Below are positions 1 through 64,000 of a DNA stretch of 64,000 nucleotides, piece after piece (positions within the stretch are counted from its first letter, which is position 1; each line of letters opens with the position of its first letter). Source of the DNA: Halolamina litorea (GTDB lineage Archaea; Halobacteriota; Halobacteria; Halobacteriales; Haloferacaceae); NCBI RefSeq assembly GCF_026616205.1, contig NZ_JANHGR010000001.1, positions 1,798,001 to 1,862,000 of the forward strand. Reading direction: 5' to 3'. The notes beneath the pieces were generated by a model, which worked only from the letters and a program-made list of their open reading frames with translations, was not told where the DNA came from and ran no database searches. The position numbers and the translations under genes are program-made.

Positions 1-28
1 GGGGGTGCTGTCGAGGGTTTGTGATCAT

Positions 29-77
29 CGCGCGAACGTACGCGCGTGGACCGTCGATCCGCTACCCTTACGGTAGC
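29..77. promoter_or_regulatory. Two palindromic elements upstream of the ThiY-like gene
   Basis: Positions 29-46 form an imperfect 18-bp palindrome (CGCGCGAACGTACGCGCG). Positions 61-77 form a perfect 6-bp inverted repeat, GCTACC and GGTAGC, around a 5-base loop. The second ends 20 bases before the ATG at 98, where an operator or the transcription start would be expected. I see no clear TATA box. Archaeal thiamine transport genes are known to be controlled by ThiR-type repressors; that this is such a site is inference. Confidence 0.35.
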
Positions 78-97
78 CGAGGACTTCCTTCAGGACC

Positions 98-1135
98 ATG
101 TCGCATACTCGGCGGTCAGTTCTCGCAGCGGTCGGTTCCGGCGTGGCCCTCACCGCGGGCTGTCTCGGCGCTCCCGGTTCGGATGGGACCCAGAGCGTCA
201 GTCTGTTGCTCAACTGGACACCCAACGGTCTTCACGTCCCCTACTACGCGGCCAAACAGCAGGGGTTCTACGAGGAAGCCGGCGTCGAGGTGACCGAGAT
301 CGTGAGCGGCGACGGCTCGGACTTCTCGGCCCGACAGGCCGGCCGTGGCAACAACGAGTTCGGCGTCACGAGCAGCGATCAGGTACTCCTGACGGCCGGC
401 GGCGGGATCGACGTCCAGTCGGTCGGCGTGATGATGCAGCAGTCGCCCAACGTCGTCTTCTCGACGCGGGAGGCGTTCGGCGGCGAACTCAACGACCCCG
501 AACAGCTCGCCGGCAAGACCGTCGGCACCGGCCCGGGGATGGTCCGGATGCTGACCGAACTCTACCTCGAAGCCACCGGCGTCCGGAGCGAGGTCGAACT
601 GGTGGACACGGGCTACGACACGGTCCAGCGCCTGCTGGCCGGCGAAGTCGACGCCGCCGGCGGCGTCTTCGGCGACGCCATCGACGCCCGGTATCAGGGT
701 GCGACCGTCGACTCCCTCGGCGTCGCCACCGAGGTCCCCTCCTACGGTCACGTGCTGGCGACGGCACCCTCCTTCGCCGAGGAGAACCCCGAGACCGTCA
801 ACGCGTTCCTCGAGGGGACGGCCCGGGGGGCCGCCTGGGCGACCAACAACCGCGAAGCCGGCGTCGACGCCCTCGTCGAGGCCAACGGGAGCATCAGTGA
901 GGTTCGCGAGCAGGCTCGGGCGACGTGGGACACGCTCGCAGACGAGCACATCGTCGGCCCGGCAGTCGAGGAGCACGGCTGGGGCTGGCACAGTTCCGAG
1001 CCCTGGACGACGATGGCCGACGCCCTGGAGAGCGCCGACTCGGGCGAGGTCGCCGACCCGAGCACGGTCTGGACGAACGACCACCTCGACACCGACGCCG
1101 AGTACATCGGCGACTACACCGAACAGATCCAGTGA
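98..1135 (+). CDS. ABC transporter substrate-binding lipoprotein, NMT1/ThiY-like
   Basis: 345 residues. The N-terminus has a twin-arginine signal (TRRSV, residues 4-8) and a lipobox ending at Cys22, so the protein is probably exported by Tat and lipid-anchored outside the cell. The mature part begins with the NMT1/THI5-like pattern LLNWTPN (about residues 37-43), found in periplasmic-type binding proteins for thiamine pyrimidine precursors and, more distantly, sulfonates. The permease gene follows with a 4-base overlap, so the two are translated together. A pyrimidine precursor of thiamine is the likeliest ligand, but the sequence alone does not exclude a sulfonate or other substrate. Confidence 0.8.
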   Translation: MSHTRRSVLAAVGSGVALTAGCLGAPGSDGTQSVSLLLNWTPNGLHVPYYAAKQQGFYEEAGVEVTEIVSGDGSDFSARQAGRGNNEFGVTSSDQVLLTAGGGIDVQSVGVMMQQSPNVVFSTREAFGGELNDPEQLAGKTVGTGPGMVRMLTELYLEATGVRSEVELVDTGYDTVQRLLAGEVDAAGGVFGDAIDARYQGATVDSLGVATEVPSYGHVLATAPSFAEENPETVNAFLEGTARGAAWATNNREAGVDALVEANGSISEVREQARATWDTLADEHIVGPAVEEHGWGWHSSEPWTTMADALESADSGEVADPSTVWTNDHLDTDAEYIGDYTEQIQ

Positions 1136-1926
1136 GCGTCGCCGGTGACCGCCTCCGCGACCGGCTGACGCCGCCGCTCGTGGTGTTCGTGGTCACACTT
1201 GCCGGCTGGGCCGTCGCCTCGCGGAGCGCCCCGCCGATCCTCCTTCCTTCCCCGCCGGCGGTGCTGACTGCGTTCCTCGCCGAGCCAGGCGTGTTCGCCC
1301 ACGCGACCGCCGTCTCGGCGGTCACCGCCGCCGGCGGACTGGCCTTGGGGGCGGTCGTCGGGCTCTCACTCGCGTTCATCAGCGTCGGGTCGGCCCCCGG
1401 TCGCGCGGTCGTCGAACCGGCCGTCGTCGGGTTCCGGATCGCCCCCCTGACGGCGATTGCGCCGCTCGTGTTCCTCTGGTTCGGGACGGGCGTGACCGTC
1501 CGGATGGCGCTGGTCTCGGTGATGACGACGTTCCCCGTCACCGTCGCCTCCATCGACGGCCTCCGATCGACGCCGCGGGCGTACCTCGACCTGCTGGACT
1601 CCGTCGGAGCCTCCGACTCGCGGACGTTCGTCTCGGTTCGGCTGCCGGCGGCCCTGCCCAGCGTCTTCGCCGGGCTGAAACTCGGGGCCGCACTGTCGGT
1701 CACGGGCACCGTCGTCGCCGAACTCCTGACACTCGACGGCGGACTGGGTGTGGGTGTCTGGGAGGCCGGCCGGTACGCCCGGACCGCGGAACTGTTCGCG
1801 TACCTGTTCGTGATCGCCGGCTTCGGCGTCGCGTTCTACGGCGCCGCCGCGCTCGTCGAGCAGTACGCGACCCGCCGGTGGGGAATCGACGGCGGGAACG
1901 GGAACCGCGGCGTGGGCGACCCCTGA
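1132..1926 (+). CDS. ABC transporter permease (BPD family, ThiX/SsuC-like), first copy
   Basis: 264 residues from a GTG start at 1132 that overlaps the stop of the binding-protein gene as GTGA. An in-frame start further upstream would run through the binding-protein gene, so the GTG is preferred. The protein has about six hydrophobic segments and the cytoplasmic EAA-type loop that docks on the ATPase (around LDSVGASDSRTF and RLPAALPSVFAGLK). Its C-terminal tail is polar and Gly/Asn rich. It ends one base before the convergent second permease. It should form the membrane channel with the second permease and the ATPase; a heterodimer is inference. Confidence 0.82.
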   Translation: MSVAGDRLRDRLTPPLVVFVVTLAGWAVASRSAPPILLPSPPAVLTAFLAEPGVFAHATAVSAVTAAGGLALGAVVGLSLAFISVGSAPGRAVVEPAVVGFRIAPLTAIAPLVFLWFGTGVTVRMALVSVMTTFPVTVASIDGLRSTPRAYLDLLDSVGASDSRTFVSVRLPAALPSVFAGLKLGAALSVTGTVVAELLTLDGGLGVGVWEAGRYARTAELFAYLFVIAGFGVAFYGAAALVEQYATRRWGIDGGNGNRGVGDP

Positions 1927-1927
1927 G

Positions 1928-2683
1928 TTACGCCATCCGCCGACGCACTCGCGTCCCGAGTACCCCTACGGCGCCGTAGAGCGAGAACCCGACGACGAAC
2001 ACGAGCGACAGCGACGCGAGCATCACGTCGGGCCGGACGTTCTCCGAGGCAACGAGGATCAGGTAGCCGAGGCCGCTGTCGGCGACGAACCACTCCGCCA
2101 GCACCGCGCCGACGACGGCGAGGGTCACCGACTGGCGAAGGCCCGCCACCACGTCGGGGGCGGCGTAGGGCAAGCGCACGGCGAACAGGGTTCGCAGCCG
2201 GGAGGCGTCGACGGATCTGGCGAGGTCGAGCGCAGACTCGGGCGTCCGACGGAACCCCGCGGCGGTACTGATCGCCATCGGGAACAGCGCCATCAGTGCG
2301 ACGAACGCCACGCCGGTGCCGAAGCCGACGCCGAAGTAGATCAGGAACAGCGGCGCGAGCGACACGACCGGGAGCACGCGCGCCACCACGAGATACGGCG
2401 AGATGGCGCGCCAGAGCGCCGGAACCTCGCCGACGGCGGCACCGATCAGGAGTCCGAGGGCCGTGCCGACGGCGCCGCCGGCGAACACCTTGATCGTCGT
2501 TGCGACGGCAGCGTCGACGTACAGACTCGGGTTGCCGACGAGGCGCTGGACGACCGAGATCGGGTGGGGGAGCAGGTACGGCGGGATGTCGAGGAGGCTG
2601 ACGAACAGCCCCCAGAGCACCACGGCGCCCGCGAGCGCGACCACCGGGTAGCTCCACTCGGGTACCCGATCCCCGACAGTCAT
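1928..2683 (-). CDS. ABC transporter permease (BPD family), second copy
   Basis: 251 residues with about six membrane segments and an EAA-type loop (around LARSVDASRLRTL and RLPYAAPDVVAGLR). It clearly differs in sequence from the permease at 1132-1926, so this is not a recent tandem duplication. The start ATG overlaps the end of the ATPase gene by four bases (2680-2683), which shows they are co-transcribed. With only one binding protein and one ATPase in the cluster, a heterodimeric channel is likely. It could instead serve another binding protein encoded elsewhere. Confidence 0.82.
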   Translation of the reverse strand: MTVGDRVPEWSYPVVALAGAVVLWGLFVSLLDIPPYLLPHPISVVQRLVGNPSLYVDAAVATTIKVFAGGAVGTALGLLIGAAVGEVPALWRAISPYLVVARVLPVVSLAPLFLIYFGVGFGTGVAFVALMALFPMAISTAAGFRRTPESALDLARSVDASRLRTLFAVRLPYAAPDVVAGLRQSVTLAVVGAVLAEWFVADSGLGYLILVASENVRPDVMLASLSLVFVVGFSLYGAVGVLGTRVRRRMA

Positions 2684-3453
2684 CGGTCCGGGGAGATCGC
2701 TCCCTCGTCGTCGGCGCGGTTCTCACGGAGGACGCGGCGGATGTCCGCGACCTGATCGCCGAACGCGGCGGTGTCCATGACCGCCTCCTCGCGGGGGCGC
2801 GGGAGCGAGACGTCGACGCGGTCGACGATCCGCCCGGGGTTGTCGGCCATCACGATCACCTGATCGCCGAGCAACACGGCTTCGGGCACGCTGTGGGTCA
2901 CGAACAGCACCGTTCGGTCCGTGTCGCGCCAACTGTCGAGCACCGACGCCGCCATGTCGTAGCGGGTGAGTTCGTCGAGTTCGCCGAAGGGTTCGTCCAT
3001 CAGCAGCGTCGACGCCCCGAGGTGCATCGCGCGGACGATGGCGACGCGTTGGCACATCCCCCCGGAAAGCTCGCGGGGGTAGGCGTCGACGGCGTCGCCG
3101 AGTCCGGCGTCGACGAGGCGCTCGCGGGCCCGTTCCCGCTCGGGGTCCCGGCCCGTGAGTTCACGCAGGAACACGACGTTCTCCAGGGCAGTCTTCCACG
3201 GGAACAGCGTGTGAGACTGGAAGACGAACCCCAGTTCGCCGGCCGATTGGGCGGCTTCCGGGGGGTCGCCGCCGACACGGACCCGGCCCGAGGTCGGCGA
3301 CTGGAGGCCGCCGACGCTTCGCAGCAGCGTGGTCTTCCCACAGCCGGAGGGGCCGACGACGGTGACGAACTCGCCGTCGGCGACCGAGAGCGAGGTCCCG
3401 TCGAGCGCGGTCACGTCCCCGAAACGGACGGTCAAGTCCTCGACGTCGATCAC
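2680..3453 (-). CDS. ABC transporter ATP-binding protein (nitrate/sulfonate/thiamine-precursor type)
   Basis: 257 residues with the full nucleotide-binding domain: Walker A GPSGCGKTT (residues 34-42), signature LSGGMCQRVA, Walker B LLMDEPFGELD and H-loop FVTHS. It energises uptake through the two neighbouring permeases. The start is GTG at 3453; the protein then begins directly with the strand preceding Walker A, as in the family. It heads the minus-strand half of the importer and overlaps the second permease by four bases. Confidence 0.9.
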   Translation of the reverse strand: MIDVEDLTVRFGDVTALDGTSLSVADGEFVTVVGPSGCGKTTLLRSVGGLQSPTSGRVRVGGDPPEAAQSAGELGFVFQSHTLFPWKTALENVVFLRELTGRDPERERARERLVDAGLGDAVDAYPRELSGGMCQRVAIVRAMHLGASTLLMDEPFGELDELTRYDMAASVLDSWRDTDRTVLFVTHSVPEAVLLGDQVIVMADNPGRIVDRVDVSLPRPREEAVMDTAAFGDQVADIRRVLRENRADDEGAISPDR

Positions 3454-3666
3454 GGCACACCGCCCCCGTGTCGTCGACTACTCATCGTTTGACGGAACGG
3501 GCCGGTCCGGGAAGGACGTAACGGTCGGGTATTCAGCGATTCCTGACAACCGTCCTGTTTTCTCGAAGAGGTGAAACGACTGAAGAGCGCCGAATAAAGC
3601 TTATTTCGCGATACAGAATCTCCCCGCGGCGTAAGGTTCAATCCGCTCCCGGAGCAGACCGGAACG
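3454..3666. promoter_or_regulatory. Divergent promoter region with an AT-rich near-palindrome
   Basis: 213 bases between the ABC ATPase gene (leftward) and the PQQ-propeller lipoprotein gene (rightward). Positions 3591-3608 (CGAATAAAGCTTATTTCG) are a near-palindrome centred on AAGCTT and contain the best TATA-like stretch. It lies about 60 bases before the ATG at 3667, so that transcript would carry a leader of roughly 35 bases. No gene is visible. Confidence 0.4.
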
Positions 3667-4821
3667 ATGCCCTCCACCCGCCGCGACCTGTTAGCCGCGT
3701 TCGGACTGAGCGTCACGCTCTCTGGCTGTCTCGCCCCAACGACGACGGACGACGGTCTGGGTACCGTCGAGGGCGAGTGGCGAATGGACGGCCGAGACGC
3801 GGGTCACACGCGCGCCGTGTCACAGGGCCCAGTCGAACCCGAAACCGTCTGGCGGCGAACGCTCGAGGACGTCCGGGGCGTCGGAAGCCCCGCATCGGCC
3901 GAGGACCGACTGTACGTCCCCGCCGACGCGGTTTCCGAGGACGCTCGCTCCCGGTATCGACTGTACGCACTTGCACCCGGGACTGGGAGCACGCGCTGGC
4001 AGGTGCCACTCCGCGCCGAACCCAACGGGAGCCCCGCGGTTGAGGGGGACCGAGTGATCGTGAGCGCGAAGCGGTCGCTGGAACGTGGCCGGGTGGTCTG
4101 CTTCAGCCGACGGTACGGGGACGAGGAGTGGCTCTACGACGTGGACTCACGCCTCACCGCACCACCGGTCGTCGCTCAGGGCGTCGCCTACGTCGCCGAC
4201 TGGAGCGGGACGGTCCACGCGGTTTCGGTCCGGTCGGGCGAACCGCGCTGGCGGCGCCGGATCGAGGCCGACGGCGCCGGTCGAACGTTCGCCGGACCCG
4301 TCGCAGTCCACGACGGGACGCTCTACCTCGGGTCGCACTCGGGCAGCACCGGCCTCGTCGCACTCGATGCACGGACGGGCGAGGAACAGTGGCGAGTGTC
4401 GACTGGTGCGGTCACCGTCGGTCCGGTCGTCGACGACGGTCTCGTGGTCGTCCAGAGCTACGGACTCGTCGAAGCGTTCGACACCGACGGGGACAGACGC
4501 TGGTCGTTCAACGTACCGGAGGAGAGCGCGTACCCGATAGCCGTCGGCAACGAGCGCGTGTACGTCTCGGGCCGGCAGGGCCTGCAGGCGGTCACACGGG
4601 ACGGGAACCGAGCGTGGCGCGTCGACGGCGTGAGCGGGACGCCGACGGTCGTTGGCGACGCCGTGTTCGTCCGGGGTGAAGGGCGACTCAGCGCGTTCGA
4701 TGCCGCGGACGGCAGCGAACGCTGGGCGGTTCATCAGCGCGGCTCCGGTGACGCCATCGTCCTCGAGAACGCGGTGTTCCTGTCCGACGGGGCTCGCCTC
4801 TCCGGCCTCGGCCAGGGTTAG
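3667..4821 (+). CDS. Tat-exported PQQ-like beta-propeller repeat lipoprotein
   Basis: 384 residues. It starts with a twin-arginine signal (TRRDLL) and a lipobox with Cys21. The rest consists of beta-propeller repeats of the PQQ/outer-membrane-assembly type: recurring patterns such as LYALAPGTGSTRWQ, VHAVSVRSGEPRWRR, LVALDARTGEEQWR and LSAFDAADGSERWA, about 40 residues apart. Such propellers act extracellularly as binding or assembly scaffolds; no enzymatic residues can be assigned. The stop overlaps the convergent RecA-like gene by four bases (TTAG). The substrate is unknown. Confidence 0.8.
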   Translation: MPSTRRDLLAAFGLSVTLSGCLAPTTTDDGLGTVEGEWRMDGRDAGHTRAVSQGPVEPETVWRRTLEDVRGVGSPASAEDRLYVPADAVSEDARSRYRLYALAPGTGSTRWQVPLRAEPNGSPAVEGDRVIVSAKRSLERGRVVCFSRRYGDEEWLYDVDSRLTAPPVVAQGVAYVADWSGTVHAVSVRSGEPRWRRRIEADGAGRTFAGPVAVHDGTLYLGSHSGSTGLVALDARTGEEQWRVSTGAVTVGPVVDDGLVVVQSYGLVEAFDTDGDRRWSFNVPEESAYPIAVGNERVYVSGRQGLQAVTRDGNRAWRVDGVSGTPTVVGDAVFVRGEGRLSAFDAADGSERWAVHQRGSGDAIVLENAVFLSDGARLSGLGQG

Positions 4822-5444
4822 GCGATGTCCCGGGAGGTGTCGATGTTGACGCTCTCGGCCAGCCGTAGCTTGATCGGCTCGGCCAGCGCCTTGCCCCCGC
4901 GGAACTTCGGCACGACGAGGCGGTTCTCGATCTCGGCGTTGGTGATGGTCGTCTGCAGGTCGAACACCACGTCGGCGACGTGCGCCGTCACGTCCCGGTT
5001 CGCCGGCACGTCGACGCCGTCGAGGCCGTGGAGGATGGCGATCCCGCCGGTGTTGACCATCACCGTCTGGAGTTCGTTGAGGAAGCGTCGGTAGCGGCTC
5101 CGATCGTAGCGTTCCAGCGTGTCGACCACGTCGATGATCAGCGTCGCCTCCTCGGGGAGCGTACCGATCATGCGGTTGGCTCGGTCGAGGGGCGCATCGC
5201 CGCCGAGGTCCCGCACCGTCGGATCGCCGGTCCGCGTGTTGGCGCGGTCGATGGCGTCCGAAACCGCCTGATCGGACCGGACGGTCGTGAGGTATAGCGA
5301 GGGCCGCGCGGCGGTGAGTTCGTAGAGGAACAGCTCCGACTGGCTCGCCGGCTCCGCCGACAGCAACACGATGGAGCCCGCCGGGAGGCCACCCTCGATC
5401 TCACGATCGAGGACCGTGATCCCGGTCGGGAGCCGCTTGGCCAT
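4818..5444 (-). CDS. RAD55/KaiC-like RecA-fold protein with degenerate P-loop
   Basis: 208 residues from the ATG at 5444 (MAKRLPTGITVLDREI), which fits the usual KaiC/RAD55 opening; an upstream in-frame ATG at 5471 is less likely. The strand arrangement of the RecA fold is visible (GGLPAGSIVLLSAEP, SLYLTTVRSD, ATLIIDVVDTL, GGIAILHGLDG). The P-loop position, however, reads SAEPASQSELF and lacks the GxxxxGK[ST] needed to bind ATP. Haloarchaea have many such proteins, often labelled HTR-like. It lies 45 bases downstream of a MinD-like ATPase gene on the same strand, which suggests a shared role in localisation or signalling; that is inference. Confidence 0.7.
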   Translation of the reverse strand: MAKRLPTGITVLDREIEGGLPAGSIVLLSAEPASQSELFLYELTAARPSLYLTTVRSDQAVSDAIDRANTRTGDPTVRDLGGDAPLDRANRMIGTLPEEATLIIDVVDTLERYDRSRYRRFLNELQTVMVNTGGIAILHGLDGVDVPANRDVTAHVADVVFDLQTTITNAEIENRLVVPKFRGGKALAEPIKLRLAESVNIDTSRDIA

Positions 5445-5489
5445 GACCACCGTTACTCGATACTGCTCCAAAAGCGTTCCGTGCAGGTG

Positions 5490-6191
5490 TCACGGAACGT
5501 ACGTCTCTGTGGCCGCGTGGAGCGCTGAGGCGGCCGTATCGTACCGCCGACGGACCCGCCGATCGGCGAGTGGATCGCCCGGCGTCTCGGGGACGGCGGC
5601 GAGGACCGGACAGCCCAACAGGTCGTTCACGTTCGGCGGGCGGGCACTCGTTCGCGTGAGGACCACGCCGACGACCGGCGTGCCGACCGCCCGCGCCATC
5701 GACGCCGTCTTGGCAGTGTCGCGGAGCGACGGCGCACAGGCGGTGCTGACCAGCACGACGCCGTCGGCGACCCGCAGCGGCGCGGCAGCGTGAATGTCGC
5801 CACCGGCGGGGGTGTCGATCAGGATGGGTGACTCCCCGGGTTCGGGGGCCGTCCGCGCCGTCCACGCACTCTTGACCTTCGCTAATCGGCGCTCCGGGTC
5901 GGGCGTGTCGCCGGTCGGTGCCGGGAGGATCCGACACTCGTGCTCGTCGCTGTACCGACATCGGTCGACGACGTCAGCAACGTGGGTCGAGGCCAGCGAC
6001 GGCGAGTCGGTGGCCAGCGGCGATCGGACGCCGTCAACGGCCCCCGGACGCGCTACGCCCGCGAGTGTGTGGAGGTCCGGCATGTCGTGGTCGGCGTCGA
6101 CGACGAGCGGGCGTCCCGGGAGGGCGGCGGCGAGGGCGAGGGCGGTGGTGGTCTTCCCGACGCCGCCCTTCCCCCCGGCGATCGTGAGCAT
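5490..6191 (-). CDS. MinD/ParA-like P-loop ATPase
   Basis: 233 residues. The ATG at 6191 is chosen because the protein then begins MLTIAGGKGGVGKTT, placing the deviant Walker A (GGKGGVGKTT, residues 6-15) at the N-terminus as in MinD/ParA proteins. DADHDMPDL matches the Walker A-prime region. A later hydrophobic strand with an aspartate (SPILIDTPAGGD) fits the switch II motif DTPAG. These ATPases dimerise on ATP and position cargo on membranes or DNA. A C-terminal amphipathic membrane-targeting helix is not obvious. The gene lies between the YlbF-family gene and the degenerate RecA-like gene. Confidence 0.82.
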   Translation of the reverse strand: MLTIAGGKGGVGKTTTALALAAALPGRPLVVDADHDMPDLHTLAGVARPGAVDGVRSPLATDSPSLASTHVADVVDRCRYSDEHECRILPAPTGDTPDPERRLAKVKSAWTARTAPEPGESPILIDTPAGGDIHAAAPLRVADGVVLVSTACAPSLRDTAKTASMARAVGTPVVGVVLTRTSARPPNVNDLLGCPVLAAVPETPGDPLADRRVRRRYDTAASALHAATETYVP

Positions 6192-6280
6192 AGGTTGGCT
6201 GGTCGCGCTATCGGACAAAAGTGTTCGCTGGGGAAAAGTCCAAAACTGGTTCGGCAAAACGCGACCGACGGGTGCGGTGG

Positions 6281-6652
6281 TTAGTTCTGACAGCAGCCGC
6301 CGGCCTCCCCACCGAAGTCGACGGCGAGCTGGGAGGAAATCGCGTCGTTGACCGCGTCGAGTCGGGCCTGCATGGCCTCCTCGGCGGCGAGGTACTCCGC
6401 CATCTCCGGGAGCGAGTGGAGTTCGTGTTGGGCCTGCCGGACCTCGTCGACCAGGTCCTGGTCGGCGGTACCGGTCTGCCGGGCCGTGGTGAGTTCCGCG
6501 CGCAGCGACTCGAACTCGGATATCCGTTGCTGGGCCTCCTCGCTGGCTTCGACGGCCTCCTTGGCGGCCGCGTACCGCTGGTACTCGTCGGTGGCCGCGA
6601 TCCGTTCGCCGAGTTCGCTGCCGAGGTCCTCGACGGTCTTGGCGACGCTCAT
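6281..6652 (-). CDS. YlbF/YmcA (DUF964) family protein with C-terminal Cys-Cys
   Basis: 123 residues from the ATG at 6652; a longer in-frame version lacks family similarity in its first 54 residues and runs into the next promoter. The protein is almost all helix, with the YlbF-family pattern (LGERIAATDEYQRYAAA near the start, ISEFESLRAEL in the middle). It ends GGEAGGCCQN with adjacent cysteines 120-121. In Bacillus, YlbF, YmcA and YaaT form a complex that carries an iron-sulfur cluster and influences RNase Y. Whether the archaeal protein shares that role is unknown. It is 89 bases upstream of the MinD-like gene, on the same strand. Confidence 0.78.
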   Translation of the reverse strand: MSVAKTVEDLGSELGERIAATDEYQRYAAAKEAVEASEEAQQRISEFESLRAELTTARQTGTADQDLVDEVRQAQHELHSLPEMAEYLAAEEAMQARLDAVNDAISSQLAVDFGGEAGGCCQN

Positions 6653-6770
6653 GGCCGCGGCTTGGTGGTGGGTCGGTTTATGGCTACCGACCGCGGTGGG
6701 CCGTGCCGCACGGACACGTTCATCGGTCTCAGCCGAACGCGTTTTGAGGCGACCCGCGGAAAGCCGGGGT

Positions 6771-7790
6771 ATGTCTTCGGTCTGGATCGCCGCGGCCGTC
6801 ACGCTCGTCGCCACGGCAGTCGTCTGGAAGGGGTCGGCGCTGCTCGAAACGACGAGCGAACGGCTGTCCGAGCACTACGGGCTGCCGCCGGTGGTCCAGG
6901 GCTCGGTCGTCGCCGCGATCGGGTCGAGTTTCCCCGAACTGTCGATCTCGGTGCTGTCGGTCGTCCTCCACGGCTCGTTCGATCTCGGGGTCGGGGCCGT
7001 CGTCGGGTCGGCGGTGTTCAACGTACTCGTGATCCCCGGGGCGGCGGCGCTGCTGGCCACCGACGACCTCGACGCCAACCGCGACGTGGTGTACAAGGAG
7101 GCGCTGTTCTACATGCTCTCGGTAGCGACGCTCCTGGTCGTCTTCTCGCTCGGCGTGATCTACTACCCCGTCGAGGGTCAGCGACTGGTGGCCGAGATCC
7201 CGCCGTGGCTCGCCATGCTGCCGATCGGACTCTACGGGCTCTACGTGTTCATCCAGTACTCGGATACGGCGGAGTACGTTCCGGACTCCCCTCCGGCCGA
7301 GGTGGACTCGCCAGCGAGACAGTGGGGGCTGTTGGCTCTCAGCCTCGCCCTCGTGCTCATCGCCGTCGAGGGGTTCGTCTACGGGGCACAGGTCTTCGGT
7401 ACGGCGTTCGGCATCTCCGAGGCGCTCTGGGGGCTCACCGTCGTCGCCGCCGCGACCTCGCTGCCCGACACGCTGGTCTCCGTCCGGGCCGCACGGCGCG
7501 GGAAGGGAGTCACGAGCCTCGGGAACGTCCTCGGGAGCAACGTGTTCGACCTGCTGATCGCCGTCCCCGCGGGGATCGTACTCGCTGGCGGCGCCGTCAT
7601 CGACTACTCGGTGGCGACGCCGATGATGGCCTTCCTCGTGTTCGCGACGGTGGTGCTGTTCACCGCCCTCCGCACTGATCTTCAGGTGTCCGACCGGGAG
7701 GCGGGGCTGTTGCTCGTGATCTACGGGCTCTTCCTCGTCTGGATGGTGCTCGAAGCCATCGACGTGCTCAGCGCGGTGCCCGGGCTCTGA
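6771..7790 (+). CDS. Sodium/calcium exchanger family (CaCA) membrane protein
   Basis: 339 residues with about ten membrane segments and the two inverted alpha-repeats of the Ca/cation antiporter superfamily: VVAAIGSSFPELSISVLS in the first half and AAATSLPDTLVSVRA with GNVLGSNVFDLL in the second. The acidic residue in each repeat (SFPE and SLPD) would coordinate the cation. The ATG at 6771 starts directly in the first membrane helix; the open frame continues upstream but there it is antisense to the YlbF gene. It probably exchanges Ca or another divalent cation for sodium or protons across the cytoplasmic membrane. Confidence 0.87.
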   Translation: MSSVWIAAAVTLVATAVVWKGSALLETTSERLSEHYGLPPVVQGSVVAAIGSSFPELSISVLSVVLHGSFDLGVGAVVGSAVFNVLVIPGAAALLATDDLDANRDVVYKEALFYMLSVATLLVVFSLGVIYYPVEGQRLVAEIPPWLAMLPIGLYGLYVFIQYSDTAEYVPDSPPAEVDSPARQWGLLALSLALVLIAVEGFVYGAQVFGTAFGISEALWGLTVVAAATSLPDTLVSVRAARRGKGVTSLGNVLGSNVFDLLIAVPAGIVLAGGAVIDYSVATPMMAFLVFATVVLFTALRTDLQVSDREAGLLLVIYGLFLVWMVLEAIDVLSAVPGL

Positions 7791-7831
7791 CCGGCGGTGC
7801 GCTTTTGCCGGTGTCACCCGAGGGTCTACTA

Positions 7832-9160
7832 ATGCCGCCGGTCCCCGCCGACGCCTTCAGCCGAGAGATCCGGTCGCTCACGAGCAGCGAGCGGGCGGCC
7901 TTCGTCGCCGACCTCTGGGAAGCCCAAGGCTGGGAGACACGCGTCGACGGGAACGTTGTGGTCGCCGACCGCGACGGCGAGACAGAGCGGCTTCGGGTCG
8001 TCGATCCGGGACGCTTCGGGACGCCCGAGCTCGACGGGGTGGACCGACTCGTCGTCGCGCGCGACCGCGACGGGGTTCGGCGGGTCGCCGAGGAGGCCGG
8101 CGTCGAGTACGTCCCACCCGATGCCCTTCGGGACGTTCTGCTGTACGGCGTTTGTCGTTCGACCGCCGAAGAACTGTACGAGCGGCACGTGGGGAAGCCC
8201 TTGGCGCGAGCAGCACCGGCCCCCGACACGGACAGTCCCGAGGCGGGTGGTGGCGTCACGCTCCCCACGGTGCCGGTGGGCCGTCGTGCCGTCGCCGCCG
8301 TGTTGGTGCTCGCGCTCGTCGGGGCGGCCCTCGCCGGGCCCGCGATTCCCGTGGGAACGTCCAACCCCGTCGCGACACCGGGAACGATCAGTACCACGCC
8401 CGAGGACGAGCCTGCCGGGGCTGTCGGCGCCATCGACACCGCGACGCCGACGCCCGCCAGGGAGCCCGAAGTCGTCCCGGGGATGAGTCTGAGCGGGGTC
8501 GAGAGCGCGCCGGTCCTCACCGTCGCTCACCTGCGGAGTATCAGGAACCGCTCCCGGGTCCGGGCCGTGCGACTCCGTGGGCCGGTCGGCGCGCCGTTCA
8601 TGGGCGGCACCAGTAGCCAGAACCTGACCACGTGGACCGAGAACCGGAGCCACTACTTCAACCGGATCAGGGCGGTTCGGGACAGCGGGAACGACAGCAG
8701 ACCCCTCGAAGTCGCCACGTACGCCGACGGCAGCGGCACGGTGTACGAGCGGTTCTCGGGGACGAACGTGACGCGCTACACCCGGCTCTCCCTCGCCGAG
8801 CGGCCGTCGACGTACTACGACGCCGCCGTCGAGGGGTACCTCTACCGGTACTTCGTCACCGTCGACAACACCGTGGTCACCTGCCAGATCGCGTACGACA
8901 CGGACTGTCCGACCTACCGGGTCGAGATCGACGGTGAGGTCCCTTCGACGCTCCCCGAGGGGGTCGAGGACTACGACGCCCTGATGATCGTCTCCGAGGA
9001 CGGCGTGATCACGACGATGCGGGCGAGCTACACCCTCCCGGACACCGACGGCGACGGGGAGCGCGAGCCGGTGAGCTTCGCCCTCGACTACCGCTTCGAA
9101 CCGGTGGAGCCGCCGACGCCGGCGTGGCTGGACGAGGCGAAAAACGAGACGGCGGACTAA
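7832..9160 (+). CDS. Nuclease-fold (Mrr-like) cytoplasmic domain fused to an extracytoplasmic DUF7537-like domain
   Basis: 442 residues. Residues 1 to about 125 resemble the haloarchaeal restriction-endonuclease-like (Mrr) fold (AFVADLWEAQGWETRVDG and DGVDRLVVARDRDGVRRVAEE), but the catalytic D and QxK residues are not visible, so it is probably inactive. One membrane helix follows (RRAVAAVLVLALVGAALAG, about 150-170). A Thr/Pro-rich linker leads into a beta-rich outside domain of about 240 residues that looks like haloarchaeal DUF7537 lipoproteins (ending PAWLDEAKNE). The ATG at 7832 follows TACTA; a TTG at 7805 is less likely. It is possibly a membrane sensor or scaffold. The stop overlaps the convergent esterase gene by four bases. 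Confidence 0.65.
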   Translation: MPPVPADAFSREIRSLTSSERAAFVADLWEAQGWETRVDGNVVVADRDGETERLRVVDPGRFGTPELDGVDRLVVARDRDGVRRVAEEAGVEYVPPDALRDVLLYGVCRSTAEELYERHVGKPLARAAPAPDTDSPEAGGGVTLPTVPVGRRAVAAVLVLALVGAALAGPAIPVGTSNPVATPGTISTTPEDEPAGAVGAIDTATPTPAREPEVVPGMSLSGVESAPVLTVAHLRSIRNRSRVRAVRLRGPVGAPFMGGTSSQNLTTWTENRSHYFNRIRAVRDSGNDSRPLEVATYADGSGTVYERFSGTNVTRYTRLSLAERPSTYYDAAVEGYLYRYFVTVDNTVVTCQIAYDTDCPTYRVEIDGEVPSTLPEGVEDYDALMIVSEDGVITTMRASYTLPDTDGDGEREPVSFALDYRFEPVEPPTPAWLDEAKNETAD

Positions 9161-9801
9161 GCCTGCTGTTCGACGAACGCGCTGACGGCCGCCAACTCCT
9201 CCTGGCCGATGCCGTGGCCACCCTCGAACGTCTCGAAGGTCACGTCGGCACCCGCGGATCGGAGCCCCTCGGCCGCGGCCTCGCTGCGGCTGGCTGGGAT
9301 GATCTGGTCGGCCGCGCCGGCGCCGACGAAGATCGGTTTCCCCTCGATCCCGTCGGGCGCGGCGTCGGCGTGTGACTCGGCGAGGTAGCCGTGGTGGCCC
9401 GCGACCCACGCGAACCTCTCGGGCTGTTCCAGTACCGTCGAGAAGCTCGTGATCGCCCCCTGACTGAAGCCGAGCAGGCCCAGGTCGTCCGTGTCGAGGC
9501 CGTAGGCGTCGACGGCGGCGTCGACGGACTCGGCCACGAGGTCGAGGCTGCGCCGGAACCCCTCGGGGTCGGGCTGGCTCGACTCCAACCCGCCCGCCGA
9601 GAGGTCGAGGTCGTACCACGTGAAGCCGCCGCGGAGGCGGTCCGGTGCGCGGAAGCTGATCACGTGACGGTCGCCCGGCAGGCGCTCGGCGACCGGGAGG
9701 AGATCCTGTTCGTTCGCGCCGCGGCCGTGGAGGACGAAGACGGCAGCGTCGCTGTCGCCGTCAGGTTCCTCGTGGACGTGTTCGAGCGGGATGTCGGTCA
9801 T
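9157..9801 (-). CDS. Phospholipase/carboxylesterase family alpha/beta hydrolase
   Basis: 214 residues from the ATG at 9801. The family signature is complete: oxyanion region VFVLHGRGANEQDLLP, nucleophile elbow GFSQGA (Ser), acid in GAADQIIP (Asp) and GGHGIG (His). It is the usual size for this cytosolic family, which hydrolyses short esters or lysophospholipids. No signal peptide is present. The true substrate is not evident. Confidence 0.87.
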   Translation of the reverse strand: MTDIPLEHVHEEPDGDSDAAVFVLHGRGANEQDLLPVAERLPGDRHVISFRAPDRLRGGFTWYDLDLSAGGLESSQPDPEGFRRSLDLVAESVDAAVDAYGLDTDDLGLLGFSQGAITSFSTVLEQPERFAWVAGHHGYLAESHADAAPDGIEGKPIFVGAGAADQIIPASRSEAAAEGLRSAGADVTFETFEGGHGIGQEELAAVSAFVEQQA

Positions 9802-9947
9802 GGCCGTCGGTTGGCGGGGGAGCCGTTTGAACGTCTCCCTCGCGGCACGCAGCGTCGACGGGTGTCGATGTCGGCGACCCGCGGGGTCGACGAGCCGTGG
9901 TACGTCGACCAACCGGCCCGGGTCCGACAGCGTGACTGCCGGACCAC

Positions 9948-9962
9948 CGGCTTGATAAGCGC
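9948..9962 (+). promoter_or_regulatory. TATA-like promoter element of ileS
   Basis: The stretch around GCTTGATAAGC lies about 27 bases before the ileS ATG at 9981. That is the normal TATA spacing for a leaderless haloarchaeal transcript. The assignment rests on spacing and AT content only. Confidence 0.45.
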
Positions 9963-9980
9963 GCCACGACAGCGTCCTGT

Positions 9981-12900
9981 ATGGACGAGGAGGTCCCGGA
10001 CCAGTACGAACCGCGGGCGGTCGAGGAGACCGTCAGCGACCACTGGGACGAACACGACGCCTACGAACGGACCAAGGAGGCACACGCCGACGACCCGCCA
10101 TTCTTCTTCGTCGACGGCCCACCCTACACCTCCGGGCAGATGCACCTCGGCACCGCGTGGAACAAGACCCTCAAGGACTCGGTCATCCGCCGCAAGCGGA
10201 TGGAGGGCCACCACGTCACCGACCGGCCGGGCTACGACATGCACGGCCTGCCAATCGAGACGAAGGTCGAACAGGAACTCGGCTTCGACTCCAAACGCGA
10301 CATCGAGGAGTACGGGATGGAGCGCTTCATCGAGGAGTGCAAGCGCTTCGCCGTCGAGAACCGCGAGAACATGGACGAGGACTTCCAGTCGATCGGCGTC
10401 TGGATGGACTGGGAGAACCCCTACCAGACGATCTCGCCGGAGTACATGGAGTCGGCGTGGTGGGCGTTCTCGAAGGCCGACGAGAACGGGCTGGTCGAGC
10501 AGGGCAAGCGCTCGATCACCCAGTGCCCGCGCTGTGAGACCGCCATCGCCAAAAACGAGGTCGAGTACCACCAGGTCGAGGACCCCTCGATCTACGTGAA
10601 GTTCCCCCTCGCGGCCGAAGAGGGGAGCCTCGTGGCGTGGACGACGACGCCGTGGACGGTCCCGGCGAACACGTTCATCGCCGTCGATCAGGATGCCACG
10701 TACGCGAAGGTGCACGCCGAGCGCGACGGCGAGGCGGAGGTCCTCTACGTCGCCGCCGAGTGCGTCGACGACGTGATGGAGAAGGGCGGCTACGAGGACT
10801 ACGAGGTCAAGGAAGAGCTGGCCGGCGAGGAACTGCTCGGCTGGCAGTACGACCACCCGCTGGCCGAGGAAGTGCCCGAGCATCCCGCCTTCGACGGCGC
10901 GGGCGAGGTCTATCACGCCGACTACGTCGAGACCGACCGCACCGGGCTGGTCCACTCCGCGCCCGGCCACGGGCAGGAGGACTTCGAGCGCGGCGACGAA
11001 CTCGGGCTGGACATCTTCTGTCCCGTCGGCGGCGACGGCGTCTACGACGAGCGCGCCGGGAAGTACGCCGGCGAGTTCGTCCGCGACGCGAACGACGAGA
11101 TCATCGCCGACCTGCGAGCGAACGGCCACCTGCTCGCCCACGAGTCCTACACCCACGACTACGGGCAGTGCTGGCGGTGTGACACGGACATCATCTTCCT
11201 CGCGACGAACCAGTGGTTCATCACGGTCACCGACGTGAAGGAGCAGCTCCTCGAGAACATGGAGGAGAGCGAGTGGCACCCGCCGGAGGCCCGGGACAAC
11301 CGCTTCCGGAACTTCATCGAGGACTCGCCGGACTGGAACGTCTCCCGGCAGCGCTACTGGGGCATCCCGATCCCGATCTGGACGCCCGAGGGGCTCTCCC
11401 CCGAGGAGACGACAGCCGACGACCTCGTCGTGATCGGCACGCGCGAGGAGCTCGCCGACCGCGCCGATCAGGACGTGGTGGCCGACGAACTCGACCTGCA
11501 CCGGCCGACCGTCGACGACCTCACGATCACCGAGGACGGCACCACCTACACCCGCGTGCCGGACGTGTTCGACGTGTGGTTGGACTCCTCGGTCGCGTCG
11601 TGGGGGACGCTCGACTACCCCGGCGAGACCGAAGCCCACGACGAGTTCTGGCCCGCCGACGTGATCATCGAGGCCCACGACCAGACCCGCGGCTGGTTCT
11701 GGTCGCAGTTGGGGATGGGCACCGCCGCGGTCGACCAGATCCCCTACGAGGAGGTCGTGATGCACGGGTTCGCGCTGGACAGCGACGGGCGGAAGATGTC
11801 CAAGAGCCTCGGTAACATCGTCACGCCCCACGAGGCGATCGAGGAGGTCGGGCGCGACCCTCTCCGGGCGTACCTGCTCAGCCACGACCAGCACGGCACG
11901 GACCTGCGCTTCGAGTGGGACGGCCTGCACGAGATGCAGTCGACGCTCAACATCCTCTGGAACGTGTTCCGGTTCCCGCTGCCGTACATGGAGCTGGACG
12001 GCTACGACCCCGGCGAAGCCGACCTCGACGACGGCGACCTCTCGGTCGTCGACGAGTGGGTGCTCTCCCGGCTCCAGACCGTCGAGCAGGAGACCGAGGA
12101 CGCGTGGGCGGAGTACGCCCCCCACGACGCGCTCAACGCGCTGCTCGACTTCGTCACGGAGGACGTGAGCCGCTTCTACGTGAAGGCGATCCGTGAGCGC
12201 ATGTGGGAGGAGGCCGACTCCGCGAGCAAGCGTGGTGCCTACGCGACGCTCTCGACGGTGATGAACGAGGTCGTGCGGCTGCTGGCGCCGTTCACGCCAT
12301 ACCTCGCCGACCGGATGTACCACACCCTCGACGGCGACGCCGACACGGTCCACATGCTGGAGGCGCCGACCCCCGACGAGGATCTGCACGACCCCGAACT
12401 GGAGCGGAACATGGCCGTGCTCCGCGACGTGGAGGAGGCTGCCGCGAACGCGCGCCAGCAGGGCGGGCGGAAGCTCCGCTGGCCCGTTCAGGAGGTCATC
12501 GTCGAGACCGACGACGAGACGGTCGCCGACGCCATGCGCGACCTCGAGGAGCTGTTCCTCGAACGCGTGAACGCCCAGAAACTCAGCGTCACCGAGCAGT
12601 TCGAGGACCTCGTCGAGATCGCCGACCCGCAGATGAGCGTGATCGGGCCGGCGTTCGGCGGCGACGCACAGGAGGTCATGGGCGCGGTCCGCGGCGAGCC
12701 CCGCGAGGCTGTCGAGGGCGGCGTCGAGATCGACGGCGAGACGGTCGAACTGACAGACGAGATGGTGGAGTACGACGCCAAACCGCCCGAGGGCGTCTCC
12801 GCCGCCGAGTTCGACGGCGGGCGCGTCTACGTCGACACCGAACTCACCGAGGAGATCGAGCGCGAGGGCTACGCACGGGACCTGATCCGCCGGGTGCAGG

Positions 12901-13133
12901 AGAGCCGAAAGCGACTCGACCTCGACGTGGAGGAGGAGATCCGCGTCGCTGTCGACATCGACGACAAGCGCGTGGCCGGCTTCTTCGACGACCGGCGCGA
13001 CCTCGTCGCAGAGGAAGTCCGGGCCGCGGAGTTCGTCGACGTGAGCGAGATCGACGCGGACGGCGGCCTCGTCGAGGAGTGGGAGATCGAGGGCGTCGCG
13101 GTCACGATCGGCGTCGAGCCGGTCGATAACTGA
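9981..13133 (+). CDS. ileS: Isoleucyl-tRNA synthetase
   Basis: 1050 residues, a normal full length. It is a class I aminoacyl-tRNA synthetase: the HIGH-equivalent motif is HLGT (residues 55-58, within PPYTSGQMHLGTAW) and KMSKS is at about 605-609 (RKMSKSLGN). The large CP1 editing insertion lies between them, with WTTTPWT in the editing site. The C-terminal third holds the anticodon-binding helical domain and a DUF5915-like tail. It charges tRNA-Ile in the cytosol. A hairpin and T-run follow the stop. Confidence 0.97.
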   Translation: MDEEVPDQYEPRAVEETVSDHWDEHDAYERTKEAHADDPPFFFVDGPPYTSGQMHLGTAWNKTLKDSVIRRKRMEGHHVTDRPGYDMHGLPIETKVEQELGFDSKRDIEEYGMERFIEECKRFAVENRENMDEDFQSIGVWMDWENPYQTISPEYMESAWWAFSKADENGLVEQGKRSITQCPRCETAIAKNEVEYHQVEDPSIYVKFPLAAEEGSLVAWTTTPWTVPANTFIAVDQDATYAKVHAERDGEAEVLYVAAECVDDVMEKGGYEDYEVKEELAGEELLGWQYDHPLAEEVPEHPAFDGAGEVYHADYVETDRTGLVHSAPGHGQEDFERGDELGLDIFCPVGGDGVYDERAGKYAGEFVRDANDEIIADLRANGHLLAHESYTHDYGQCWRCDTDIIFLATNQWFITVTDVKEQLLENMEESEWHPPEARDNRFRNFIEDSPDWNVSRQRYWGIPIPIWTPEGLSPEETTADDLVVIGTREELADRADQDVVADELDLHRPTVDDLTITEDGTTYTRVPDVFDVWLDSSVASWGTLDYPGETEAHDEFWPADVIIEAHDQTRGWFWSQLGMGTAAVDQIPYEEVVMHGFALDSDGRKMSKSLGNIVTPHEAIEEVGRDPLRAYLLSHDQHGTDLRFEWDGLHEMQSTLNILWNVFRFPLPYMELDGYDPGEADLDDGDLSVVDEWVLSRLQTVEQETEDAWAEYAPHDALNALLDFVTEDVSRFYVKAIRERMWEEADSASKRGAYATLSTVMNEVVRLLAPFTPYLADRMYHTLDGDADTVHMLEAPTPDEDLHDPELERNMAVLRDVEEAAANARQQGGRKLRWPVQEVIVETDDETVADAMRDLEELFLERVNAQKLSVTEQFEDLVEIADPQMSVIGPAFGGDAQEVMGAVRGEPREAVEGGVEIDGETVELTDEMVEYDAKPPEGVSAAEFDGGRVYVDTELTEEIEREGYARDLIRRVQESRKRLDLDVEEEIRVAVDIDDKRVAGFFDDRRDLVAEEVRAAEFVDVSEIDADGGLVEEWEIEGVAVTIGVEPVDN

Positions 13134-13166
13134 GGAGCCCGCGGCTCCCGGCCGGCGTACCTTTTT
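13134..13166 (+). terminator. Hairpin and T-run after ileS
   Basis: A perfect 6-bp stem, GGAGCC at 13134-13139 and GGCTCC at 13143-13148 with a 3-base loop, starts right after the ileS stop. It is followed at 13162-13166 by five Ts. Archaeal termination depends mostly on the T-run, so the hairpin may be incidental. Confidence 0.5.
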
Positions 13167-13207
13167 CACCGATGACGGGGCCAGCCCGTCGCGTGACCTG
13201 AGATCGA

Positions 13208-13249
13208 CGGCGCGACGAACAGGGCCGTTGCTCGGAGCCCGTCGCGCCG
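13208..13249. repeat. Perfect 10-bp inverted repeat between convergent genes
   Basis: CGGCGCGACG at 13208-13217 is the exact reverse complement of CGTCGCGCCG at 13240-13249, with a 22-base spacer. It sits in the 138-base gap between ileS and the convergent dehydrogenase gene. A pyrimidine-rich tract (CTTTCTTCC) follows on the plus strand. It may protect or define 3' ends on either strand. Confidence 0.5.
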
Positions 13250-13271
13250 ACCGCTTTCTTCCGACTGTTCG

Positions 13272-14477
13272 CTACTCGCCAACCACGTCGCTGTCGGCGG
13301 GCCCGACCGCGCCGAACTCCCGGGCGAGTTCGTCGAGGCGCTCCGGGCCGCCCGCGCCCGGGAGCGGCTCGACGGCGGTCCGACAGGGCTCGTCGACGCC
13401 GAGGTCCTCACAGACGCGGTCGGCGACGGCCTCGGCCATGCGCCGGTGGGTCGTGAGCTTCCCGCCGACGACGCTGACCAGCCCGGGTGCCGTGTCGTGG
13501 GCGACGACGGCGAAGTCCCGGGAGATGCCTCGACCCTCCCGGCCGACTTCGTCCGGTTCGTAGAGCGGCCGGAGCCCCCAGTAGGTCCGCTGGACCGTCG
13601 CGTCGGCGAGCGACGGCACCATCTCGGCACACTCCGCGAGCGTGCGTTCGACCTCCCAGTCCTCGCGCTCGAAGTCGTCCGGGTCGTCGACGGCGACGCT
13701 CGTGGTCCCCAGCACTGCCTGTTCGCCGTGTGGGACGACGATGTCGCCGTCGGCCGGCTCCCGGCAGCGGTTCAGGACGGGACCGATCCCCGACCGCTCG
13801 ACGGCGACCATCACGCCACGAGTCGGTCGCATCCCGAGCCGGGCGCCAGCCAGCGACGCGACCTCGCCAGCCCACGGGCCGGCGGCGTTGACGACGGTGT
13901 CGGCGACGATCTCGGCGCCGTCGGTGTGGATCGTTATCCTGCCCGCAGCGACCTCGATATCGGTGACTCCGGCGTCGGTATAGATGGTTGCACCGTGCTC
14001 GCGGGCGCTCGCCGCGGTGGCGGCGACGAGCCGCGATGGGTAGACGACGCCGTCCGGGATGGCGAAGCCCGCCTCGAGGCGGTCTGAAACCTCGGGTACG
14101 CGCTCCCGGACCTCGTCGGTGGCGAGTAGCTCCGGCTCCATCCCGAGGTCTCGACAGGCGTCCAGCTTCCGCTCGAAGTACTCCGGGTCGTCCCCGGCCA
14201 GGCGGAGGAACAGGCCGCCGGAGTCGGCGACACAGCCGGCGGCGATCTCCCGGATGATCCCGTTCTCCCGGAGGCAGTCGGCGGCGCCTTCGGGGTCGGC
14301 CTCGGCGTAGCGGGCGCCGCTGTGGAGCACGCCGTGAGAGCGTCCGGAGGTACCGGCGTTGAGCCCCGAGCCGCGTTCGAGCAGCGTGGTGTCGACGCCG
14401 CGCATGGCGAGGTCGCGGGCGACGCCGACGCCGGTGACGCCGCCGCCGATCACGACGGCCTCGGTTCGGTCGGTCAT
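13272..14477 (-). CDS. FAD-dependent glycerol-3-phosphate dehydrogenase (GlpA/GlpD/GlpO-like), short form
   Basis: 401 residues from the ATG at 14477, so that the FAD dinucleotide-binding motif VVIGGGVTGVG is at the N-terminus. Family features include SGRSHGVLHSGARYA, VVNAAGPWAGEVASLAG, TYWGLRPLYEP and the C-terminal VVGGKLTTHRRMAEAV. Known role: oxidation of glycerol 3-phosphate to dihydroxyacetone phosphate, with electrons passed on at the membrane. It lacks the C-terminal BFD-like iron-sulfur domain of the typical three-subunit enzyme (about 550 or more residues), and no glpB, glpC or glpK is nearby. It may therefore be a stand-alone version or act on another 2-hydroxyacid. Confidence 0.8.
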   Translation of the reverse strand: MTDRTEAVVIGGGVTGVGVARDLAMRGVDTTLLERGSGLNAGTSGRSHGVLHSGARYAEADPEGAADCLRENGIIREIAAGCVADSGGLFLRLAGDDPEYFERKLDACRDLGMEPELLATDEVRERVPEVSDRLEAGFAIPDGVVYPSRLVAATAASAREHGATIYTDAGVTDIEVAAGRITIHTDGAEIVADTVVNAAGPWAGEVASLAGARLGMRPTRGVMVAVERSGIGPVLNRCREPADGDIVVPHGEQAVLGTTSVAVDDPDDFEREDWEVERTLAECAEMVPSLADATVQRTYWGLRPLYEPDEVGREGRGISRDFAVVAHDTAPGLVSVVGGKLTTHRRMAEAVADRVCEDLGVDEPCRTAVEPLPGAGGPERLDELAREFGAVGPADSDVVGE

Positions 14478-14558
14478 GGCCGGCGGTCGGTCGGCGGCGG
14501 ACTTGAGCGTTCCCGCTCGGACCGAAAGAGTCGACTCGCCCGCGCTGCGAGGGGGCGT

Positions 14559-15224
14559 ATGCACGTCCACGTGAACGCCGCCGAGAGCGTCGACGGGAAG
14601 CTCTCGACCCGCGAGCGCGAACAGGTCGCCATCTCGGGGGAGGCGGACTTCGACCGGATGGACGCCCTCCGGGCGGACGCCGACGCCGTGATGGTCGGCG
14701 TGGGCACCGTACTCGCCGACGACCCGAGCCTGACGGTCAAGGACGACGCGCGGCGCGACCGGCGTGCGTCGTCGGGGCAGCCACCGAACCCGGCCCGCGT
14801 CGTCGCCGATTCACGGGCTCGAACACCGTCAGCGGCGACGGTCCTCGACGACGACGCGGCGACGTATGTCCTCGTGAGCGAAGCGGCGGACGAGGAGGCA
14901 ATCGAAGCACTGGCTGACGCTGGTGCGACCGTCGTCGTCGCCGGCGATGAACGGGTCGACCTCGCCGGCGCGTTCGAGGGACTCGCGGACCACGGCGTCG
15001 AACGGCTGATGGTCGAGGGCGGCGGCGAACTCATCTTCTCGCTGTTCGCGGCCGACCTCGTCGACCGGCTGACCGTCTACGTCGGCTCGACGGTCGTCGG
15101 CGGGCGCGAGGCGCCGACGCTCGCCGACGGCGACGGCTTCGCCGACCCCGAGTCCTTCCCGGAGCTAACGCTGACCGACGTGGAACGGATGGACGACGGC
15201 GTGGTGCTCTCCTACGACGCTTAG
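14559..15224 (+). CDS. 2,5-diamino-6-(ribosylamino)-4(3H)-pyrimidinone 5'-phosphate reductase (RibD C-terminal domain family)
   Basis: 221 residues matching the archaeal stand-alone RibD reductase domain: NAAESVDGKLS near the start, DAVMVGVGTVLADDPSLTV for the NADPH site, and VEGGGELIFSLF near the end. In archaeal riboflavin and F420 precursor synthesis this enzyme reduces the ribosyl side chain before deamination. It starts at the ATG at 14559, divergent from the dehydrogenase gene, and its stop overlaps the convergent IMPase gene by four bases (TTAG). Confidence 0.87.
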   Translation: MHVHVNAAESVDGKLSTREREQVAISGEADFDRMDALRADADAVMVGVGTVLADDPSLTVKDDARRDRRASSGQPPNPARVVADSRARTPSAATVLDDDAATYVLVSEAADEEAIEALADAGATVVVAGDERVDLAGAFEGLADHGVERLMVEGGGELIFSLFAADLVDRLTVYVGSTVVGGREAPTLADGDGFADPESFPELTLTDVERMDDGVVLSYDA

Positions 15225-16012
15225 TCGAAGGCGGCGACGAGTTCGTCGTGAGCCTCGCCGTTGGAGGCGATGATCCCGGCGGAGGTTGGGGTCCACGGCT
15301 CGCCGTCGAGGTCGGTCACGGTTCCGCCGGCCTGCCGAATCAGGTGGACGCCGCCGACCGTGTCCCACGGGGCGAGCCTGATCCCCGACACGGCCGCATC
15401 GAGTTCACCCGCGGCGACCGAGGAGAGCGCGAACTGGGAGCTTCCGAACCGCCGGCTGTCGCCGAACTCGCTCGCGATGGTGTCGACGTACTCGCTCAGC
15501 TTCCGTCGGTGGTGGGCCGAGAGGCCGTATATCGGGTTGATCGTGAACGTCTCCGGGTCACTCGTGTCGCTCACGGAACAGGGTTCGCCGTTGCGTGTCG
15601 TCCCGTCGTCCGCGGCGGCGTAGGTGTCCCCGAGTGCGGGGAACTCGTTGACGGCGGCGACGGCGTCGCCACCCTCGACGGCGCTCACGGCGACCCCCCA
15701 GATGCGGTTCCCGACGACGAAGTTGTTCGTGCCGTCGATCGGATCGACGATCCAGGCGTCACCGGAGTCGGGGATCGTCGAGTGGGTCTCGACGTCCCGG
15801 AGGTCCTCCTCGCCGACGATAGCGGCGTCGGGGTCGTCCTCGCGGAGCAGCGTCGCCAGGCGACGCTGGACTTCCCGGTCGAACTCCGTGACGGAGTCGA
15901 GCTTTCGCTTCTTCGACTCCACCGTGAACTCACCGCGGAACCCCCCCTCCGCGACCGCCGCGCCGGTCCGGGCGGCCTCGTGGGCGAGCGTCAGGCGTGT
16001 TGCAACGTCCAT
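15221..16012 (-). CDS. Inositol monophosphatase family protein
   Basis: 263 residues with the metal-dependent sugar phosphatase motifs in order: VGEE (first acidic pair), WIVDPIDGTNNFV (the DPIDGT metal site) and APWDTVGG near the C-terminus (second aspartate). In archaea the family covers inositol-1-phosphatase, fructose-1,6-bisphosphatase and related activities, so the exact substrate cannot be read from the sequence. It is divergent from the RPA operon. Confidence 0.88.
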   Translation of the reverse strand: MDVATRLTLAHEAARTGAAVAEGGFRGEFTVESKKRKLDSVTEFDREVQRRLATLLREDDPDAAIVGEEDLRDVETHSTIPDSGDAWIVDPIDGTNNFVVGNRIWGVAVSAVEGGDAVAAVNEFPALGDTYAAADDGTTRNGEPCSVSDTSDPETFTINPIYGLSAHHRRKLSEYVDTIASEFGDSRRFGSSQFALSSVAAGELDAAVSGIRLAPWDTVGGVHLIRQAGGTVTDLDGEPWTPTSAGIIASNGEAHDELVAAFD

Positions 16013-16079
16013 ACCCCCCAGTGCTTCCCCAGAGGCAAGGGTGGTTCGGTGTCACCCCCGAAACAGGTCGTCCGGGACG

Positions 16080-16094
16080 AACGCTTATTAGCTA
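16080..16094 (+). promoter_or_regulatory. TATA-like promoter of the RPA operon
   Basis: CGCTTATTAGC around 16082-16092 lies about 25 to 30 bases upstream of the ATG at 16115. No Shine-Dalgarno sequence separates them, so transcription probably starts at or very near the start codon. Confidence 0.5.
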
Positions 16095-16114
16095 TCGCGG
16101 CCCAAATCCTGGCG

Positions 16115-17392
16115 ATGGACGTCGATAACCACGCCGAGGAGCTCGCCTCCGCTCTCGGTGTTGACAAAGAGGAGGTCAAAGAGGACCTGGAGAACCTACT
16201 CCAGTACAGCGTTCCGATCGACGAGGCCAAACAGAGCGTCCGCCGGAAACACGGCGGCGGTGGTGGGGGCGACGGCACCCCCGAATCGCTCGACATCGCG
16301 GACCTGACGACCGACCACGACAACGTCACCGTCACGGTCCGCGTGCTCACGAAGGGCACGCGTTCGATCCGGTACCAAGGCGAGGACATCACGATCCGCG
16401 AGGGCGAGTTCGCCGACGAGTCGGGCACCGTCTCCTACACGGCCTGGCAGGAGTTCGGCTTCGAACCGGGCGACACCGTCACCGTCGGCAACGCCGGCGT
16501 GCGCGAGTGGGACGGCCACCCCGAACTCAACCTCGGCGACAGCACCAGCGTCGCACTGGAGACCGAGGAACTCGCGGTTCCCTACGATGTCGGCGGCGAG
16601 CGCGACCTGATCGACCTCGAACCCGGCGACCGCGGCCGCGCCGTCGAGGTCAACGTCGTCGAGGTCGAGGAGCGAACGATCGACGGCCGGGACGGCGAGA
16701 CCGAGATCCTCTCGGGCGTTATCGGCGACGAGACGGGCCGGCTGCCGTTCACCGACTGGAACCCGCACCCCGAGATCGAGACCGGCGAGAGCGTCCGTCT
16801 CGAGGACGTGTACGTCCGGGAGTACCGCGGCGCTCCCTCGGTGAACGTCTCGGAGTTCTCGACGGTAACGAGGCTGGAGGAGCCAGTGGTCGTCACCGAC
16901 TCGGCCCCGTCGATGAGCATCGGCGAGGCCGTCGACGGCGGCGGCCTGTTCGACGTGGAGCTATCGGGCAACGTGATCGAGGTCCGGGACGGGTCGGGCC
17001 TGATCCAGCGCTGTCCGGAGTGCAACCGGGCGATCCAGAACGGCGAGTGTCGCTCCCACGGCCAGGTCGACGGCGTCGACGACCTCCGGACGAAGGCGAT
17101 TCTCGACGACGGAACGGGGACTTGTACGGTCATCCTCGGCCGTGATCTGACCGAGGCGATCTACGGCGGGGACCTCGACGACGCACGGGACGCCGCCCGC
17201 GAGGCGATGGACCGCGAGGTCGTCGCCGACGCCATCGCCGAGGAACTGGTCGGCGACGCCTACCGTGCCCGGGGTTCACTCTCCGTCGACGAGTACGGCG
17301 CGAACCTCAACGCCGACGCCTTCGAGCTCGTCGACGACGACCCCGCGACGGCCGCGCGTGAACTGCTCGCGGATCTGGGGGTGGCGGCATGA
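16115..17392 (+). CDS. Replication protein A, ssDNA-binding, multi-OB-fold with zinc finger
   Basis: 425 residues. The N-terminal helical segment (MDVDNHAEELASALGVDKEEV) is followed by a Gly-rich linker and tandem OB-folds, the first around VTVTVRVLTKGTRSIRY and the second and third around VVEVEERTIDGRDGETE and VELSGNVIEVRDGSG. Residues of about 299-316 form a zinc finger (CPECNRAIQNGECRSHG). The ATG at 16115 sits just after a TATA box; the open frame runs far upstream but antisense to the IMPase. It binds single-stranded DNA in replication and repair. The length matches the RPA1 class of Haloferax. Its stop overlaps the next gene by four bases. Confidence 0.92.
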   Translation: MDVDNHAEELASALGVDKEEVKEDLENLLQYSVPIDEAKQSVRRKHGGGGGGDGTPESLDIADLTTDHDNVTVTVRVLTKGTRSIRYQGEDITIREGEFADESGTVSYTAWQEFGFEPGDTVTVGNAGVREWDGHPELNLGDSTSVALETEELAVPYDVGGERDLIDLEPGDRGRAVEVNVVEVEERTIDGRDGETEILSGVIGDETGRLPFTDWNPHPEIETGESVRLEDVYVREYRGAPSVNVSEFSTVTRLEEPVVVTDSAPSMSIGEAVDGGGLFDVELSGNVIEVRDGSGLIQRCPECNRAIQNGECRSHGQVDGVDDLRTKAILDDGTGTCTVILGRDLTEAIYGGDLDDARDAAREAMDREVVADAIAEELVGDAYRARGSLSVDEYGANLNADAFELVDDDPATAARELLADLGVAA

Positions 17393-18990
17393 GCGCCGAC
17401 TCCGGCCCGGGGAACCGAGAGATCGCCCGACGGCTGTTCGCCGCGGAGTTCGACGACGCCTCGCTCTCCTACTCCGAGAGCGACGAGGAGCGCGCCCCGA
17501 ACTACGTCGTGACCCCGACTGGGGCGCGCGTGAACCGCCTGTTCGCGGTCGGCGTGCTCACGGAGGTGGAGGCGGTCAACGAGGACAGCCTCCGCGGGCG
17601 CGTCGTCGACCCGACGGGCGCGTTCGTCACCTACGCCGGCCAGTACCAACCCGACGAGCACGCGTTCCTGAGCCGGACCGAACCGCCGACGTTCGTGGCG
17701 CTCTCGGGGAAGGCTCGCACCTTCGAGCCGGAGGACTCCGACCGCGTGTTCACCTCCGTCCGCCCGGAGAGCATCAACGAGGTCGACGCCGACACGCGTG
17801 ATCGGTGGGTGGTCTCTGCCGCCGAGCGGACCCTCCACCGGATCGCCGTGTTCGCCGAGGCGCTCGACTCCGACCTCCGTGGCGAGGAACTCACCGAGGC
17901 GCTCGTCGCCGCAGGCGTCGATCCCTCGCTCGCGACGGGCGTTCCGAAGGCCATCGAGCACTACGGCACCGGCACTGCGTACCTCGAAGCCGTCCGCTCG
18001 CTCGCGGTGCAGGCCGTCGAGCAGGTCGCCGGCGACCGCGACAGCGTCGACTCGCTGACGACGGAGCCCGCCGCGGAAGCACCCGCCGAACTGGGAGCGC
18101 TTCCGGACGTGGGTCTCGACCTCGGTGGTGTGGCTCCCGCGGCAGAGGAGCCGGCCGAGGACGAAGCGATGGGTGGCGAGGAGTCGACTGACGACACCGA
18201 GCAGGAGCCCGACAAACCCGGCGTAGAACCCGGACCGACAGCGTCCGAGGCTGCCGAAGGCGAGCCTACGGCCCCTCCAGAGGAGCCCTCGGAGTCGGAG
18301 GCGGAGCCGGAGACAGCCGAGCCCGAGCCGGAACCCGAACCGGCGACGACCGAAGCGTCGGCGGAGGACACGGACGAAGCAGACGCCGACACCGAGCCAG
18401 AGGCCGTCGACGAGCCTGCTGACGAGTCCGATGCGGAGCCGGAGCCCACGAGCGAGCCCGAGGACGACCTCGGCGACGACGATCTCGGCGACTTCGACGC
18501 CGGCGACTCCGTCCAGGAGACCGTCGACGAGACGGAGGAGGAGCTGGACGACTTCGATCCCGAGGCGACGATGGACGACACCGACGACGCCCTGACCGAG
18601 AGCGAGCGACAGGAGGTCGAAGAGGAGTTCGGCACCGAGTTCTCTACCGGCAGCGAGGTCGGCGACCCCGGCGAGGCCGGTATCGACGTGCCGACCAGCG
18701 AGGAGGAACTCGAGGAAATCGAGGCCGAAGTGACCGGCGAGGAGCCGGGCGAGACCGACGAGGAGCCCGAGGAGAAGGAGACGGCGGACGTCGACGTCGA
18801 CCTCGAAGCGGCCGCGGTCGAGGCGATGGCCGAACTCGACGACGGCGACGGCGCGGACCACGACGCCGTGGTCGCCCACGTCGTCGACGAGCACGGCGCC
18901 GACGCGGGCGCCGTCGAGGACGCGATCCAGGACGCGATGATGAGCGGGAAGTGCTACGAGCCCGGCGACGGCACGCTCAAGGCCATCTGA
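17389..18990 (+). CDS. RPA-associated protein (COG3390 type) with long acidic linker
   Basis: 533 residues. The N-terminal 220 residues hold a conserved domain (EIARRLFAAEFDDASLSYSE, then an OB-like LRGRVVDPTGAFVTYAGQYQ). A low-complexity stretch of about 250 residues follows, made almost only of E, D, P, T, S and A. A small C-terminal helical, winged-helix-like domain (DHDAVVAHVVDEHGADAGAV) ends the protein. In Haloferax such proteins are encoded beside RPA and form a complex with it; the overlap with the RPA gene (ATGA) fits that. The acidic linker may mimic DNA or keep the complex soluble in high salt, which is inference. Confidence 0.88.
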   Translation: MSADSGPGNREIARRLFAAEFDDASLSYSESDEERAPNYVVTPTGARVNRLFAVGVLTEVEAVNEDSLRGRVVDPTGAFVTYAGQYQPDEHAFLSRTEPPTFVALSGKARTFEPEDSDRVFTSVRPESINEVDADTRDRWVVSAAERTLHRIAVFAEALDSDLRGEELTEALVAAGVDPSLATGVPKAIEHYGTGTAYLEAVRSLAVQAVEQVAGDRDSVDSLTTEPAAEAPAELGALPDVGLDLGGVAPAAEEPAEDEAMGGEESTDDTEQEPDKPGVEPGPTASEAAEGEPTAPPEEPSESEAEPETAEPEPEPEPATTEASAEDTDEADADTEPEAVDEPADESDAEPEPTSEPEDDLGDDDLGDFDAGDSVQETVDETEEELDDFDPEATMDDTDDALTESERQEVEEEFGTEFSTGSEVGDPGEAGIDVPTSEEELEEIEAEVTGEEPGETDEEPEEKETADVDVDLEAAAVEAMAELDDGDGADHDAVVAHVVDEHGADAGAVEDAIQDAMMSGKCYEPGDGTLKAI

Positions 18991-19760
18991 TGGACCGGCC
19001 AGCGGTCGAGCCCGTCCCCGGGGCCCCAGCGGCGACGCTCGACCTCGGCACCGAGCGCGCGTTGGGGGTCGCGGACTACCACGCCGGCATCGAGATCGGC
19101 CTGCGCTACGAGCGTGGCGTCGAACTCGACTCGAACGCCGACGCACGGCGGGAGCGACTGCTCTCGCTACTCGACCGTACCGGCGCCGAGCGCGTCGTCG
19201 TCCTCGGGGACCTGGTCCATCGGATCGCCGAACCCGACGGCGCCGAAGCAGATGAAGTGCGGGAGTTACTCGACGCGCTGGAGGCCCGCGACGTCCCGAT
19301 GACGCTCGCGCGCGGGAACCACGACGGCGGCGTCGCCGACGTGTTCCCCGACCGGATCGACCTACTCCCACCCGACGGAGCCCGCATCGGCGACGTGGGG
19401 CTGATCCACGGCCACACGTGGCCCGGCGCGGAGGCGCTGTCGGCGTCGACGGTCTGCATGGGCCACGAACACCCGCAGGTCCGCCTGACCGACGCGGTCG
19501 GTGGGAGCCGGGTCGAGCGGGCGTGGCTCCGCGGGCCGCTCCGTCGGGCGCCGTTCGCGGACGCGCTCGGTGAGGAGGGGCTGCTCGAGTGGAACGACCC
19601 GGAGTTGGTGGTCTTCCCGGCGTTCAACGAGCGCTCGGGTGGTACGTGGATCAACGTCGACGGACAATCCTTTCTCGCGCCGTTCCTGCCGGACGGGCTG
19701 GCCTCCGGCCAGGCGTACTTGACCGACGGTACCCGGTTGGGGCCGTACCGGGAGGTCTAA
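18990..19760 (+). CDS. Metallophosphoesterase (calcineurin-like, COG1407, Rpe-type)
   Basis: 256 residues with the complete metallophosphoesterase signature: VADYHAG (DxH), VVLGDLVH (GDxxH), ARGNHD (GNHD) and LIHGHTWP plus MGHEHP. The ATG at 18990 shares its A with the TGA of the preceding gene, so it is translationally coupled. A phosphoesterase gene linked with RPA and its partner is known in haloarchaea; the natural substrate is unknown but DNA 3' ends or nucleotides are plausible. The stop overlaps a convergent small gene by four bases. Confidence 0.88.
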   Translation: MDRPAVEPVPGAPAATLDLGTERALGVADYHAGIEIGLRYERGVELDSNADARRERLLSLLDRTGAERVVVLGDLVHRIAEPDGAEADEVRELLDALEARDVPMTLARGNHDGGVADVFPDRIDLLPPDGARIGDVGLIHGHTWPGAEALSASTVCMGHEHPQVRLTDAVGGSRVERAWLRGPLRRAPFADALGEEGLLEWNDPELVVFPAFNERSGGTWINVDGQSFLAPFLPDGLASGQAYLTDGTRLGPYREV

Positions 19761-20020
19761 ATCAGCAGCGCAACCGTCCCCGCCGCGGCGGCGCCGACGG
19801 CGCCCCACCAGATCGCGGAGCGCTGTTCGGGGCCCCCGGCCCACTCGGGGCGGGCGGCGCCGGCGATAGCGATCAGCGTCAGCAGCAGGCTCCCCGCGAG
19901 GGCGGCGACGTTCCCCGGCCAGATGCCGACGCGGGCGACGGCGACGGCCCACGAGAGGCTCTGGGTCGCGCCCAACCACGCGAGGGCGAGCCAGAACGTC
20001 CGGCGCGGCGAGAGTTCCAT
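19757..20020 (-). CDS. Small membrane protein, unknown function
   Basis: 87 residues with three hydrophobic segments (FWLALAWLGATQ, NVAALAGSLLLTLIAIAG, IWWGAVGAAAAGTVALL). The ATG at 20020 is chosen because the upstream open frame is antisense to the acetyltransferase gene. I do not recognise a family. It converges on the phosphoesterase gene and is probably a stand-alone transcript. Confidence 0.6.
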   Translation of the reverse strand: MELSPRRTFWLALAWLGATQSLSWAVAVARVGIWPGNVAALAGSLLLTLIAIAGAARPEWAGGPEQRSAIWWGAVGAAAAGTVALLI

Positions 20021-20095
20021 GACCGACCGGGCGGGCGCTGTCGGCGAAAAGCTACCGGACGAAACGCTCAAGCGGGACGCCGGGAGAGTCGGGGC

Positions 20096-20650
20096 ATGGA
20101 GATCCGCGATGCGGTCCCGAGCGACGCGTCGACGGTGGCGGCCGTCGCCCGGGAGTCGTGGCACGGCGCGTACGACGATCTGCTCGGCCCCGAGACCGTG
20201 GCGCGGACCGTCGAGGAGTGGTACGCGCCGGAGTCGATCCGGGAGGAGATCGGGACGGCCGCCGCGGGTGGGAGCGCGTGCTTCCTCGTCGCCGTCGACG
20301 ACGGTGAGGTGGTGGGGTTCACGAACGGCGGCGCCGCACGGGACTGGGCGAGCGACCCGGACGACCCCGACGCCTTCCTCTCGCGGCTCTACGTCGCCCC
20401 CGGTCGGTGGGGCGAGGGAATCGGGACGCGACTGACCGCACACCTCGCCCGACGGCTCCGTGCGGCCGGCCACGAGCGGGTCTGGCTCGAAGTGTTCGCG
20501 GCCAACGAGCGGGCCCGGGCATTCTACACGTCGCTCGGGTTCACGCGCATCGGGCACGTGACGGAGACGTTCGGCGGGACCGACGTGGCGACGCTGCACC
20601 TCGCCGCGCCGCTCGACGCGGTGGTAGATGCGACCACGGAACCGAGGTAA
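20096..20650 (+). CDS. GNAT family N-acetyltransferase
   Basis: 184 residues with the GNAT fold: a beta-strand start (MEIRDAVPSDASTVAAVARE), LSRLYVAPGRWGEGIGTRL containing the acetyl-CoA pyrophosphate loop (RWGEGIG), and the C-terminal EVFAANERARAFYTSLGF, which is typical of the Ala/ribosomal-protein acetyltransferase type. Substrate unknown. The start ATG at 20096 precedes the first conserved strand directly. Confidence 0.88.
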   Translation: MEIRDAVPSDASTVAAVARESWHGAYDDLLGPETVARTVEEWYAPESIREEIGTAAAGGSACFLVAVDDGEVVGFTNGGAARDWASDPDDPDAFLSRLYVAPGRWGEGIGTRLTAHLARRLRAAGHERVWLEVFAANERARAFYTSLGFTRIGHVTETFGGTDVATLHLAAPLDAVVDATTEPR

Positions 20651-20700
20651 GGCGAGCCGACGACGCAAGCTTCATGCCCCTCGGTAGCGTGTGTCGCTTC

Positions 20701-20907
20701 ATGACTGATCTGCTTCGTACGCCCGAGCGCCGCACCTGCGAACGGTGCGGCCGGGTCGAACGACACGACGGCGCCGACGGCTGGCGGGCCGCGCGCGTCG
20801 GCGAGATACACTGCATCCACGAGTGGGACATCGACGGCGCGTTCGTCCCGGTTTCCGACGTGGACCCGGACGCAGTCGCGGCCGAGCCGACAGCCGCGAA
20901 GGAGTAA
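20701..20907 (+). CDS. HEWD family small zinc-binding-like protein
   Basis: 68 residues. A single CERCG knuckle near the start is followed by the HEWDIDGAF motif that names this haloarchaeal family. A start ten codons upstream (20674) is possible, but 20701 gives the usual family N-terminus. Function unknown; a nucleic acid or protein contact role is only a guess. It converges on the phosphoglycolate phosphatase gene, 13 bases apart. Confidence 0.75.
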   Translation: MTDLLRTPERRTCERCGRVERHDGADGWRAARVGEIHCIHEWDIDGAFVPVSDVDPDAVAAEPTAAKE

Positions 20908-20920
20908 CTGATCCGCCGGA

Positions 20921-21598
20921 TTACGGCGCTCGTTCTCGCACCCGACTGAGCGCGTCGAGCGTGCCGTCGACGTATCCGCGCTCGAGCACGTGGTCGGCCG
21001 CCCCTTTTGCCGTCTCGTCGGCGTTGGCCACCGCGTACGCTTCGCCGGCGACGTCGAACATGGAGGCGTCGTTCTCGCTGTCGCCGACGGCGACGAAGTC
21101 CTCCGGCGCGTAGCCCACGCGCTCGGCGACACCCCCGAGCGCCGCACCCTTGCTCGTGTCGGCGCTCGTGAGGTGGTAGGCGTAGCCCGTATCGAGGAAC
21201 GCGAGGTCGAACTCCTCGGCGACGGCCCGGAGGAGGGCTTCGTCGGCGGTCCGGCTGGCGGCGACTTCGGTCTCGCGCCAGCGGTTCACGGTGTCGACGC
21301 CGTCCCAGCCCAGGTCGCCGCCGCGGGCCTCGAACGCCTCGACGGCGGCGTCGACGCGCTCGGGGTCGCCGGCGTAGGTGAGGTCGCCGTCGGCCATCGC
21401 CACACCGCCGTTCTCGGCGATTACGCGCTCGGGGACCCCGGCGAAGTGACAGAGCGCGACCGGGTACGGGAACGCCTTGCCCGTCGCGAGCACCACCGGT
21501 GCCTCCCACGACGCCAACAGCGAGAGCGTCCGGGGGTCGATCGTGTGCTCGGGCGTGGTGAGCGTGCCGTCGATGTCCAGCGCCAGCGGCGGAACCAT
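20921..21598 (-). CDS. Phosphoglycolate phosphatase (archaeal HAD family)
   Basis: 225 residues. HAD motif I is LALDIDGTLT, motif II is VVLATGK, the cap lies in the middle, and motif III/IV is TSKGAALGGV then VAVGDSENDASMF. The pattern is that of archaeal phosphoglycolate phosphatase and related sucrose-phosphatase-like enzymes. It would dephosphorylate 2-phosphoglycolate or a similar small phosphate ester. The ATG at 21598 places motif I at the N-terminus; a much longer frame upstream is antisense to the Gly/Met-rich gene. Confidence 0.87.
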   Translation of the reverse strand: MVPPLALDIDGTLTTPEHTIDPRTLSLLASWEAPVVLATGKAFPYPVALCHFAGVPERVIAENGGVAMADGDLTYAGDPERVDAAVEAFEARGGDLGWDGVDTVNRWRETEVAASRTADEALLRAVAEEFDLAFLDTGYAYHLTSADTSKGAALGGVAERVGYAPEDFVAVGDSENDASMFDVAGEAYAVANADETAKGAADHVLERGYVDGTLDALSRVRERAP

Positions 21599-21767
21599 CT
21601 GCACCCACTCGGCCGTCTCCGAACAAAACCGTCCCGGTCGCGGGTGCAACGACTCGCGTACTCCCGGGGCGTGCCGAGGGCTGGCGGGCGTCAGCGGCCG
21701 GCCGATACTCGGCACCGGCCGTCGGGGGAGAACAACGTTTTTCGCCGTGGCCCCGAAAGCCCGAGGT

Positions 21768-22232
21768 ATGGCAGACGAACCCGACGAGGCCGACGGCTCC
21801 CCCGAGGAGAGCGGCGAGAACGGCGAGGAGGAGAAGTCCTTCCGCGAGCGCGTCGAGGAGATCCGCCAGCGCCGCGAGGAGGAACGCGAGGAGGGCGACC
21901 GCCCCGGCCCCGAGGGCATGGGCGGGATGGGCGGCGGCCCGCCCGGGATGGGTGGCGACGGTCCCGGCGGCGGCGGCAACCCCTTCGCACAGATGATGTC
22001 CGGCATGATGGGTGGCGGTGGCGGCCCCGGCGGCATGGGCGGCGGCGCACCCGGCGGCATGGGTGGCGGCCCGCCCGGGATGGGCGCCGAAGGCGCCGAG
22101 GAGGGCGGCGAGGCCAGCGGTCGACAGGCCCAGGCGACCGAGGACATGGTTCGAGAGGTCCGACAGCTCCGCGACGAGGTCCGCGACGCGACGCGCGAAC
22201 TCCGACGGATCGCCGACGCGCTCGAGGACTGA
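21768..22232 (+). CDS. Gly/Met-rich low-complexity protein with charged helical ends
   Basis: 154 residues. The first 45 are highly charged (ending RERVEEIRQRREEEREE). The middle is a Gly/Met/Pro tract with GGM, GGMG and PPGM units; most Mets are spaced by Gly runs. The last 30 form an amphipathic heptad-like helix (MVREVRQLRDEVRDATRELR). A TATA-like GTTTTTCGCC precedes the ATG. The Gly-Met repeats resemble the flexible C-terminal tails of chaperonin subunits, but no chaperonin domain is present. I do not know a function. Confidence 0.7.
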   Translation: MADEPDEADGSPEESGENGEEEKSFRERVEEIRQRREEEREEGDRPGPEGMGGMGGGPPGMGGDGPGGGGNPFAQMMSGMMGGGGGPGGMGGGAPGGMGGGPPGMGAEGAEEGGEASGRQAQATEDMVREVRQLRDEVRDATRELRRIADALED

Positions 22233-22301
22233 GGAGGCAGTTTCTGCGGCGCTTTCGCGTTCGCCCCGAAAGCACTTGGTGAACTGCCGGGAGTTTCGCG
22301 T

Positions 22302-22682
22302 ATGGATCGACGAGGGACGGGGCTGGGTGCGACGGTCGGCGGCGTCGCCTTCGTCCTCTGTTTCGGCATGTTGACCGCCGAGCGGGTCGGCGTGTTCTCC
22401 CTCGCGACGGGCACGGAGTCCGTGATCGTCTGGGTCGGCGCAGCCGCCACCGTCGTCCTCGCCGCGGGGGTCGCCTACCGCGTCAGCGACGCGTTGGGAA
22501 CGTGGCTGGCCGCGTTCGGTCCGAGTCTCGCGTTCACGCTGAACCTCTTCCTTCCGGTGAGTACCGGCCTGCCGGCGACACTGGTCTTCGCCGCCGGGGG
22601 CGGCCTCGCGGTCGCCACGGCGCTGGCGCTTCCGGGGTACGTACTCGGGCGAATCGCGAGAATGCTCGACGGGGGCCAGTGA
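22302..22682 (+). CDS. Four-TM hypothetical membrane protein
   Basis: 126 residues with four hydrophobic segments (GLGATVGGVAFVLCFGML, ESVIVWVGAAATVVLAAG, WLAAFGPSLAFTLNLFLP, LPATLVFAAGGGLAVATALA). There are no recognisable catalytic motifs. It starts 69 bases after the Gly/Met-rich gene on the same strand and may be co-transcribed with it. It converges on the squalene synthase gene, 18 bases apart. Unknown function. Confidence 0.65.
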   Translation: MDRRGTGLGATVGGVAFVLCFGMLTAERVGVFSLATGTESVIVWVGAAATVVLAAGVAYRVSDALGTWLAAFGPSLAFTLNLFLPVSTGLPATLVFAAGGGLAVATALALPGYVLGRIARMLDGGQ

Positions 22683-22700
22683 GTGAGGTCGGCCGCGTAG

Positions 22701-23774
22701 TCAGTCGGCGCTGGTCGGCGTCTGGTGGAACGGCGCGCTCGCGATGCGCTCGCGGAACGAGGGGAGCGCGTCGCGACCCTTCGAACTCATCGCGGTAACG
22801 ACGGCGAACACCTCCTTCCGGGAGACCTTGACGCCGCGCTCGGTCAACACGTCCTCGGGGTGCTCACTGACTTCCCGGAGCGTCCCCACCGCGAGCAGGA
22901 ACGGGACCGCCCACGCTTCGAGCGTGTTGCCGTCCCGCAGCGGGACGTGCTGGAGGTACGTCCCGGCGTCGTCGAGATACGAGCGCGCGAGGTCGGTGGT
23001 CCGGCGGACGACCGAGACCACGCCCTCGCGCTGCTCCGGGTCGAGCACCTCGTCCTGCTCGACGCCCTCCTCGGCGAGCCACTCGGCGGGGAGGTAGACG
23101 TTGTTCTCCTCGTCGTAGTCGTCGTAGACGTCTTTCGAGACGTTGACCAGTTGGAGCAACAGTCCGAACTCCTCGGCGGTCTCGTAGAGGGTCTGTTCCC
23201 GGTCGGCGTCGATCTCGCCGCGCGTGACGAGGTTGGTGATGAGGTTCCCGACCGTGCCGGCGGCGTAGTAGCAGTACTCCTCCAGTTCGCCCTTGTCCGC
23301 GAGCCGGAGCCCACCCTCGTCGGCGTAGCGCTCGACGAAGTCGGCCATCCCCTCGACCATCTCGTGGACCGGCGGCGTGATCGCCTCGCGCACGTCGTCG
23401 GGCAGCGCCTCGAAGGTGGCGAGGATGCGGGGCGTGCTGGCGACGACCGTCCAGTCGGCGTTGCGCTCGTCGGCGTCGGGGAGCCACGGCTCGACCTCCT
23501 CGACGAACGTCTCGGCGTCGGTGTCGTCTTCGTCGTCGATGGCGGCGTCGTAGGTCCGCAACAGCGCGGCCTGCTCCGCCGGGGGGATGTGTGAGGCGTC
23601 CTCGACGGTGTCGGCGACGCGACAGAGGAGGTAGCCGAGACAGATGTAGGAGTCCATCGGTTCTTCGAGCACGTCAACGGTCAGGGCGAACGTGCGGGAC
23701 ACGTCCTGTACAGCCTCGTGACACCACGCGAGGTCTGTGGACGGGACGTTGGCGAGGGGGTCGGGTCCGGGCAT
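22701..23774 (-). CDS. Squalene synthase (farnesyl-diphosphate farnesyltransferase)
   Basis: 357 residues of the squalene/phytoene synthase family. SRTFALTVDVL, the first aspartate-rich motif CRVADTVED (D55 to D59), YCYYAAGTVGNLITNL, and the second motif LVNVSKDVYDDY are all present. The tyrosine-rich YCYYAAG motif and the length favour squalene synthase over the shorter CrtB phytoene synthase. Squalene supports the membrane and is a carotenoid side product in haloarchaea. The start ATG at 23774 has a TTTTAACG TATA-like box about 33 bases upstream on the minus strand. Confidence 0.82.
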   Translation of the reverse strand: MPGPDPLANVPSTDLAWCHEAVQDVSRTFALTVDVLEEPMDSYICLGYLLCRVADTVEDASHIPPAEQAALLRTYDAAIDDEDDTDAETFVEEVEPWLPDADERNADWTVVASTPRILATFEALPDDVREAITPPVHEMVEGMADFVERYADEGGLRLADKGELEEYCYYAAGTVGNLITNLVTRGEIDADREQTLYETAEEFGLLLQLVNVSKDVYDDYDEENNVYLPAEWLAEEGVEQDEVLDPEQREGVVSVVRRTTDLARSYLDDAGTYLQHVPLRDGNTLEAWAVPFLLAVGTLREVSEHPEDVLTERGVKVSRKEVFAVVTAMSSKGRDALPSFRERIASAPFHQTPTSAD

Positions 23775-23850
23775 TCGGTTTGTCGACCCTATGTGCAGCG
23801 GCGTTAAAAGTCTCTCCCAAGCGGTTCGAGTATCGGACAGTATTCCGGGT

Positions 23851-23875
23851 TCCTGACCGGGAGCGCTGGTCAGGA
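23851..23875. promoter_or_regulatory. 8-bp inverted repeat upstream of acyl-CoA dehydrogenase
   Basis: TCCTGACC (23851-23858) and GGTCAGGA (23868-23875) are exact reverse complements with a 9-base spacer, so the half-site centres are 17 bases apart. The element lies between the divergent squalene synthase and acyl-CoA dehydrogenase genes, about 60 bases from the latter. It looks like a dimeric repressor operator; the regulator is unknown. Confidence 0.45.
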
Positions 23876-23933
23876 GCGCGGGAACTGCATCGGTTAGAAA
23901 ACCCTAAGCCCGCGCCGGCGGCAGTTCCGTGGT

Positions 23934-25073
23934 ATGGAGTTCAGCCTCGACGCCGAGCAGCGTCAGATCCGCGACACCGTCGCCGACTTCGTCGACGAGG
24001 AGGTCGTCCCCCGCGCGTCCGAGATCGACGAGACCGACGAACACCCCGGTGACTTGGTCGACCAGATGGCCGAGTTGGGGCTGATGGGGATGCCCTTCCC
24101 CGTCGAGTACGGCGGCGCCGGCCTCGACTACCACAGCTACGCCATCGGGATCGAGGAGATCTCGCGGGGCTCGGGCGGCCTCGGCACCATCGTCGCCGCC
24201 CACACCTCGCTGGCGGGCAACATGCTCTACGAGTTCGGCGACGAGCGCCAGAAGGAGGAGTACCTCACCCCCCTCGCCGAGGGCTCGGACCTCGGCGCGT
24301 TCGCGCTCTCGGAGGCCGGCGCCGGCAGCGACGTGCCGGCGATGACGACGACGGCGGAGCAGGACGGCGACGGCTACCTCCTCAACGGCGGGAAGCTCTG
24401 GACCTCGAACGGCTCGACGGCCGACACCGTCACCGTCTTCGCGAAGACCGAACCCGACGCCGGCAACAAGGGGATCAGCTCCTTCGTCGTCCGGCCCGAG
24501 GAGGACGACGGCTTCATCGTCGAGAACACCGAGCACAAACTCGGCGACAAGGGCTGCCAGACCGCGGAACTTCGCTTCGATGACCTCTACCTCCCCGAGG
24601 ACCGACTGCTGGGCGACGAGGGCGACGGCTTCATCCAGTCGCTGAAGACGCTCAACGGCGGCCGCATCTCCATCGCCGCCCGCGGGGTCGGCATCGCCCG
24701 CGCGGCCAAGGAGGCCGCCGTGGAGTACGCCACCGACCGCGAGCAGTTCGACCAGCCCATCGCGGAGTTCCAAGCGATCCAGCACAAGCTTGCGGACATG
24801 GACACCGAGATCCAGAGCGCGAAGCTGCTGATGCACAAGGCCGCGGACCTGAAGATGCGCGACGAGGACTACATCAAGGCCGCCGCACAGGCGAAGCTCA
24901 AGGCCAGCGAGGTCAGCCGTGAGGTCGCCAACGAGTCGATCCAGGTCCACGGCGGCTACGGCTACACGAAGGACTTCCCCGTCGAGCGCTACTACCGCGA
25001 CGCGAAACTCAACGAGATCTACGAGGGAACCAGCGAGGTGCTGCGGAACACGATCGCGAGCCGGATGCTGTAG
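23934..25073 (+). CDS. Acyl-CoA dehydrogenase
   Basis: 379 residues, the standard length. Motifs in order: AFALSEAGAGSDVPAMTT (FAD/substrate site), LNGGKLWTSNG, YATDREQFDQPIAEFQAIQHKLADM, VHGGYGYTKDFPVERYYRD and IYEGTSEVLRNTIA, which holds the expected catalytic glutamate. It catalyses alpha,beta-dehydrogenation of acyl-CoA in fatty acid or branched amino-acid breakdown, and passes electrons to an electron transfer flavoprotein. Chain length specificity cannot be assigned. A possible operator lies upstream. Confidence 0.94.
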   Translation: MEFSLDAEQRQIRDTVADFVDEEVVPRASEIDETDEHPGDLVDQMAELGLMGMPFPVEYGGAGLDYHSYAIGIEEISRGSGGLGTIVAAHTSLAGNMLYEFGDERQKEEYLTPLAEGSDLGAFALSEAGAGSDVPAMTTTAEQDGDGYLLNGGKLWTSNGSTADTVTVFAKTEPDAGNKGISSFVVRPEEDDGFIVENTEHKLGDKGCQTAELRFDDLYLPEDRLLGDEGDGFIQSLKTLNGGRISIAARGVGIARAAKEAAVEYATDREQFDQPIAEFQAIQHKLADMDTEIQSAKLLMHKAADLKMRDEDYIKAAAQAKLKASEVSREVANESIQVHGGYGYTKDFPVERYYRDAKLNEIYEGTSEVLRNTIASRML

Positions 25074-25088
25074 AACCGGACCGGGAGC

Positions 25089-26774
25089 TCACTCCCGTGA
25101 ATCGCGCTTCGGCGCCAGACGGAGACGAACACCGATGCGCGAGCCTTCCGGCGACGCCCGTGAGACGAGGTCGCCGTTCGACCGCTTGACGATCCAGTGG
25201 ACCAGCCAGAGGCCGATGCCGGAACCGTGGCTCAGGTCCGTCTCCTCTTCGGCGTCGAGCACTTGGAGTTCGAGTTGGGGAACGCCGGGACCGTCGTCCT
25301 CGACGAACAGCGTGACCCACTCGTCCTCGACCGACGCGTAGATGTCGACGGTCGCCCGGTCGGTCGAGTCGTTGTGGACGACCGCGTTCTCGACCAGCTC
25401 CCGGATCGCGAGGTCGAGTTTCGGGTGGGCTGAGACCCAGACGGACGGCACGTCGACGGATATCGACGAGGGCGCCCCTCCGGGTTCGAGCGTGGCGACG
25501 GCGCGGTCGACGACCCGTTCGAGTGCGAGCGGTTCGACCTGCTCGTCGGTGAATAGCTGTCCGACGTCTTTCGCCTTTCGCGTGGTCGCGATGAGTTCTG
25601 CGGCCGACGAACCGATGAGGCCGGCGTACTCCTCGGCGTCGTCGTCGGCGACGGACTGGATCAGCTCCGCGTAGCCGGCGATGACGTTCAGCCGGTTGCG
25701 GAAGTTGTGCCGGAAGACACGGCTGATGACCTGCTTGAACAGCTCCAGGTCCTGCTGTCGGTTCGTTATCGGGGTCACGTCGGTCAGCACGACGACTCGC
25801 CCCTGTGTCCCTCGGTAGTGTGTCACCGGGGATTCCTTGACCGAGTAGTACCGGACCTCGCCATCGCGGGTGATCGAGACCATGCCCCGGTCGGTATCTG
25901 CCTCCGTGTCGCGGTGCGCTTGAAGCACCGAGGAGAGCCGCTCCGAGACCACGTCCGAACCCAGGAGGTCAGTCGCCTTTCGGTTCGCATCCAACACTTT
26001 GCCGTCCGGACTGGTGACGAGAATGGCGTCCTCGACCTGTTCGAACGCCTGCTCACGAGCGATGGTCGTCGTCTTCAGGAACCCGTACTGCTGTGTCGAG
26101 ACCGCGAAGGCGAGCCCAGAGAGGGAGAACACCATCGGGGTGGGGTAGAAGTATATCGGGACGAATCCGACCACCTTCACCAAGGTCGAGAGGGCGAGTA
26201 TCGTGAACACGAACAGGAGATAGGCGACCTGCCTCCGGCGGGCACCCGTCGTTCTGATCGCCTCACCGAGCAGCATCCCGGTCGCGAGGCTGACGAGGAG
26301 GTAGCCGTAGACCTTGACGACGAGCACCTTGATCGGCCCCCCGAACTGAGGGTAGTGGAGGGTTCCCGCGGCGTCTACGTAGTACTCCTGCGTGTAGATC
26401 AGGCCCTGCGGGTTCCACCACGAGAGCACGAACAGCACAGCGACCGGAAGGAAGAGGCCGACGACGAGCGACCGACGTGGGGGCTTTGTCCCGACGTACT
26501 CGTAGACGAAGAGGAACATCGCCACCGACGTCGTCGGAATGACTGCCCAGAAGACGTTCGCTAGCGCGAGCGTCAGTTCGGGTGATCGGAGGAGCGTGAA
26601 CGTGCCGACTAACAGCGCCCAAACGCCACCGAGCACCATCGTCACGACGAACCAGAGCACGCCCGGTTTCTGTCGGTTGTCGAATAGTAACAGGAAGATG
26701 AGGATCGCCGGCCCGACACCCAGATATGTCAGTGCCGCGGCCATGTTGGGAGAGAGCCACGGCGCCATAGTCAT
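25089..26774 (-). CDS. Histidine kinase with N-terminal 7TM sensor and PAS domain
   Basis: 561 residues. Roughly residues 10-235 hold seven hydrophobic segments of the histidine kinase N-terminal 7TM type. A PAS domain follows (about 245-345, with AILVTSPDGKVLDANRKATD), then the dimerisation box FRHNFRNRLN with the phospho-accepting His356. A HATPase domain ends the protein: N box ELVENAVVHN, G1 VEDDGPGVP and G2 GSGIGLWLVHWIV. It senses an unknown membrane or extracellular signal. No response regulator gene is adjacent; haloarchaeal kinases are often orphans. The UbiA-like gene lies next downstream in reading order on the map, but 20 bases upstream in transcription. Confidence 0.92.
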   Translation of the reverse strand: MTMAPWLSPNMAAALTYLGVGPAILIFLLLFDNRQKPGVLWFVVTMVLGGVWALLVGTFTLLRSPELTLALANVFWAVIPTTSVAMFLFVYEYVGTKPPRRSLVVGLFLPVAVLFVLSWWNPQGLIYTQEYYVDAAGTLHYPQFGGPIKVLVVKVYGYLLVSLATGMLLGEAIRTTGARRRQVAYLLFVFTILALSTLVKVVGFVPIYFYPTPMVFSLSGLAFAVSTQQYGFLKTTTIAREQAFEQVEDAILVTSPDGKVLDANRKATDLLGSDVVSERLSSVLQAHRDTEADTDRGMVSITRDGEVRYYSVKESPVTHYRGTQGRVVVLTDVTPITNRQQDLELFKQVISRVFRHNFRNRLNVIAGYAELIQSVADDDAEEYAGLIGSSAAELIATTRKAKDVGQLFTDEQVEPLALERVVDRAVATLEPGGAPSSISVDVPSVWVSAHPKLDLAIRELVENAVVHNDSTDRATVDIYASVEDEWVTLFVEDDGPGVPQLELQVLDAEEETDLSHGSGIGLWLVHWIVKRSNGDLVSRASPEGSRIGVRLRLAPKRDSRE

Positions 26775-26794
26775 ATCATTGTGCTACGGGTGTG

Positions 26795-27700
26795 TTAACG
26801 GTACGTGTCTCTGATGTGCGGGTCCGGAAGCCAGCCCGGTTGGCCAGCCGTCTTCGCGGCAGACGAAAAGTATCTGAATGTCGATAAGTACGCGAAGTAA
26901 CAGCCAAGCAGGACGACGATGGCTGCGCCCCCGACGATCCAGAAGAGGCCGGCGCCGGACGCTTTCGCCCCGACGACGAACAGCCGGGTTCGGCCCGCAC
27001 CGAGCCGGCTCGCGAGTGTCCCGTGGTCGGCCTGCTCGTCACCTGCGACGTCGGCGACGTTCCGTGACTCCACCCCGGCGAAGACGACGAGCGTCCACGC
27101 GAGGAACGCGACCCCAACGGAGGCCGAGAGTCCGGCGTCGCCGACGGCGACGACGGTGGCGACGATCAGCGACGACCAAGTGACCGCGACAGCGAGCGAG
27201 TCGAGCACCGGCACCGCCTTCAGTTGGAGATAGACGACCAACACCACGAACGGGAGATGTGCGACTGCCAGGGCGACCAGCCCGTCAAACCGGTGCAGCG
27301 GGAGTGAGGCGAGGAGGAGGCTCTCGTAGGCGATCACCGCGACCAACTCTGTCACCTGAAGCGGGCCATCGTATCGTGTCACCAGTCGGCTTCGGACCGG
27401 GTGGTTCAGCCAGTCGTCGTCAGAAACGGCCCGTCGGTCCCTGACGTAAACGGCGTAGACCACGAACGCCGGGAGGTAGAGCCCCCAACCGAGCGCCTCG
27501 AGGGAGACGCCGAGCGCCATCGCTGTCACCGCCACCATCAGCACCGAGGCGACCGCGAGCCAGATGCTCAGCGTGAGGAAGAGTAGCAGTGCGTCCCAGA
27601 GACTGGTAGCGACGCCGCCGCGCTCGCTGCCGATCGGTCGGATCGATGAAGGAGGCTGTCCCGATCGCATTCGACTACTGGATGGAGACTGGGCCGGCAC
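26795..27700 (-). CDS. UbiA-like prenyltransferase-family membrane protein
   Basis: 301 residues with about eight hydrophobic segments. Two polar Asp-rich segments lie where UbiA enzymes bind Mg-diphosphate: VRDRRAVSDDDWLNHP after the first helix pair, and ESRNVADVAGDEQADHGTLA in the middle. The second matches the DxxxD pattern well; the first is degenerate. It may prenylate an aromatic acceptor or be a non-catalytic relative. The start is uncertain between 27700 and 27670. It is transcribed just before the histidine kinase gene (20-base gap), so they may be co-expressed. Confidence 0.6.
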   Translation of the reverse strand: MPAQSPSSSRMRSGQPPSSIRPIGSERGGVATSLWDALLLFLTLSIWLAVASVLMVAVTAMALGVSLEALGWGLYLPAFVVYAVYVRDRRAVSDDDWLNHPVRSRLVTRYDGPLQVTELVAVIAYESLLLASLPLHRFDGLVALAVAHLPFVVLVVYLQLKAVPVLDSLAVAVTWSSLIVATVVAVGDAGLSASVGVAFLAWTLVVFAGVESRNVADVAGDEQADHGTLASRLGAGRTRLFVVGAKASGAGLFWIVGGAAIVVLLGCYFAYLSTFRYFSSAAKTAGQPGWLPDPHIRDTYR

Positions 27701-27900
27701 CCCTTGGCGCCGGTCCCGCAGGTTCCGAACAGTTCGTGACGAGGTCGGCGATAACGTATGGTTGGCTGCCAGTAAATTCGGTCACAAACGCCGATTAGAA
27801 ATACTACCTATTGAAGGGATGGGTCAGCCGTGACATCGAGTGACCGACCCCACCCACGTAGCTGGGCCGTTCGAGCGTGCCTCGCCGACGGCACGGTGGC

Positions 27901-28836
27901 TCAGTGCTGGACTATCTCGGGCGGCAGTTCGATGCCCCCGGAGAGTTCGCGCTGCGGGTACGGGATGTCGATCCCGGCGTCGTCGAAGCGCGACTTGACG
28001 TTCTGGACGTACTCGGAACGGATCTTCACGAAGTCAGCCCGCGAGGGGTTGTCGATCCAGATGCGCGAGCGTAGCCCGACGTAGGAGTCCGCGAGTTCGG
28101 TCAGGCGGACGCTCGGTGCGGGGTCGGTGAGGATCTCGGGGTGGCGCTCGGCCTCGTCGACGATGATGTCGGTGGCGGCGTCGACGTCGTCGTCGTAGCC
28201 GATGCCGAACGTGAACTGCAGGCGCAGGGTGTCCTTGGCGACGGGGTTCTTGATGACGCCGTCGGTCAGTTGGGAGTTCGGCACGGTGAGCAGTTCGTTG
28301 TCGAACGTCCGCACCCGGGTCACGCGGAAGGAGATGTCCTCAACGATCCCGGAGTTGCCGTCCCACTCGATCCAGTCGCCCACGCGGAACGGGCGGTCGG
28401 TGTAGATGAAGAGGCCGGCGACGAAGTTGGCGATCACGTCCTGCATCGCGAAGCCGATGGCGAGCGTCCCGGCGGCGGCGATGGTCGCGAGCGACTGGAG
28501 GAAGTTCTCGAAGCCGGCGAAGCCGAACGCGATGGTGATGCCGACGAACACGATCAGCACCGACGTGATCTTCCGGATCGGTCGGCGGGCGTGCTCGTCC
28601 AGCCCGCGGCTGTCGAGGACGCGGTCGAACAGCGGGATCAGCGTCGATCGCCCGATCAGGTAGACCGCGGTGAAGACGACGAGGAACACGATGGCGGCGC
28701 CGACGGCGTTTGCGAGCACCGTCGGGACGCCGAGCCCTTCGAGGAACGCCGCGACGACGCGGTTGGCGCCGACGGTCGAGTCGATCCCGTCGGTCCCCGA
28801 GGGCACCGGCGTCGCCGTCGTCTGCAGGACGCCCAT
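27901..28836 (-). CDS. Small-conductance mechanosensitive channel (MscS family)
   Basis: 311 residues. Two N-terminal membrane helices, then the pore-lining TM3 region with AAAGTLAIGFAMQDVIANFVAG, then the MscS beta-domain (DWIEWDGNSGIVEDISFRVT, TVPNSQLTDGVIKNPV) and a C-terminal alpha/beta region. It releases solutes on hypo-osmotic shock, which suits a halophile. The ATG at 28836 shares its A with the TGA of the upstream yhbY-like gene (TGATG), so the channel is translationally coupled to an RNA-binding protein. Confidence 0.9.
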   Translation of the reverse strand: MGVLQTTATPVPSGTDGIDSTVGANRVVAAFLEGLGVPTVLANAVGAAIVFLVVFTAVYLIGRSTLIPLFDRVLDSRGLDEHARRPIRKITSVLIVFVGITIAFGFAGFENFLQSLATIAAAGTLAIGFAMQDVIANFVAGLFIYTDRPFRVGDWIEWDGNSGIVEDISFRVTRVRTFDNELLTVPNSQLTDGVIKNPVAKDTLRLQFTFGIGYDDDVDAATDIIVDEAERHPEILTDPAPSVRLTELADSYVGLRSRIWIDNPSRADFVKIRSEYVQNVKSRFDDAGIDIPYPQRELSGGIELPPEIVQH

Positions 28837-29078
28837 CAGTGGAACACCGCCGTGTGCCCGCGCGTCTCGATCAGCTCTGCGTTGACGCGCTCGGCGAGGT
28901 CCGCCGCGAGTTCCTCGGTGTCGTCGGTGCCCCGGGACGATCGGAGGAACTTGACCTTGACCAGCGTCTCGTTGTTGAGCTGATCGGACAGTTCGTCGAC
29001 GACCGCGTCGACACCGTTTTTCCCCACCCACACAGTCACGTCGAGGTCGTGAGCCTGCTTTCGCAACTCATCGGACAT
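28836..29078 (-). CDS. YhbY/CRS1 domain RNA-binding protein
   Basis: 80 residues, a single CRM domain: LRKQAHDLDVTVWVGKNGV, then LVKVKFL and the C-terminal GHTAVFH. The GxxG-type loop (VGKNG) fits RNA contact. Bacterial YhbY associates with the pre-50S ribosome; the archaeal role is probably ribosome or RNase P related. It lies 53 bases downstream of the RNase P component 4 gene on the same strand and overlaps the MscS gene by one base. Confidence 0.88.
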   Translation of the reverse strand: MSDELRKQAHDLDVTVWVGKNGVDAVVDELSDQLNNETLVKVKFLRSSRGTDDTEELAADLAERVNAELIETRGHTAVFH

Positions 29079-29131
29079 TCTTACCGGATACTCTCCGCGA
29101 GGAAGCTTTGAAGCTTCGGTATAGGGAGCCG

Positions 29132-29416
29132 TCAGTCGGCGTAGGGGTACCGGGCGGTCGCCCCACAGTCACACCGCCGGATCACGCGGCCGCGCTGGGT
29201 CCTGACTCGAACGTTGACGCCGGGGCGCTGGTACACGTCACACCGGCCGCAGGCGGCGCGGGCGAACCCCCGCGGGAGCGAGAGCCGGTGACGCTCGGCG
29301 AGGCGTCGTGCCAGCCGGACGTACTCCCGCGAGCGGTCGAACTCCCCGGCGGCGACGGCGGCCTCGGCGAGCCCGGCGAGGCGTTCGATCCGCTCGGCGG
29401 CGATGTCGGCGCTCAT
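29132..29416 (-). CDS. rnp4: Ribonuclease P protein component 4 (Rpp21/Rpr2 family)
   Basis: 94 residues from the ATG at 29416. Helical N-terminal half (IAAERIERLAGLAEAAVAAG) and a C-terminal zinc ribbon with CGRCD and CDCG pairs, the pattern of archaeal Rpp21. It is a subunit of RNase P, which removes tRNA 5' leaders. It heads the rnp4-yhbY-mscS run. A longer in-frame start at 29467 is unlikely because its extra residues are not family-like. Confidence 0.88.
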   Translation of the reverse strand: MSADIAAERIERLAGLAEAAVAAGEFDRSREYVRLARRLAERHRLSLPRGFARAACGRCDVYQRPGVNVRVRTQRGRVIRRCDCGATARYPYAD

Positions 29417-29558
29417 CGGGAGAACGGACGCCGGCGCCGTGGTTATCGCTTTCGGGGCGGGGCTCACGGTAACCCGTCGTCGCTCGGGGTGCCCCCGGGT
29501 CGCCTCGCGTGGAGGACGGAACGTTGATGGTTCCGACCTCCGAACGACGACGAAAGCC

Positions 29559-30623
29559 GTGCGTGTTCTCGACTATCTCGAACTGGAAGGCCGGATCCGT
29601 GGCGGCATCGCCACCGCGACCCGACAGCAACGCAAAGCGCTCGACGCGGTGGGCGTCGACGTGGTCGAGTCGCCGTGGGTCGGCGACGGCCCGCTCGACG
29701 CCGCGAAGTCCGCCCTCACGGGCGGCCCGGCGTTCGAGGAGTACGACGTGGCCCACTGCAACCTCGTCGGCCCCGGGAGCGTCGCCGTCGCCCGCCACGC
29801 CAAGCGCAACGACATCCCGCTGGTGCTCCACAGCCACGTCACCGCCGAGGACTTCGGGGAGTCGTTCCGGTTCACCGAGCACGTCGCGCCCGCGCTGCGG
29901 CCCTACCTCCGGTGGTTCTACTCGCAGGCCGATCTGGTGCTCTGCCCGAGCGAGTACACGAAGGGCGTGCTCCGCGAGTACCCCGTCGTCACCCCCATCG
30001 AGCCGGTTACCAACGGCGTCGACACGGAGTCGCTGGAGGGGTTCGAGTCGTTCCGGGAGGAGACCCGCGACCGGTTCGACCTCGACGGGATGGTGGTGTT
30101 CTGCGTCGGCGAAGTGTTCGAGCGCAAGGGGCTGACGACGTTCTGTGAGGTCGCGGAGGCGACGGAGTACGACTTCGCGTGGTTCGGCCACTACGAGGAG
30201 GGCGCCGCCGCCGGCGAGGCGACGCGCTACTGGACGAACAACCCCCCGGAGAACGTCACCTTCACCGGGTGGATGGACGACAAGCGCGCCGCGTTCGGCG
30301 CCGGCGACGTCTACCTGTTCCCGACCAAAGACGAGAACCAAGGGATCGCCGCCCTGGAGGCGATGGCCTGCGGGAAGGCGGTCGTGCTCCGGGACATCCC
30401 GGTGTTCGAGGAGTTCTTCACCGACGGCGAGGACTGCCTGAAGTGCGAGACCGAGGCGGAGTTCGTCGAGGCGCTCGACCGGCTGGCGGCGAACCCCGAC
30501 CTCCGGGAGCGACTGGGTGAGAACGCCAAGGAGACGGCCGCGGAGCACTCCCTCGAACGCGTCGGCGAGCGACTGGTCGAGCAGTACGAACGGCTGCTGG
30601 AGCGGCAATCCGGAACCGCTTAA
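29559..30623 (+). CDS. GT4-family glycosyltransferase, first of a pair
   Basis: 354 residues from a GTG at 29559, giving VRVLDYLELEGRIRGGIATA; no ATG lies in frame before it. It has the Rossmann halves of GT-B enzymes: PLVLHSHVTAEDFGES, LVLCPSEYTKGVLRE, VTNGVDTESLEGF, and the donor-binding VYLFPTKDENQGIAALEAMA with its EX7E acid pair. It probably transfers a sugar from a nucleotide donor to a lipid or other acceptor. The second glycosyltransferase starts 24 bases later. Confidence 0.86.
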   Translation: MRVLDYLELEGRIRGGIATATRQQRKALDAVGVDVVESPWVGDGPLDAAKSALTGGPAFEEYDVAHCNLVGPGSVAVARHAKRNDIPLVLHSHVTAEDFGESFRFTEHVAPALRPYLRWFYSQADLVLCPSEYTKGVLREYPVVTPIEPVTNGVDTESLEGFESFREETRDRFDLDGMVVFCVGEVFERKGLTTFCEVAEATEYDFAWFGHYEEGAAAGEATRYWTNNPPENVTFTGWMDDKRAAFGAGDVYLFPTKDENQGIAALEAMACGKAVVLRDIPVFEEFFTDGEDCLKCETEAEFVEALDRLAANPDLRERLGENAKETAAEHSLERVGERLVEQYERLLERQSGTA

Positions 30624-30647
30624 GGGCCGTCGGCCGACCGCTCCTCC

Positions 30648-31757
30648 ATGGAGTCGGTCGCGGCGTTCACGGACACCTACCTGCCCACGGTCAACGGCGT
30701 CACCTACACCGTCCAGAGCTGGCGCGACTGTTGGCGGGAGCGGGGCGGCCGCATGGACGTGGTCTACCCCGACGCGCCCGACCGAGCCCCCGAGCCCGGG
30801 GAGTACCCGGTTCGGTCGCTGCCGCTGCCGATCTACGCGGGCTACCGGCTGGGTATCCCGAAAATCCCCGACGCCGTCGCCGACGCCGACCTCGTCCACG
30901 CCCACACCCCGTTCGCGCTGGGCCTCGCCGGCCTCCGACTGGCACGGGCGGAGGACGTTCCCTTCGTCGCCACCTACCACACGCCGACCTCCGAGTACGC
31001 CAGCTACCTCTCCTCGTGGGCGCCGGTCCGGCGACGGACGGCGGCGCTCAGCCGGCGCTACGAGTCGTGGTTCCTCGGGCAGGCCGACGCGGTGATCGTC
31101 CCCTCGGCGTCGACCGGCGCGTACGTCACCGACGAACTCGGCGTCGACGACCCGCAGGTCGTCCCGAACGGCGTCGATACCGACCGGTTCCGCCCCGTCG
31201 AGGACACGGGGTTCCGCGAGCGTCACGGCCTCCCCGAGAACCGCACGCTCGTCGGCTACACCGGCCGGCACGGCCACGAGAAGTCGCTCCCGGAGATCAT
31301 CGACGCCTGCGACCGACTCGACCGGGAGGTGACTGTCGTGTTCGGCGGCGACGGCCCCGCCCGGGCGGAGTTGGAGGCGGCCGCCGCCGAGCGGGAGATC
31401 GACGCACGCTTCCTCGGGTTCCTCGACCGGGAGGAACTCCCGTCGTTCTACGCGACACTCGATGCGTTCCTGTTCCCGAGCCCCGTCGAGACGCAGGGAC
31501 TGGTCGCGCTGGAGGCGTTCGCCTGCGGGACGCCCGTCGTGGGCGTGGACAGCGGCGCGCTTTCCGACACCGTCGACGACGGCGAGACGGGCTACCACTT
31601 CGAGCAGGGCGACACCGCTGGCTTCGCGGCCGCGATCGAACGCACGCTCGGGGAGCGCGAGCGCCTGCGGGAGAACTGTCTGACCCGGCGCGAGGCGATC
31701 AGCGTCGAGGGCGCCGTCGATCGGCTCTCGGAGATCTACGCCGCGGTCCGGGAGTGA
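30648..31757 (+). CDS. GT4-family glycosyltransferase, second of a pair (diacylglycerol glucosyltransferase-like)
   Basis: 369 residues. The start MESVAAFTDTYLPTVNGVTY has the glycine-rich acceptor loop typical of lipid glucosyltransferases. The acceptor side continues with DLVHAHTPFALG and ATYHTPTSEYA; the donor side is VGYTGRHGHEKSLPEI and FLFPSPVETQGLVALEAFA (EX7E). A TATA-like CTTAAGG lies inside the end of the preceding gene. Together with its neighbour it may build a two-sugar archaeal glycolipid; that is inference. Confidence 0.87.
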   Translation: MESVAAFTDTYLPTVNGVTYTVQSWRDCWRERGGRMDVVYPDAPDRAPEPGEYPVRSLPLPIYAGYRLGIPKIPDAVADADLVHAHTPFALGLAGLRLARAEDVPFVATYHTPTSEYASYLSSWAPVRRRTAALSRRYESWFLGQADAVIVPSASTGAYVTDELGVDDPQVVPNGVDTDRFRPVEDTGFRERHGLPENRTLVGYTGRHGHEKSLPEIIDACDRLDREVTVVFGGDGPARAELEAAAAEREIDARFLGFLDREELPSFYATLDAFLFPSPVETQGLVALEAFACGTPVVGVDSGALSDTVDDGETGYHFEQGDTAGFAAAIERTLGERERLRENCLTRREAISVEGAVDRLSEIYAAVRE

Positions 31758-31816
31758 GCCGTCGGCGCCTCGGGTGAATCACGGCGCTTAAACCGGTGCC
31801 GGGGGTACGAGCGGGC

Positions 31817-32026
31817 ATGAGCTTCGAGAAGGGCGACGTGGTCGTTCTCCACGACGAGCACAGCGAGTTCGACGGCGAGGAAGGCGAAGTCACGCAGGTC
31901 ATGGAGACCATGTTCGGCGCGCCGAACTACACAATCGTCTTCGAGGAGGGCCAGGAGGCCGGCATCCCCGAGGACCAACTCGACCTCGTCGAGGAAGGCG
32001 GCGACGACGAAGACGACGAGGAGTAG
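31817..32026 (+). CDS. Small acidic SH3-like protein (possibly DUF1918-like)
   Basis: 69 residues: MSFEKGDVVVLHDEHSEFDG, a Gly-containing beta-strand core, and a very acidic tail (EEGGDDEDDEE). The pattern of a small beta-barrel with a turn (GAPNYTIVFEEGQEAGIP) resembles DUF1918 or KOW-like folds, but I am not certain. A TATA-like CTTAAACC lies about 27 bases before the ATG, so the transcript is probably leaderless. Function unknown. Confidence 0.65.
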   Translation: MSFEKGDVVVLHDEHSEFDGEEGEVTQVMETMFGAPNYTIVFEEGQEAGIPEDQLDLVEEGGDDEDDEE

Positions 32027-32027
32027 A

Positions 32028-32117
32028 CCGATCACGGCGAGGCGCGCCGGGACCGTCGGGTCCCAGTCCCGCCCGGATGCCGTGATCGTTGTGGTCGGCG
32101 GCACCGTACCGGTGCCG
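32028..32117 (+). repeat. Structured intergenic element: nested hairpins between two plus-strand genes
   Basis: CGATCACGGC at 32029-32038 pairs perfectly with GCCGTGATCG at 32079-32088 (10 bp). Inside it, GGGACC at 32049-32054 pairs with GGTCCC at 32059-32064. Just downstream, CGGCACC at 32099-32105 pairs with GGTGCCG at 32111-32117. The element starts two bases after the stop at 32026 and ends before the TATA-like region of the next gene. It could be a stable mRNA 3' end, a terminator or a non-coding RNA. Confidence 0.5.
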
Positions 32118-32151
32118 TGACCCCTCGTCGGGCGCCGATCCCCGTCGAGGA

Positions 32152-32162
32152 AGCCTTTTGCG
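32152..32162 (+). promoter_or_regulatory. TATA-like element of the COG1325 gene
   Basis: GCCTTTTGCGG lies about 27 bases before the ATG at 32185. It is a weak but correctly spaced TATA-like box for a leaderless transcript. Confidence 0.35.
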
Positions 32163-32184
32163 GACGAACCACCTACCGACGGTC

Positions 32185-32628
32185 ATGCCGAGTGTGCCGT
32201 TTCACTACGTCGACCTGCGGACCTTCTGCTACGCGACCGAGGACGAGAAGCGCGTCGAGCAGGCGATGCGCCAGTTCCTCCCCGAGGAGTACGAGATCGA
32301 GCGCGCGGTCAACAGCGGCCACCACGGCGACCGGATCGTCGTCCTCTCGGCGCGCGTCGAGAAGGCCGACAACGTGCGTCACGTGCTCCGCCAACTGAGC
32401 GAACTGGAGGACATCGAGACGGTGATCGGGGAACTCGACGACCGCGTCGACGAGAACTGCGCCTTCTTCCTCCGACTGGACAAGCAGGACGCCTTCAAGG
32501 GGGAGGTCGACCGCGGCCCGGGGATCACGCTCCGGGCGAAGGTCGAAGCCTACCCCGCGAAACAGCCTGCGGCCGTCGATAACGCCCGTGAGGCGCTCGA
32601 ACAGGCCCGGGAACAGGCGGAGAGCTGA
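32185..32628 (+). CDS. RNA-binding protein of the archaeal exosome-associated COG1325 family
   Basis: 147 residues. The start PFHYVDLRTFCYATEDEKRV is the family signature, followed by YEIERAVNSGHHGDRIVVLS and the C-terminal FFLRLDKQDAFKGE, which is shared with ribosomal protein L5-like and exosome-linked relatives. Predicted to bind RNA; the exosome link comes from gene neighbourhood studies in other archaea and is not proven. The ATG at 32185 starts directly in the signature. Confidence 0.83.
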   Translation: MPSVPFHYVDLRTFCYATEDEKRVEQAMRQFLPEEYEIERAVNSGHHGDRIVVLSARVEKADNVRHVLRQLSELEDIETVIGELDDRVDENCAFFLRLDKQDAFKGEVDRGPGITLRAKVEAYPAKQPAAVDNAREALEQAREQAES

Positions 32629-32647
32629 TCGGGGCTGGGTATCGACA

Positions 32648-32711
32648 CAGCCTCGGCATGGCGCTCCGTCCCCGCCGGACGGAGCCGGCGCGAGGTTGCG
32701 CGCCGAGGCTG
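32648..32711. repeat. Structured multi-hairpin element between convergent genes
   Basis: CAGCCTCGGC at 32648-32657 pairs perfectly with GCCGAGGCTG at 32702-32711. Inside, GCTCCGTCC at 32663-32671 pairs with GGACGGAGC at 32677-32685 (9 bp, 5-base loop), and GCGC at 32688-32691 can pair with GCGC at 32698-32701. The whole folds as a three-way junction. It fills the gap between the COG1325 gene and the convergent thioredoxin-like gene and may act as a shared 3' end. Confidence 0.5.
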
Positions 32712-32712
32712 G

Positions 32713-33270
32713 CTACGTCCACTTGATGCTGCAGCCACGCGAGGGTCGGTCCGGAACCGCGACCTCCTCGCCGGCGATGACGGCGTCGATGGCGTCCCGG
32801 ATGTAGAACTCCGTGGGTTCGTCGTCGGGGTTCAGCGCGTCGTCGAGGCGCCCGTGGTACGCGACCGTCCACGAGTCGCCATCGTTTCTCAAAAGGAACG
32901 GGTCCGGCGTGCAGACGGCGCCGTAGGCGCGGGCGACGTCTTGGGTCTCGTCGTGGAGGTAGGCGTCGTAGGCGATCTCGCCGCGCTCGACGTACTCCTG
33001 CATCGTCTCGAAGCTGTCTTCGGGGTACTCCTCGGCGTCGTTGGGGTTGATGCCGACGACGGCGGCGTCGTCGTACTCGGTGACTAGTTCGTTCAGGAGG
33101 TCGAACTTGGCTTTCGCGTACGGACAGTGGTTGCAGGTGAACACCAGCAGCAGCGCACTGCTGTCGCTGAAGGTGTCGAGCGTGTACGTCTCGCCGTCGG
33201 TCCCCCGGAGGGAGAAGCCGGGCGCCTCGTCGCCGCGTGCCAGTTCGGATTCGGATTCGGTTTCGACCAT
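32713..33270 (-). CDS. Thioredoxin-like/AhpC-type redox protein with CNHC motif
   Basis: 185 residues. It is a thioredoxin-fold protein of the redoxin type: PGFSLRGTDGETYTLDTF, then LLVFTCNHCPYAKAKF with Cys46 and Cys49 as the redox pair (CxxC form CNHC), VVGINPNDAEEYPEDSF and VCTPDPFLL with the cis-proline. No signal peptide, so cytosolic. It probably reduces peroxides or disulfides; the resolving partner is unknown. The C-terminus has an extra Cys (RGCSIKWT). Confidence 0.83.
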   Translation of the reverse strand: MVETESESELARGDEAPGFSLRGTDGETYTLDTFSDSSALLLVFTCNHCPYAKAKFDLLNELVTEYDDAAVVGINPNDAEEYPEDSFETMQEYVERGEIAYDAYLHDETQDVARAYGAVCTPDPFLLRNDGDSWTVAYHGRLDDALNPDDEPTEFYIRDAIDAVIAGEEVAVPDRPSRGCSIKWT

Positions 33271-33318
33271 ACGCGCGCTTGGGCCGCGGTCCGGAAGGCC
33301 GTTTCGCCGGTACCGACG

Positions 33319-34689
33319 CTACTCGCCCATGTACGCCGCCTCGCGGGTGTTGCGCATCCGGCGGACGATTTCGAGGTACTCGTCGGTCGACCGTTTGCCG
33401 GCTTTCGCCTCCCGGACGGCCGCACGCTTCTCGGGGTCGGCGAGCACGTCGACGACCATCGACGCCGTCACCTTCGCGGGGAGGAGGTAGGCCATCTCCT
33501 CGTCGACGGCGCCGAACTCGGTGGAGTGGGCCGACCCCTCGAAGCCGCCGGTCCACGGGTGGACCGAGGGGACGATCTGACTCACGTCGCCCATGTCCGT
33601 CGAACCGGTGACGTGCTGGTGCTCGCCGAAGACGGCGTCCTCGCCGATCACGTCGCGGGCGTTGCCGTTGAACGCCGTCACGAGCGTCTCGTCGGTTCGG
33701 AGCGGGAGGTAGCCCGGGAAGTCCTCGATGGTGACGTTGGCGCCGACGGCCATCGCGCCGGACTCGAGTGCGCGGTTTGTCGTCCCGTTGGCGTCCTCGA
33801 TGGCGTCGACGCTCTTGGCGCGGACGTAGGACTCCATGCGCACGTCCGCGGGGACGACGTTGACGCCGTCGCCGCCGTTCGTGACGATGGGGTGGACCCG
33901 GACGTGGTCCTCGTCGGCGAACGTCTCGCGGTTGGCGTTGACGGCGTTCATCCCCGCCATCGCGGCGTTGAGCGCGTTGATCCCCTCCTCGGGCGCGCCC
34001 CCGGCGTGGGACTCCCGGCCCTCGTACTGGACGGTCTTGCCGACGAAGCCGTTCGAAGAGAAGTCACTGCTGACCTCTCGTTCGGGCGTGTCGCTGGCGG
34101 CGTGGATCATCGCCGCACAGTCCACGTCGTCGAAGTAGCCCCGGCGGATCAGTTCCTGTTTGCCGCCGAAGAACTCGATCTCCCCCGAGTCGAGCAGGCC
34201 GCGGCGGTACTCCAGATCGAGGTACTCCTCGGCCGGGACGGCGATGAACTCCACCGCGCCCGGGAGGTCGGCGACGACGCCCGAGGCGACCAGTCCGTAG
34301 GCGGCACCGACGAGGTTCGCCAACTGCGCCTCGTGGCCGCAGGCGTGGCAGGCGCCGGTCTCTGGGTCCGCCGCGGGGTGGCCGGGGTTGACGAGCGCGT
34401 CGAGTTCGCCGAGGACCGCGAAGACGAACTCGTCGTCCTCGGCGTCGGCGGTGTCGGCGTCTGCGTCGTTGCGCCCCCCGGCACGCGCTCGGGCGCCGGT
34501 AACGGCCAGTTCCGTCTCCACGTCGAGGCCGAGGCCCTCGAACGCTTCGGCGACTTTCCGGGTGGTCTCAGTCTCCTTGTAGCCCAGTTCCGGCTCCGCG
34601 TGGACGGACTTCGCGAGGTCGAGGATCGCCTCGTCGTGTTCGTCGATCGTGTCCCGGACCCGTCGCTTCAGTGACTCCGTGTCAGTCAT
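33319..34689 (-). CDS. M20-family amidohydrolase (AbgB/aminobenzoyl-glutamate hydrolase-like)
   Basis: 456 residues. M20/M28-type zinc hydrolase: HAEPELGYKETET, LGELDALVN, ACGHEAQLAN (metal-binding His), FIAVPAEEYLD (Glu pair), YEGRESHAGGAP (dimerisation domain loop) and a C-terminal FEGSAHSTEFGAVD. Members cleave N-acyl amino acids or p-aminobenzoyl-glutamate in the cytosol. Next to it are a DAO-type oxidoreductase and an ornithine cyclodeaminase family gene, which points to amino-acid or N-acyl amino-acid catabolism; the substrate is unproven. Confidence 0.85.
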   Translation of the reverse strand: MTDTESLKRRVRDTIDEHDEAILDLAKSVHAEPELGYKETETTRKVAEAFEGLGLDVETELAVTGARARAGGRNDADADTADAEDDEFVFAVLGELDALVNPGHPAADPETGACHACGHEAQLANLVGAAYGLVASGVVADLPGAVEFIAVPAEEYLDLEYRRGLLDSGEIEFFGGKQELIRRGYFDDVDCAAMIHAASDTPEREVSSDFSSNGFVGKTVQYEGRESHAGGAPEEGINALNAAMAGMNAVNANRETFADEDHVRVHPIVTNGGDGVNVVPADVRMESYVRAKSVDAIEDANGTTNRALESGAMAVGANVTIEDFPGYLPLRTDETLVTAFNGNARDVIGEDAVFGEHQHVTGSTDMGDVSQIVPSVHPWTGGFEGSAHSTEFGAVDEEMAYLLPAKVTASMVVDVLADPEKRAAVREAKAGKRSTDEYLEIVRRMRNTREAAYMGE

Positions 34690-34731
34690 CGCCAGTCACG
34701 ATGCGGGGCGGGGAGATGAGTGTGGCGCCGT

Positions 34732-35898
34732 TCAGGCCACGTTGCGCTCGTGGAGGAGGTCGCCCGACTCGAAGCGGTCGCTCCCCAGCGCGCTCACGTC
34801 GACCGTCGACGCCTCGCCGTCGAGGAGCAGTTCGGCGACGACCTGCCCGGTCGCCGGCGAGTGCTGGAAACCGTGGCCGGAGAACCCGATCGCTTGGACG
34901 AACCCCGGCACCGACTCCTCGATGATCGGGTGGTGGTCCGGCGTGACCGCGTAGAGCCCGGCCCACCCGCGCTTCAGGCGCGTGTCCTCGCCGAAGTAGT
35001 CACAGTAAACCCCCGCTCGCTCGACGGCGTCGACGGCCCAGGGGAGGTCGTGCGTGTCCGAGTAGGCGTCCGGCAAAGGGGTCTCCGGCTCGTCGGCGAA
35101 GTAGCCCCCGACGACCGCGGCACCCTCCCGCTCCGGGCGGAAGTGCGAACTCGTTTCGAGGTCGATGGTGAGCGGGTCGTCCTCGGGAACCGGCCGCTCG
35201 GGGTCGACGACGACCGCCTGCCGGCGGTGTGGCTCGACCGGAACGTCGACTCCGGCCATCGCGGCCAGTTCGGCGGCCCACGGGCCAGCGGCGTTGACCA
35301 CCGCGTCGGCGTCGATCGCCCCGTCGCTCGGCGCGCCATCCCCGTTCACGTCGACGCCGACGACGCGGTCGCCGTCGAGTCGAACGTCGGTGACGGCGGT
35401 GCCGGTCCGGATGTCGACACCCGCCTCGCGGGCGGCGTCGGCGAACCCCTGCAGCGCGAGGTACGGGTCCGCGAAGCCGTCGCGAGCGTGGTACGTCGCC
35501 GCCGTGAGAGTGTCGGGGTCGACGCCCGTGCAGTAGTCGGTCGCCTCCGCGGGCGAGAGGAGGTCGGTCTCGGCCCCGCGCTCGCGCTGCATGGCGACCT
35601 GTTGCTCCAGTCCCGCCGCGGTTTCCTCGGTGCGTGCGAGCATCAGGTAGCCCGTCTGGCGGAAGGAGATGTCGACCCCGAACCGCTCCTCGAAGGACTC
35701 CCAGACCGGCAGGCTCGCGAGCGTGAGGTCGACGTTAACCGCCGTCGAGAACTGCGCCCGGATGCCGCCCAGCGCCCGCGACGTGCTCCCGTCCCCGAGG
35801 CTCCCGCGCTCACAGATCACCACGTCGACGCCGCGGTCGGCGAGGGCGACGGCACTCGACAGCCCGACGATCCCGCCACCCACGATAACGACTCGCAT
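34732..35898 (-). CDS. FAD-dependent oxidoreductase, DAO family (sarcosine/glycine/amino-acid oxidase-like)
   Basis: 388 residues from the ATG at 35898, chosen because MRVVIVGGGIVGLSSAVALA puts the FAD-binding GGGIVG at the N-terminus. It also has GSTSRALGGIRAQFS, VVNAAGPWAAELAAMAGV, DLETSSHFRPEREG and a C-terminal GFSGHGFQHSPATGQVV, the DAO-type substrate/FAD region. It would oxidise an N-methyl or alpha-amino acid and release H2O2 or feed electrons to a carrier. It is divergent from the ornithine cyclodeaminase family gene; an 11-bp palindrome GCCCGACGGGC at 35912-35922 lies in between. Confidence 0.87.
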   Translation of the reverse strand: MRVVIVGGGIVGLSSAVALADRGVDVVICERGSLGDGSTSRALGGIRAQFSTAVNVDLTLASLPVWESFEERFGVDISFRQTGYLMLARTEETAAGLEQQVAMQRERGAETDLLSPAEATDYCTGVDPDTLTAATYHARDGFADPYLALQGFADAAREAGVDIRTGTAVTDVRLDGDRVVGVDVNGDGAPSDGAIDADAVVNAAGPWAAELAAMAGVDVPVEPHRRQAVVVDPERPVPEDDPLTIDLETSSHFRPEREGAAVVGGYFADEPETPLPDAYSDTHDLPWAVDAVERAGVYCDYFGEDTRLKRGWAGLYAVTPDHHPIIEESVPGFVQAIGFSGHGFQHSPATGQVVAELLLDGEASTVDVSALGSDRFESGDLLHERNVA

Positions 35899-36050
35899 AG
35901 CGGAGGCTGAAGCCCGACGGGCAAAAACCGTTGTGCCGAACGTCGCGGAATCAGCCGTGTCACGCCGGCGAGTACTGGCACGGGGCGAGGAGTGATCGAG
36001 CGGTACTGGGTCGCGGCTGTGGCGGACACCCCTGGCGGCGGCCAAGAGCT

Positions 36051-36073
36051 TTCCCCTGCCGCCCGCAGGGGAA
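36051..36073 (+). promoter_or_regulatory. Perfect 9-bp hairpin/operator just before the ornithine cyclodeaminase family gene
   Basis: TTCCCCTGC (36051-36059) and GCAGGGGAA (36065-36073) are exact reverse complements with a 5-base loop, ending three bases before the ATG at 36077. On a leaderless or near-leaderless transcript the site covers the transcription start. It is most simply a repressor operator; it would also fold as RNA and block translation. Confidence 0.5.
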
Positions 36074-36076
36074 CGT

Positions 36077-37045
36077 ATGCGCGTGCTCTCCGACGACGAC
36101 GTTGCGAGCCTGCTGGACCTCGGGGAACTGCTACCGGAGGTCGAGCGGGCCCTCCGCAAACAGGGCCGCGGCGAGACCGAACGGCCGGAGCGCCCCCACT
36201 TCCCGGTCGGCGCCGGGCTCGACGGTGAGGAGCCGCTCGGGACGGGGCTCACGATGCCGGCGTACATCCACGGCGACGACCACTACGCTACCAAGCTTGC
36301 GAGTGTCCACGAGAGGAACGCCGACCGCGGGCTGCCGACGGTGCAAGCCCAGATCGTACTCACCGACGCCCGAACCGGGGAGCCGGCCGGGCTGCTGGCT
36401 GGTACCCGGATCACGAACGCCCGGACCGGCTGTATCGGCGGGCTGTCGGCGAAACGGCTGGCGCCCGGTGACGGGGCGGTCCGGCTGGGGATCATCGGCG
36501 CCGGCACACAGGCCCGTTGGCAGGCGCGGGCTATCGACGCCGCTCGGGGCGTGGAGCGAGCGCGGGTCTACTCGCCGAGTGAGTCGCGGGAGGCGTGTGC
36601 TGCGGACCTCCGAGGGGCGGGTATCGACGCCGGGGCGGTTGACTCCCCCCGAGCGGCAGTCTCGAACGCGGACGTGGTGGTCACGGCGACGACGGCGACC
36701 GAGCCGGTGTTCCCCGGCGACGCACTGGCACCGGGAACCCTCGTCGTCGCCGTCGGCGCGTACACTGCCGAGATGCGCGAACTGGACGAGGCGACAGTCT
36801 CGCGGGCCGCGCGACTGTTCGCGGACGTTCCCGAAGAGGCGGCGGGGACCGGCGACTTCCCAGCCCACGACGCGTCGGCGTTCACGCCGCTATCGGCGGT
36901 CGTTGCGGGGTCTGCGGGGCGGGAATCGGCGGACGACGTGCTCGTGGTCGGCTCAGTCGGCTCGGCCGTGCTCGATGCCGCGGCGGCGACGGCGCTGTTC
37001 GAGCGGGCTGTATCGGAACACGTCGGGCGTCGGCTCCCCCTTTGA
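36077..37045 (+). CDS. Ornithine cyclodeaminase / mu-crystallin family protein
   Basis: 322 residues with the OCD-family pattern: MRVLSDDDVASLLDLGELLP, TMPAYIHGDDHYATKLASVH (substrate site Lys), TRITNARTGCIGGLSAKRLA, and a Rossmann NAD-binding loop LGIIGAGTQARWQARAI. The C-terminal VVGSVGSAVLDAAAAT is the usual family end. Members catalyse ornithine to proline, alanine dehydrogenation or ketimine reduction; the exact reaction is not decided by the sequence. A hairpin operator-like site lies just upstream. Confidence 0.87.
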   Translation: MRVLSDDDVASLLDLGELLPEVERALRKQGRGETERPERPHFPVGAGLDGEEPLGTGLTMPAYIHGDDHYATKLASVHERNADRGLPTVQAQIVLTDARTGEPAGLLAGTRITNARTGCIGGLSAKRLAPGDGAVRLGIIGAGTQARWQARAIDAARGVERARVYSPSESREACAADLRGAGIDAGAVDSPRAAVSNADVVVTATTATEPVFPGDALAPGTLVVAVGAYTAEMRELDEATVSRAARLFADVPEEAAGTGDFPAHDASAFTPLSAVVAGSAGRESADDVLVVGSVGSAVLDAAAATALFERAVSEHVGRRLPL

Positions 37046-37046
37046 A

Positions 37047-37694
37047 CTACTCCTGGACGCCGCCGAAGGGGTCCTCGTCGACGTCACCGGCCGACCGCTC
37101 GACGCCGTCGTCGAAGGGGTCGTCGACCTCCTCGAACTCGCGGAACAGCGAGTCGAAGGCCTTCTGATCATCCATCGAGGAGATGGTCGTGTCGAGGTCC
37201 TCGCGGAGTTCGGCCAGACGGGCTTCGAGCTCCTGGTACTCCGCGTTCTCGTCGAGTTCGGTGTCGGTCTTCTCGGACTCGAGCAGCGCCTTCTTCGAGG
37301 CCAGCGAGAACAGCTCTTGGACCCCGGCGTCGTACGTACTTCGGCGCTCTAAGTCGCCGACGGTGTCGAGAAGCTCCTCCCGGGCGACCGGCTTGACGAG
37401 GTAGTCGTCGAAGCCCATCTGGAGCACGTCGAAGTCGGGTTCGACCGCGGTCACCATCGCGACCTGACAGTCGATGCCGCGCTCGCCGATGGCGTCGAGC
37501 ACCTCGTCGCCCGAGAGGCCGGGCATGCGCCGGTCGAGCAGCACCACGTCCACCTCGGCGTCGAGGTTCTCGAGGGCTTCGCGACCGCCGTACGCGGTGC
37601 GAACGCGGTAGCTATTGCCGAGCCACGCGGCATAGAGATCGGCCAGATCGGACTCGTCCTCGACGACGAGCACGAGAGGGAGGTCTTCGCTCAT
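37047..37694 (-). CDS. Response regulator with HalX domain
   Basis: 215 residues. Receiver domain: acidic pocket VVEDES (E12, D13), phospho-acceptor D54 in VVLLDRRMPGLSG, conserved Lys in YLVKPVAREEL. After a linker, a C-terminal helical HalX domain (YDAGVQELFSLASKKALLES and EARLAELREDLDTTISSM) follows, then a very acidic tail. HalX regulators are specific to haloarchaea and are usually orphans with no DNA-binding domain. Its cognate kinase is unknown. It converges on the OCD gene, one base apart. Confidence 0.9.
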   Translation of the reverse strand: MSEDLPLVLVVEDESDLADLYAAWLGNSYRVRTAYGGREALENLDAEVDVVLLDRRMPGLSGDEVLDAIGERGIDCQVAMVTAVEPDFDVLQMGFDDYLVKPVAREELLDTVGDLERRSTYDAGVQELFSLASKKALLESEKTDTELDENAEYQELEARLAELREDLDTTISSMDDQKAFDSLFREFEEVDDPFDDGVERSAGDVDEDPFGGVQE

Positions 37695-37758
37695 CGGATA
37701 CTGGGAGCAGTTGGCTCTGCCAGAAGACAGTCGTCCGTCTATATCAAAATACCCCTTC

Positions 37759-37783
37759 GTGGCCCGTGATCCCCGAGGGCCAC
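37759..37783 (-). terminator. Inverted repeat and T-rich run downstream of guaB
   Basis: GTGGCCC (37759-37765) and GGGCCAC (37777-37783) are perfect 7-bp reverse complements located just past the guaB stop in its direction of transcription. A T-rich run (TATTTTGATATAG on the minus strand) follows and could stop transcription. It also overlaps the promoter region of the response regulator gene. Confidence 0.4.
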
Positions 37784-37791
37784 CGATCGGG

Positions 37792-39279
<1,488 letters not shown>

Positions 39280-39550
39280 GTAGCCGGTGGCGGGTCTCGG
39301 CCCAAAAACGTTCCGAGACGAACGGCCCCATGGCTCCCGCCCACACGGGTGAACAGCCGTGATAGACCCGCTACCTGCCGTCGGCGGGGAGCGACCCCGA
39401 ACGGGACCTCGATGATCGACGTATCTTCAGTTTTTGCCCCCGAACGGCGATGGGTCGTAGACGAACGGCCAGTTTTGCCGAAGATACGGGTGTGGTTATG
39501 GGGGTCTCTCTCACGCAACGTTTATCGGGTTCTCGGAAGAATCAGTAGGT
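39280..39550. other. Long intergenic region with a 9-bp inverted repeat, no clear gene
   Basis: 271 bases, or 462 if the small open frame after it is not real. On the minus strand it includes the guaB promoter (CGTTTTTGGG). CGTATCTTC at 39420-39428 and GAAGATACG at 39480-39488 are exact reverse complements with a 51-base spacer. Short GAACGG blocks recur several times. A TATA-like GTTTATCGGG at 39519-39528 ends the region. No open frame here has convincing coding properties. Confidence 0.4.
39519..39528 (+). promoter_or_regulatory. TATA-like box before the small open frame and DUF5794 gene
   Basis: GTTTATCGGG lies 22 to 32 bases before the ATG at 39551. It would drive a leaderless transcript of the 62-residue open frame, or a transcript with a long leader for the membrane protein at 39742. 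Confidence 0.45.
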
Positions 39551-39739
39551 ATGGACGTCGACTGTTCCGCCACGTCGCGTATCGCCGGCCACCCGAACGC
39601 ACGCGCCGTCGATTCCCCGAAACCGACGTGGCGAACACTTCGAAGTCCACTCCCGACATTTACAGGATCCACGTTCTTCGGCGGCTATCCGGAATCGGGA
39701 GATCAACGCCGTTCGGCCACGGGTGAGGCCGCCAGCTAG
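39551..39739 (+). CDS. Possible small protein, 62 residues, unknown
   Basis: The frame begins MDVDCSATSRIAG and ends two bases before the DUF5794 start. It sits at the right distance from a TATA-like box for a leaderless gene. Against it, its composition is rich in Ser, Thr, Pro and Arg and not acidic, unlike most proteins here, and I recognise no family. It may be a leader peptide or an untranslated leader; treat it as tentative. Confidence 0.3.
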   Translation: MDVDCSATSRIAGHPNARAVDSPKPTWRTLRSPLPTFTGSTFFGGYPESGDQRRSATGEAAS

Positions 39740-39741
39740 TC

Positions 39742-40716
39742 GTGAGTGTCTCTGACCACCCGATAGCGCTTCGCCTCCAGCAACGCGTCGGCGGCCCGAC
39801 TAAGCTCCTCGCGACCGTCATGGGGCTCCCCCTCGTCGACGGGATCTTCCCCGCGCTGGTCATCGCCGGCGCGCTGACGACCGAAGCCGGCGCCCTCGAC
39901 CCGGGCGGCGTCATCCAGACCGGCCTCCTCATCTTCGGTGGCTCGGCGACCGTCGCCGTCATCCTCGCCGAGATGGACGGCTCCCGCGCCGAGAAGGTCT
40001 CCTCCGTCCTCCTGCTCGGTGCGGTGTTGATCCCGGTCGCCGTCGTCGAGGCGGCGTTCGCGGAGACGCTCCGTTCGGTACTCGACTTCGCTACCTTCCA
40101 GCGCTTCGCCGCGGTGGTGATCCTCGCCATCGCCGCCAAGACCGCGAGCGCCGAGATCGGGACCTACATCCCCAGCCCCGGCACCGTGATCGTGTTCGGG
40201 CTGATCGCCAGCGTCCGTCCCGCCGGGGCGGAGTTGGTCGTCACCGTCGAACCCTCGACGCTGCTGGCGGCCGCCGGCGCCGCCGGCACGGGCGTCGCGT
40301 TCGCCCTCGCCGTCGCGCTCGCGGCGCCGCAGCTACGTGGCGTCGTGGATCTGGACCGCTTCCGCTTCGGGAGTTCGGTGGCACTGGGTGTCCTGGCCAT
40401 CGAAGTGCTCGGCCTGATGCCCGTCGAACAGCCGGTCGCGCTGGCGGTGCTCGGCGTGAGCGCCGTGTTCGCGTACGACCCCGACGCTCAGGTCGGCGCC
40501 GACCCCGGGGCGGCCGCGAGCGAGTTCGACTACACCGTCGACGCCCAGAGCGAGGACCGCCCCGTCGACGGCCCGACTGAGTTGACGGCGCGTGACTACC
40601 CCGAGGACCGTGACGAGACCGTCTTCGGTGCCGACGGCGGCACCGAGGTCGACGTCGAGGACCGCCCCGCTGACGCCCCTTCCACCGACGAGCCCGAACG
40701 CCCGCCGTACCTGTAA
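39742..40716 (+). CDS. DUF5794 family haloarchaeal membrane protein
   Basis: 324 residues from a GTG at 39742 (VSVSDHPIALRLQQRVGG). About seven hydrophobic segments fill the first 230 residues (LLATVMGLPLVDGIFPALVI through LAVLGVSAVFAYD), followed by a cytoplasmic acidic tail of about 90 residues rich in Asp and Pro. The length and start fit DUF5794 as I remember it. The role is unknown; a transporter-like fold is possible. Confidence 0.7.
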   Translation: MSVSDHPIALRLQQRVGGPTKLLATVMGLPLVDGIFPALVIAGALTTEAGALDPGGVIQTGLLIFGGSATVAVILAEMDGSRAEKVSSVLLLGAVLIPVAVVEAAFAETLRSVLDFATFQRFAAVVILAIAAKTASAEIGTYIPSPGTVIVFGLIASVRPAGAELVVTVEPSTLLAAAGAAGTGVAFALAVALAAPQLRGVVDLDRFRFGSSVALGVLAIEVLGLMPVEQPVALAVLGVSAVFAYDPDAQVGADPGAAASEFDYTVDAQSEDRPVDGPTELTARDYPEDRDETVFGADGGTEVDVEDRPADAPSTDEPERPPYL

Positions 40717-40749
40717 CGTCGGCGTTCGGACCCCTACGGGCCTCACTAT

Positions 40750-41085
40750 TCAGTTCTCTGACTCGAGAAGCCCCGCGCGCTCCCGGTACTCGTCGGGACT
40801 CACTTCCCCCCGAGCGAGTGCCAGCCGGAGCGCGTCCCGGGCGGCATCCCGTCGTCCCTCTCGGACCAACCGAGCGGCGGTAGCGGTACCCAGAACGAAC
40901 ACGACGAAGACGACGACGAGCCAGCCGACGACGAGGGCGTCCGTGAGCGTCGAGTCGACGGGTCCCGTGTCGCTGGGCAACCCGACCAGTATGGGGATCA
41001 GGAGGACGATGGCGAGCATCGGGAGCAGGATTACCGACGTGCTGGCGAGAACCGGCCACTCCAAGGTGTTGCCGTCGGAACTCAT
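40750..41085 (-). CDS. Small membrane protein with C-terminal SHOCT-like motif
   Basis: 111 residues: two membrane helices (VLASTSVILLPMLAIVLLIP and TLTDALVVGWLVVVFVVFVL) and a short C-terminal helix ALARGEVSPDEYRERAGLLE that fits the SHOCT oligomerisation motif. SHOCT domains mark small membrane proteins of unknown role, often in signalling. It is next to a membrane-anchored regulator gene on the same strand. Confidence 0.68.
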   Translation of the reverse strand: MSSDGNTLEWPVLASTSVILLPMLAIVLLIPILVGLPSDTGPVDSTLTDALVVGWLVVVFVVFVLGTATAARLVREGRRDAARDALRLALARGEVSPDEYRERAGLLESEN

Positions 41086-41148
41086 ACCGACGCTACGCCC
41101 GCGGCCCACTTGGTTATACGCCGGATGCCGGGACCGCGCGCCGGCGGC

Positions 41149-41883
41149 TCACCGGCTCCGGAGCCACCAGACGGCGCCGACGCCGAGTAACACCGTCAGC
41201 CCGCCGAGGAAGAAGAGGAGTCCCGGCGGGAGGGAAATCGCCGCCTGGGCTGCCGCCGAACTGGTCGGCTCGGCGGCCTGCGTCGAAGTGGCAACGGCCT
41301 CCGCGGTCGGCGTGGGCGTCGCCTCCGCGATGCTTATGCCGCCACCGCTCTCCGGCGTCGGCGTCGGTGTCGACGACGCCGTCGCCGCGAGGTCGGCGTC
41401 AGCTCCCTGATCGGCCGGCGGGGCGCTGGCGGTCCCGAACGGCAACGACAGGTCGCCGAAGTACGCCTGTACGAGTACGCTCGTCAGCCCCAGCGCCGCG
41501 ATGGCGCCGATGAGTCTGGAGAGGGCGGCTTTCAGGCCGGTCGTGTCGTCCTCGGTGCCGGCGTAGACGATCAGCGGCGCGTCCGCCGGGCCGTACACCT
41601 GCATCTCGCGGCCCTTCTCCGAGTAGACCGTGTCCACCGGCTCGATCAGGCCGGCGTCTTCGAGTTTGCCGATGTGGTACTGGGCGTTCTGCAGCGAGAG
41701 GTCCTGTCGGTCGGCGATGCCCGAGGGGGTGGCGGGGTCGTCGTGGAACGCCCGCAACATCGACCGGGCGGTGTCCGAGGAGAGCGCGGCGAGGGTTTCG
41801 CCCGCCTCGTCGCTGTCGACGCCGAGCACCCGTGGTTCGGGGTCGGGGTCGGCGTCCGGGGTGGAGGGTAGGAGGTCGACCAT
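41149..41883 (-). CDS. Winged-helix ArsR-like regulator with two C-terminal membrane helices
   Basis: 244 residues. Residues of about 30-95 form a winged helix-turn-helix: SDTARSMLRAFHDDPATPSG, LSLQNAQYHIGKLEDAGLIE and a wing ending YGPADAPLIVY. A membrane helix at about 115-140 follows (LIGAIAALGLTSVLVQAYFG), then a Thr/Pro/Ser-rich outside linker and a last helix (LLFFLGGLTVLLGVGAVWWL). A DNA-binding domain tethered to the membrane with an outside linker is typical of haloarchaeal one-component regulators. The signal and targets are unknown. Confidence 0.75.
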   Translation of the reverse strand: MVDLLPSTPDADPDPEPRVLGVDSDEAGETLAALSSDTARSMLRAFHDDPATPSGIADRQDLSLQNAQYHIGKLEDAGLIEPVDTVYSEKGREMQVYGPADAPLIVYAGTEDDTTGLKAALSRLIGAIAALGLTSVLVQAYFGDLSLPFGTASAPPADQGADADLAATASSTPTPTPESGGGISIAEATPTPTAEAVATSTQAAEPTSSAAAQAAISLPPGLLFFLGGLTVLLGVGAVWWLRSR

Positions 41884-41932
41884 GCAGTCCCAGTTTTACA
41901 CGCTGGGTTGAAACTCTGTCCCCTCCCTGTGG

Positions 41933-43297
41933 TCAGTTGTCCGGGATCACGAGCACCCTGAGGTCGTCGACGTTGGTCCCGGTCGCGCCGGTGACGAGGG
42001 CGGCGCCCCGCGCGTCGAGGAAGGGCAGGGAGTCGTTCCGGTCGAGCGCCTCCCGCGCGGCGTCGGTATCGGTGACGGTGCCGGCGTCGATCAGTCCACC
42101 CGCGGCGTCGGTGTCGCCGTCGCGGCCGTCGGTGTCGACGCTCGCGACCACCACGGTGGCACCCGCGTCGTCCGGCGCCTCCGCGAGCGCCAGCGCCGCC
42201 GCGAGCGCGAACTCCGTGTTCGGACCCCCCTCGCCCTCGCCGTGGACGTCGACCGTCGTCTCGCCACCCGAGAGGAGGACAGCCGGGGGTTCGACCGGTT
42301 CGTCCGCGACCGCGGCTTCCTCGGCGATGGCGACGTGAGTCGGCGCGGCGTCGCGGGCACCGCCACGCACACGAGCGGAGAGCACGCATGGCTCGTAGCC
42401 CGCCTCCCGGGCGGCCTCGGCCGCGGCGTCGATAGCCGTCCGGTTGCTGGCGACGACGAGCGTGATCGCGTCGGCGACCGTCGAGTCCCGACCGGGCGTC
42501 TCGTCGTAGTCGCCCGCCGAACCGGCGTCGAGGTGCGTACGGGCCTCCGGCACGTCGACGCCGTACCGCGTGAGGACCGCCAGCGCGTCCTCGTAGGTGG
42601 TCTCGTCCGGGGCAACCGGCCCGGAGCCGATCACGGAGGGCGCGTCGCCGATCACGTCACTGATCGCGAGGCCGACCACCGTTCCGGGCTCGACGGCGGT
42701 CGCGAGCCGTCCCCCCTTGATCCGGGAGAGGTGCTTGCGGACCGCGTTGATCTCGCCGATCTCTGCGCCGCTGTCGAGCAGCGCGCGGCTGGTCCGCCGG
42801 AGGTCACCCACGGAGAGGTCCCCCGCGGGCGCAGCCAGCAGAGCGCTCGCGCCGCCGGTGACGACCGCGAGCACGAGCGTCCGCTCGTCGGCCGACTCGG
42901 CCAGTTCGAGCAGCCGTTCGGTGGCGTCGACGCCCTCGGGCGTGGGAACGGGGTGGCCGCCGCCCGCGATCTCGACGGCCCCGATCGATTCGCCGACTTC
43001 GGGGTCGTCCTCCGGGACGACGATCAGGCCGTCGGTGATCCGGTCGCCGAGACAGTCGTCGACCGCCCGGACCATGCCGGCGGCCGCCTTCCCCCCGCCG
43101 AGGACGAGGATCCGATCGTAGTCGGCGAGGGGGACGCTCGTTCGCTGGTCGCTGGCGATTTCGAGGCGGCCGTCGGTGGCCGAGAGGGCGCTACGGGTCG
43201 CACGCTCGGGGTCGACGCCCCGGATCCCGGCCGCGAGGCAGTCGAGGGCCACCTCGTGGGCGGGTGATCGGGCGTGAGTCTCGCGGTTCCGGAACAT
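41933..43297 (-). CDS. Glycerate 2-kinase (DUF4147/MOFRL family)
   Basis: 454 residues from the ATG at 43297. The MOFRL-type kinase pattern is clear: YDRILVLGGGKAAAGMVRAV, VTGGASALLAAPAG, INAVRKHLSRIKGGRLA (nucleotide/metal loop) and the C-terminal LLSGGETTVDV and ASVDTDGRDGDTDAAGGLID. It phosphorylates D-glycerate to 2-phosphoglycerate, joining the non-phosphorylative Entner-Doudoroff branch or glycerate uptake to glycolysis. It is divergent from the TraB-family gene. Confidence 0.87.
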   Translation of the reverse strand: MFRNRETHARSPAHEVALDCLAAGIRGVDPERATRSALSATDGRLEIASDQRTSVPLADYDRILVLGGGKAAAGMVRAVDDCLGDRITDGLIVVPEDDPEVGESIGAVEIAGGGHPVPTPEGVDATERLLELAESADERTLVLAVVTGGASALLAAPAGDLSVGDLRRTSRALLDSGAEIGEINAVRKHLSRIKGGRLATAVEPGTVVGLAISDVIGDAPSVIGSGPVAPDETTYEDALAVLTRYGVDVPEARTHLDAGSAGDYDETPGRDSTVADAITLVVASNRTAIDAAAEAAREAGYEPCVLSARVRGGARDAAPTHVAIAEEAAVADEPVEPPAVLLSGGETTVDVHGEGEGGPNTEFALAAALALAEAPDDAGATVVVASVDTDGRDGDTDAAGGLIDAGTVTDTDAAREALDRNDSLPFLDARGAALVTGATGTNVDDLRVLVIPDN

Positions 43298-43468
43298 GAC
43301 TGAAACTGTGACTGCGGCGAGCAAAACGGTTCGGGGTGTCCCGCCGCTTCGTGCTGGCCCTCCTCGCGTCTGTGGGGCTGGCATAGTCGTACACCGGAGC
43401 TACCGATCACGGCGATCCAGCGTCGAGGCGGCCTGACGCCGACTGGGAGGGACGGGACCGCGGTTCGT

Positions 43469-43481
43469 CACGGTAAAGGCC
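43469..43481 (+). promoter_or_regulatory. TATA-like element of the TraB-M50 operon
   Basis: CGGTAAAGG around 43471-43479 lies about 28 bases before the ATG at 43504. Its spacing suits a leaderless operon transcript. Confidence 0.35.
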
Positions 43482-43503
43482 CGTGGGCGCCGAACCGCTG
43501 CCA

Positions 43504-45171
43504 ATGAGTGAATCGGACGGCAGCGTGCGGGTCGTCGGGACCGCGCACGTCTCCGCCGAGAGCGTCCGGGAGGTCGAGGAGACCATCGAGGAGGAGCAAC
43601 CGGACGTGGTCGCCGTGGAGTTGGACGAGGGCCGCTACAGCCAGATGCGCGGTGAGGAGCCCGAGGACCTCTCAGCGGGCGACCTGCTGGAGGGCAACAC
43701 CGTCTTCCAGTTCCTCGCCTACTGGATGCTCTCCTACGTCCAGGCCCGGATGGGCGACCGCTTCGACATCCAGCCCGGCGCCGAGCTACTGGCGGCCGTC
43801 GAGACTGCCGAGGAACACGGCATCGATATCGAGCTCGTCGACCGGGACATCCAGGAGACGGTCCGGCGCTTCTGGGACCGTATGACGCTGTTCGAGAAGC
43901 TACGGGTGGTCGGCTCGCTGGCGTTCGGGATCACCGATCCCCGGATCGGCGGCGTCACCTTCGGCCTGCTCGTCGGGGTCGTCGTCGGCCCGCTGCTGGG
44001 TATCTTCGGCGGTGCGCTCGGGATCACTCAGCCGCTGCTGGTGAGCCTCACCGGCGGGGCGCTGCTGGCGCTGGTCTCGGGCTACCTCCTCTCGGAGGTC
44101 ACGTTCCGGGCGCTTGAGGACGACGCGCTGGCACTCGGCGTCGCCGGCGGCGGCGGGTTCGCGGTCGGCGCGGTCGGCGGGTTCGGACTCGGGCTGACTG
44201 ACCCGCTCGTGACCCGTTACCTCGGCGACTTCGTGATCACCGCGGTCGGGTCGATGACGCTCGGGCTCGGCGGGGGGCTCGTCGTCGGTGGCGTCGTCGC
44301 CGCCCTGATGAGCGTGTTCCTCGGGAGCGGCGAGCCGGCCGACGAGGAACTGGAGGCGTTCGACCCGCAGGAGCTGACCGACTCCGACGTGGTGACGGCG
44401 ATGATGGAGGAGTTCCGGCAGTTCTCCCCCGGCGGCGCCGAGGCGCTGATCGACGAGCGCGACGCGTTCATCGCCCACAACCTCGTGGCCCTGCGCGAGC
44501 AGGGAAAGGACGTGGTCGCTGTCGTCGGCGCCGGCCACCGGGAGGGGATCGAGGGCTACCTCGAACGCCCCGGGACGCTGCCGCCCAAGGAGACGCTCAC
44601 GGGCGAGGAAGAGAGCCTCCTCCCGTGGGGGAAGATCATCGCGGTCGGTATCACCGGCGCGTTCGTGGCCTTCTTCGTGCTGCTGGCGATGGCGGGCGTC
44701 GAGAACCGCTTCCTGCTCGAACTGTTCGCCGCGTGGTTCGTCGTCAACGGCGTCTTCGCCGCGGGGCTGGCGCGGTTGGCGGGCGCACGCTGGCCGTCGG
44801 CGCTGGTCGGCGGCTCGGTCGCGTGGCTCACATCGGTCAATCCGCTGCTGGCCCCGGGCTGGTTCGCGGGCTACGTTGAACTGCGCTACACGACGGTCAA
44901 CGTCGGCGACATCGAGACGCTGAACCGGCTGCTCGACGATCAGGAGACGCCGATCGGGGAGCTGATCCGGCAGATGTTCGCGGTGCCGCTGTTCAAACTC
45001 ATCATGATCGTCGGCCTGACGAACATCGGGAGCTTCATCGCTTCGTTCCTGTTCGCGCTTTACGTCCTGCCGGCGTTCTTCGGAGACATCGGCGGCGTGG
45101 CGGCGGTCCCCGAACTGCTGATCGACGGGGCCCAGAACAGCGCTCGGACGATCTGGGGGTGGGTCGCATGA
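43504..45171 (+). CDS. TraB/PrgY-family membrane protein with interrupted catalytic-like domain
   Basis: 555 residues. The Tiki/TraB-like domain is in two parts. Part one has VVGTAHVS (GxxH, residues 12-15) and VVAVELDEGRYSQM. Part two has DERDAFIAHNL (R319, H325) and VVGAGHREGIEGYL (second GxxH, H345). Between them is a block of hydrophobic helices at about 135-275. A second set of five membrane helices forms the C-terminus. Tiki-type proteins are metalloproteases, but no family member from archaea has a proven activity as far as I know. The stop overlaps the M50 protease gene by four bases, so the two are translated together. Confidence 0.87.
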   Translation: MSESDGSVRVVGTAHVSAESVREVEETIEEEQPDVVAVELDEGRYSQMRGEEPEDLSAGDLLEGNTVFQFLAYWMLSYVQARMGDRFDIQPGAELLAAVETAEEHGIDIELVDRDIQETVRRFWDRMTLFEKLRVVGSLAFGITDPRIGGVTFGLLVGVVVGPLLGIFGGALGITQPLLVSLTGGALLALVSGYLLSEVTFRALEDDALALGVAGGGGFAVGAVGGFGLGLTDPLVTRYLGDFVITAVGSMTLGLGGGLVVGGVVAALMSVFLGSGEPADEELEAFDPQELTDSDVVTAMMEEFRQFSPGGAEALIDERDAFIAHNLVALREQGKDVVAVVGAGHREGIEGYLERPGTLPPKETLTGEEESLLPWGKIIAVGITGAFVAFFVLLAMAGVENRFLLELFAAWFVVNGVFAAGLARLAGARWPSALVGGSVAWLTSVNPLLAPGWFAGYVELRYTTVNVGDIETLNRLLDDQETPIGELIRQMFAVPLFKLIMIVGLTNIGSFIASFLFALYVLPAFFGDIGGVAAVPELLIDGAQNSARTIWGWVA

Positions 45172-45848
45172 GCGCGCCTCGGGGCGACGTCGACGGACGC
45201 GGCGGCTTCGAGCCGTCGCTGCGCTTCTCTGCCTCGGAGCTACAGGACCTGCTGATTGCGTGGCTCGCGCTCGGCTTCGCGTTCGCGGTCTTCTTCGCCG
45301 GCGGCGGGAACGCCGCCGTCTCGCTGATCACCGGGAACCCCGGCGGCTTCGCCGTCGCGCTCGTCGTCTCGCTGCTGACCGCCGGCGTGGGGTTCCTGCT
45401 CCACGAACTCGGCCACAAGGTCGTGGCGGTCAGGTACGGCAACGTCGCCGCGTTCAAAGCTGACTACAACATGCTGTTCCTCGCGGTGATGAGCGCCTTC
45501 CTCGGCTTCATCTTCGCCGCGCCGGGTGCAGTCCACCACCGCGGCCGGATCACCGAGCGCCAGCACGGCCTGATCGCGCTGGCCGGCCCGGTCGTCAACC
45601 TCGTGCTCGCGGCAATCTTCGTCCCGATCTGGATCGGCGGTCTCGTCGCCGGGATCGACCTGCTGACGCTTCTGGGTGGTCGCGGGCTGGCGGTCAATCT
45701 GTTCCTCGCCGCGTTCAACCTCATCCCCTTCGGCGCCCTCGACGGGAAGACCATCCTCGACTGGAGCAAGCTTGCGTGGGTCGGCGCCTTCCTGCCCAGC
45801 GCCGCGATCACGGTGTTCGTCGTGTTCGTGCTCGGTGTCGGCTTCTGA
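45168..45848 (+). CDS. M50-family membrane metalloprotease (site-2 protease-like)
   Basis: 226 residues, about six membrane helices. LLHELGHKVVAVRYG contains the zinc-binding HELGH (residues 79-83), and NLIPFGALDGKTIL supplies the third zinc ligand (Asp) in a form of the NPDG motif. These proteases cut within the membrane. The ATG at 45168 overlaps the TraB-family stop (ATGA), which is strong evidence for joint expression. It lacks a PDZ domain, so substrate choice may depend on the partner. Confidence 0.88.
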   Translation: MSAPRGDVDGRGGFEPSLRFSASELQDLLIAWLALGFAFAVFFAGGGNAAVSLITGNPGGFAVALVVSLLTAGVGFLLHELGHKVVAVRYGNVAAFKADYNMLFLAVMSAFLGFIFAAPGAVHHRGRITERQHGLIALAGPVVNLVLAAIFVPIWIGGLVAGIDLLTLLGGRGLAVNLFLAAFNLIPFGALDGKTILDWSKLAWVGAFLPSAAITVFVVFVLGVGF

Positions 45849-45887
45849 GTCGGAGGGCTTTTGCGCCACCCTCCCGCCGCTTCAGCC

Positions 45888-46868
45888 ATGACCGACGAGG
45901 AGGGGCTGACCTACGCCGACGCGGGTGTCGACATCGCCGACAGTGAGGCCGCGACGGCGGCGCTGGTCGGGGCCGCCGGCGCCGCCGGGGAAGGCACCGA
46001 CAGCGACTACGCGGGGCTGCTCGACATCGGCGACCGCTACCTCGCGCTGGCGACCGACGGCGTCGGCACGAAACTGCTCGTGGCCGAGGCCATGCGTGAC
46101 TACTCGACGGTGGGGATCGACTGCATCGCGATGAACGCCAACGACCTCGTGGCGGCGGGCGTGCGCCCGGTGGCGTTCGTCGACTACCTCGCCGTCGACG
46201 AACCCGACGAGACGTTCGCCGAGCAGGTCGGCCAGGGCCTCGCCGCCGGCGCCGAGGCTGCCGACCTCGAACTGGTCGGCGGCGAGACGGCGGTGATGCC
46301 GGAAGTGATCCGCGGGCTCGACCTCGCGGGCACCTGCGCGGGGCTCGCTGCGAAGGACGCCGTCTTCGAGGGGAGCGCCGAACCGGGCGACGCGCTCGTG
46401 GGCTGGGAGTCCTCGGGCATCCACTCGAACGGCCTCACGCTCGCTCGCGAGGCCGTCACCCGCGAGTACCAGTACACCGACCCCTACCCTGGCGAGCGCT
46501 ACGACGCCGTCGGCGACGCTCTGCTGGAGCCGACCCGGCTCTACACCGACCTGCTGGACCCGATGCGCGCACACGGCGTCCGCGCGGCGGCCCACGTCAC
46601 CGGCGGCGGCTGGACGAACCTCGACCGGCTCGGCGAGTTCCACTACGAGATCGAGGACCCGTGGCCGCCGAGAGAGGTCTTTGACTTCGTGCAGGACCTC
46701 GGCGACGTGAGCGACGAGGAGATGCACCGGACGTTCAACATGGGCACCGGCTTCGTCGCCGCCGTCGACCCCGAGGAGGCCGACGCGCTGGCCGGCGAGA
46801 CCGACGGGCGCGTGATCGGGCACGTCGAGGAGGGCGACGGCGTGGCGATCCGCGGGCTGGAGCTATAG
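45888..46868 (+). CDS. purM: Phosphoribosylformylglycinamidine cyclo-ligase (AIR synthetase)
   Basis: 326 residues. The PurM signature is intact: TYADAGVDI, LATDGVGTKLLVAEAM, GIDCIAMNANDLVAAG, VGGETAVMPE, HSNGLTLAREAV, and the C-terminal VTGGGWTNLDRLG and NMGTGFV. It closes the imidazole ring of AIR with ATP in purine synthesis. The ATG at 45888 follows the M50 stop by 39 bases; co-transcription is possible but not needed. Confidence 0.95.
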   Translation: MTDEEGLTYADAGVDIADSEAATAALVGAAGAAGEGTDSDYAGLLDIGDRYLALATDGVGTKLLVAEAMRDYSTVGIDCIAMNANDLVAAGVRPVAFVDYLAVDEPDETFAEQVGQGLAAGAEAADLELVGGETAVMPEVIRGLDLAGTCAGLAAKDAVFEGSAEPGDALVGWESSGIHSNGLTLAREAVTREYQYTDPYPGERYDAVGDALLEPTRLYTDLLDPMRAHGVRAAAHVTGGGWTNLDRLGEFHYEIEDPWPPREVFDFVQDLGDVSDEEMHRTFNMGTGFVAAVDPEEADALAGETDGRVIGHVEEGDGVAIRGLEL

Positions 46869-46906
46869 GCGGCGACAAGCGGGGTTTCTTCGCTGGCGCC
46901 GACCGA

Positions 46907-47446
46907 TCAGGAGAGGTGGCTGGCGATATCGGCTTCCGTGATGATCCCGACGGCCTCGCCGCCGTCGGTGACGATGACTGCCTTGTAGTGGTCGAGCAGG
47001 TTCCGGACCTCGTCGACAGTCGCGTCGGCGCCGACGGTCGGGAACGACTCGCTCATCACCTCGGCGACGGGAAGGTCGCCGACGTTCTCGCCGGCGTGGA
47101 TCACGTCCGACTGGGAGATCGATCCCACCGGGACGCCGTTCTGGATCACCGGCAGCTGTGAGAACGCCTCCTCGTCCATCAGGTCGACCGCGTCGCTCAC
47201 CGAGTCGTCCGGGCTGACGTTGACCACGTCCTCGTGCATGAGGTCCGTGGCGCGGACGACCTCGCCCTCGGCGGCGTCGAGGGCCTCGACGATCCGTCGG
47301 AGCGTCGAGAGCCGCGGGTCCACGTCGTCGTTCTCGACGCGGGCGATCAGCGGCTGGGACACGTCGGCGCGTTCGGCCAGTGCGGACTGGGTCAACCCGA
47401 CCGCGTTCCGCCGCTCGCGCAGGTCCTCGGGTGTCGGCAGTTCCAT
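46907..47446 (-). CDS. XRE-type helix-turn-helix protein with two CBS domains
   Basis: 179 residues. The N-terminal HTH (RRNAVGLTQSALAERADVS, recognition helix around QPLIARVEND) spans about residues 8-60. Two CBS domains follow (about 67-120, DLMDEEAFSQLPVIQNGVPV; about 125-175, EVMSESFPTVGADATVD). CBS pairs bind adenosine ligands, so DNA binding is probably tuned by energy state or S-adenosyl compounds. A TATA-like CAAATTACC lies upstream. The target genes are unknown. Confidence 0.88.
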   Translation of the reverse strand: MELPTPEDLRERRNAVGLTQSALAERADVSQPLIARVENDDVDPRLSTLRRIVEALDAAEGEVVRATDLMHEDVVNVSPDDSVSDAVDLMDEEAFSQLPVIQNGVPVGSISQSDVIHAGENVGDLPVAEVMSESFPTVGADATVDEVRNLLDHYKAVIVTDGGEAVGIITEADIASHLS

Positions 47447-47532
47447 GCCCGCGAATAACTAGGGGTAATTTGAAAGCGTTTCGGAGCGCGCCGGGGGAAC
47501 GGTCCACCGGCTGAACGGGTTCGACGCCGCCG

Positions 47533-47898
47533 TTACTCGTCGTCGTCGTCGCCTTCGCCGGTCTCGATGGTCTGGATGACTTCGAGCGGCACGTCACGCA
47601 GGGCGCCCCCGACCTCGCTCTTGGCGATGCGGGTGGCGTGCTCCTCGTTCTCGGCGTTGAAGATGTCGATCTCGAGCACCAGTCCGACGAGGGCGCTGCT
47701 CGCGGCGATGAACGCGGAGTCGAACGGCTCGCCACAGGCCGGGCAGTCGGTCAGCCCGACCTCGACGTCGACGTACTCCTTGTCGGCCTCGTTGAGTCGG
47801 CGACCCGACTCCGAGACGGCGACGCCGATGGCGTCGTCGATGTCCTCGACGTCTCGCACGAGCCACGCTGCCTCCATCACGACGTGATAGTTGCTCAT
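47533..47898 (-). CDS. UPF0212/DUF555 family protein
   Basis: 121 residues: SNYHVVMEAAWLVRDVEDID, then LTDCPACGEPFDSAFIAAS with a single CxxC pair, and a helical end with an acidic tail. It is an archaeal family of unknown function, probably a small zinc or RNA contact protein. It lies upstream of the XRE-CBS gene on the same strand by 86 bases. Confidence 0.8.
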   Translation of the reverse strand: MSNYHVVMEAAWLVRDVEDIDDAIGVAVSESGRRLNEADKEYVDVEVGLTDCPACGEPFDSAFIAASSALVGLVLEIDIFNAENEEHATRIAKSEVGGALRDVPLEVIQTIETGEGDDDDE

Positions 47899-47950
47899 AC
47901 GTGGTCGAGTGGCCTGCCGACGTTAACTCCAGCGAAGCGAGGACGAGCGC

Positions 47951-48178
47951 TCAGTCGCTGGTCGCGCCCTCCGGATCCCCCTTGTGCTGGAGGTTTCGGT
48001 TGTCCCGCGCCTCGGTCGGCGTCGCCGGCAACGGCTCGGCGTCGACCTCCTCGGCCGGCCGGCCGGTGTAGGCGTGTCCCCGATGCTCCGCGCAGTGTGC
48101 CATCGCGTCGTGCGAGCCCTCCCACGGACCCGCGTCACACTCCTCGGTCGTACAGACGAAGACGATGTCTCCCGGCAT
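47951..48178 (-). CDS. Small Cys/His-rich protein, unknown
   Basis: 75 residues: MPGDIVFVCTTEECDAGPWE, then HDAMAHCAEHRGHAY, giving a possible zinc site from two Cys and several His. The tail is polar and acidic. I do not recognise a family. It may be co-transcribed with the UPF0212 gene (52-base gap, same strand). Confidence 0.6.
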   Translation of the reverse strand: MPGDIVFVCTTEECDAGPWEGSHDAMAHCAEHRGHAYTGRPAEEVDAEPLPATPTEARDNRNLQHKGDPEGATSD

Positions 48179-48267
48179 CCCACACTGGCGAACACTACTG
48201 ATTCGGATAAGACTATGCCCCGAACCCGACTGCCGTCGCCGTGTTTGGTGTCACTCCGGGACCGCAC

Positions 48268-48696
48268 TCAGGTCCGGCCCCACGTCCACCGCACGTCGAG
48301 GACGTACCGGTAGACACCGCTGAGGAGGATGGCGACCGCGTTGGCCAGCAGGTACTGGATGCCGAGCCAGTCGACCAGCCCGTAGAGCACGCCGAGTTGG
48401 ATCGGGATGGCGGTCCCGCGGACGAGGTTCGTCTTGAGCAGCCCCGTCAGGTACGCCCGGACCCCGGAGTTCTGCATCGCCGCGAACGTCCAGGCGTTGT
48501 TGAGGACGTACGTCATCACGATCGTGATCTCGATGGCGATGGTCGCCCCGACGAGGTAGTTCATCCCGCCGCGGTCGACGAACAGCCAGAGCAACAGCAT
48601 CTGGACGCCGGCGGTGCTCGCACCGACCATCGTGTACCGTCGAAGCTGAACGGCGAGCGGACCGCTCAGGAGGCTGCGCAAGTACGAACGGAGCAT
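48268..48696 (-). CDS. GtrA-family membrane protein
   Basis: 142 residues, four membrane helices with the GtrA pattern RRYTMVGASTAGVQMLLLW, VLNNAWTFAA and a C-terminal VYRYVLDVRWTW. GtrA-like proteins flip or present undecaprenyl- or dolichyl-linked sugars. The ATG follows the sulfatase stop directly (no gap), so the two genes form one transcript. Its link to a sulfatase suggests surface glycan modification. Confidence 0.83.
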   Translation of the reverse strand: MLRSYLRSLLSGPLAVQLRRYTMVGASTAGVQMLLLWLFVDRGGMNYLVGATIAIEITIVMTYVLNNAWTFAAMQNSGVRAYLTGLLKTNLVRGTAIPIQLGVLYGLVDWLGIQYLLANAVAILLSGVYRYVLDVRWTWGRT

Positions 48697-50139
48697 CTAT
48701 CGGTAGCCCAACGCCTCCAGACGGTGTTCGAGGTCCTCGTCGACCTCGCCGTCGTCGCCCGCCCCGTCGTGGGTACGGAGGCGTTCGGCGTGGGCGCGTG
48801 CGATGGCGTCGAACTCCTCGATCACCTCCTGCTGGTCGGGGGTGGGATCGGACACGAGGTTCGTCGCCTGCTCGGGGTCGTCGGGGCGACTGTAGAGCTC
48901 CTGGTCGCCCGTGTCGACGTTCCGGATGTAGGTCCACTCGGCGTCGCGGACGCTGACGAACAGGTCGCCGTCCTCGAGCGAGCGCGGGATCGGCTGGCTG
49001 GTCACCTCCTCGCCCCGGACCGTGACCGAGACGACCGGCTCGTCGGCCGGCGGTTCGTCGGCCGGTGGCCCGTCGTCGACGACACTCGGCGTGAAGCTCG
49101 TTCCCTCCCACGAGTCGGGGGCGTCGACACCCAACAGCTCCGCCACCGTCGGCGGGATGCCGTCGAGGCCGACCTGCTGGGAAACGCGGCCGCCGTCCTC
49201 GCCGGGGAGGTTCACGATCAGCGGGACGTGGATCAGTTCGTCGTAGAGCTTCGGGTAGTGAGCGAGGTGGCCGTGTTCCTGGAACTCCTCACCGTGGTCG
49301 CCGACGACGATGACCGCCGTCTCCTCGGCGACGCCCGCGGCCTCCAGAGTGTCGAGCACGCGGCCGACGCTGGCGTCGACCTGCCGGACCGCCGCCTGGT
49401 AGAGCGTGCGGAGGTCACGGAGCGTTCGCTCGCCGACGTTCCAGCCAAGCCCCGTGCGGGTGTGGGCGTGGATCATCCGGTGGGTGCCGAGCAGGCCGTC
49501 GGAGACCTCCCGGATGTAGCGGGGGGCTGGGACGTACGGCGTGTGGGCGTCCATGTAGTGGAGCCAGAGGAAGAACGGACCGTCCGTCCCTTCGATGTAG
49601 TCCGTCGCGGCGTGCTCAACGTCGAACATCCGCGAGGTGTCGAGGAACGGTCGCTCGTCGGTGCCGCCGCGGAGCCACGAACCGAGCCGCCGGATCGGCG
49701 AGGTGGCGAACTGGAGCCACGCCTCGACGGTCGGGTGGGTCGCGAGGTACTTGCTGTAGATGCTGGAGCCGACGCTGGCGACGAACGGCTCGAACTCCTC
49801 GAAGCCGTCGTCGTAGCCCCAGTGGGAGGTCAGGAAGCCGTTGGCGGCGTTGAAGCCGGCCGTCGAGACCCCGGCGTCGGCGAGGGTCTCAGCGAGCGTC
49901 TCGACGCCGTCGACGCCGATGCGGCCGGTGTCGGCGAAGACGGGACGGGACGCGAGGATCGACGGGAACGAGAAGGGGGTCCAGTTCCCGGTCGCAAAGG
50001 CGTGGTCGAACGTCGTCCCGCGCTCGGCAAGGTCGTCGAACACGGGGGTGTGGCGGTCGTCGTCGTAGGCACCGACCGCATCCGCTCGCAGCGAGTCGAC
50101 CGTGACGAGCACGACGTTCGAGATGTCTGAGTGAGCCAT
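48697..50139 (-). CDS. Sulfatase/alkaline-phosphatase superfamily hydrolase
   Basis: 480 residues. The metal-binding start is LVTVDSLRADAVG (Asp15), and the second metal motif is VVGDHGEEFQEHGH. The nucleophile position reads SFPSI (residues 57-61), so serine replaces the usual cysteine and the following arginine of the C/SxPSR consensus is Ile; formylglycine maturation is therefore doubtful. No signal peptide is visible. It may be a phosphoglycerol or glycan transferase rather than a true sulfatase. The promoter carries a long inverted repeat. Confidence 0.8.
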   Translation of the reverse strand: MAHSDISNVVLVTVDSLRADAVGAYDDDRHTPVFDDLAERGTTFDHAFATGNWTPFSFPSILASRPVFADTGRIGVDGVETLAETLADAGVSTAGFNAANGFLTSHWGYDDGFEEFEPFVASVGSSIYSKYLATHPTVEAWLQFATSPIRRLGSWLRGGTDERPFLDTSRMFDVEHAATDYIEGTDGPFFLWLHYMDAHTPYVPAPRYIREVSDGLLGTHRMIHAHTRTGLGWNVGERTLRDLRTLYQAAVRQVDASVGRVLDTLEAAGVAEETAVIVVGDHGEEFQEHGHLAHYPKLYDELIHVPLIVNLPGEDGGRVSQQVGLDGIPPTVAELLGVDAPDSWEGTSFTPSVVDDGPPADEPPADEPVVSVTVRGEEVTSQPIPRSLEDGDLFVSVRDAEWTYIRNVDTGDQELYSRPDDPEQATNLVSDPTPDQQEVIEEFDAIARAHAERLRTHDGAGDDGEVDEDLEHRLEALGYR

Positions 50140-50466
50140 GGTGGTGCTCCCCCTGTCCGCGACGGCGCGGTGAGAACGGACGCGGATACGCGACGGCGAG
50201 CCATATACGTGCCTCCCCGTCGCGGACAGGGGGTGTCTCTCGGTAGATACGTGGGGGGTATTTACGGGTTTTTCTGTTTACTCCGACCGCCGATCGGCGA
50301 ATCAGACGGTGCGGGCGGCTCCGGTCCCAGTCGGCGGACCGGCTCGGTCACGGTCGCCGAGCGTGGCGCAGTAGACGGGTAATGGTTCCGATAGTGTGCC
50401 CGATAGGTCCGGTAAGGAGGGGCAGGACGGTGCGCGAACGGTGAGCCCGCAAGCACCATGTCCCTG
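50140..50466. other. Long intergenic region with sulfatase promoter and repeats, no gene
   Basis: 327 bases. A perfect 17-bp inverted repeat (50149-50165 and 50217-50233, 51-base spacer) surrounds the minus-strand TATA-like GTATATGG at about 50202-50209. A second TATA-like TAAATACC lies at about 50258-50265 on the minus strand. CGCCGATCGGCG at 50288-50299 is a 12-bp palindrome. The remaining bases contain no convincing coding frame. Confidence 0.5.
50149..50233. repeat. 17-bp perfect inverted repeat flanking the sulfatase promoter
   Basis: CCCCCTGTCCGCGACGG at 50149-50165 is the exact reverse complement of CCGTCGCGGACAGGGGG at 50217-50233. The near arm lies 9 bases before the sulfatase ATG on the minus strand, and the TATA-like box is between the arms. 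The core CCGTCGCG also occurs once more inside the spacer. A looped repressor complex or an RNA hairpin at the mRNA 5' end would both fit. Confidence 0.6.
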
Positions 50467-50757
50467 CTACCGACTCTCTCGCTGTTCGACCTTGTTCAGT
50501 TCGATCAGCAGTCGGAAGATGGCCTTCACGAGGTTCGACTCCACGTCGAAGCGCTCGGCGTTCTCGCCGGCCCGGTCCATCACGGCCTGCTCCTGACTTT
50601 CGTCGGTCGTCGGGAGGTCCTGCTGGGCTTTCACGTCGGCGATGGTGTCGGCGACGTAGGTTCGCTGGGCGATCAGTTCGACCAGTTCGCGGTCGATCTG
50701 CTGGATCTCCTCGCGCAGTTCGTCCAGAGTCATGTCGTCGGGTGTGCGTTCGCTCAT
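50467..50757 (-). CDS. Chorismate mutase (AroQ type)
   Basis: 96 residues of the all-helical AroQ fold: LDELREEIQQIDRELVELIA, TYVADTIADVKAQQ, and the C-terminal VKAIFRLLIELNKVEQ. It converts chorismate to prephenate for Phe and Tyr. It overlaps the end of the shikimate kinase gene by four bases (ATGA) on the same strand and so belongs to an aromatic amino-acid operon. Confidence 0.9.
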   Translation of the reverse strand: MSERTPDDMTLDELREEIQQIDRELVELIAQRTYVADTIADVKAQQDLPTTDESQEQAVMDRAGENAERFDVESNLVKAIFRLLIELNKVEQRESR

Positions 50758-51644
50758 AGGTATCTGCCTCCGGTGGGTCGGGTCTCGGTCCGCAACGTCT
50801 CGCCCGGCCGCTCGCTCCAGCGCTCCTCGACCGCTTCGAGCCCCTCGGGCTCGCCGACGGCGACGACGCTCGGGCCGGTCCCCGAGAGCGAGACGCCCTC
50901 GACGTGGGGCATCGCCTCGACGGCGGGGTCGGCCGAGAAGCCCAGCGCCGCCGAGAAGGCGAGACCGTTGACCGTCATCGCCCGGCCGTACTCGCCGTCG
51001 AGTGCGAGCGTTTCGACCAATCGGGCCATCGGTGCCACCAGTTCACAGCGGTCGGCGTCGGCGTCGGCCGAGTACGCTCGCTCGGGCGGGGTCCAGACCA
51101 GCGCCGCCCAGTCGACCTCCTCGCGGGCGAGCAGTTCGTCCGCGGTGTTGTCGGTGACGGTGAGCCCGCCGAGCATCGACGCGCTGGCGTCGTCGAACGC
51201 CCCGGTGACGGTGACGCCCGCCTCGCGGGCGGCGGCGACGCCGATCCGGCAGGCCTCCTCGTGGTCGACGATGCCCGCGAGCCCGAGGGCGTCGGCGGTC
51301 GCCAGTACGGTCGCGTTCGCGGCCGCCGAGGAACTCTTCAGACCCGCCGCGGTCGGTACCTCGCTCTCGGTTCGGACCGTGCCACCGACCGCGGCCGGGT
51401 CGGCAGCGGGAAGGTCGGCGGCGGCCGGGTCGTCGCCCCAGCGCTCGACCGCGAGGGTCACGCAGCGCTCGATCAGTTCGGTGTCGGCGTCGGGCTGACC
51501 GTCGATCGTACCCGACACGGCGCCGGAGCCGTCGAGTTCGACGTGGGCGCTGGTCTCGATGTCGAGCGCGAACGCCGAGCCTCGCCCCGTGGCGAGCGCG
51601 TTGAGCACCGTGCCCGCACCGGGCGCGGCGGCGTGGCCGTCCAT
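50754..51644 (-). CDS. Archaeal shikimate kinase (GHMP family)
   Basis: 296 residues. The GHMP kinase motif is VPTAAGLKSSSAAANATVLA, and the C-terminal GVSLSGTGPSVVAVGEPEG is the second GHMP signature. In archaea shikimate kinase is of this fold and unrelated to bacterial AroK. It phosphorylates shikimate at the 3-position. The chorismate mutase gene follows with a four-base overlap. Confidence 0.9.
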   Translation of the reverse strand: MDGHAAAPGAGTVLNALATGRGSAFALDIETSAHVELDGSGAVSGTIDGQPDADTELIERCVTLAVERWGDDPAAADLPAADPAAVGGTVRTESEVPTAAGLKSSSAAANATVLATADALGLAGIVDHEEACRIGVAAAREAGVTVTGAFDDASASMLGGLTVTDNTADELLAREEVDWAALVWTPPERAYSADADADRCELVAPMARLVETLALDGEYGRAMTVNGLAFSAALGFSADPAVEAMPHVEGVSLSGTGPSVVAVGEPEGLEAVEERWSERPGETLRTETRPTGGRYL

Positions 51645-51707
51645 GCCCTGACAGGGGGCGTTCCCGGCTTGAATATGGTGGTCCCGGTCAGCGTCTCCCG
51701 GAACGCG

Positions 51708-52487
51708 CTACAGCAGTCGCGCGCCGGCCGTCGAGACCCGGGTTCGGTTCGGCAGCACGTCCTCGGCGCCGACGGCGAGCACCGTCTCGCCCAACATCGC
51801 CATCGTGGCGACGCCGCCGGCGTCCTCGACGCGGACCACGTCGGCGGCGACTCGGTCGGTCGGGAGGCCGAGAGCCTCGGCGAACGGCCACGACTCCCCG
51901 ACGACGTCCCGAACGGTCGGCGGCTCAGGGAGCGAGTCGAGCACCGCCCCACCCTCCTCGCGCACCGCCGCCATCAGCGCCTCGTCGGCGAGCGCGTCGG
52001 CGGTCGGGAGCCCGCCGTAGGAGGCGAACTCGACGGGTGCGTCGGTCTCGACGCGCTGGCGGCCGCTCCCCACGTTGTAGACCAGCCCGCCGGCCTCCTG
52101 TACGTACACGTCGCCGAGACCGGTGCCGGCGTCGACCTCCGCCGCGTGACTGTGTTCGAGCAGTTCCTCGCGGGCGTGGCCGAGGTCGAACCGTTCGTTC
52201 GCCGCGAGCGCGGTCGCCAGCGTCGCCGCGCCGCTGGCGCCGAAGCCGGCGCCGATGGGGACCTCGGGCTGTACGTCGACGAGAGCGGCGACGCCGAGGC
52301 GATCGAGGAGCCCCTCGACGGGCTCGAAGCTCGTGGGCTCACCGTCGACGGTGACGGCGGACTCGGTCGCTGCCTCCACGGCGACGGTGACGCCGGCTTC
52401 GAGGGCGACGCTCGCACCGCGGGCGCCGTCGGCGACATCGTCGGGCGCGAACACGGCCGTCACGCTGGCCGGGGCGAATGCGTCCAT
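51708..52487 (-). CDS. Pantoate kinase (archaeal CoA biosynthesis)
   Basis: 259 residues from the ATG at 52487 (MDAFAPASVTAVFAPDD). A GHMP kinase: PIGAGFGASGAATLATALA is the ATP loop, and GDVYVQEAGGLVYNVG and VATMAMLGETVLAVG follow. The pattern is that of COG1829 pantoate kinase, which with phosphopantothenate synthetase replaces the bacterial pathway. It lies 63 bases upstream of the shikimate kinase gene on the same strand; both are GHMP kinases. Confidence 0.85.
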   Translation of the reverse strand: MDAFAPASVTAVFAPDDVADGARGASVALEAGVTVAVEAATESAVTVDGEPTSFEPVEGLLDRLGVAALVDVQPEVPIGAGFGASGAATLATALAANERFDLGHAREELLEHSHAAEVDAGTGLGDVYVQEAGGLVYNVGSGRQRVETDAPVEFASYGGLPTADALADEALMAAVREEGGAVLDSLPEPPTVRDVVGESWPFAEALGLPTDRVAADVVRVEDAGGVATMAMLGETVLAVGAEDVLPNRTRVSTAGARLL

Positions 52488-52592
52488 ACCCGGTGGAGGC
52501 GGCCGGCGTAGTTGAATCCGTCCCATCCGGCGTCCGACGGTCGAAATCACCGAGGCGTAACACTCAAACGCCGACCCCGACAACCCAGAGGC

Positions 52593-52880
52593 ATGGAACT
52601 GCGGGTCATCGAGAAAACCGAGGAGGAACTCCGCATCGAGGTCGCCGGCGAGGGGCACACGTTCATGAACGTGCTGAAGGGCACCCTGCTGGAGAACGAC
52701 AAAGTCGCCGCCGCGACCTACGACGTGAACCCCGAGCAGTCGGGGGGCCAGACCGACCCGATCCTCTCGGTCAAGACCGAGGACGGCGCCGACCCCCTCG
52801 ACGTGCTCGAGGAGGCCGCCGGGGACGTGAGCGCGAAGACCGACACGCTGCGGGCCGCGTTCGAGGACGCCGCCGTCTGA
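52593..52880 (+). CDS. rpoL: DNA-directed RNA polymerase subunit L
   Basis: 95 residues: [40 protein letters not shown] and a C-terminal helix. This is the complete subunit L fold, which pairs with subunit D in the archaeal RNA polymerase platform. The ATG at 52593 begins the conserved first strand. It is divergent from the pantoate kinase gene. Confidence 0.93.
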
Positions 52881-52915
52881 AACTTCTTTCCGAGTCCTCT
52901 GTGTAGTCGGGGTGA

Positions 52916-53947
52916 ATGACGACCGTCGCCGACCGGGAGACGCTGCTCAAGTCCGGCGCGGGCTTTGCCCTCGCGGGGCTGGTGATCTACCTGTTCGGAC
53001 GCGTCCTCGGCTGGGCGGCCGTCACCGAGACGCTCGGCGAGGCCGACCCGCGGTGGATCGCTGCCGGCGCGGCCTCGACGCTGCTCTGTCTCGGGACGTG
53101 GACCGGCAGTTGGCAGCGGGTTCTCGCGGGCGTCGGCGTGCGGATCCCGTGGTCGTCGCTGGTCGTCGACTACTACGCCGCCACGTTCGTCAACTACGTC
53201 ACGCCGCTCGGGCGCACCAGCGGCGCCCCGGTGTCGGCGTACGTCCTCTCGACGGACCACCGCGCGCCCTATCGGGAGGCGCTGGCGACGGTCGCCACGG
53301 TGAGTACGTTCAACGTCGCCCCGATGCTCACCTTCGCCGGCGTCGGCGCCCTCGCGGTGGCCCGGCGCGGCGACGTTCCCGGTGAGGTGACGCCGTTCCT
53401 CGCCGCCATCGGGGGGCTGTGTGTCGCCCTCCCGCTGCTCGCTCTGGTACTGTGGCACCAGAGCGAGCGTGTCGTCGGCACCGTCACCCGGGCCGCGACG
53501 TGGCTCTCCGCCCGGACGAGCCACGTCGATCCGACTGGGATCGAACGCCGGGTAACGGAGTTCTTCCTGTTGCTGGACCGCTTCGGGAACGCGCGGTGGC
53601 GGCTGGTGGAACTGTTCGTCCTGTCGTACGTCGGGTGGACGCTGTTCGCGGCGCCGATGTGGTTCGCCGCGAAGGCACTGGGGGTCCACCTCGATCCGCT
53701 GTTGGTGGCGTTCGTCGTCCCGACGAGTACGCTCGCCAGCGTCGTCCCGACCCCCGGCGGCGTCGGCGGGGTCGAGGCGGCCATCGTGGGACTGCTCACG
53801 GGACTGACCGGCGTGTCGGCGGCGACGGCCGGCGCGATCGCGCTGCTCTACCGGCTCTCGGGTTACTGGTTCGTGATCGCCGTCGGCGGCCTCGCGGCCC
53901 TCCGGGTCGGCGCGCGGAGCAGCCACGAACCGCATGACGTGCACTAA
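52916..53947 (+). CDS. UPF0104/lysylphosphatidylglycerol synthase TM-like membrane protein
   Basis: 343 residues, about eight membrane helices. The family pattern is clear: YAATFVNYVTPLGRTSGAPV in the second quarter and VVPTPGGVGGVEAAIVGLL near the end. These proteins are thought to flip lipid-linked compounds; the haloarchaeal AglD C-terminal region belongs here. It starts 35 bases after rpoL and could be read through from it. Confidence 0.84.
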   Translation: MTTVADRETLLKSGAGFALAGLVIYLFGRVLGWAAVTETLGEADPRWIAAGAASTLLCLGTWTGSWQRVLAGVGVRIPWSSLVVDYYAATFVNYVTPLGRTSGAPVSAYVLSTDHRAPYREALATVATVSTFNVAPMLTFAGVGALAVARRGDVPGEVTPFLAAIGGLCVALPLLALVLWHQSERVVGTVTRAATWLSARTSHVDPTGIERRVTEFFLLLDRFGNARWRLVELFVLSYVGWTLFAAPMWFAAKALGVHLDPLLVAFVVPTSTLASVVPTPGGVGGVEAAIVGLLTGLTGVSAATAGAIALLYRLSGYWFVIAVGGLAALRVGARSSHEPHDVH

Positions 53948-54061
53948 CCGGTTGCGTGGGACCGGGGTCAGAGCCGGGGAGTCGAACCGTCGAACACACG
54001 GCGAAGAAGTCGACGAGCGCTCGGCGAACGCGGTCGCGAGAGGCGGTCGAGAGGAGCCGAC

Positions 54062-54877
54062 TCAGAGACGGACCGGGATACCGCGCTCGGCGAGGTACTG
54101 CTTGACCTCCTGAATGGTGTACTCGTCGTAGTGGAAGATGGAGGCAGCGAGGCCGGCGTCGGCGCCGGCCTCGGTGAACACCTCGTACATGTCGGCGGGG
54201 GAGCCACAGCCCGAGGACGCGATGACGGGCGTCGAGACGGCGTCACAGACCGCCGAGGTGAGCGGGATGTCGTAGCCGTCCTCGGTACCGTCCTTGTCGA
54301 TGGAGTTGACGAACAGTTCGCCGGCACCGCGGGACTCGGCCTCCTCGGCCCACTCGACGGCGTCCATTCCGGTACCCTCGCGGCCGCCCTTGACGGTGCA
54401 CTCGAACCAACAGGACTCGCCGTTGACCCGCTCGTAGTACTCGCCACCCTCGTCGTAGCGCCGGCGGGCGTCGAGGGAGATGACGATACACTGGGAGCCG
54501 AAGGCCTCGGCGCCGCGGTCGATCAGGCTCGGGTCGGCGATGGCGCCGGAGTTGATGCTGACCTTGTCCGCGCCGGCCCGGAGGGTCTCCTTGACGTCGT
54601 CGGTGGTGCGGATGCCGCCGCCGACGGTGAGGGGGATGAACACCTCGTCGGCGACCTGCGAGACGGTGTCGAGCATCGTCTCGCGGCCCTCGGCGCTGGC
54701 GGTGATGTCGAGGAAGACGAACTCGTCGGCGCCGGCCTCGTTGTAGCGCTTGGCCATCTCCACCGGGTCGCCGGTGTAGTCGAGGTTCTCGAAGTTGACG
54801 CCGGTGTAGACCGCCGGCTCGCCGTTCTCGTCAACGTCCACGTCGATGCAGGGGATGACCCGTTTGGTGAGCGTCAT
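54062..54877 (-). CDS. hisF: Imidazole glycerol phosphate synthase cyclase subunit
   Basis: 271 residues, a TIM barrel. [19 protein letters not shown] carries the first catalytic Asp, IVISLDARR the second, and [12 protein letters not shown] is the phosphate loop. It makes IGP and AICAR with ammonia from HisH, linking histidine and purine synthesis. hisH is not in the window. The insert around residues 135-160 ([19 protein letters not shown]) is typical. Confidence 0.95.
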
Positions 54878-55064
54878 TGTGTGGGCTGGGCGGGTTCGGT
54901 CGGGGCTCCGCGCATACCCGACGGTGAGAGAGCCACCCATTTGCACGTTACGGAAAGGGCGATTCAGCGGAGTGCCACGGCCGGCGACTGGGAGCGATCC
55001 GCGGGGAGAGCGGGTCGTTCCGGTCGCCGGAAGCGATTTACGCAGTCCGGCCCCACATCGGGAC

Positions 55065-55199
55065 ATGGTCGAAGCCACGGAGCGCGACGGAATGACGTGG
55101 TACCAGTGTGAGGACTGTGGCCTGCTGTTCGACAACGAGAGCGACGCCAGCCAGCACGAGGAGAACTGTGCCGGCGACGATCCCTCGTACCACCAGTAA
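55065..55199 (+). CDS. Small zinc-finger protein (DUF7128-like)
   Basis: 44 residues: GMTWYQCEDCGLLFDNESDA and a C-terminal HEENC, giving a C2HC-type zinc knuckle (CEDC ... H ... C). A common haloarchaeal mini-protein; I match it to DUF7128 from memory, so the family label is tentative. The start ATG at 55065 has a TATA-like TTTACG upstream. Function unknown. Confidence 0.7.
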   Translation: MVEATERDGMTWYQCEDCGLLFDNESDASQHEENCAGDDPSYHQ

Positions 55200-55209
55200 C
55201 GTCGGTCGA

Positions 55210-55626
55210 TCAGCTACGGCGCCGGCTCGCGATGGCCGGCACCACCCATTCGGTGACCAGCGCTCCCGCGAACAGCCCAGTGGCCGCGCCCGCGATCCAC
55301 ACGAACGACGCCGCCGACAAGCCCACCAGTTCGCTGTACGCGACGAAGGCGACGACGGCGGCGACGAACGCCCCGACCGCGATTCGGTCGGCCGTCGATC
55401 CCTGGTTTTCCGCCGCACTCACCCCAGTGTACTCGTAGGCGAGCGCGAGGGCGCCGCTCGCGAGGGTTCCGAGACCGACCGCGAGTGTCGGAAACGGGTC
55501 GGCGAGCGCGAGGAGGCCGCCGCCGAAGACGACTGCGGGGGCGCCGTAGACGAACAGCGGGTGCTCGGGGAGGAACTCCACGAGCACGTCGCCGATGAGG
55601 TCACCCAGCAACGGTCCGGGGTTCAA
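55210..55626 (-). CDS. Hypothetical membrane protein with non-ATG start
   Basis: 138 residues with four hydrophobic segments (FVYGAPAVVFGGGLLALA, LAVGLGTLASGALALAYEY, RIAVGAFVAAVVAFVAYSE, FVWIAGAATGLFAGALVTE). It contains no Met codon, so it must start at TTG or GTG; the TTG at 55626, 25 bases after the DUF5796 stop, is the best guess. Function unknown. It is the last gene of the tfe-led co-directional run. Confidence 0.55.
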   Translation of the reverse strand: MNPGPLLGDLIGDVLVEFLPEHPLFVYGAPAVVFGGGLLALADPFPTLAVGLGTLASGALALAYEYTGVSAAENQGSTADRIAVGAFVAAVVAFVAYSELVGLSAASFVWIAGAATGLFAGALVTEWVVPAIASRRRS

Positions 55627-55651
55627 ACGGGGTGCAGTTAGGTTTTCGGGC

Positions 55652-56089
55652 TCAGGCGTCGTCTTCGGCGACGATTTCGAAGCTCTGCTCGCCCCAGTCG
55701 TCCTCGACGAACACGAACACCCGGCCACGAGCGACCTCGGGGTCGGCCTCGATCTCGATCCGCCGGGCCTCGCCGTGGTGTGCGGTGACTCCCGGGAACA
55801 CCTCCTCGGTCTCGTCGGGGTCCAGCATCACTCGGCCGACGCCGGTGTCCTCCAGGATCTCGTCTTCGGTTTTGAGGTCGTTGATGTAGAGCATCACGCC
55901 CTCGGTCTCGGTCGGGTCGGTCACGAGCAGGTGACACTCCTTGCCGGGCCCGGTCCGGATCGAGCCGGGTTCGGCGCTGGGGACGCCCCGGTAGAGGGTC
56001 TCGCGGCCGTCGGCGTACTCGACGACGATCCCCTCCTCGCGGAGGTCGACTCCGACGGTGCCGGGTGGCACGTCGTTCCGGTTGGACAT
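55652..56089 (-). CDS. DUF5796 family protein
   Basis: 145 residues, soluble and acidic, mostly beta. The conserved start SNRNDVPPGTVGVDLREEGI is followed by CHLLVTDPTETEGVMLYIND and VFVFVEDDWGEQSFEIV. The family assignment is from memory. Haloarchaea-specific, unknown function. It is co-directional with tfe and its neighbours. Confidence 0.68.
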   Translation of the reverse strand: MSNRNDVPPGTVGVDLREEGIVVEYADGRETLYRGVPSAEPGSIRTGPGKECHLLVTDPTETEGVMLYINDLKTEDEILEDTGVGRVMLDPDETEEVFPGVTAHHGEARRIEIEADPEVARGRVFVFVEDDWGEQSFEIVAEDDA

Positions 56090-56176
56090 ACTCGGGCTAC
56101 CGCCCGCGAGCGCAAAAAGGACCGCGTCCCGCGGTTGGGGCCGGCGGCAGGCGTCGGCGGTTGGGGTCGCCGTGGA

Positions 56177-56956
56177 TCAGCGCATCCCCGGCGGCGGGCC
56201 GTCGTCGTCGTCCCGTTCGACGTCGACGTTCAGGCCCATCTCCTCGCGCTGTTCGCGGAGGGCCTGGATCTTGCGACGGTAGTAGACGCCGCCGGCGACG
56301 CCGACGCCGAGCAGTCCGACCAGCAGGCCGGTGAACAGCTGGACGTCACGCGGGAGGTAGTACCGCACCGCCATCGTCTCCCCGGAGATGCTTCCCCACG
56401 TGATGGTGAGCCGTCCGTCGAGGGTCGCCGTCGAGTCCGGCGCGGGGACGATCCGTCCGAACAGCGGGATGGACGCCTCGCGGCCCTCCGGCAGCACGAG
56501 TGTGTAGGAGCCACCCTCGACGGCGATGGGGTGGGTGAACTGCTTGGGCGCGCCGTCGCCGGAGTAGGCGAGCCGACCGTCATCGCCCGGCGGCTCGATG
56601 ACGAGGGCGTTGTTCTGCGTGCCGACGGAGCCGCCGTGGTCGTCGAACGCCGACCCGTTGATGACCGTCCCGTTGGGGTAGCGGTAGCGCAACGAACGGA
56701 TCGTCACCGGGGTGTCGGTGCCGAGGAAGCCGCCGGTGGAGAGCCGGAGGCTGTCGTTGATCGCCGAAACGTCGTACACCGCGCGGTAGGTGGCGCTCTG
56801 GGTGACGGTGATGTGCACGTCGGTGGTCGTCTCCCAGTCGTAGGCGGCGTCGGGCGCCCGGTCGAGTCGGTCGTCGCTCGCGGGGCCGCCGCCGAGGCAG
56901 CCACTCAGAACGACCAGCCCGACCAGCGCGGCCAGTCCGAGGTGTCGACGGTTCAT
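56177..56956 (-). CDS. DUF5803 family lipoprotein
   Basis: 259 residues. The N-terminus MNRRHLGLAALVGLVVLSGC has a Tat/lipobox signal. A beta-rich outside domain follows. Near the C-terminus is one membrane helix (LFTGLLVGLLGVGVAGGVYY) and a basic then acidic tail. The membrane topology is unusual for a lipoprotein: it is held by lipid and by a C-terminal helix. Unknown function. Confidence 0.7.
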   Translation of the reverse strand: MNRRHLGLAALVGLVVLSGCLGGGPASDDRLDRAPDAAYDWETTTDVHITVTQSATYRAVYDVSAINDSLRLSTGGFLGTDTPVTIRSLRYRYPNGTVINGSAFDDHGGSVGTQNNALVIEPPGDDGRLAYSGDGAPKQFTHPIAVEGGSYTLVLPEGREASIPLFGRIVPAPDSTATLDGRLTITWGSISGETMAVRYYLPRDVQLFTGLLVGLLGVGVAGGVYYRRKIQALREQREEMGLNVDVERDDDDGPPPGMR

Positions 56957-56963
56957 CGGTTCC

Positions 56964-57650
56964 TCAGGGGACGACGCACTTGAGTTCGGCCGGGAGGTAC
57001 GTGCCGACGCTGGCGAGCAGGCCAGGTGGGTCGGTCCCCTCCGTGCAGACGACGGACTGTTCGAGCAGCCCCAGCCGTTCGATGGTGACGACGTCGCGGG
57101 CGTGGCCCGCGCGGTTCAGCGTCGCACGCACTTCGCCGCGGGTCGCCGAGTTGACGTTGAGCCGACCGCCGGTCTCGCCGTCCTCGTCGCGGGTCCAGCC
57201 GTAGAGCAGGTCGCGGCTCTCGTCGGCGAGTCGGTGGTCCCCGTCGGCGTCGTAGACGAACTTCAGGGGCATGTGCTGGACGACGCCGAATCGGTCCCGG
57301 ACCTGCTCGGCCGTCCCGGGGCCCAGACCGAGTTCGTCGGTCGCGATCTCGATGGGTTGGCCGGCGTCGAGCGTCCAGCCCTTGTCGTTCCAGTAACGCA
57401 GGGTGCCGGTGTAGGTCTCGCCGTCGTCGAAGTGGTCGGTGATCTCGCCCCAGCGCTCACGGAGGAGGTTCTGGGCGACCGTCTCGTCGTCGCCCTCGAC
57501 GGTGACCGAGACGAAGTCGTCGTCGAGGACGCCGATGGTCCACTCGACGTCGAGCTCGGCGAGGTCGTTGGCGACCAGCGAGTCGAGGCTGTCGAGTGCC
57601 CGCTCGCGGGCGTCACCCTCGACGTAGCACTTGGTTGCGAGGACGACCAT
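56964..57650 (-). CDS. DUF2110 family protein linked to TFE
   Basis: 228 residues from the ATG at 57650, whose A is shared with the TGA of tfe (TGATG). It begins MVVLATKCYVEGDARERALD, continues with WNDKGWTLDAGQPIEIATDE and ends with a small helical region containing TLNRAGHARDVVTIERLGLL, possibly a helix-hairpin. DUF2110 is archaeal and often beside tfe, so a role in transcription or RNA handling is plausible but unproven. Confidence 0.8.
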   Translation of the reverse strand: MVVLATKCYVEGDARERALDSLDSLVANDLAELDVEWTIGVLDDDFVSVTVEGDDETVAQNLLRERWGEITDHFDDGETYTGTLRYWNDKGWTLDAGQPIEIATDELGLGPGTAEQVRDRFGVVQHMPLKFVYDADGDHRLADESRDLLYGWTRDEDGETGGRLNVNSATRGEVRATLNRAGHARDVVTIERLGLLEQSVVCTEGTDPPGLLASVGTYLPAELKCVVP

Positions 57651-58171
57651 CAGGCCGCCTCGATGTTGAGCTCCTCGCGGAGCTGGTCGAGGCGCCACTC
57701 CATCCCCTCGACCATTCGGGTGTTCTCCATCGCTTCGAGCTGGCTGCCACACTCGGGGCACTCGAAGCCGAACTCCATCGCCTCCTCGAACTCGAAGCGC
57801 AGCGAGCAGGTCTCACACAGGTAGAACTGGTGTTCGGTCTCGTACTCGATGCGCCCCTCGAGAGCGTCGACGAGCCGGTACATCTCCTCCTCGAGGTTCT
57901 CCGGGATGTTCTCGTAGTGGAACGTCCAGAGGTACGTGAGCCAGCCCGAGTCCTCGTCGCGGACCCGGCGGTATGACGCCAGGTCGTTCTCGTAGAGGAT
58001 GAACAGCGCGCGCCGCACGTCGTTGAGTTCGAGGCCGAGCTCCTCGGCCAACTCCTCGTCCGTAACCTCGCCGTCGGGAGGGGCGGCGGCGACGGGCATC
58101 CCCGTCGGGCCGACCAGATCGTGGAGGTACTTCTGAATCACCGGGTCCTCCAAGAGTTCCTCAAAAGCCAT
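57650..58171 (-). CDS. tfe: Transcription factor E (TFE-alpha)
   Basis: 173 residues. An N-terminal winged helix (EEVTDEELAEELGLELNDVR region, about residues 30-90) and a C-terminal zinc ribbon with CETC and CPEC pairs (about 118-140). It matches archaeal TFE, the TFIIE-alpha homologue that helps open promoters. It overlaps the DUF2110 gene by one base, confirming an operon. Confidence 0.93.
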   Translation of the reverse strand: MAFEELLEDPVIQKYLHDLVGPTGMPVAAAPPDGEVTDEELAEELGLELNDVRRALFILYENDLASYRRVRDEDSGWLTYLWTFHYENIPENLEEEMYRLVDALEGRIEYETEHQFYLCETCSLRFEFEEAMEFGFECPECGSQLEAMENTRMVEGMEWRLDQLREELNIEAA

Positions 58172-58271
58172 TGCGGTGACGTAAAAGGGGCACGCGCTTC
58201 AACGTTGTGGGTTACGGGTGTCCGCAGAGGCGTGAGAGCCACAGCGGCCGGGCACCGACGAGCCCGCGAAC

Positions 58272-58859
58272 TCAGCCCTCGTCGTCGATCGCGGCGGGGT
58301 CGACGGTGCCGTCCTCGTCGATGTCCTCGGGGGAAACAACGCGCTTACCCGTCTCCATCGGGAGCACGCGCTGTTCGCCGCCCTCCCACTCGCGGTCGAG
58401 TTCCGCGCCGTCGAACAGTCGGTCGAGGAAGACGGCGAGGCCGGCGACCTCCGAGTGGGGCTGGTTGGTGACGCCGACGTTCCAGTCGGCGTGGTCGTAC
58501 ACCTCGAAGGGGACCTTCTCGCCCCCGACGACGATCAGGATCGGCTCCTCGGCGTGGACCTCACGGATCTCGTCCTGGACCGTCTGGACCTCCTCGCCGT
58601 ACATGGTGAGGTGGACGACCGTGCCCTCCCAGTTCCGGATGGTGGCGCGCTGCTCGCCGTTGAGTTCCACCTCGAAGGGCCCGCCGAAGCGGTCGGTGAT
58701 GTCCCGCACCGTCTCCGCGGACTGGCCGGCGTTGTCCGGCAGGATCACGCGGTCGGCGCCCAGCGCGCGGGCGGTGAGGCCGACGTGGGTCGTCATGCGG
58801 TCGTCGCGCCCGGGCCGGTGTCCGAAGCGGAGCACACAGCACTCCGGCTCGTCTTGCAT
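58272..58859 (-). CDS. tRNA (cytidine(56)-2'-O)-methyltransferase
   Basis: 195 residues from the ATG at 58859. The N-terminal CCVLRFGHRPGRDDRMTTHV is the archaeal Trm56 signature, and VVHLTMYGEEVQTV and ILIVVGGEKVPFEVY are the SPOUT knot with the SAM site. It methylates the ribose of C56 in the T-loop of tRNA. It lies 100 bases upstream of tfe on the same strand and could start that transcript. Confidence 0.88.
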   Translation of the reverse strand: MQDEPECCVLRFGHRPGRDDRMTTHVGLTARALGADRVILPDNAGQSAETVRDITDRFGGPFEVELNGEQRATIRNWEGTVVHLTMYGEEVQTVQDEIREVHAEEPILIVVGGEKVPFEVYDHADWNVGVTNQPHSEVAGLAVFLDRLFDGAELDREWEGGEQRVLPMETGKRVVSPEDIDEDGTVDPAAIDDEG

Positions 58860-58972
58860 ACACCGGCGAAACCGGGGCGGAAGGGTGGCGCTTTCGGTTT
58901 CCCGGCCGCCGGCGCCGCCGACGGGCGATGGGTAACCAGAACGCACTTCCCCCGACCGGAACAGCCGGGAAC

Positions 58973-59911
58973 ATGGACCTCCGTGGCAAGAACGTAGTCG
59001 TGACGGGCGGGGCGGGGCTGGTCGGCTCGCACCTCTCGGGGATGCTGGCCGAGGAGAACGACGTGCTGGCCGTCGACGACCTTTCGAAGGGTTCCCGGGA
59101 GGCGATTCCGGAGAGCGTCGAGTTCGCGCAGGCCGACGTTCTCGACCCCGACGACGTGGCTCGCGTCATCGACGAGGAGACCGACGTCGTGTTCCACTTC
59201 GCGGCCCACACCGACGTGCGCGTCGACGACCCCGCCGAGGAGCGGCGGGTGTTCGAGGAGAACACCGAGATGACCTACAACGTCGTCGAGCGGATGCGCG
59301 AGGTCGGCTGTGACGCGCTCGCCTTCACCTCCTCCTCGACGGTGTACGGCGAGGCCCCGATGCCGACCGCGGAGGAGTACGGTCCGCTGGAGCCGATCAG
59401 CATCTACGGCGCCTCCAAACTCTCCGACGAGGGCGTGGTGTCGACGTTCGCGAACTCCTACGGCATCCAGTCGTGGGTGTTCCGCTTTGCCAACATCGTC
59501 GGCCCGCGCCAGCGCGGGAACGTGATCCCGGACTTCATCCAGAAGCTGCAGGACGACCCCGAGACGCTGACGATCCTCGGCAACGGGCGTCAGGAGAAGT
59601 CCTACCTCCACGTCTCCGACTGTGCGGCCGCGATCCGTGACGTCGTCGAGACCGCCGAGGGGGACTACAACCTCTACAACCTCGGGTCGAAGACGACGAC
59701 GTCGGTCATCGACATCGCCGACATCGTCGCCGACACGATGGGGCTCGATCCGGAGTACGAGTTCACCGGTGGCGACCGCGGCTGGACCGGCGACGTCCCG
59801 AAGATGCGACTCGACACGAGCAAGCTCTCCGAACTGGGCCACGACGTGCCGGAGGACAGCGACGAGGCGGTGCGGCGCGCCGCGGAGCAACTGTACGAGG
59901 AACTGCGCTGA
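58973..59911 (+). CDS. NAD-dependent epimerase/dehydratase (GalE/UDP-sugar epimerase-like)
   Basis: 312 residues. Extended SDR: VVTGGAGLVGSHLSGML (NAD-binding), VVFHFAAHTDVRVDD, LAFTSSSTVYGE, active-site YGASK (Tyr, Lys), FRFANIVGPRQRGNVI and LGNGRQEKSYLHVSDC. It probably interconverts nucleotide sugars for surface glycan or S-layer glycosylation. The ATG at 58973 starts the first strand. It is divergent from the tRNA methyltransferase gene. Confidence 0.89.
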   Translation: MDLRGKNVVVTGGAGLVGSHLSGMLAEENDVLAVDDLSKGSREAIPESVEFAQADVLDPDDVARVIDEETDVVFHFAAHTDVRVDDPAEERRVFEENTEMTYNVVERMREVGCDALAFTSSSTVYGEAPMPTAEEYGPLEPISIYGASKLSDEGVVSTFANSYGIQSWVFRFANIVGPRQRGNVIPDFIQKLQDDPETLTILGNGRQEKSYLHVSDCAAAIRDVVETAEGDYNLYNLGSKTTTSVIDIADIVADTMGLDPEYEFTGGDRGWTGDVPKMRLDTSKLSELGHDVPEDSDEAVRRAAEQLYEELR

Positions 59912-59959
59912 GCCGCCGACGGTGATCGACCGACCGGAGAACGGGAGCCGGGAGCGGCG

Positions 59960-60151
59960 TCAGTCGTCGTCGCGCATGTCCGGCGGCAGGAGGTTCGGGA
60001 TCCCGTCCTCGATGGGGTAGGACTCGCCACAGTCGGTGCAAGTCAGCGTCCCCGAGATGATCTCACCGTCGTCGCGCTCGTCGACGTCGAGTTCGAGGTC
60101 GTGTTTGTCCATCGGGCAGCAGACGATCTCCATCAGCGACTCCTTCATCAC
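59960..60151 (-). CDS. Trm112-like methyltransferase activator
   Basis: 63 residues. EIVCCPMDKHDLEL (first Cys pair with Asp/His), CTDCGESYPIEDGIPNLLPP (second pair and the family C-terminus). In eukaryotes Trm112 activates several methyltransferases; the archaeal partner is proven in Haloferax for several enzymes. The start is one of two ATGs (60151 or 60148), only one codon apart. Confidence 0.87.
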   Translation of the reverse strand: MMKESLMEIVCCPMDKHDLELDVDERDDGEIISGTLTCTDCGESYPIEDGIPNLLPPDMRDDD

Positions 60152-60226
60152 CCACCGATGAGGCCGGGCGGGGCAAAAGGGTGCGGGTTCGCCCGGCCGG
60201 GCGTTCGCGAGCGGGAGCGGCGTCCC

Positions 60227-61546
60227 TTACCAGGGGGTCTGTCGCTCGACGGTCTGGTCGCGGTCGGGGCCGACGCCGACGGCGTACACCGGGGCGCCGA
60301 GTTCGCCTTCGAGGTACTCGAGGTAGTCACGGCAGGCGGCGGGCAGTGCGTCGTAGCCGTCGGCGGCGACGGCGCTCCAGTCCTGCTCGGCCCAGGTCTC
60401 GAACTCCCGGAAGTTCGGCTCACAGCGCGCCCACTCCTCGGTCGTCGCGGGCATCGTGGTGCGGGTCTCGCCGTCGAGGTCGTAGCTGTGACAGACCTTC
60501 AGTTCCTCGAGGCCCGCGAGCACGTCGACGTGGTTCACGGCCAGACCGGTGAACGACGACCGGCGCGCCGCGTGGCGGAGCATCGGCACGTCGAGCCAGC
60601 CGATCCGGCGCGGGCGGCCGGTGACGGTGCCGAACTCCCCGCCCTTCTCGCGGATCTCGTCGGCGAGGGCGGCCTCGCCCTCGTCCATCTCGGTCGGGAG
60701 CGGCCCCTCGCCCACGCGGGAGAGGTACGCCTTCACGATGCCGACGATCTCGCCGGAGCCCACGACGCCGGGACCGACGCCGGAGCCGACGGCGGCGCCG
60801 CCGGCTGTCGGGTTCGAGGAGGTGACGTTGGGGTAGTTCCCGTGGTCGATGTCGATGCTGGTTCCCTGCGCGCCCTCGAACAGGAGGTTCCCGCCGGCCT
60901 CGTGCTGCTCGTAGAGGAAGTCGCCGGCCTCGACGAGCATACCGTTCTCCTCGAGGCGGCGGCCGTAGTCGGCGAACTCAGCGACGAGTTCGTCCACGTC
61001 GAACTCGGCGCCGACCTCGACGCCGAACACGTTCTCGGCGATGGCGCGCTTCTGGGCGACGGTGTACTCGAGTCGCTGGCGGAGCACGTCCGTATCGAGC
61101 AGGTCGCCGATCCGGACGCCGCGACGGCCGGCCTTGTCCTCGTAGGTCGGGCCGATGCCGCGGCCGGTGGTGCCGACCTTCATGTCGGAGTCCGCCTTGT
61201 CGGCCTCCTCGATGTTGTCGAACACGCGGTGGTACGGCATGATGACGTGGGCGCGCTTGGCGACGCGCACGTCGGGGTCGAGGCCCTGCTCGCGGAGTGT
61301 CTCGATCTCGTCGAACAGCGTTCGGGGGTTGACGACACAGCCGTTCCCGAGCACGCCGGTCTTGCCCCGGACACAGCCGCTGGGCACCAGCGAGAGTTTG
61401 TACTCGTCGCCGTCCTCGACGACGGTGTGGCCGGCGTTGTCTCCACCCTGATACCGCACGACGGTGTCGGCCGCCTCTCCCCAGCGGTCGACGAGTGCGC
61501 CCTTGCCTTCGTCGCCGAGTTGAGCCCCGACGATTGTGACGGTCAT
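60227..61546 (-). CDS. purA: Adenylosuccinate synthase
   Basis: 439 residues. GAQLGDEGKGALVDRW is the GTP-binding P-loop region, VRYQGGDNAGHTV is the IMP site, and GRGIGPTYEDKAGRRG and LLFEGAQGTSIDIDHG follow. It joins IMP and aspartate to adenylosuccinate in AMP synthesis. Length and motifs are complete. The start MTVTIVGAQ is the usual N-terminus. Confidence 0.96.
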   Translation of the reverse strand: MTVTIVGAQLGDEGKGALVDRWGEAADTVVRYQGGDNAGHTVVEDGDEYKLSLVPSGCVRGKTGVLGNGCVVNPRTLFDEIETLREQGLDPDVRVAKRAHVIMPYHRVFDNIEEADKADSDMKVGTTGRGIGPTYEDKAGRRGVRIGDLLDTDVLRQRLEYTVAQKRAIAENVFGVEVGAEFDVDELVAEFADYGRRLEENGMLVEAGDFLYEQHEAGGNLLFEGAQGTSIDIDHGNYPNVTSSNPTAGGAAVGSGVGPGVVGSGEIVGIVKAYLSRVGEGPLPTEMDEGEAALADEIREKGGEFGTVTGRPRRIGWLDVPMLRHAARRSSFTGLAVNHVDVLAGLEELKVCHSYDLDGETRTTMPATTEEWARCEPNFREFETWAEQDWSAVAADGYDALPAACRDYLEYLEGELGAPVYAVGVGPDRDQTVERQTPW

Positions 61547-61649
61547 ACGCGGCGGTTCTGTAGCCCCGGCTAAACCGATTACGATGCGTTCATCGGGGCG
61601 TCGGCGAGCGGGGCGGACGCCGATCCCGGCGCCGTCCGGCGACCGAACC

Positions 61650-61742
61650 GTTAACTACCCCCCATGCGTATCGTCACCATCCGTGCGCGGCCGACGGTCG
61701 AGGGGAAGTTTTAACCCCTCGCAAGAGTAGTTAACATACAGC
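61650..61742 (+). promoter_or_regulatory. Promoter with nested inverted repeats before the winged-helix gene
   Basis: An inner 7-bp repeat, CGAGGGG (61699-61705) and CCCCTCG (61715-61721), surrounds the TATA-like GTTTTAA (61708-61714). An outer 9-bp repeat, GTTAACTAC (61650-61658) and GTAGTTAAC (61727-61735), has its right arm at the expected transcription start. The TATA box is about 30 bases before the ATG at 61743, so the transcript is leaderless. The layout fits an autoregulated promoter. Confidence 0.55.
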
Positions 61743-62048
61743 ATGATAGATCGACTGGAGAAGGAAGTGGACATGCTGGAGCGGCACCTCCAGGTCCTCC
61801 GAATGGTCATCGAAAACGAACCGATCGGCATCGTGAAGATGTCGAACGAGACCGGCTACCCGCACCACAAGGTTCGCTACTCGCTGCGTGTCCTCGAAGA
61901 GGAGAACCTCATCGAGCCGTCGAGCCAGGGTGCGATCACCACCGACCACACTGCCGAGTTCGTCGAGGACCTCGACGAGAAGCTCGACAGCACCGTCGAG
62001 AAGCTTCGAGACATGCGGATCGAGTCGGCGCCGGAAGCCGAGAACTGA
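61743..62048 (+). CDS. Small winged-helix transcriptional regulator
   Basis: 101 residues. Helix MIDRLEKEVDMLERHLQVLR leads into a winged helix (IGIVKMSNETGYPHHKVRYS as recognition helix region, then RVLEEENLIEPSSQGAITT), and a C-terminal amphipathic helix (DEKLDSTVEKLRDM). It is likely a dimeric DNA-binding regulator. Its own promoter contains nested inverted repeats, so it may repress itself. Target genes unknown. It converges on the coiled-coil gene, 25 bases apart. Confidence 0.8.
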   Translation: MIDRLEKEVDMLERHLQVLRMVIENEPIGIVKMSNETGYPHHKVRYSLRVLEEENLIEPSSQGAITTDHTAEFVEDLDEKLDSTVEKLRDMRIESAPEAEN

Positions 62049-62073
62049 GGATATCGCTTCGCGCTTTTCTGCC

Positions 62074-63993
62074 TTACAGCTCCGGGACGCTCACGTGGAA
62101 CTCCCCGTCGCGGGTTTCGATCAGACAGAGGTGATAGCCCTCCTTGCGCGATAGTTTCACGAAGCTCTTCTGGCGGCCACGGTTCAGGAAGCCGCCGCCG
62201 GTGGCGTCCTGGGCGGTCTCCAGTGCGCCCGGTTCGTAGTAGCTGCTCGTGACGAAGAACGCGGCCGATAGCTCCTCGGTGGCTTCGGCGACCGGCGTCG
62301 CGTTCCGAATCAGCGACTCGAGCATGGGTTCGGTTGCCGGCTCCCGGGAGTCGTTGAGGTCGGTGACCAGCAGGGGGCTGCCCATCCGGTCCCGGAGCAC
62401 CACGTCGAAGGCGGCGCTCTCCTCCTCGGCCTCCTCGCCGAGGTCGACCGTGCCGCGGAACTCCACGCGGTCGATGGCCGGGATCGCTTCGAACAGCGTC
62501 CCCATCGCGGTCTGGTTCCGCGTCTCGCGGATGTCGTGGATGAACGACTGGGTCAGCCACACGACGAACCCGTACTCGATGGTGTCGTGGAGCCACTCCT
62601 CGAAGGGGCGGCCGTCGACGACGGCGCCGTCGTCCTCGAACTCGGTGTGGTGTTCCAGCCGGAGGTTGTCGGTGACGGCGTCGCGGCCGGCGTCCCCACG
62701 TTGGGCGTCTTCGAGCGTCGGACCGCCCTTGCGCTCGTACCGGACGAACAGGCTCGTCCCCTCCATCGCCGCCTCGGGGGAGAGTTCGTGATCACCCTCC
62801 GGGACGTACTCCTCGGCGGCCGATAGCTCCTCCTCGGCGGTCCGAAGTTGCGCTTCGAGGCGGTCGATCGTCTCCTGTAGCTCGTCGATCTCGGCTTCGA
62901 GGTCGTCGGCCCGGGACGTCGCCTCGTCACGTTCCTGCGCCAGTCGGTCGCGCTCGCCACCGAGGCGTTCGGTCTCGGCCTCCAGTTCCGAGACCCGCTC
63001 TTGGAGTTGGTCGCGTTCCGCCCGGAGTTCCTCGACGGCCGGGGACGGCTGTGTCGTCGGCTCCGCCGGAGCGGCGTCTGACTCCTCGGCCGGTGGCTCG
63101 GCGGTCATCGTCACGGACTCCGAGGGGTCGAGTGCGGGAATCGTCGTCGTCCCGCGCCACTCGGCCTCGGACTCGAACTGATCCGTCGACGGCTCCGCGG
63201 AGGCCGGCTCCGCGGAGGCCGGCTCCGGCTCCGGTTCCGGTTCCGGCTCGGGGTCGGCCGCCGTGTTGACCTCTCGGTCCGTCCAGCTACCCGAAGAACT
63301 GTCGGCCGTCGACGCCGCTGGCTCGTCGACCGTCGACGCCGCCTCGGCGCGGTCAGGCGGCGTGTCCGGTTCAGTCGTCCGTTCCGAACGCCGGTCGGTG
63401 GGCTGGGTGTCGGACTCGGTTTCGGCGCGCGCCGAGCGACCGCTGGCCGCCGTCTCCGCGGCCGGGTCGGGGTCGTCAGCGGCCGAGCCGGTGTCCTGCG
63501 GCGACTGCTCGTCGTCGGTCGTGGGTGGCTCTGAATCGGTCGCGGTCGGGTCAGGATCGGTCGCTGTCGGGGTGGGGGTCGGCTCCGGCTCCGGTATGTC
63601 CTCGATGTCCAGCCCGACGGTGGTGACGCGGTAGATACCGACCTCGTCGGCCGCGCGCTCGAACGCCTCGTCGCCGGTGAGCCGGCGCTCCTGGTTGCCG
63701 ACGAAGGCGACGGCCATCCGCCGGCCGCCGTAGTAGACGAGGTAGTAGTCCCCCGAGAGGACGTTCTCCGAGAGCTCCACGTAGCCGGTGAAGTTCCCCG
63801 AGGTGAGCGTGCCGTCGACCTCCGAGAGCGGCGTCTGCTCGGTGTAGTACTCGCCGCGTTCCTCGCCGCCGGTCTCCTGCATCGCGAACAGCAGCGGGAG
63901 CGACCGGTCGGGCGCGGCGAAGGCGGTGCCGTCGGCGTCCTCGAACCGGGAGAGGTCCCCCTCGAAGGACCCAAGCACCCGGCCGTTGAGCAT
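62074..63993 (-). CDS. DUF7527-like acidic coiled-coil protein, start near the window edge
   Basis: 639 residues as seen. Residues 1-130 form a folded domain (FTGYVELSENVLSGDYYLVY, RRMAVAFVGNQERRLTG). About 130-310 is low complexity, with PTPTATDP, EPEPEPEPEPE and repeated SAEPASAEP units. About 318-395 is a long coiled coil (ERDQLQERVSELEAE, LEAEIDELQETIDRLEAQL). The last 240 residues are a conserved domain with EEWLHDTIEYGFVVWL and an end SVPEL. The ATG at 63993 is only seven bases from the window end, so an upstream start cannot be excluded. Function unknown. Confidence 0.7.
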   Translation of the reverse strand: MLNGRVLGSFEGDLSRFEDADGTAFAAPDRSLPLLFAMQETGGEERGEYYTEQTPLSEVDGTLTSGNFTGYVELSENVLSGDYYLVYYGGRRMAVAFVGNQERRLTGDEAFERAADEVGIYRVTTVGLDIEDIPEPEPTPTPTATDPDPTATDSEPPTTDDEQSPQDTGSAADDPDPAAETAASGRSARAETESDTQPTDRRSERTTEPDTPPDRAEAASTVDEPAASTADSSSGSWTDREVNTAADPEPEPEPEPEPASAEPASAEPSTDQFESEAEWRGTTTIPALDPSESVTMTAEPPAEESDAAPAEPTTQPSPAVEELRAERDQLQERVSELEAETERLGGERDRLAQERDEATSRADDLEAEIDELQETIDRLEAQLRTAEEELSAAEEYVPEGDHELSPEAAMEGTSLFVRYERKGGPTLEDAQRGDAGRDAVTDNLRLEHHTEFEDDGAVVDGRPFEEWLHDTIEYGFVVWLTQSFIHDIRETRNQTAMGTLFEAIPAIDRVEFRGTVDLGEEAEEESAAFDVVLRDRMGSPLLVTDLNDSREPATEPMLESLIRNATPVAEATEELSAAFFVTSSYYEPGALETAQDATGGGFLNRGRQKSFVKLSRKEGYHLCLIETRDGEFHVSVPEL

Positions 63994-64000
63994 GAACAGC

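Follow-up and report, generated by a model that had tools for sequence, protein, structure and literature searches.

We know of one pair of a TraB-family protein and an M50 site-2 protease (S2P) that shares a peptide, and it is enterococcal. In Enterococcus faecalis the S2P Eep frees a pheromone from the signal peptide of a lipoprotein, and PrgY/TraB is believed to work outside the cell and to break down the pheromone that the cell itself makes (PMC7117660). Signal peptides are described as S2P substrates in several bacteria (PMC10202637). Among archaea, the MJ0392-type S2P is known from a crystal structure (PDB 3b4r; CBS part PDB 5g5r), and a review describes four S2Ps in Haloferax volcanii, two of them without extra domains, giving their function as unknown (PMC9263693); a term search of the text of this review found no occurrence of "TraB".

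The window (the whole stretch of DNA analysed here, 64,000 nucleotides of the Halolamina litorea genome) carries a gene for a TraB-family membrane protein that overlaps a gene for a small M50 protease. Both protein families were already known; what appears to be undescribed is their ancient pairing in archaea, of which no description was found in open-licence PMC papers.

The overlapping TraB and M50 genes

The coordinates of the pair, of its parts and of two neighbouring genes are given in Table 1. In the window, a MOFRL-family gene lies divergently upstream of the TraB gene, and the gene of the HTH regulator lies beyond it.

Table 1. Features of the TraB/M50 locus, in positions of the window
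Feature	Coordinates	Strand	Details
TraB family membrane protein (TIGR00261 / PF01963), 555 aa	43504..45171	+	ATG 43504, stop 45169-45171
TraB domain, N-terminal half (residues 6-139)	43519..43920	+	GTAH at 43537-43548, residues 12-15
Inserted membrane block in TraB (residues 145-283)	43936..44352	+	four predicted helices
TraB domain, C-terminal half (residues 284-358)	44353..44577	+	ERD 44455-44463; GAGH 44527-44538
C-terminal membrane part of TraB (residues 375-555)	44626..45168	+	common to short archaeal TraB
ATGA overlap, TraB stop / M50 start	45168..45171	+	
Small M50 site-2 protease (S2P), 226 aa	45168..45848	+	ATG 45168, stop 45846-45848
HELGH zinc motif of M50 (residues 79-83)	45402..45416	+	
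Second M50 motif NLIPFGALDG (residues 184-193)	45717..45746	+	
HVO_1552-family HTH regulator, 244 aa, possible associate	41149..41883	-	neighbour conserved in the window's family only
PurM-type (AIRS) gene	45888-46868	+	39 bases downstream of the M50 gene

Two GxxH motifs and conserved Arg and Glu residues are features of the TraB family. The protein of the window matches PF01963 with 105.9 bits (curated cut-off 26.8) and TIGR00261 with 255.8 bits (curated cut-off 178.35), in both cases in two stretches. The initial annotation had described Tiki/TraB-like motifs retained in a domain that is interrupted by membrane helices, five more helices behind it, and a following gene, overlapping by four bases, for an intramembrane zinc protease; the description holds on each of these points. 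G12, T13, H15, ERD (residues 318-320, including R319) and GAGH (residues 342-345) do not vary across the 51 aligned halobacterial rows, a count that leaves out A14 of GTAH, and the His and Arg residues named in that annotation are thus kept in the orthologues. The GxxH, ERD and DR residues are likewise invariant in these 51 rows, as are the two GxxH motifs and the conserved Arg/Glu in a separate 42-row alignment. Kyte-Doolittle analysis finds four segments in the insert (residues 150-273) and four in the C-terminal part, where the AlphaFold model has about five to six membrane-length helices or half-helices, which makes "five" a fair count. The overlap is confirmed as ATGA, and the product of the second gene reaches 31.9 bits against PF02163 (cut-off 27.2) and possesses both M50 motifs.

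The AlphaFold model of TraB is good for the C-terminal membrane part and for most of both domain halves, whereas the insert is modelled poorly, residues 163-286 scoring under 50. The best structure alignments span residues 2 to 358 and thereby cross the insert, so the two halves make a single fold in the predicted model despite the 139-residue block with its four predicted membrane segments that lies between them. By sequence, the search for a PDB relative of TraB gave none, its sole row being insignificant.

The insert is the least conserved part of the protein, with a mean pairwise identity of 39% among the 39 long-insert rows, as compared with 76% and 75% for the two TraB halves in the same rows and 69% for the C-terminal membrane part (39 halobacterial rows). 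Of the 51 halobacterial rows, 8 have an insert of 6-9 residues, 4 have one of 75-84 and 39 have one of 135-162. Two halobacterial loci (L102 and L111) have no insert and still have the M50 gene adjoining, so that the insert is unnecessary for the pairing; it is probably a variable halobacterial elaboration and not the core of the mechanism. The three size classes look as if the insert had grown stepwise. A parity test, in which all inserts would have an even number of helices, was abandoned, the Kyte-Doolittle counts being noisy (2 to 6 segments in insert-bearing rows). In the non-halobacterial family f16 (for example genomes G296 and G372) the TraB matches are also split near the same profile position, which suggests separate insertions there, and several genomes (for example G217 and G285) encode a second, shorter TraB-like protein of about 230-300 aa beside the full-length one.

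The M50 protein can be assigned to the site-2 proteases by its motifs and by a predicted membrane core similar to that of 3b4r. Across 19 rows of small S2Ps, HExxH never varies, nor do the N, P, D and G of the second motif. Foldseek places PDB 3b4r at the top for the model (probability 1.00, E 1.1e-2, TM-score 0.40), as the only high-probability fold match among the matches listed, and 3b4r is the top match by profile too. Compared with the MJ0392-type protease, whose M50 fold and motifs it has, the small S2P belongs to a shorter subfamily of its own that lacks CBS domains: its 226 residues gave no CBS or PDZ match, and they do not include the C-terminal CBS pair of the MJ0392 type. Two S2P-CBS proteases of the MJ0392 type are encoded elsewhere in the window's genome, away from TraB (243072-243497 and 508173-508601), and PF02163 has matches in all four archaeal control genomes. 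In Haloferax volcanii the counterpart of the window's M50 gene is probably HVO_1555, judging by the HVO_1552-family gene near the pair in the window and by the S2Ps named in PMC9263693.

The window's TraB protein has no hydrophobic segment before residue 150 (Kyte-Doolittle). In 41 short-form TraB rows the linker ahead of helix 1 has 3.22 K+R on average, the loop after that helix 0.15 and the next loop 0.68; the loop that precedes the last two helices has 5.44, and the one that separates them 0.41. According to the positive-inside rule, loops rich in K+R mark the cytoplasmic side, and from this charge distribution the TraB domain is predicted to face the cytoplasm. The active site of MjS2P is reportedly also nearer to the cytoplasmic side.

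Linkage of the two genes within and beyond Halobacteria

TraB and M50 matches both occur in 292 of the 292 genomes of the class. Gene order was compared in 80 halobacterial loci from 69 distinct genomes, made up of the 60 best hits (L003-L062; 49 distinct genomes, all of family f1) and of 20 regions chosen from the M50 listing (L093-L112; families f2, f3, f4 and f6-f9). A small S2P gene is located directly downstream of TraB in all 80, and in 59 of them the two genes share an in-frame ATGA or GTGA overlap. Of six further halobacterial genomes, three of f10 and one of f4 have the genes linked, and two of f11 show no linkage in flanks of 5 kb on the upstream and 2.3-4.7 kb on the downstream side; coordinates add ten linked genomes and one, G021, with the genes apart. 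In total, TraB and M50 genes are adjacent in 83 of the 86 distinct halobacterial genomes compared, the exceptions being G021, G217 and G285. The genes, which the initial annotation supposed to be translated together, are hence not mostly unlinked in relatives.

In a sample of 148 genomes of the phylum, which includes 24 halobacterial ones, TIGR00261 has matches in 147, and outside Halobacteria most of the matches are in one unbroken piece. Many Archaeoglobi and Methanosarcinia encode a different S2P, with CBS domains, directly upstream of TraB (for example L063, L088, L136 and L149), whose profile matches MJ0392 (PDB 3b4r) at 8.6e-67 and the CBS entry 5g5r, "SITE-2 PROTEASE", at 8.7e-44; the MJ0392-type S2P itself thus adjoins TraB in other Halobacteriota.

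Neighbours were counted with cleaned M50 models, up to a distance of 600 bases from the TraB match. The 30 best TIGR00261 loci have S2P-CBS upstream in 22 cases and no M50 in 8. A set of 59 regions, which includes one halobacterial region (G021) and shares 14 genomes with the 30 best loci, has S2P-CBS upstream in 15, S2P-CBS upstream together with a small S2P downstream in 7, and neither in 37. Among 80 named loci, the best 80 of 543 (by title Archaeoglobi, Methanosarcinia, Methanomicrobia and others), 52 have S2P-CBS upstream, 4 have both, 1 has a small S2P downstream and 23 have none; a looser count of the same loci gives 54, 4, 1 and 21, respectively. The 30 best loci and the 59 regions, merged by hand and without G021, give a neighbouring S2P in 38 of 74 distinct non-halobacterial Halobacteriota genomes and no M50 within 600 bases in the other 36, a few contigs ending nearby.

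In a second archaeal phylum, which was reached from a record titled "Thermoplasmata archaeon", a small S2P is located directly downstream of TraB in 20 of 30 loci, and by coordinates it adjoins TraB in 23 of the 50 genomes with TraB above the cut-off. This phylum has the small S2P in 105 of 116 genomes, 57 of which have no TraB above the cut-off. Within Halobacteriota, the small S2P reaches E 1e-20 in 84 of the 148 sampled genomes, and in 38 of the 70 of these that were listed with coordinates both genes are present and lie apart; many methanogens are among such genomes.

Since the S2P is found upstream in some lineages and downstream in others, TraB meets S2P partners on either side. The pairing is not due to chance, yet it is not universal, and a functional link between TraB and S2P is well supported. 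The pair is much older than Halobacteria, and its association is ancient; an ancestral operon of S2P-CBS, TraB and small S2P, trimmed differently in each lineage, would be the simplest history. Two other lines of evidence were set aside: co-occurrence, as proof of dependence, is weak in the second phylum (48/50 versus 57/66, Fisher p 0.11), and domain fusion, as proof of contact, was not encountered, no open frame in the loci scanned having both TraB and M50 hits.

The downstream flank contains a PurM-type gene in 23 of 40 halobacterial regions, and L149 has an AIRS-family gene (9158-10168) two genes beyond its small S2P.

Candidate roles of the pair

The two proteins probably work jointly, on peptides of the membrane or on regulators. 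We tentatively propose that they form one ancient archaeal module, which deals with small hydrophobic peptides at the membrane. In it the small S2P would cut transmembrane segments, most probably signal peptides that remain after export or comparable remnants, and TraB, anchored by its helices and with its catalytic-looking domain on the cytoplasmic face, would degrade or hold the fragments released. This division, in which the S2P cuts and TraB clears, is suggested by the same two kinds of protein being connected through gene order in archaea and through a common peptide in bacteria; it takes both proteins to be active, their substrate to be shared, and this substrate to consist of signal or remnant peptides. 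A housekeeping role fits the presence of both proteins in every genome of the class and the metabolic and translation genes that are among the neighbours of the pair (aspartokinase, PurM, Thg1, ribosomal protein S2). We know of no peptide pheromone in archaea. Several observations count against peptide clearing, namely the separation of the genes in many genomes, their weak co-occurrence and an HTH neighbour that points to regulation, as well as the presence in Haloferax of a presenilin-type signal peptide peptidase homologue, HVO_1107 (PMC9263693). Also on this side is the report that natural transformation is normal in Methanococcus maripaludis after deletion of its TraB-like gene (PMC10133366).

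The HTH neighbour leads to a different reading and a strong rival, regulated intramembrane proteolysis. Here the S2P, assisted by TraB or with TraB as the other protease, would free a membrane-anchored transcription factor, in the window's family probably the HVO_1552-type HTH protein. S2Ps often act in such cascades (PMC10202637), and this protein has the architecture that an S2P substrate would have: an N-terminal winged helix, HTH_20 and HVO_1552_C domains, and a Thr/Pro/Ala-rich loop flanked by two predicted membrane helices (about 120-138 and 221-239). Of 14 regions of the window's family, 13 (L309-L320 and L322) have its gene upstream of TraB in divergent orientation, at 160-258 bases in four regions and at about 1.4-2.2 kb, behind a MOFRL gene, in nine. 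The pair of TraB and S2P extends far beyond this linkage: tblastn found the HTH gene in none of 26 regions from other halobacterial families, where the HTH profile has weak hits in three (L112 at 1.8e-5, L094 and L328); the 20 regions fetched for the check were chosen and not random. A homologue occurs somewhere in 275 of the 292 class genomes. The HTH protein may be an S2P substrate or simply the regulator of the operon, which a divergent gene may well be, and a TraB domain predicted to be cytoplasmic would be on the wrong side for a first cut outside the cell. Taken together, we regard release of a transcription factor as somewhat improbable. The same findings bear on the two-step cleavage of surface or signalling proteins that the initial annotation had suggested: for signalling proteins the idea gains from the HTH linkage in the window's family, that linkage being confined to it, and for surface proteins it is weakened by the charge counts.

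TraB may also govern the S2P, as in the TraB-controlled site-2 protease that the initial annotation gave as its alternative: instead of acting after the S2P as a peptidase, it would regulate the S2P or serve as its partner in assembly, with its helices gating substrate access or S2P stability. Its occurrence beside two S2P families, on either side, fits a general partner of S2Ps. The conservation of its C-terminal membrane part also speaks for such a role, and proteins that block SpoIVFB (PMC9042235) provide a precedent. The invariant GxxH, ERD and DR residues suggest catalysis or metal binding instead, and the small S2P does without an above-cut-off TraB in 57 genomes of the second phylum; we think such a role unlikely. 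That the genes share transcription only, as an ancestral operon inherited side by side without a common function, is highly doubtful: in its favour, the genes lie apart in more than half of the 70 Halobacteriota genomes compared by coordinates, and the synteny of the PurM-type gene is also old and without obvious functional reason, but adjacency is kept in two phyla, also where the S2P sits upstream of TraB instead of downstream.

Whichever role applies, a partner conserved with the S2P in two phyla offers a concrete way into archaeal S2P function, and the MJ0392 type of protease also gains TraB as a candidate partner.

Comparison with fold relatives and with enterococcal TraB

The TraB part of the model (residues 2-359) aligns structurally with a Tetrahymena complex IV subunit (Z 13.5), ChaN (Z 8.5), EreC (Z 7.3) and RRSP (Z 5.2), where Z values under about 8 may mean a common arrangement only. 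The fold group was read from the VIA-align list and may include families missing from it; Tiki and TRABD presumably belong to the same group as ChaN, EreC and RRSP. These three have a fold in common with the TraB part, a likeness that shows no function, and we know of no S2P gene beside members of their group. The best structural match, in the mitochondrial complex IV of Tetrahymena (PDB 8b6h chain DQ / 7w5z chain E), is apparently a TraB-like protein in a respiratory complex.

The closest functional parallel to the archaeal pair, which the initial annotation did not mention, is Eep with PrgY/TraB. The Archaeoglobi TraB protein of L063 matches 439 plasmid records, 431 of them from Enterococcus; the 11 Enterococcus rows among the matches listed align over 88-94% of the protein at 33-35% identity. 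The TraB of the window matches L063 in two stretches, with 45% and 34% identity, which between them take in both halves as well as the membrane part. Judged by these alignments, archaeal TraB is, via L063, a full-length relative of enterococcal PrgY/TraB, its C-terminal membrane part included; the window's protein differs by its extra membrane insert. In both groups TraB is tied to an M50 S2P, by gene linkage in archaea and by a shared peptide in enterococci (PMC7117660). The archaeal genes lie side by side, whereas on one annotated Enterococcus plasmid TraB lies beside the gene of a peptide ABC transporter substrate-binding protein and not beside an S2P gene. Neither a peptide-receptor gene nor a pheromone-plasmid setting was found at the locus of the window, which is on a 2.1 Mb contig with the M50, PurM-type and MOFRL-family genes as neighbours. 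The sides of the membrane also differ, PrgY being thought extracellular and the archaeal TraB domain predicted to be cytoplasmic, which counts against the peptide-clearing proposal.

In its widest form, which we hold to be rather doubtful, that proposal would make TraB a standing partner of archaeal S2Ps, the MJ0392 type included, and S2P with TraB an ancient peptide-making and peptide-clearing machine of archaea and Gram-positive bacteria, of which the enterococcal pheromone circuit would be a plasmid-borne specialisation. Such a machine could even make archaeal peptide signals or, in some Halobacteria, feed a membrane-anchored HTH regulator. Through the relationship of the proteins, archaeal TraB is linked to the enterococcal TraB/S2P pair and its shared peptide.
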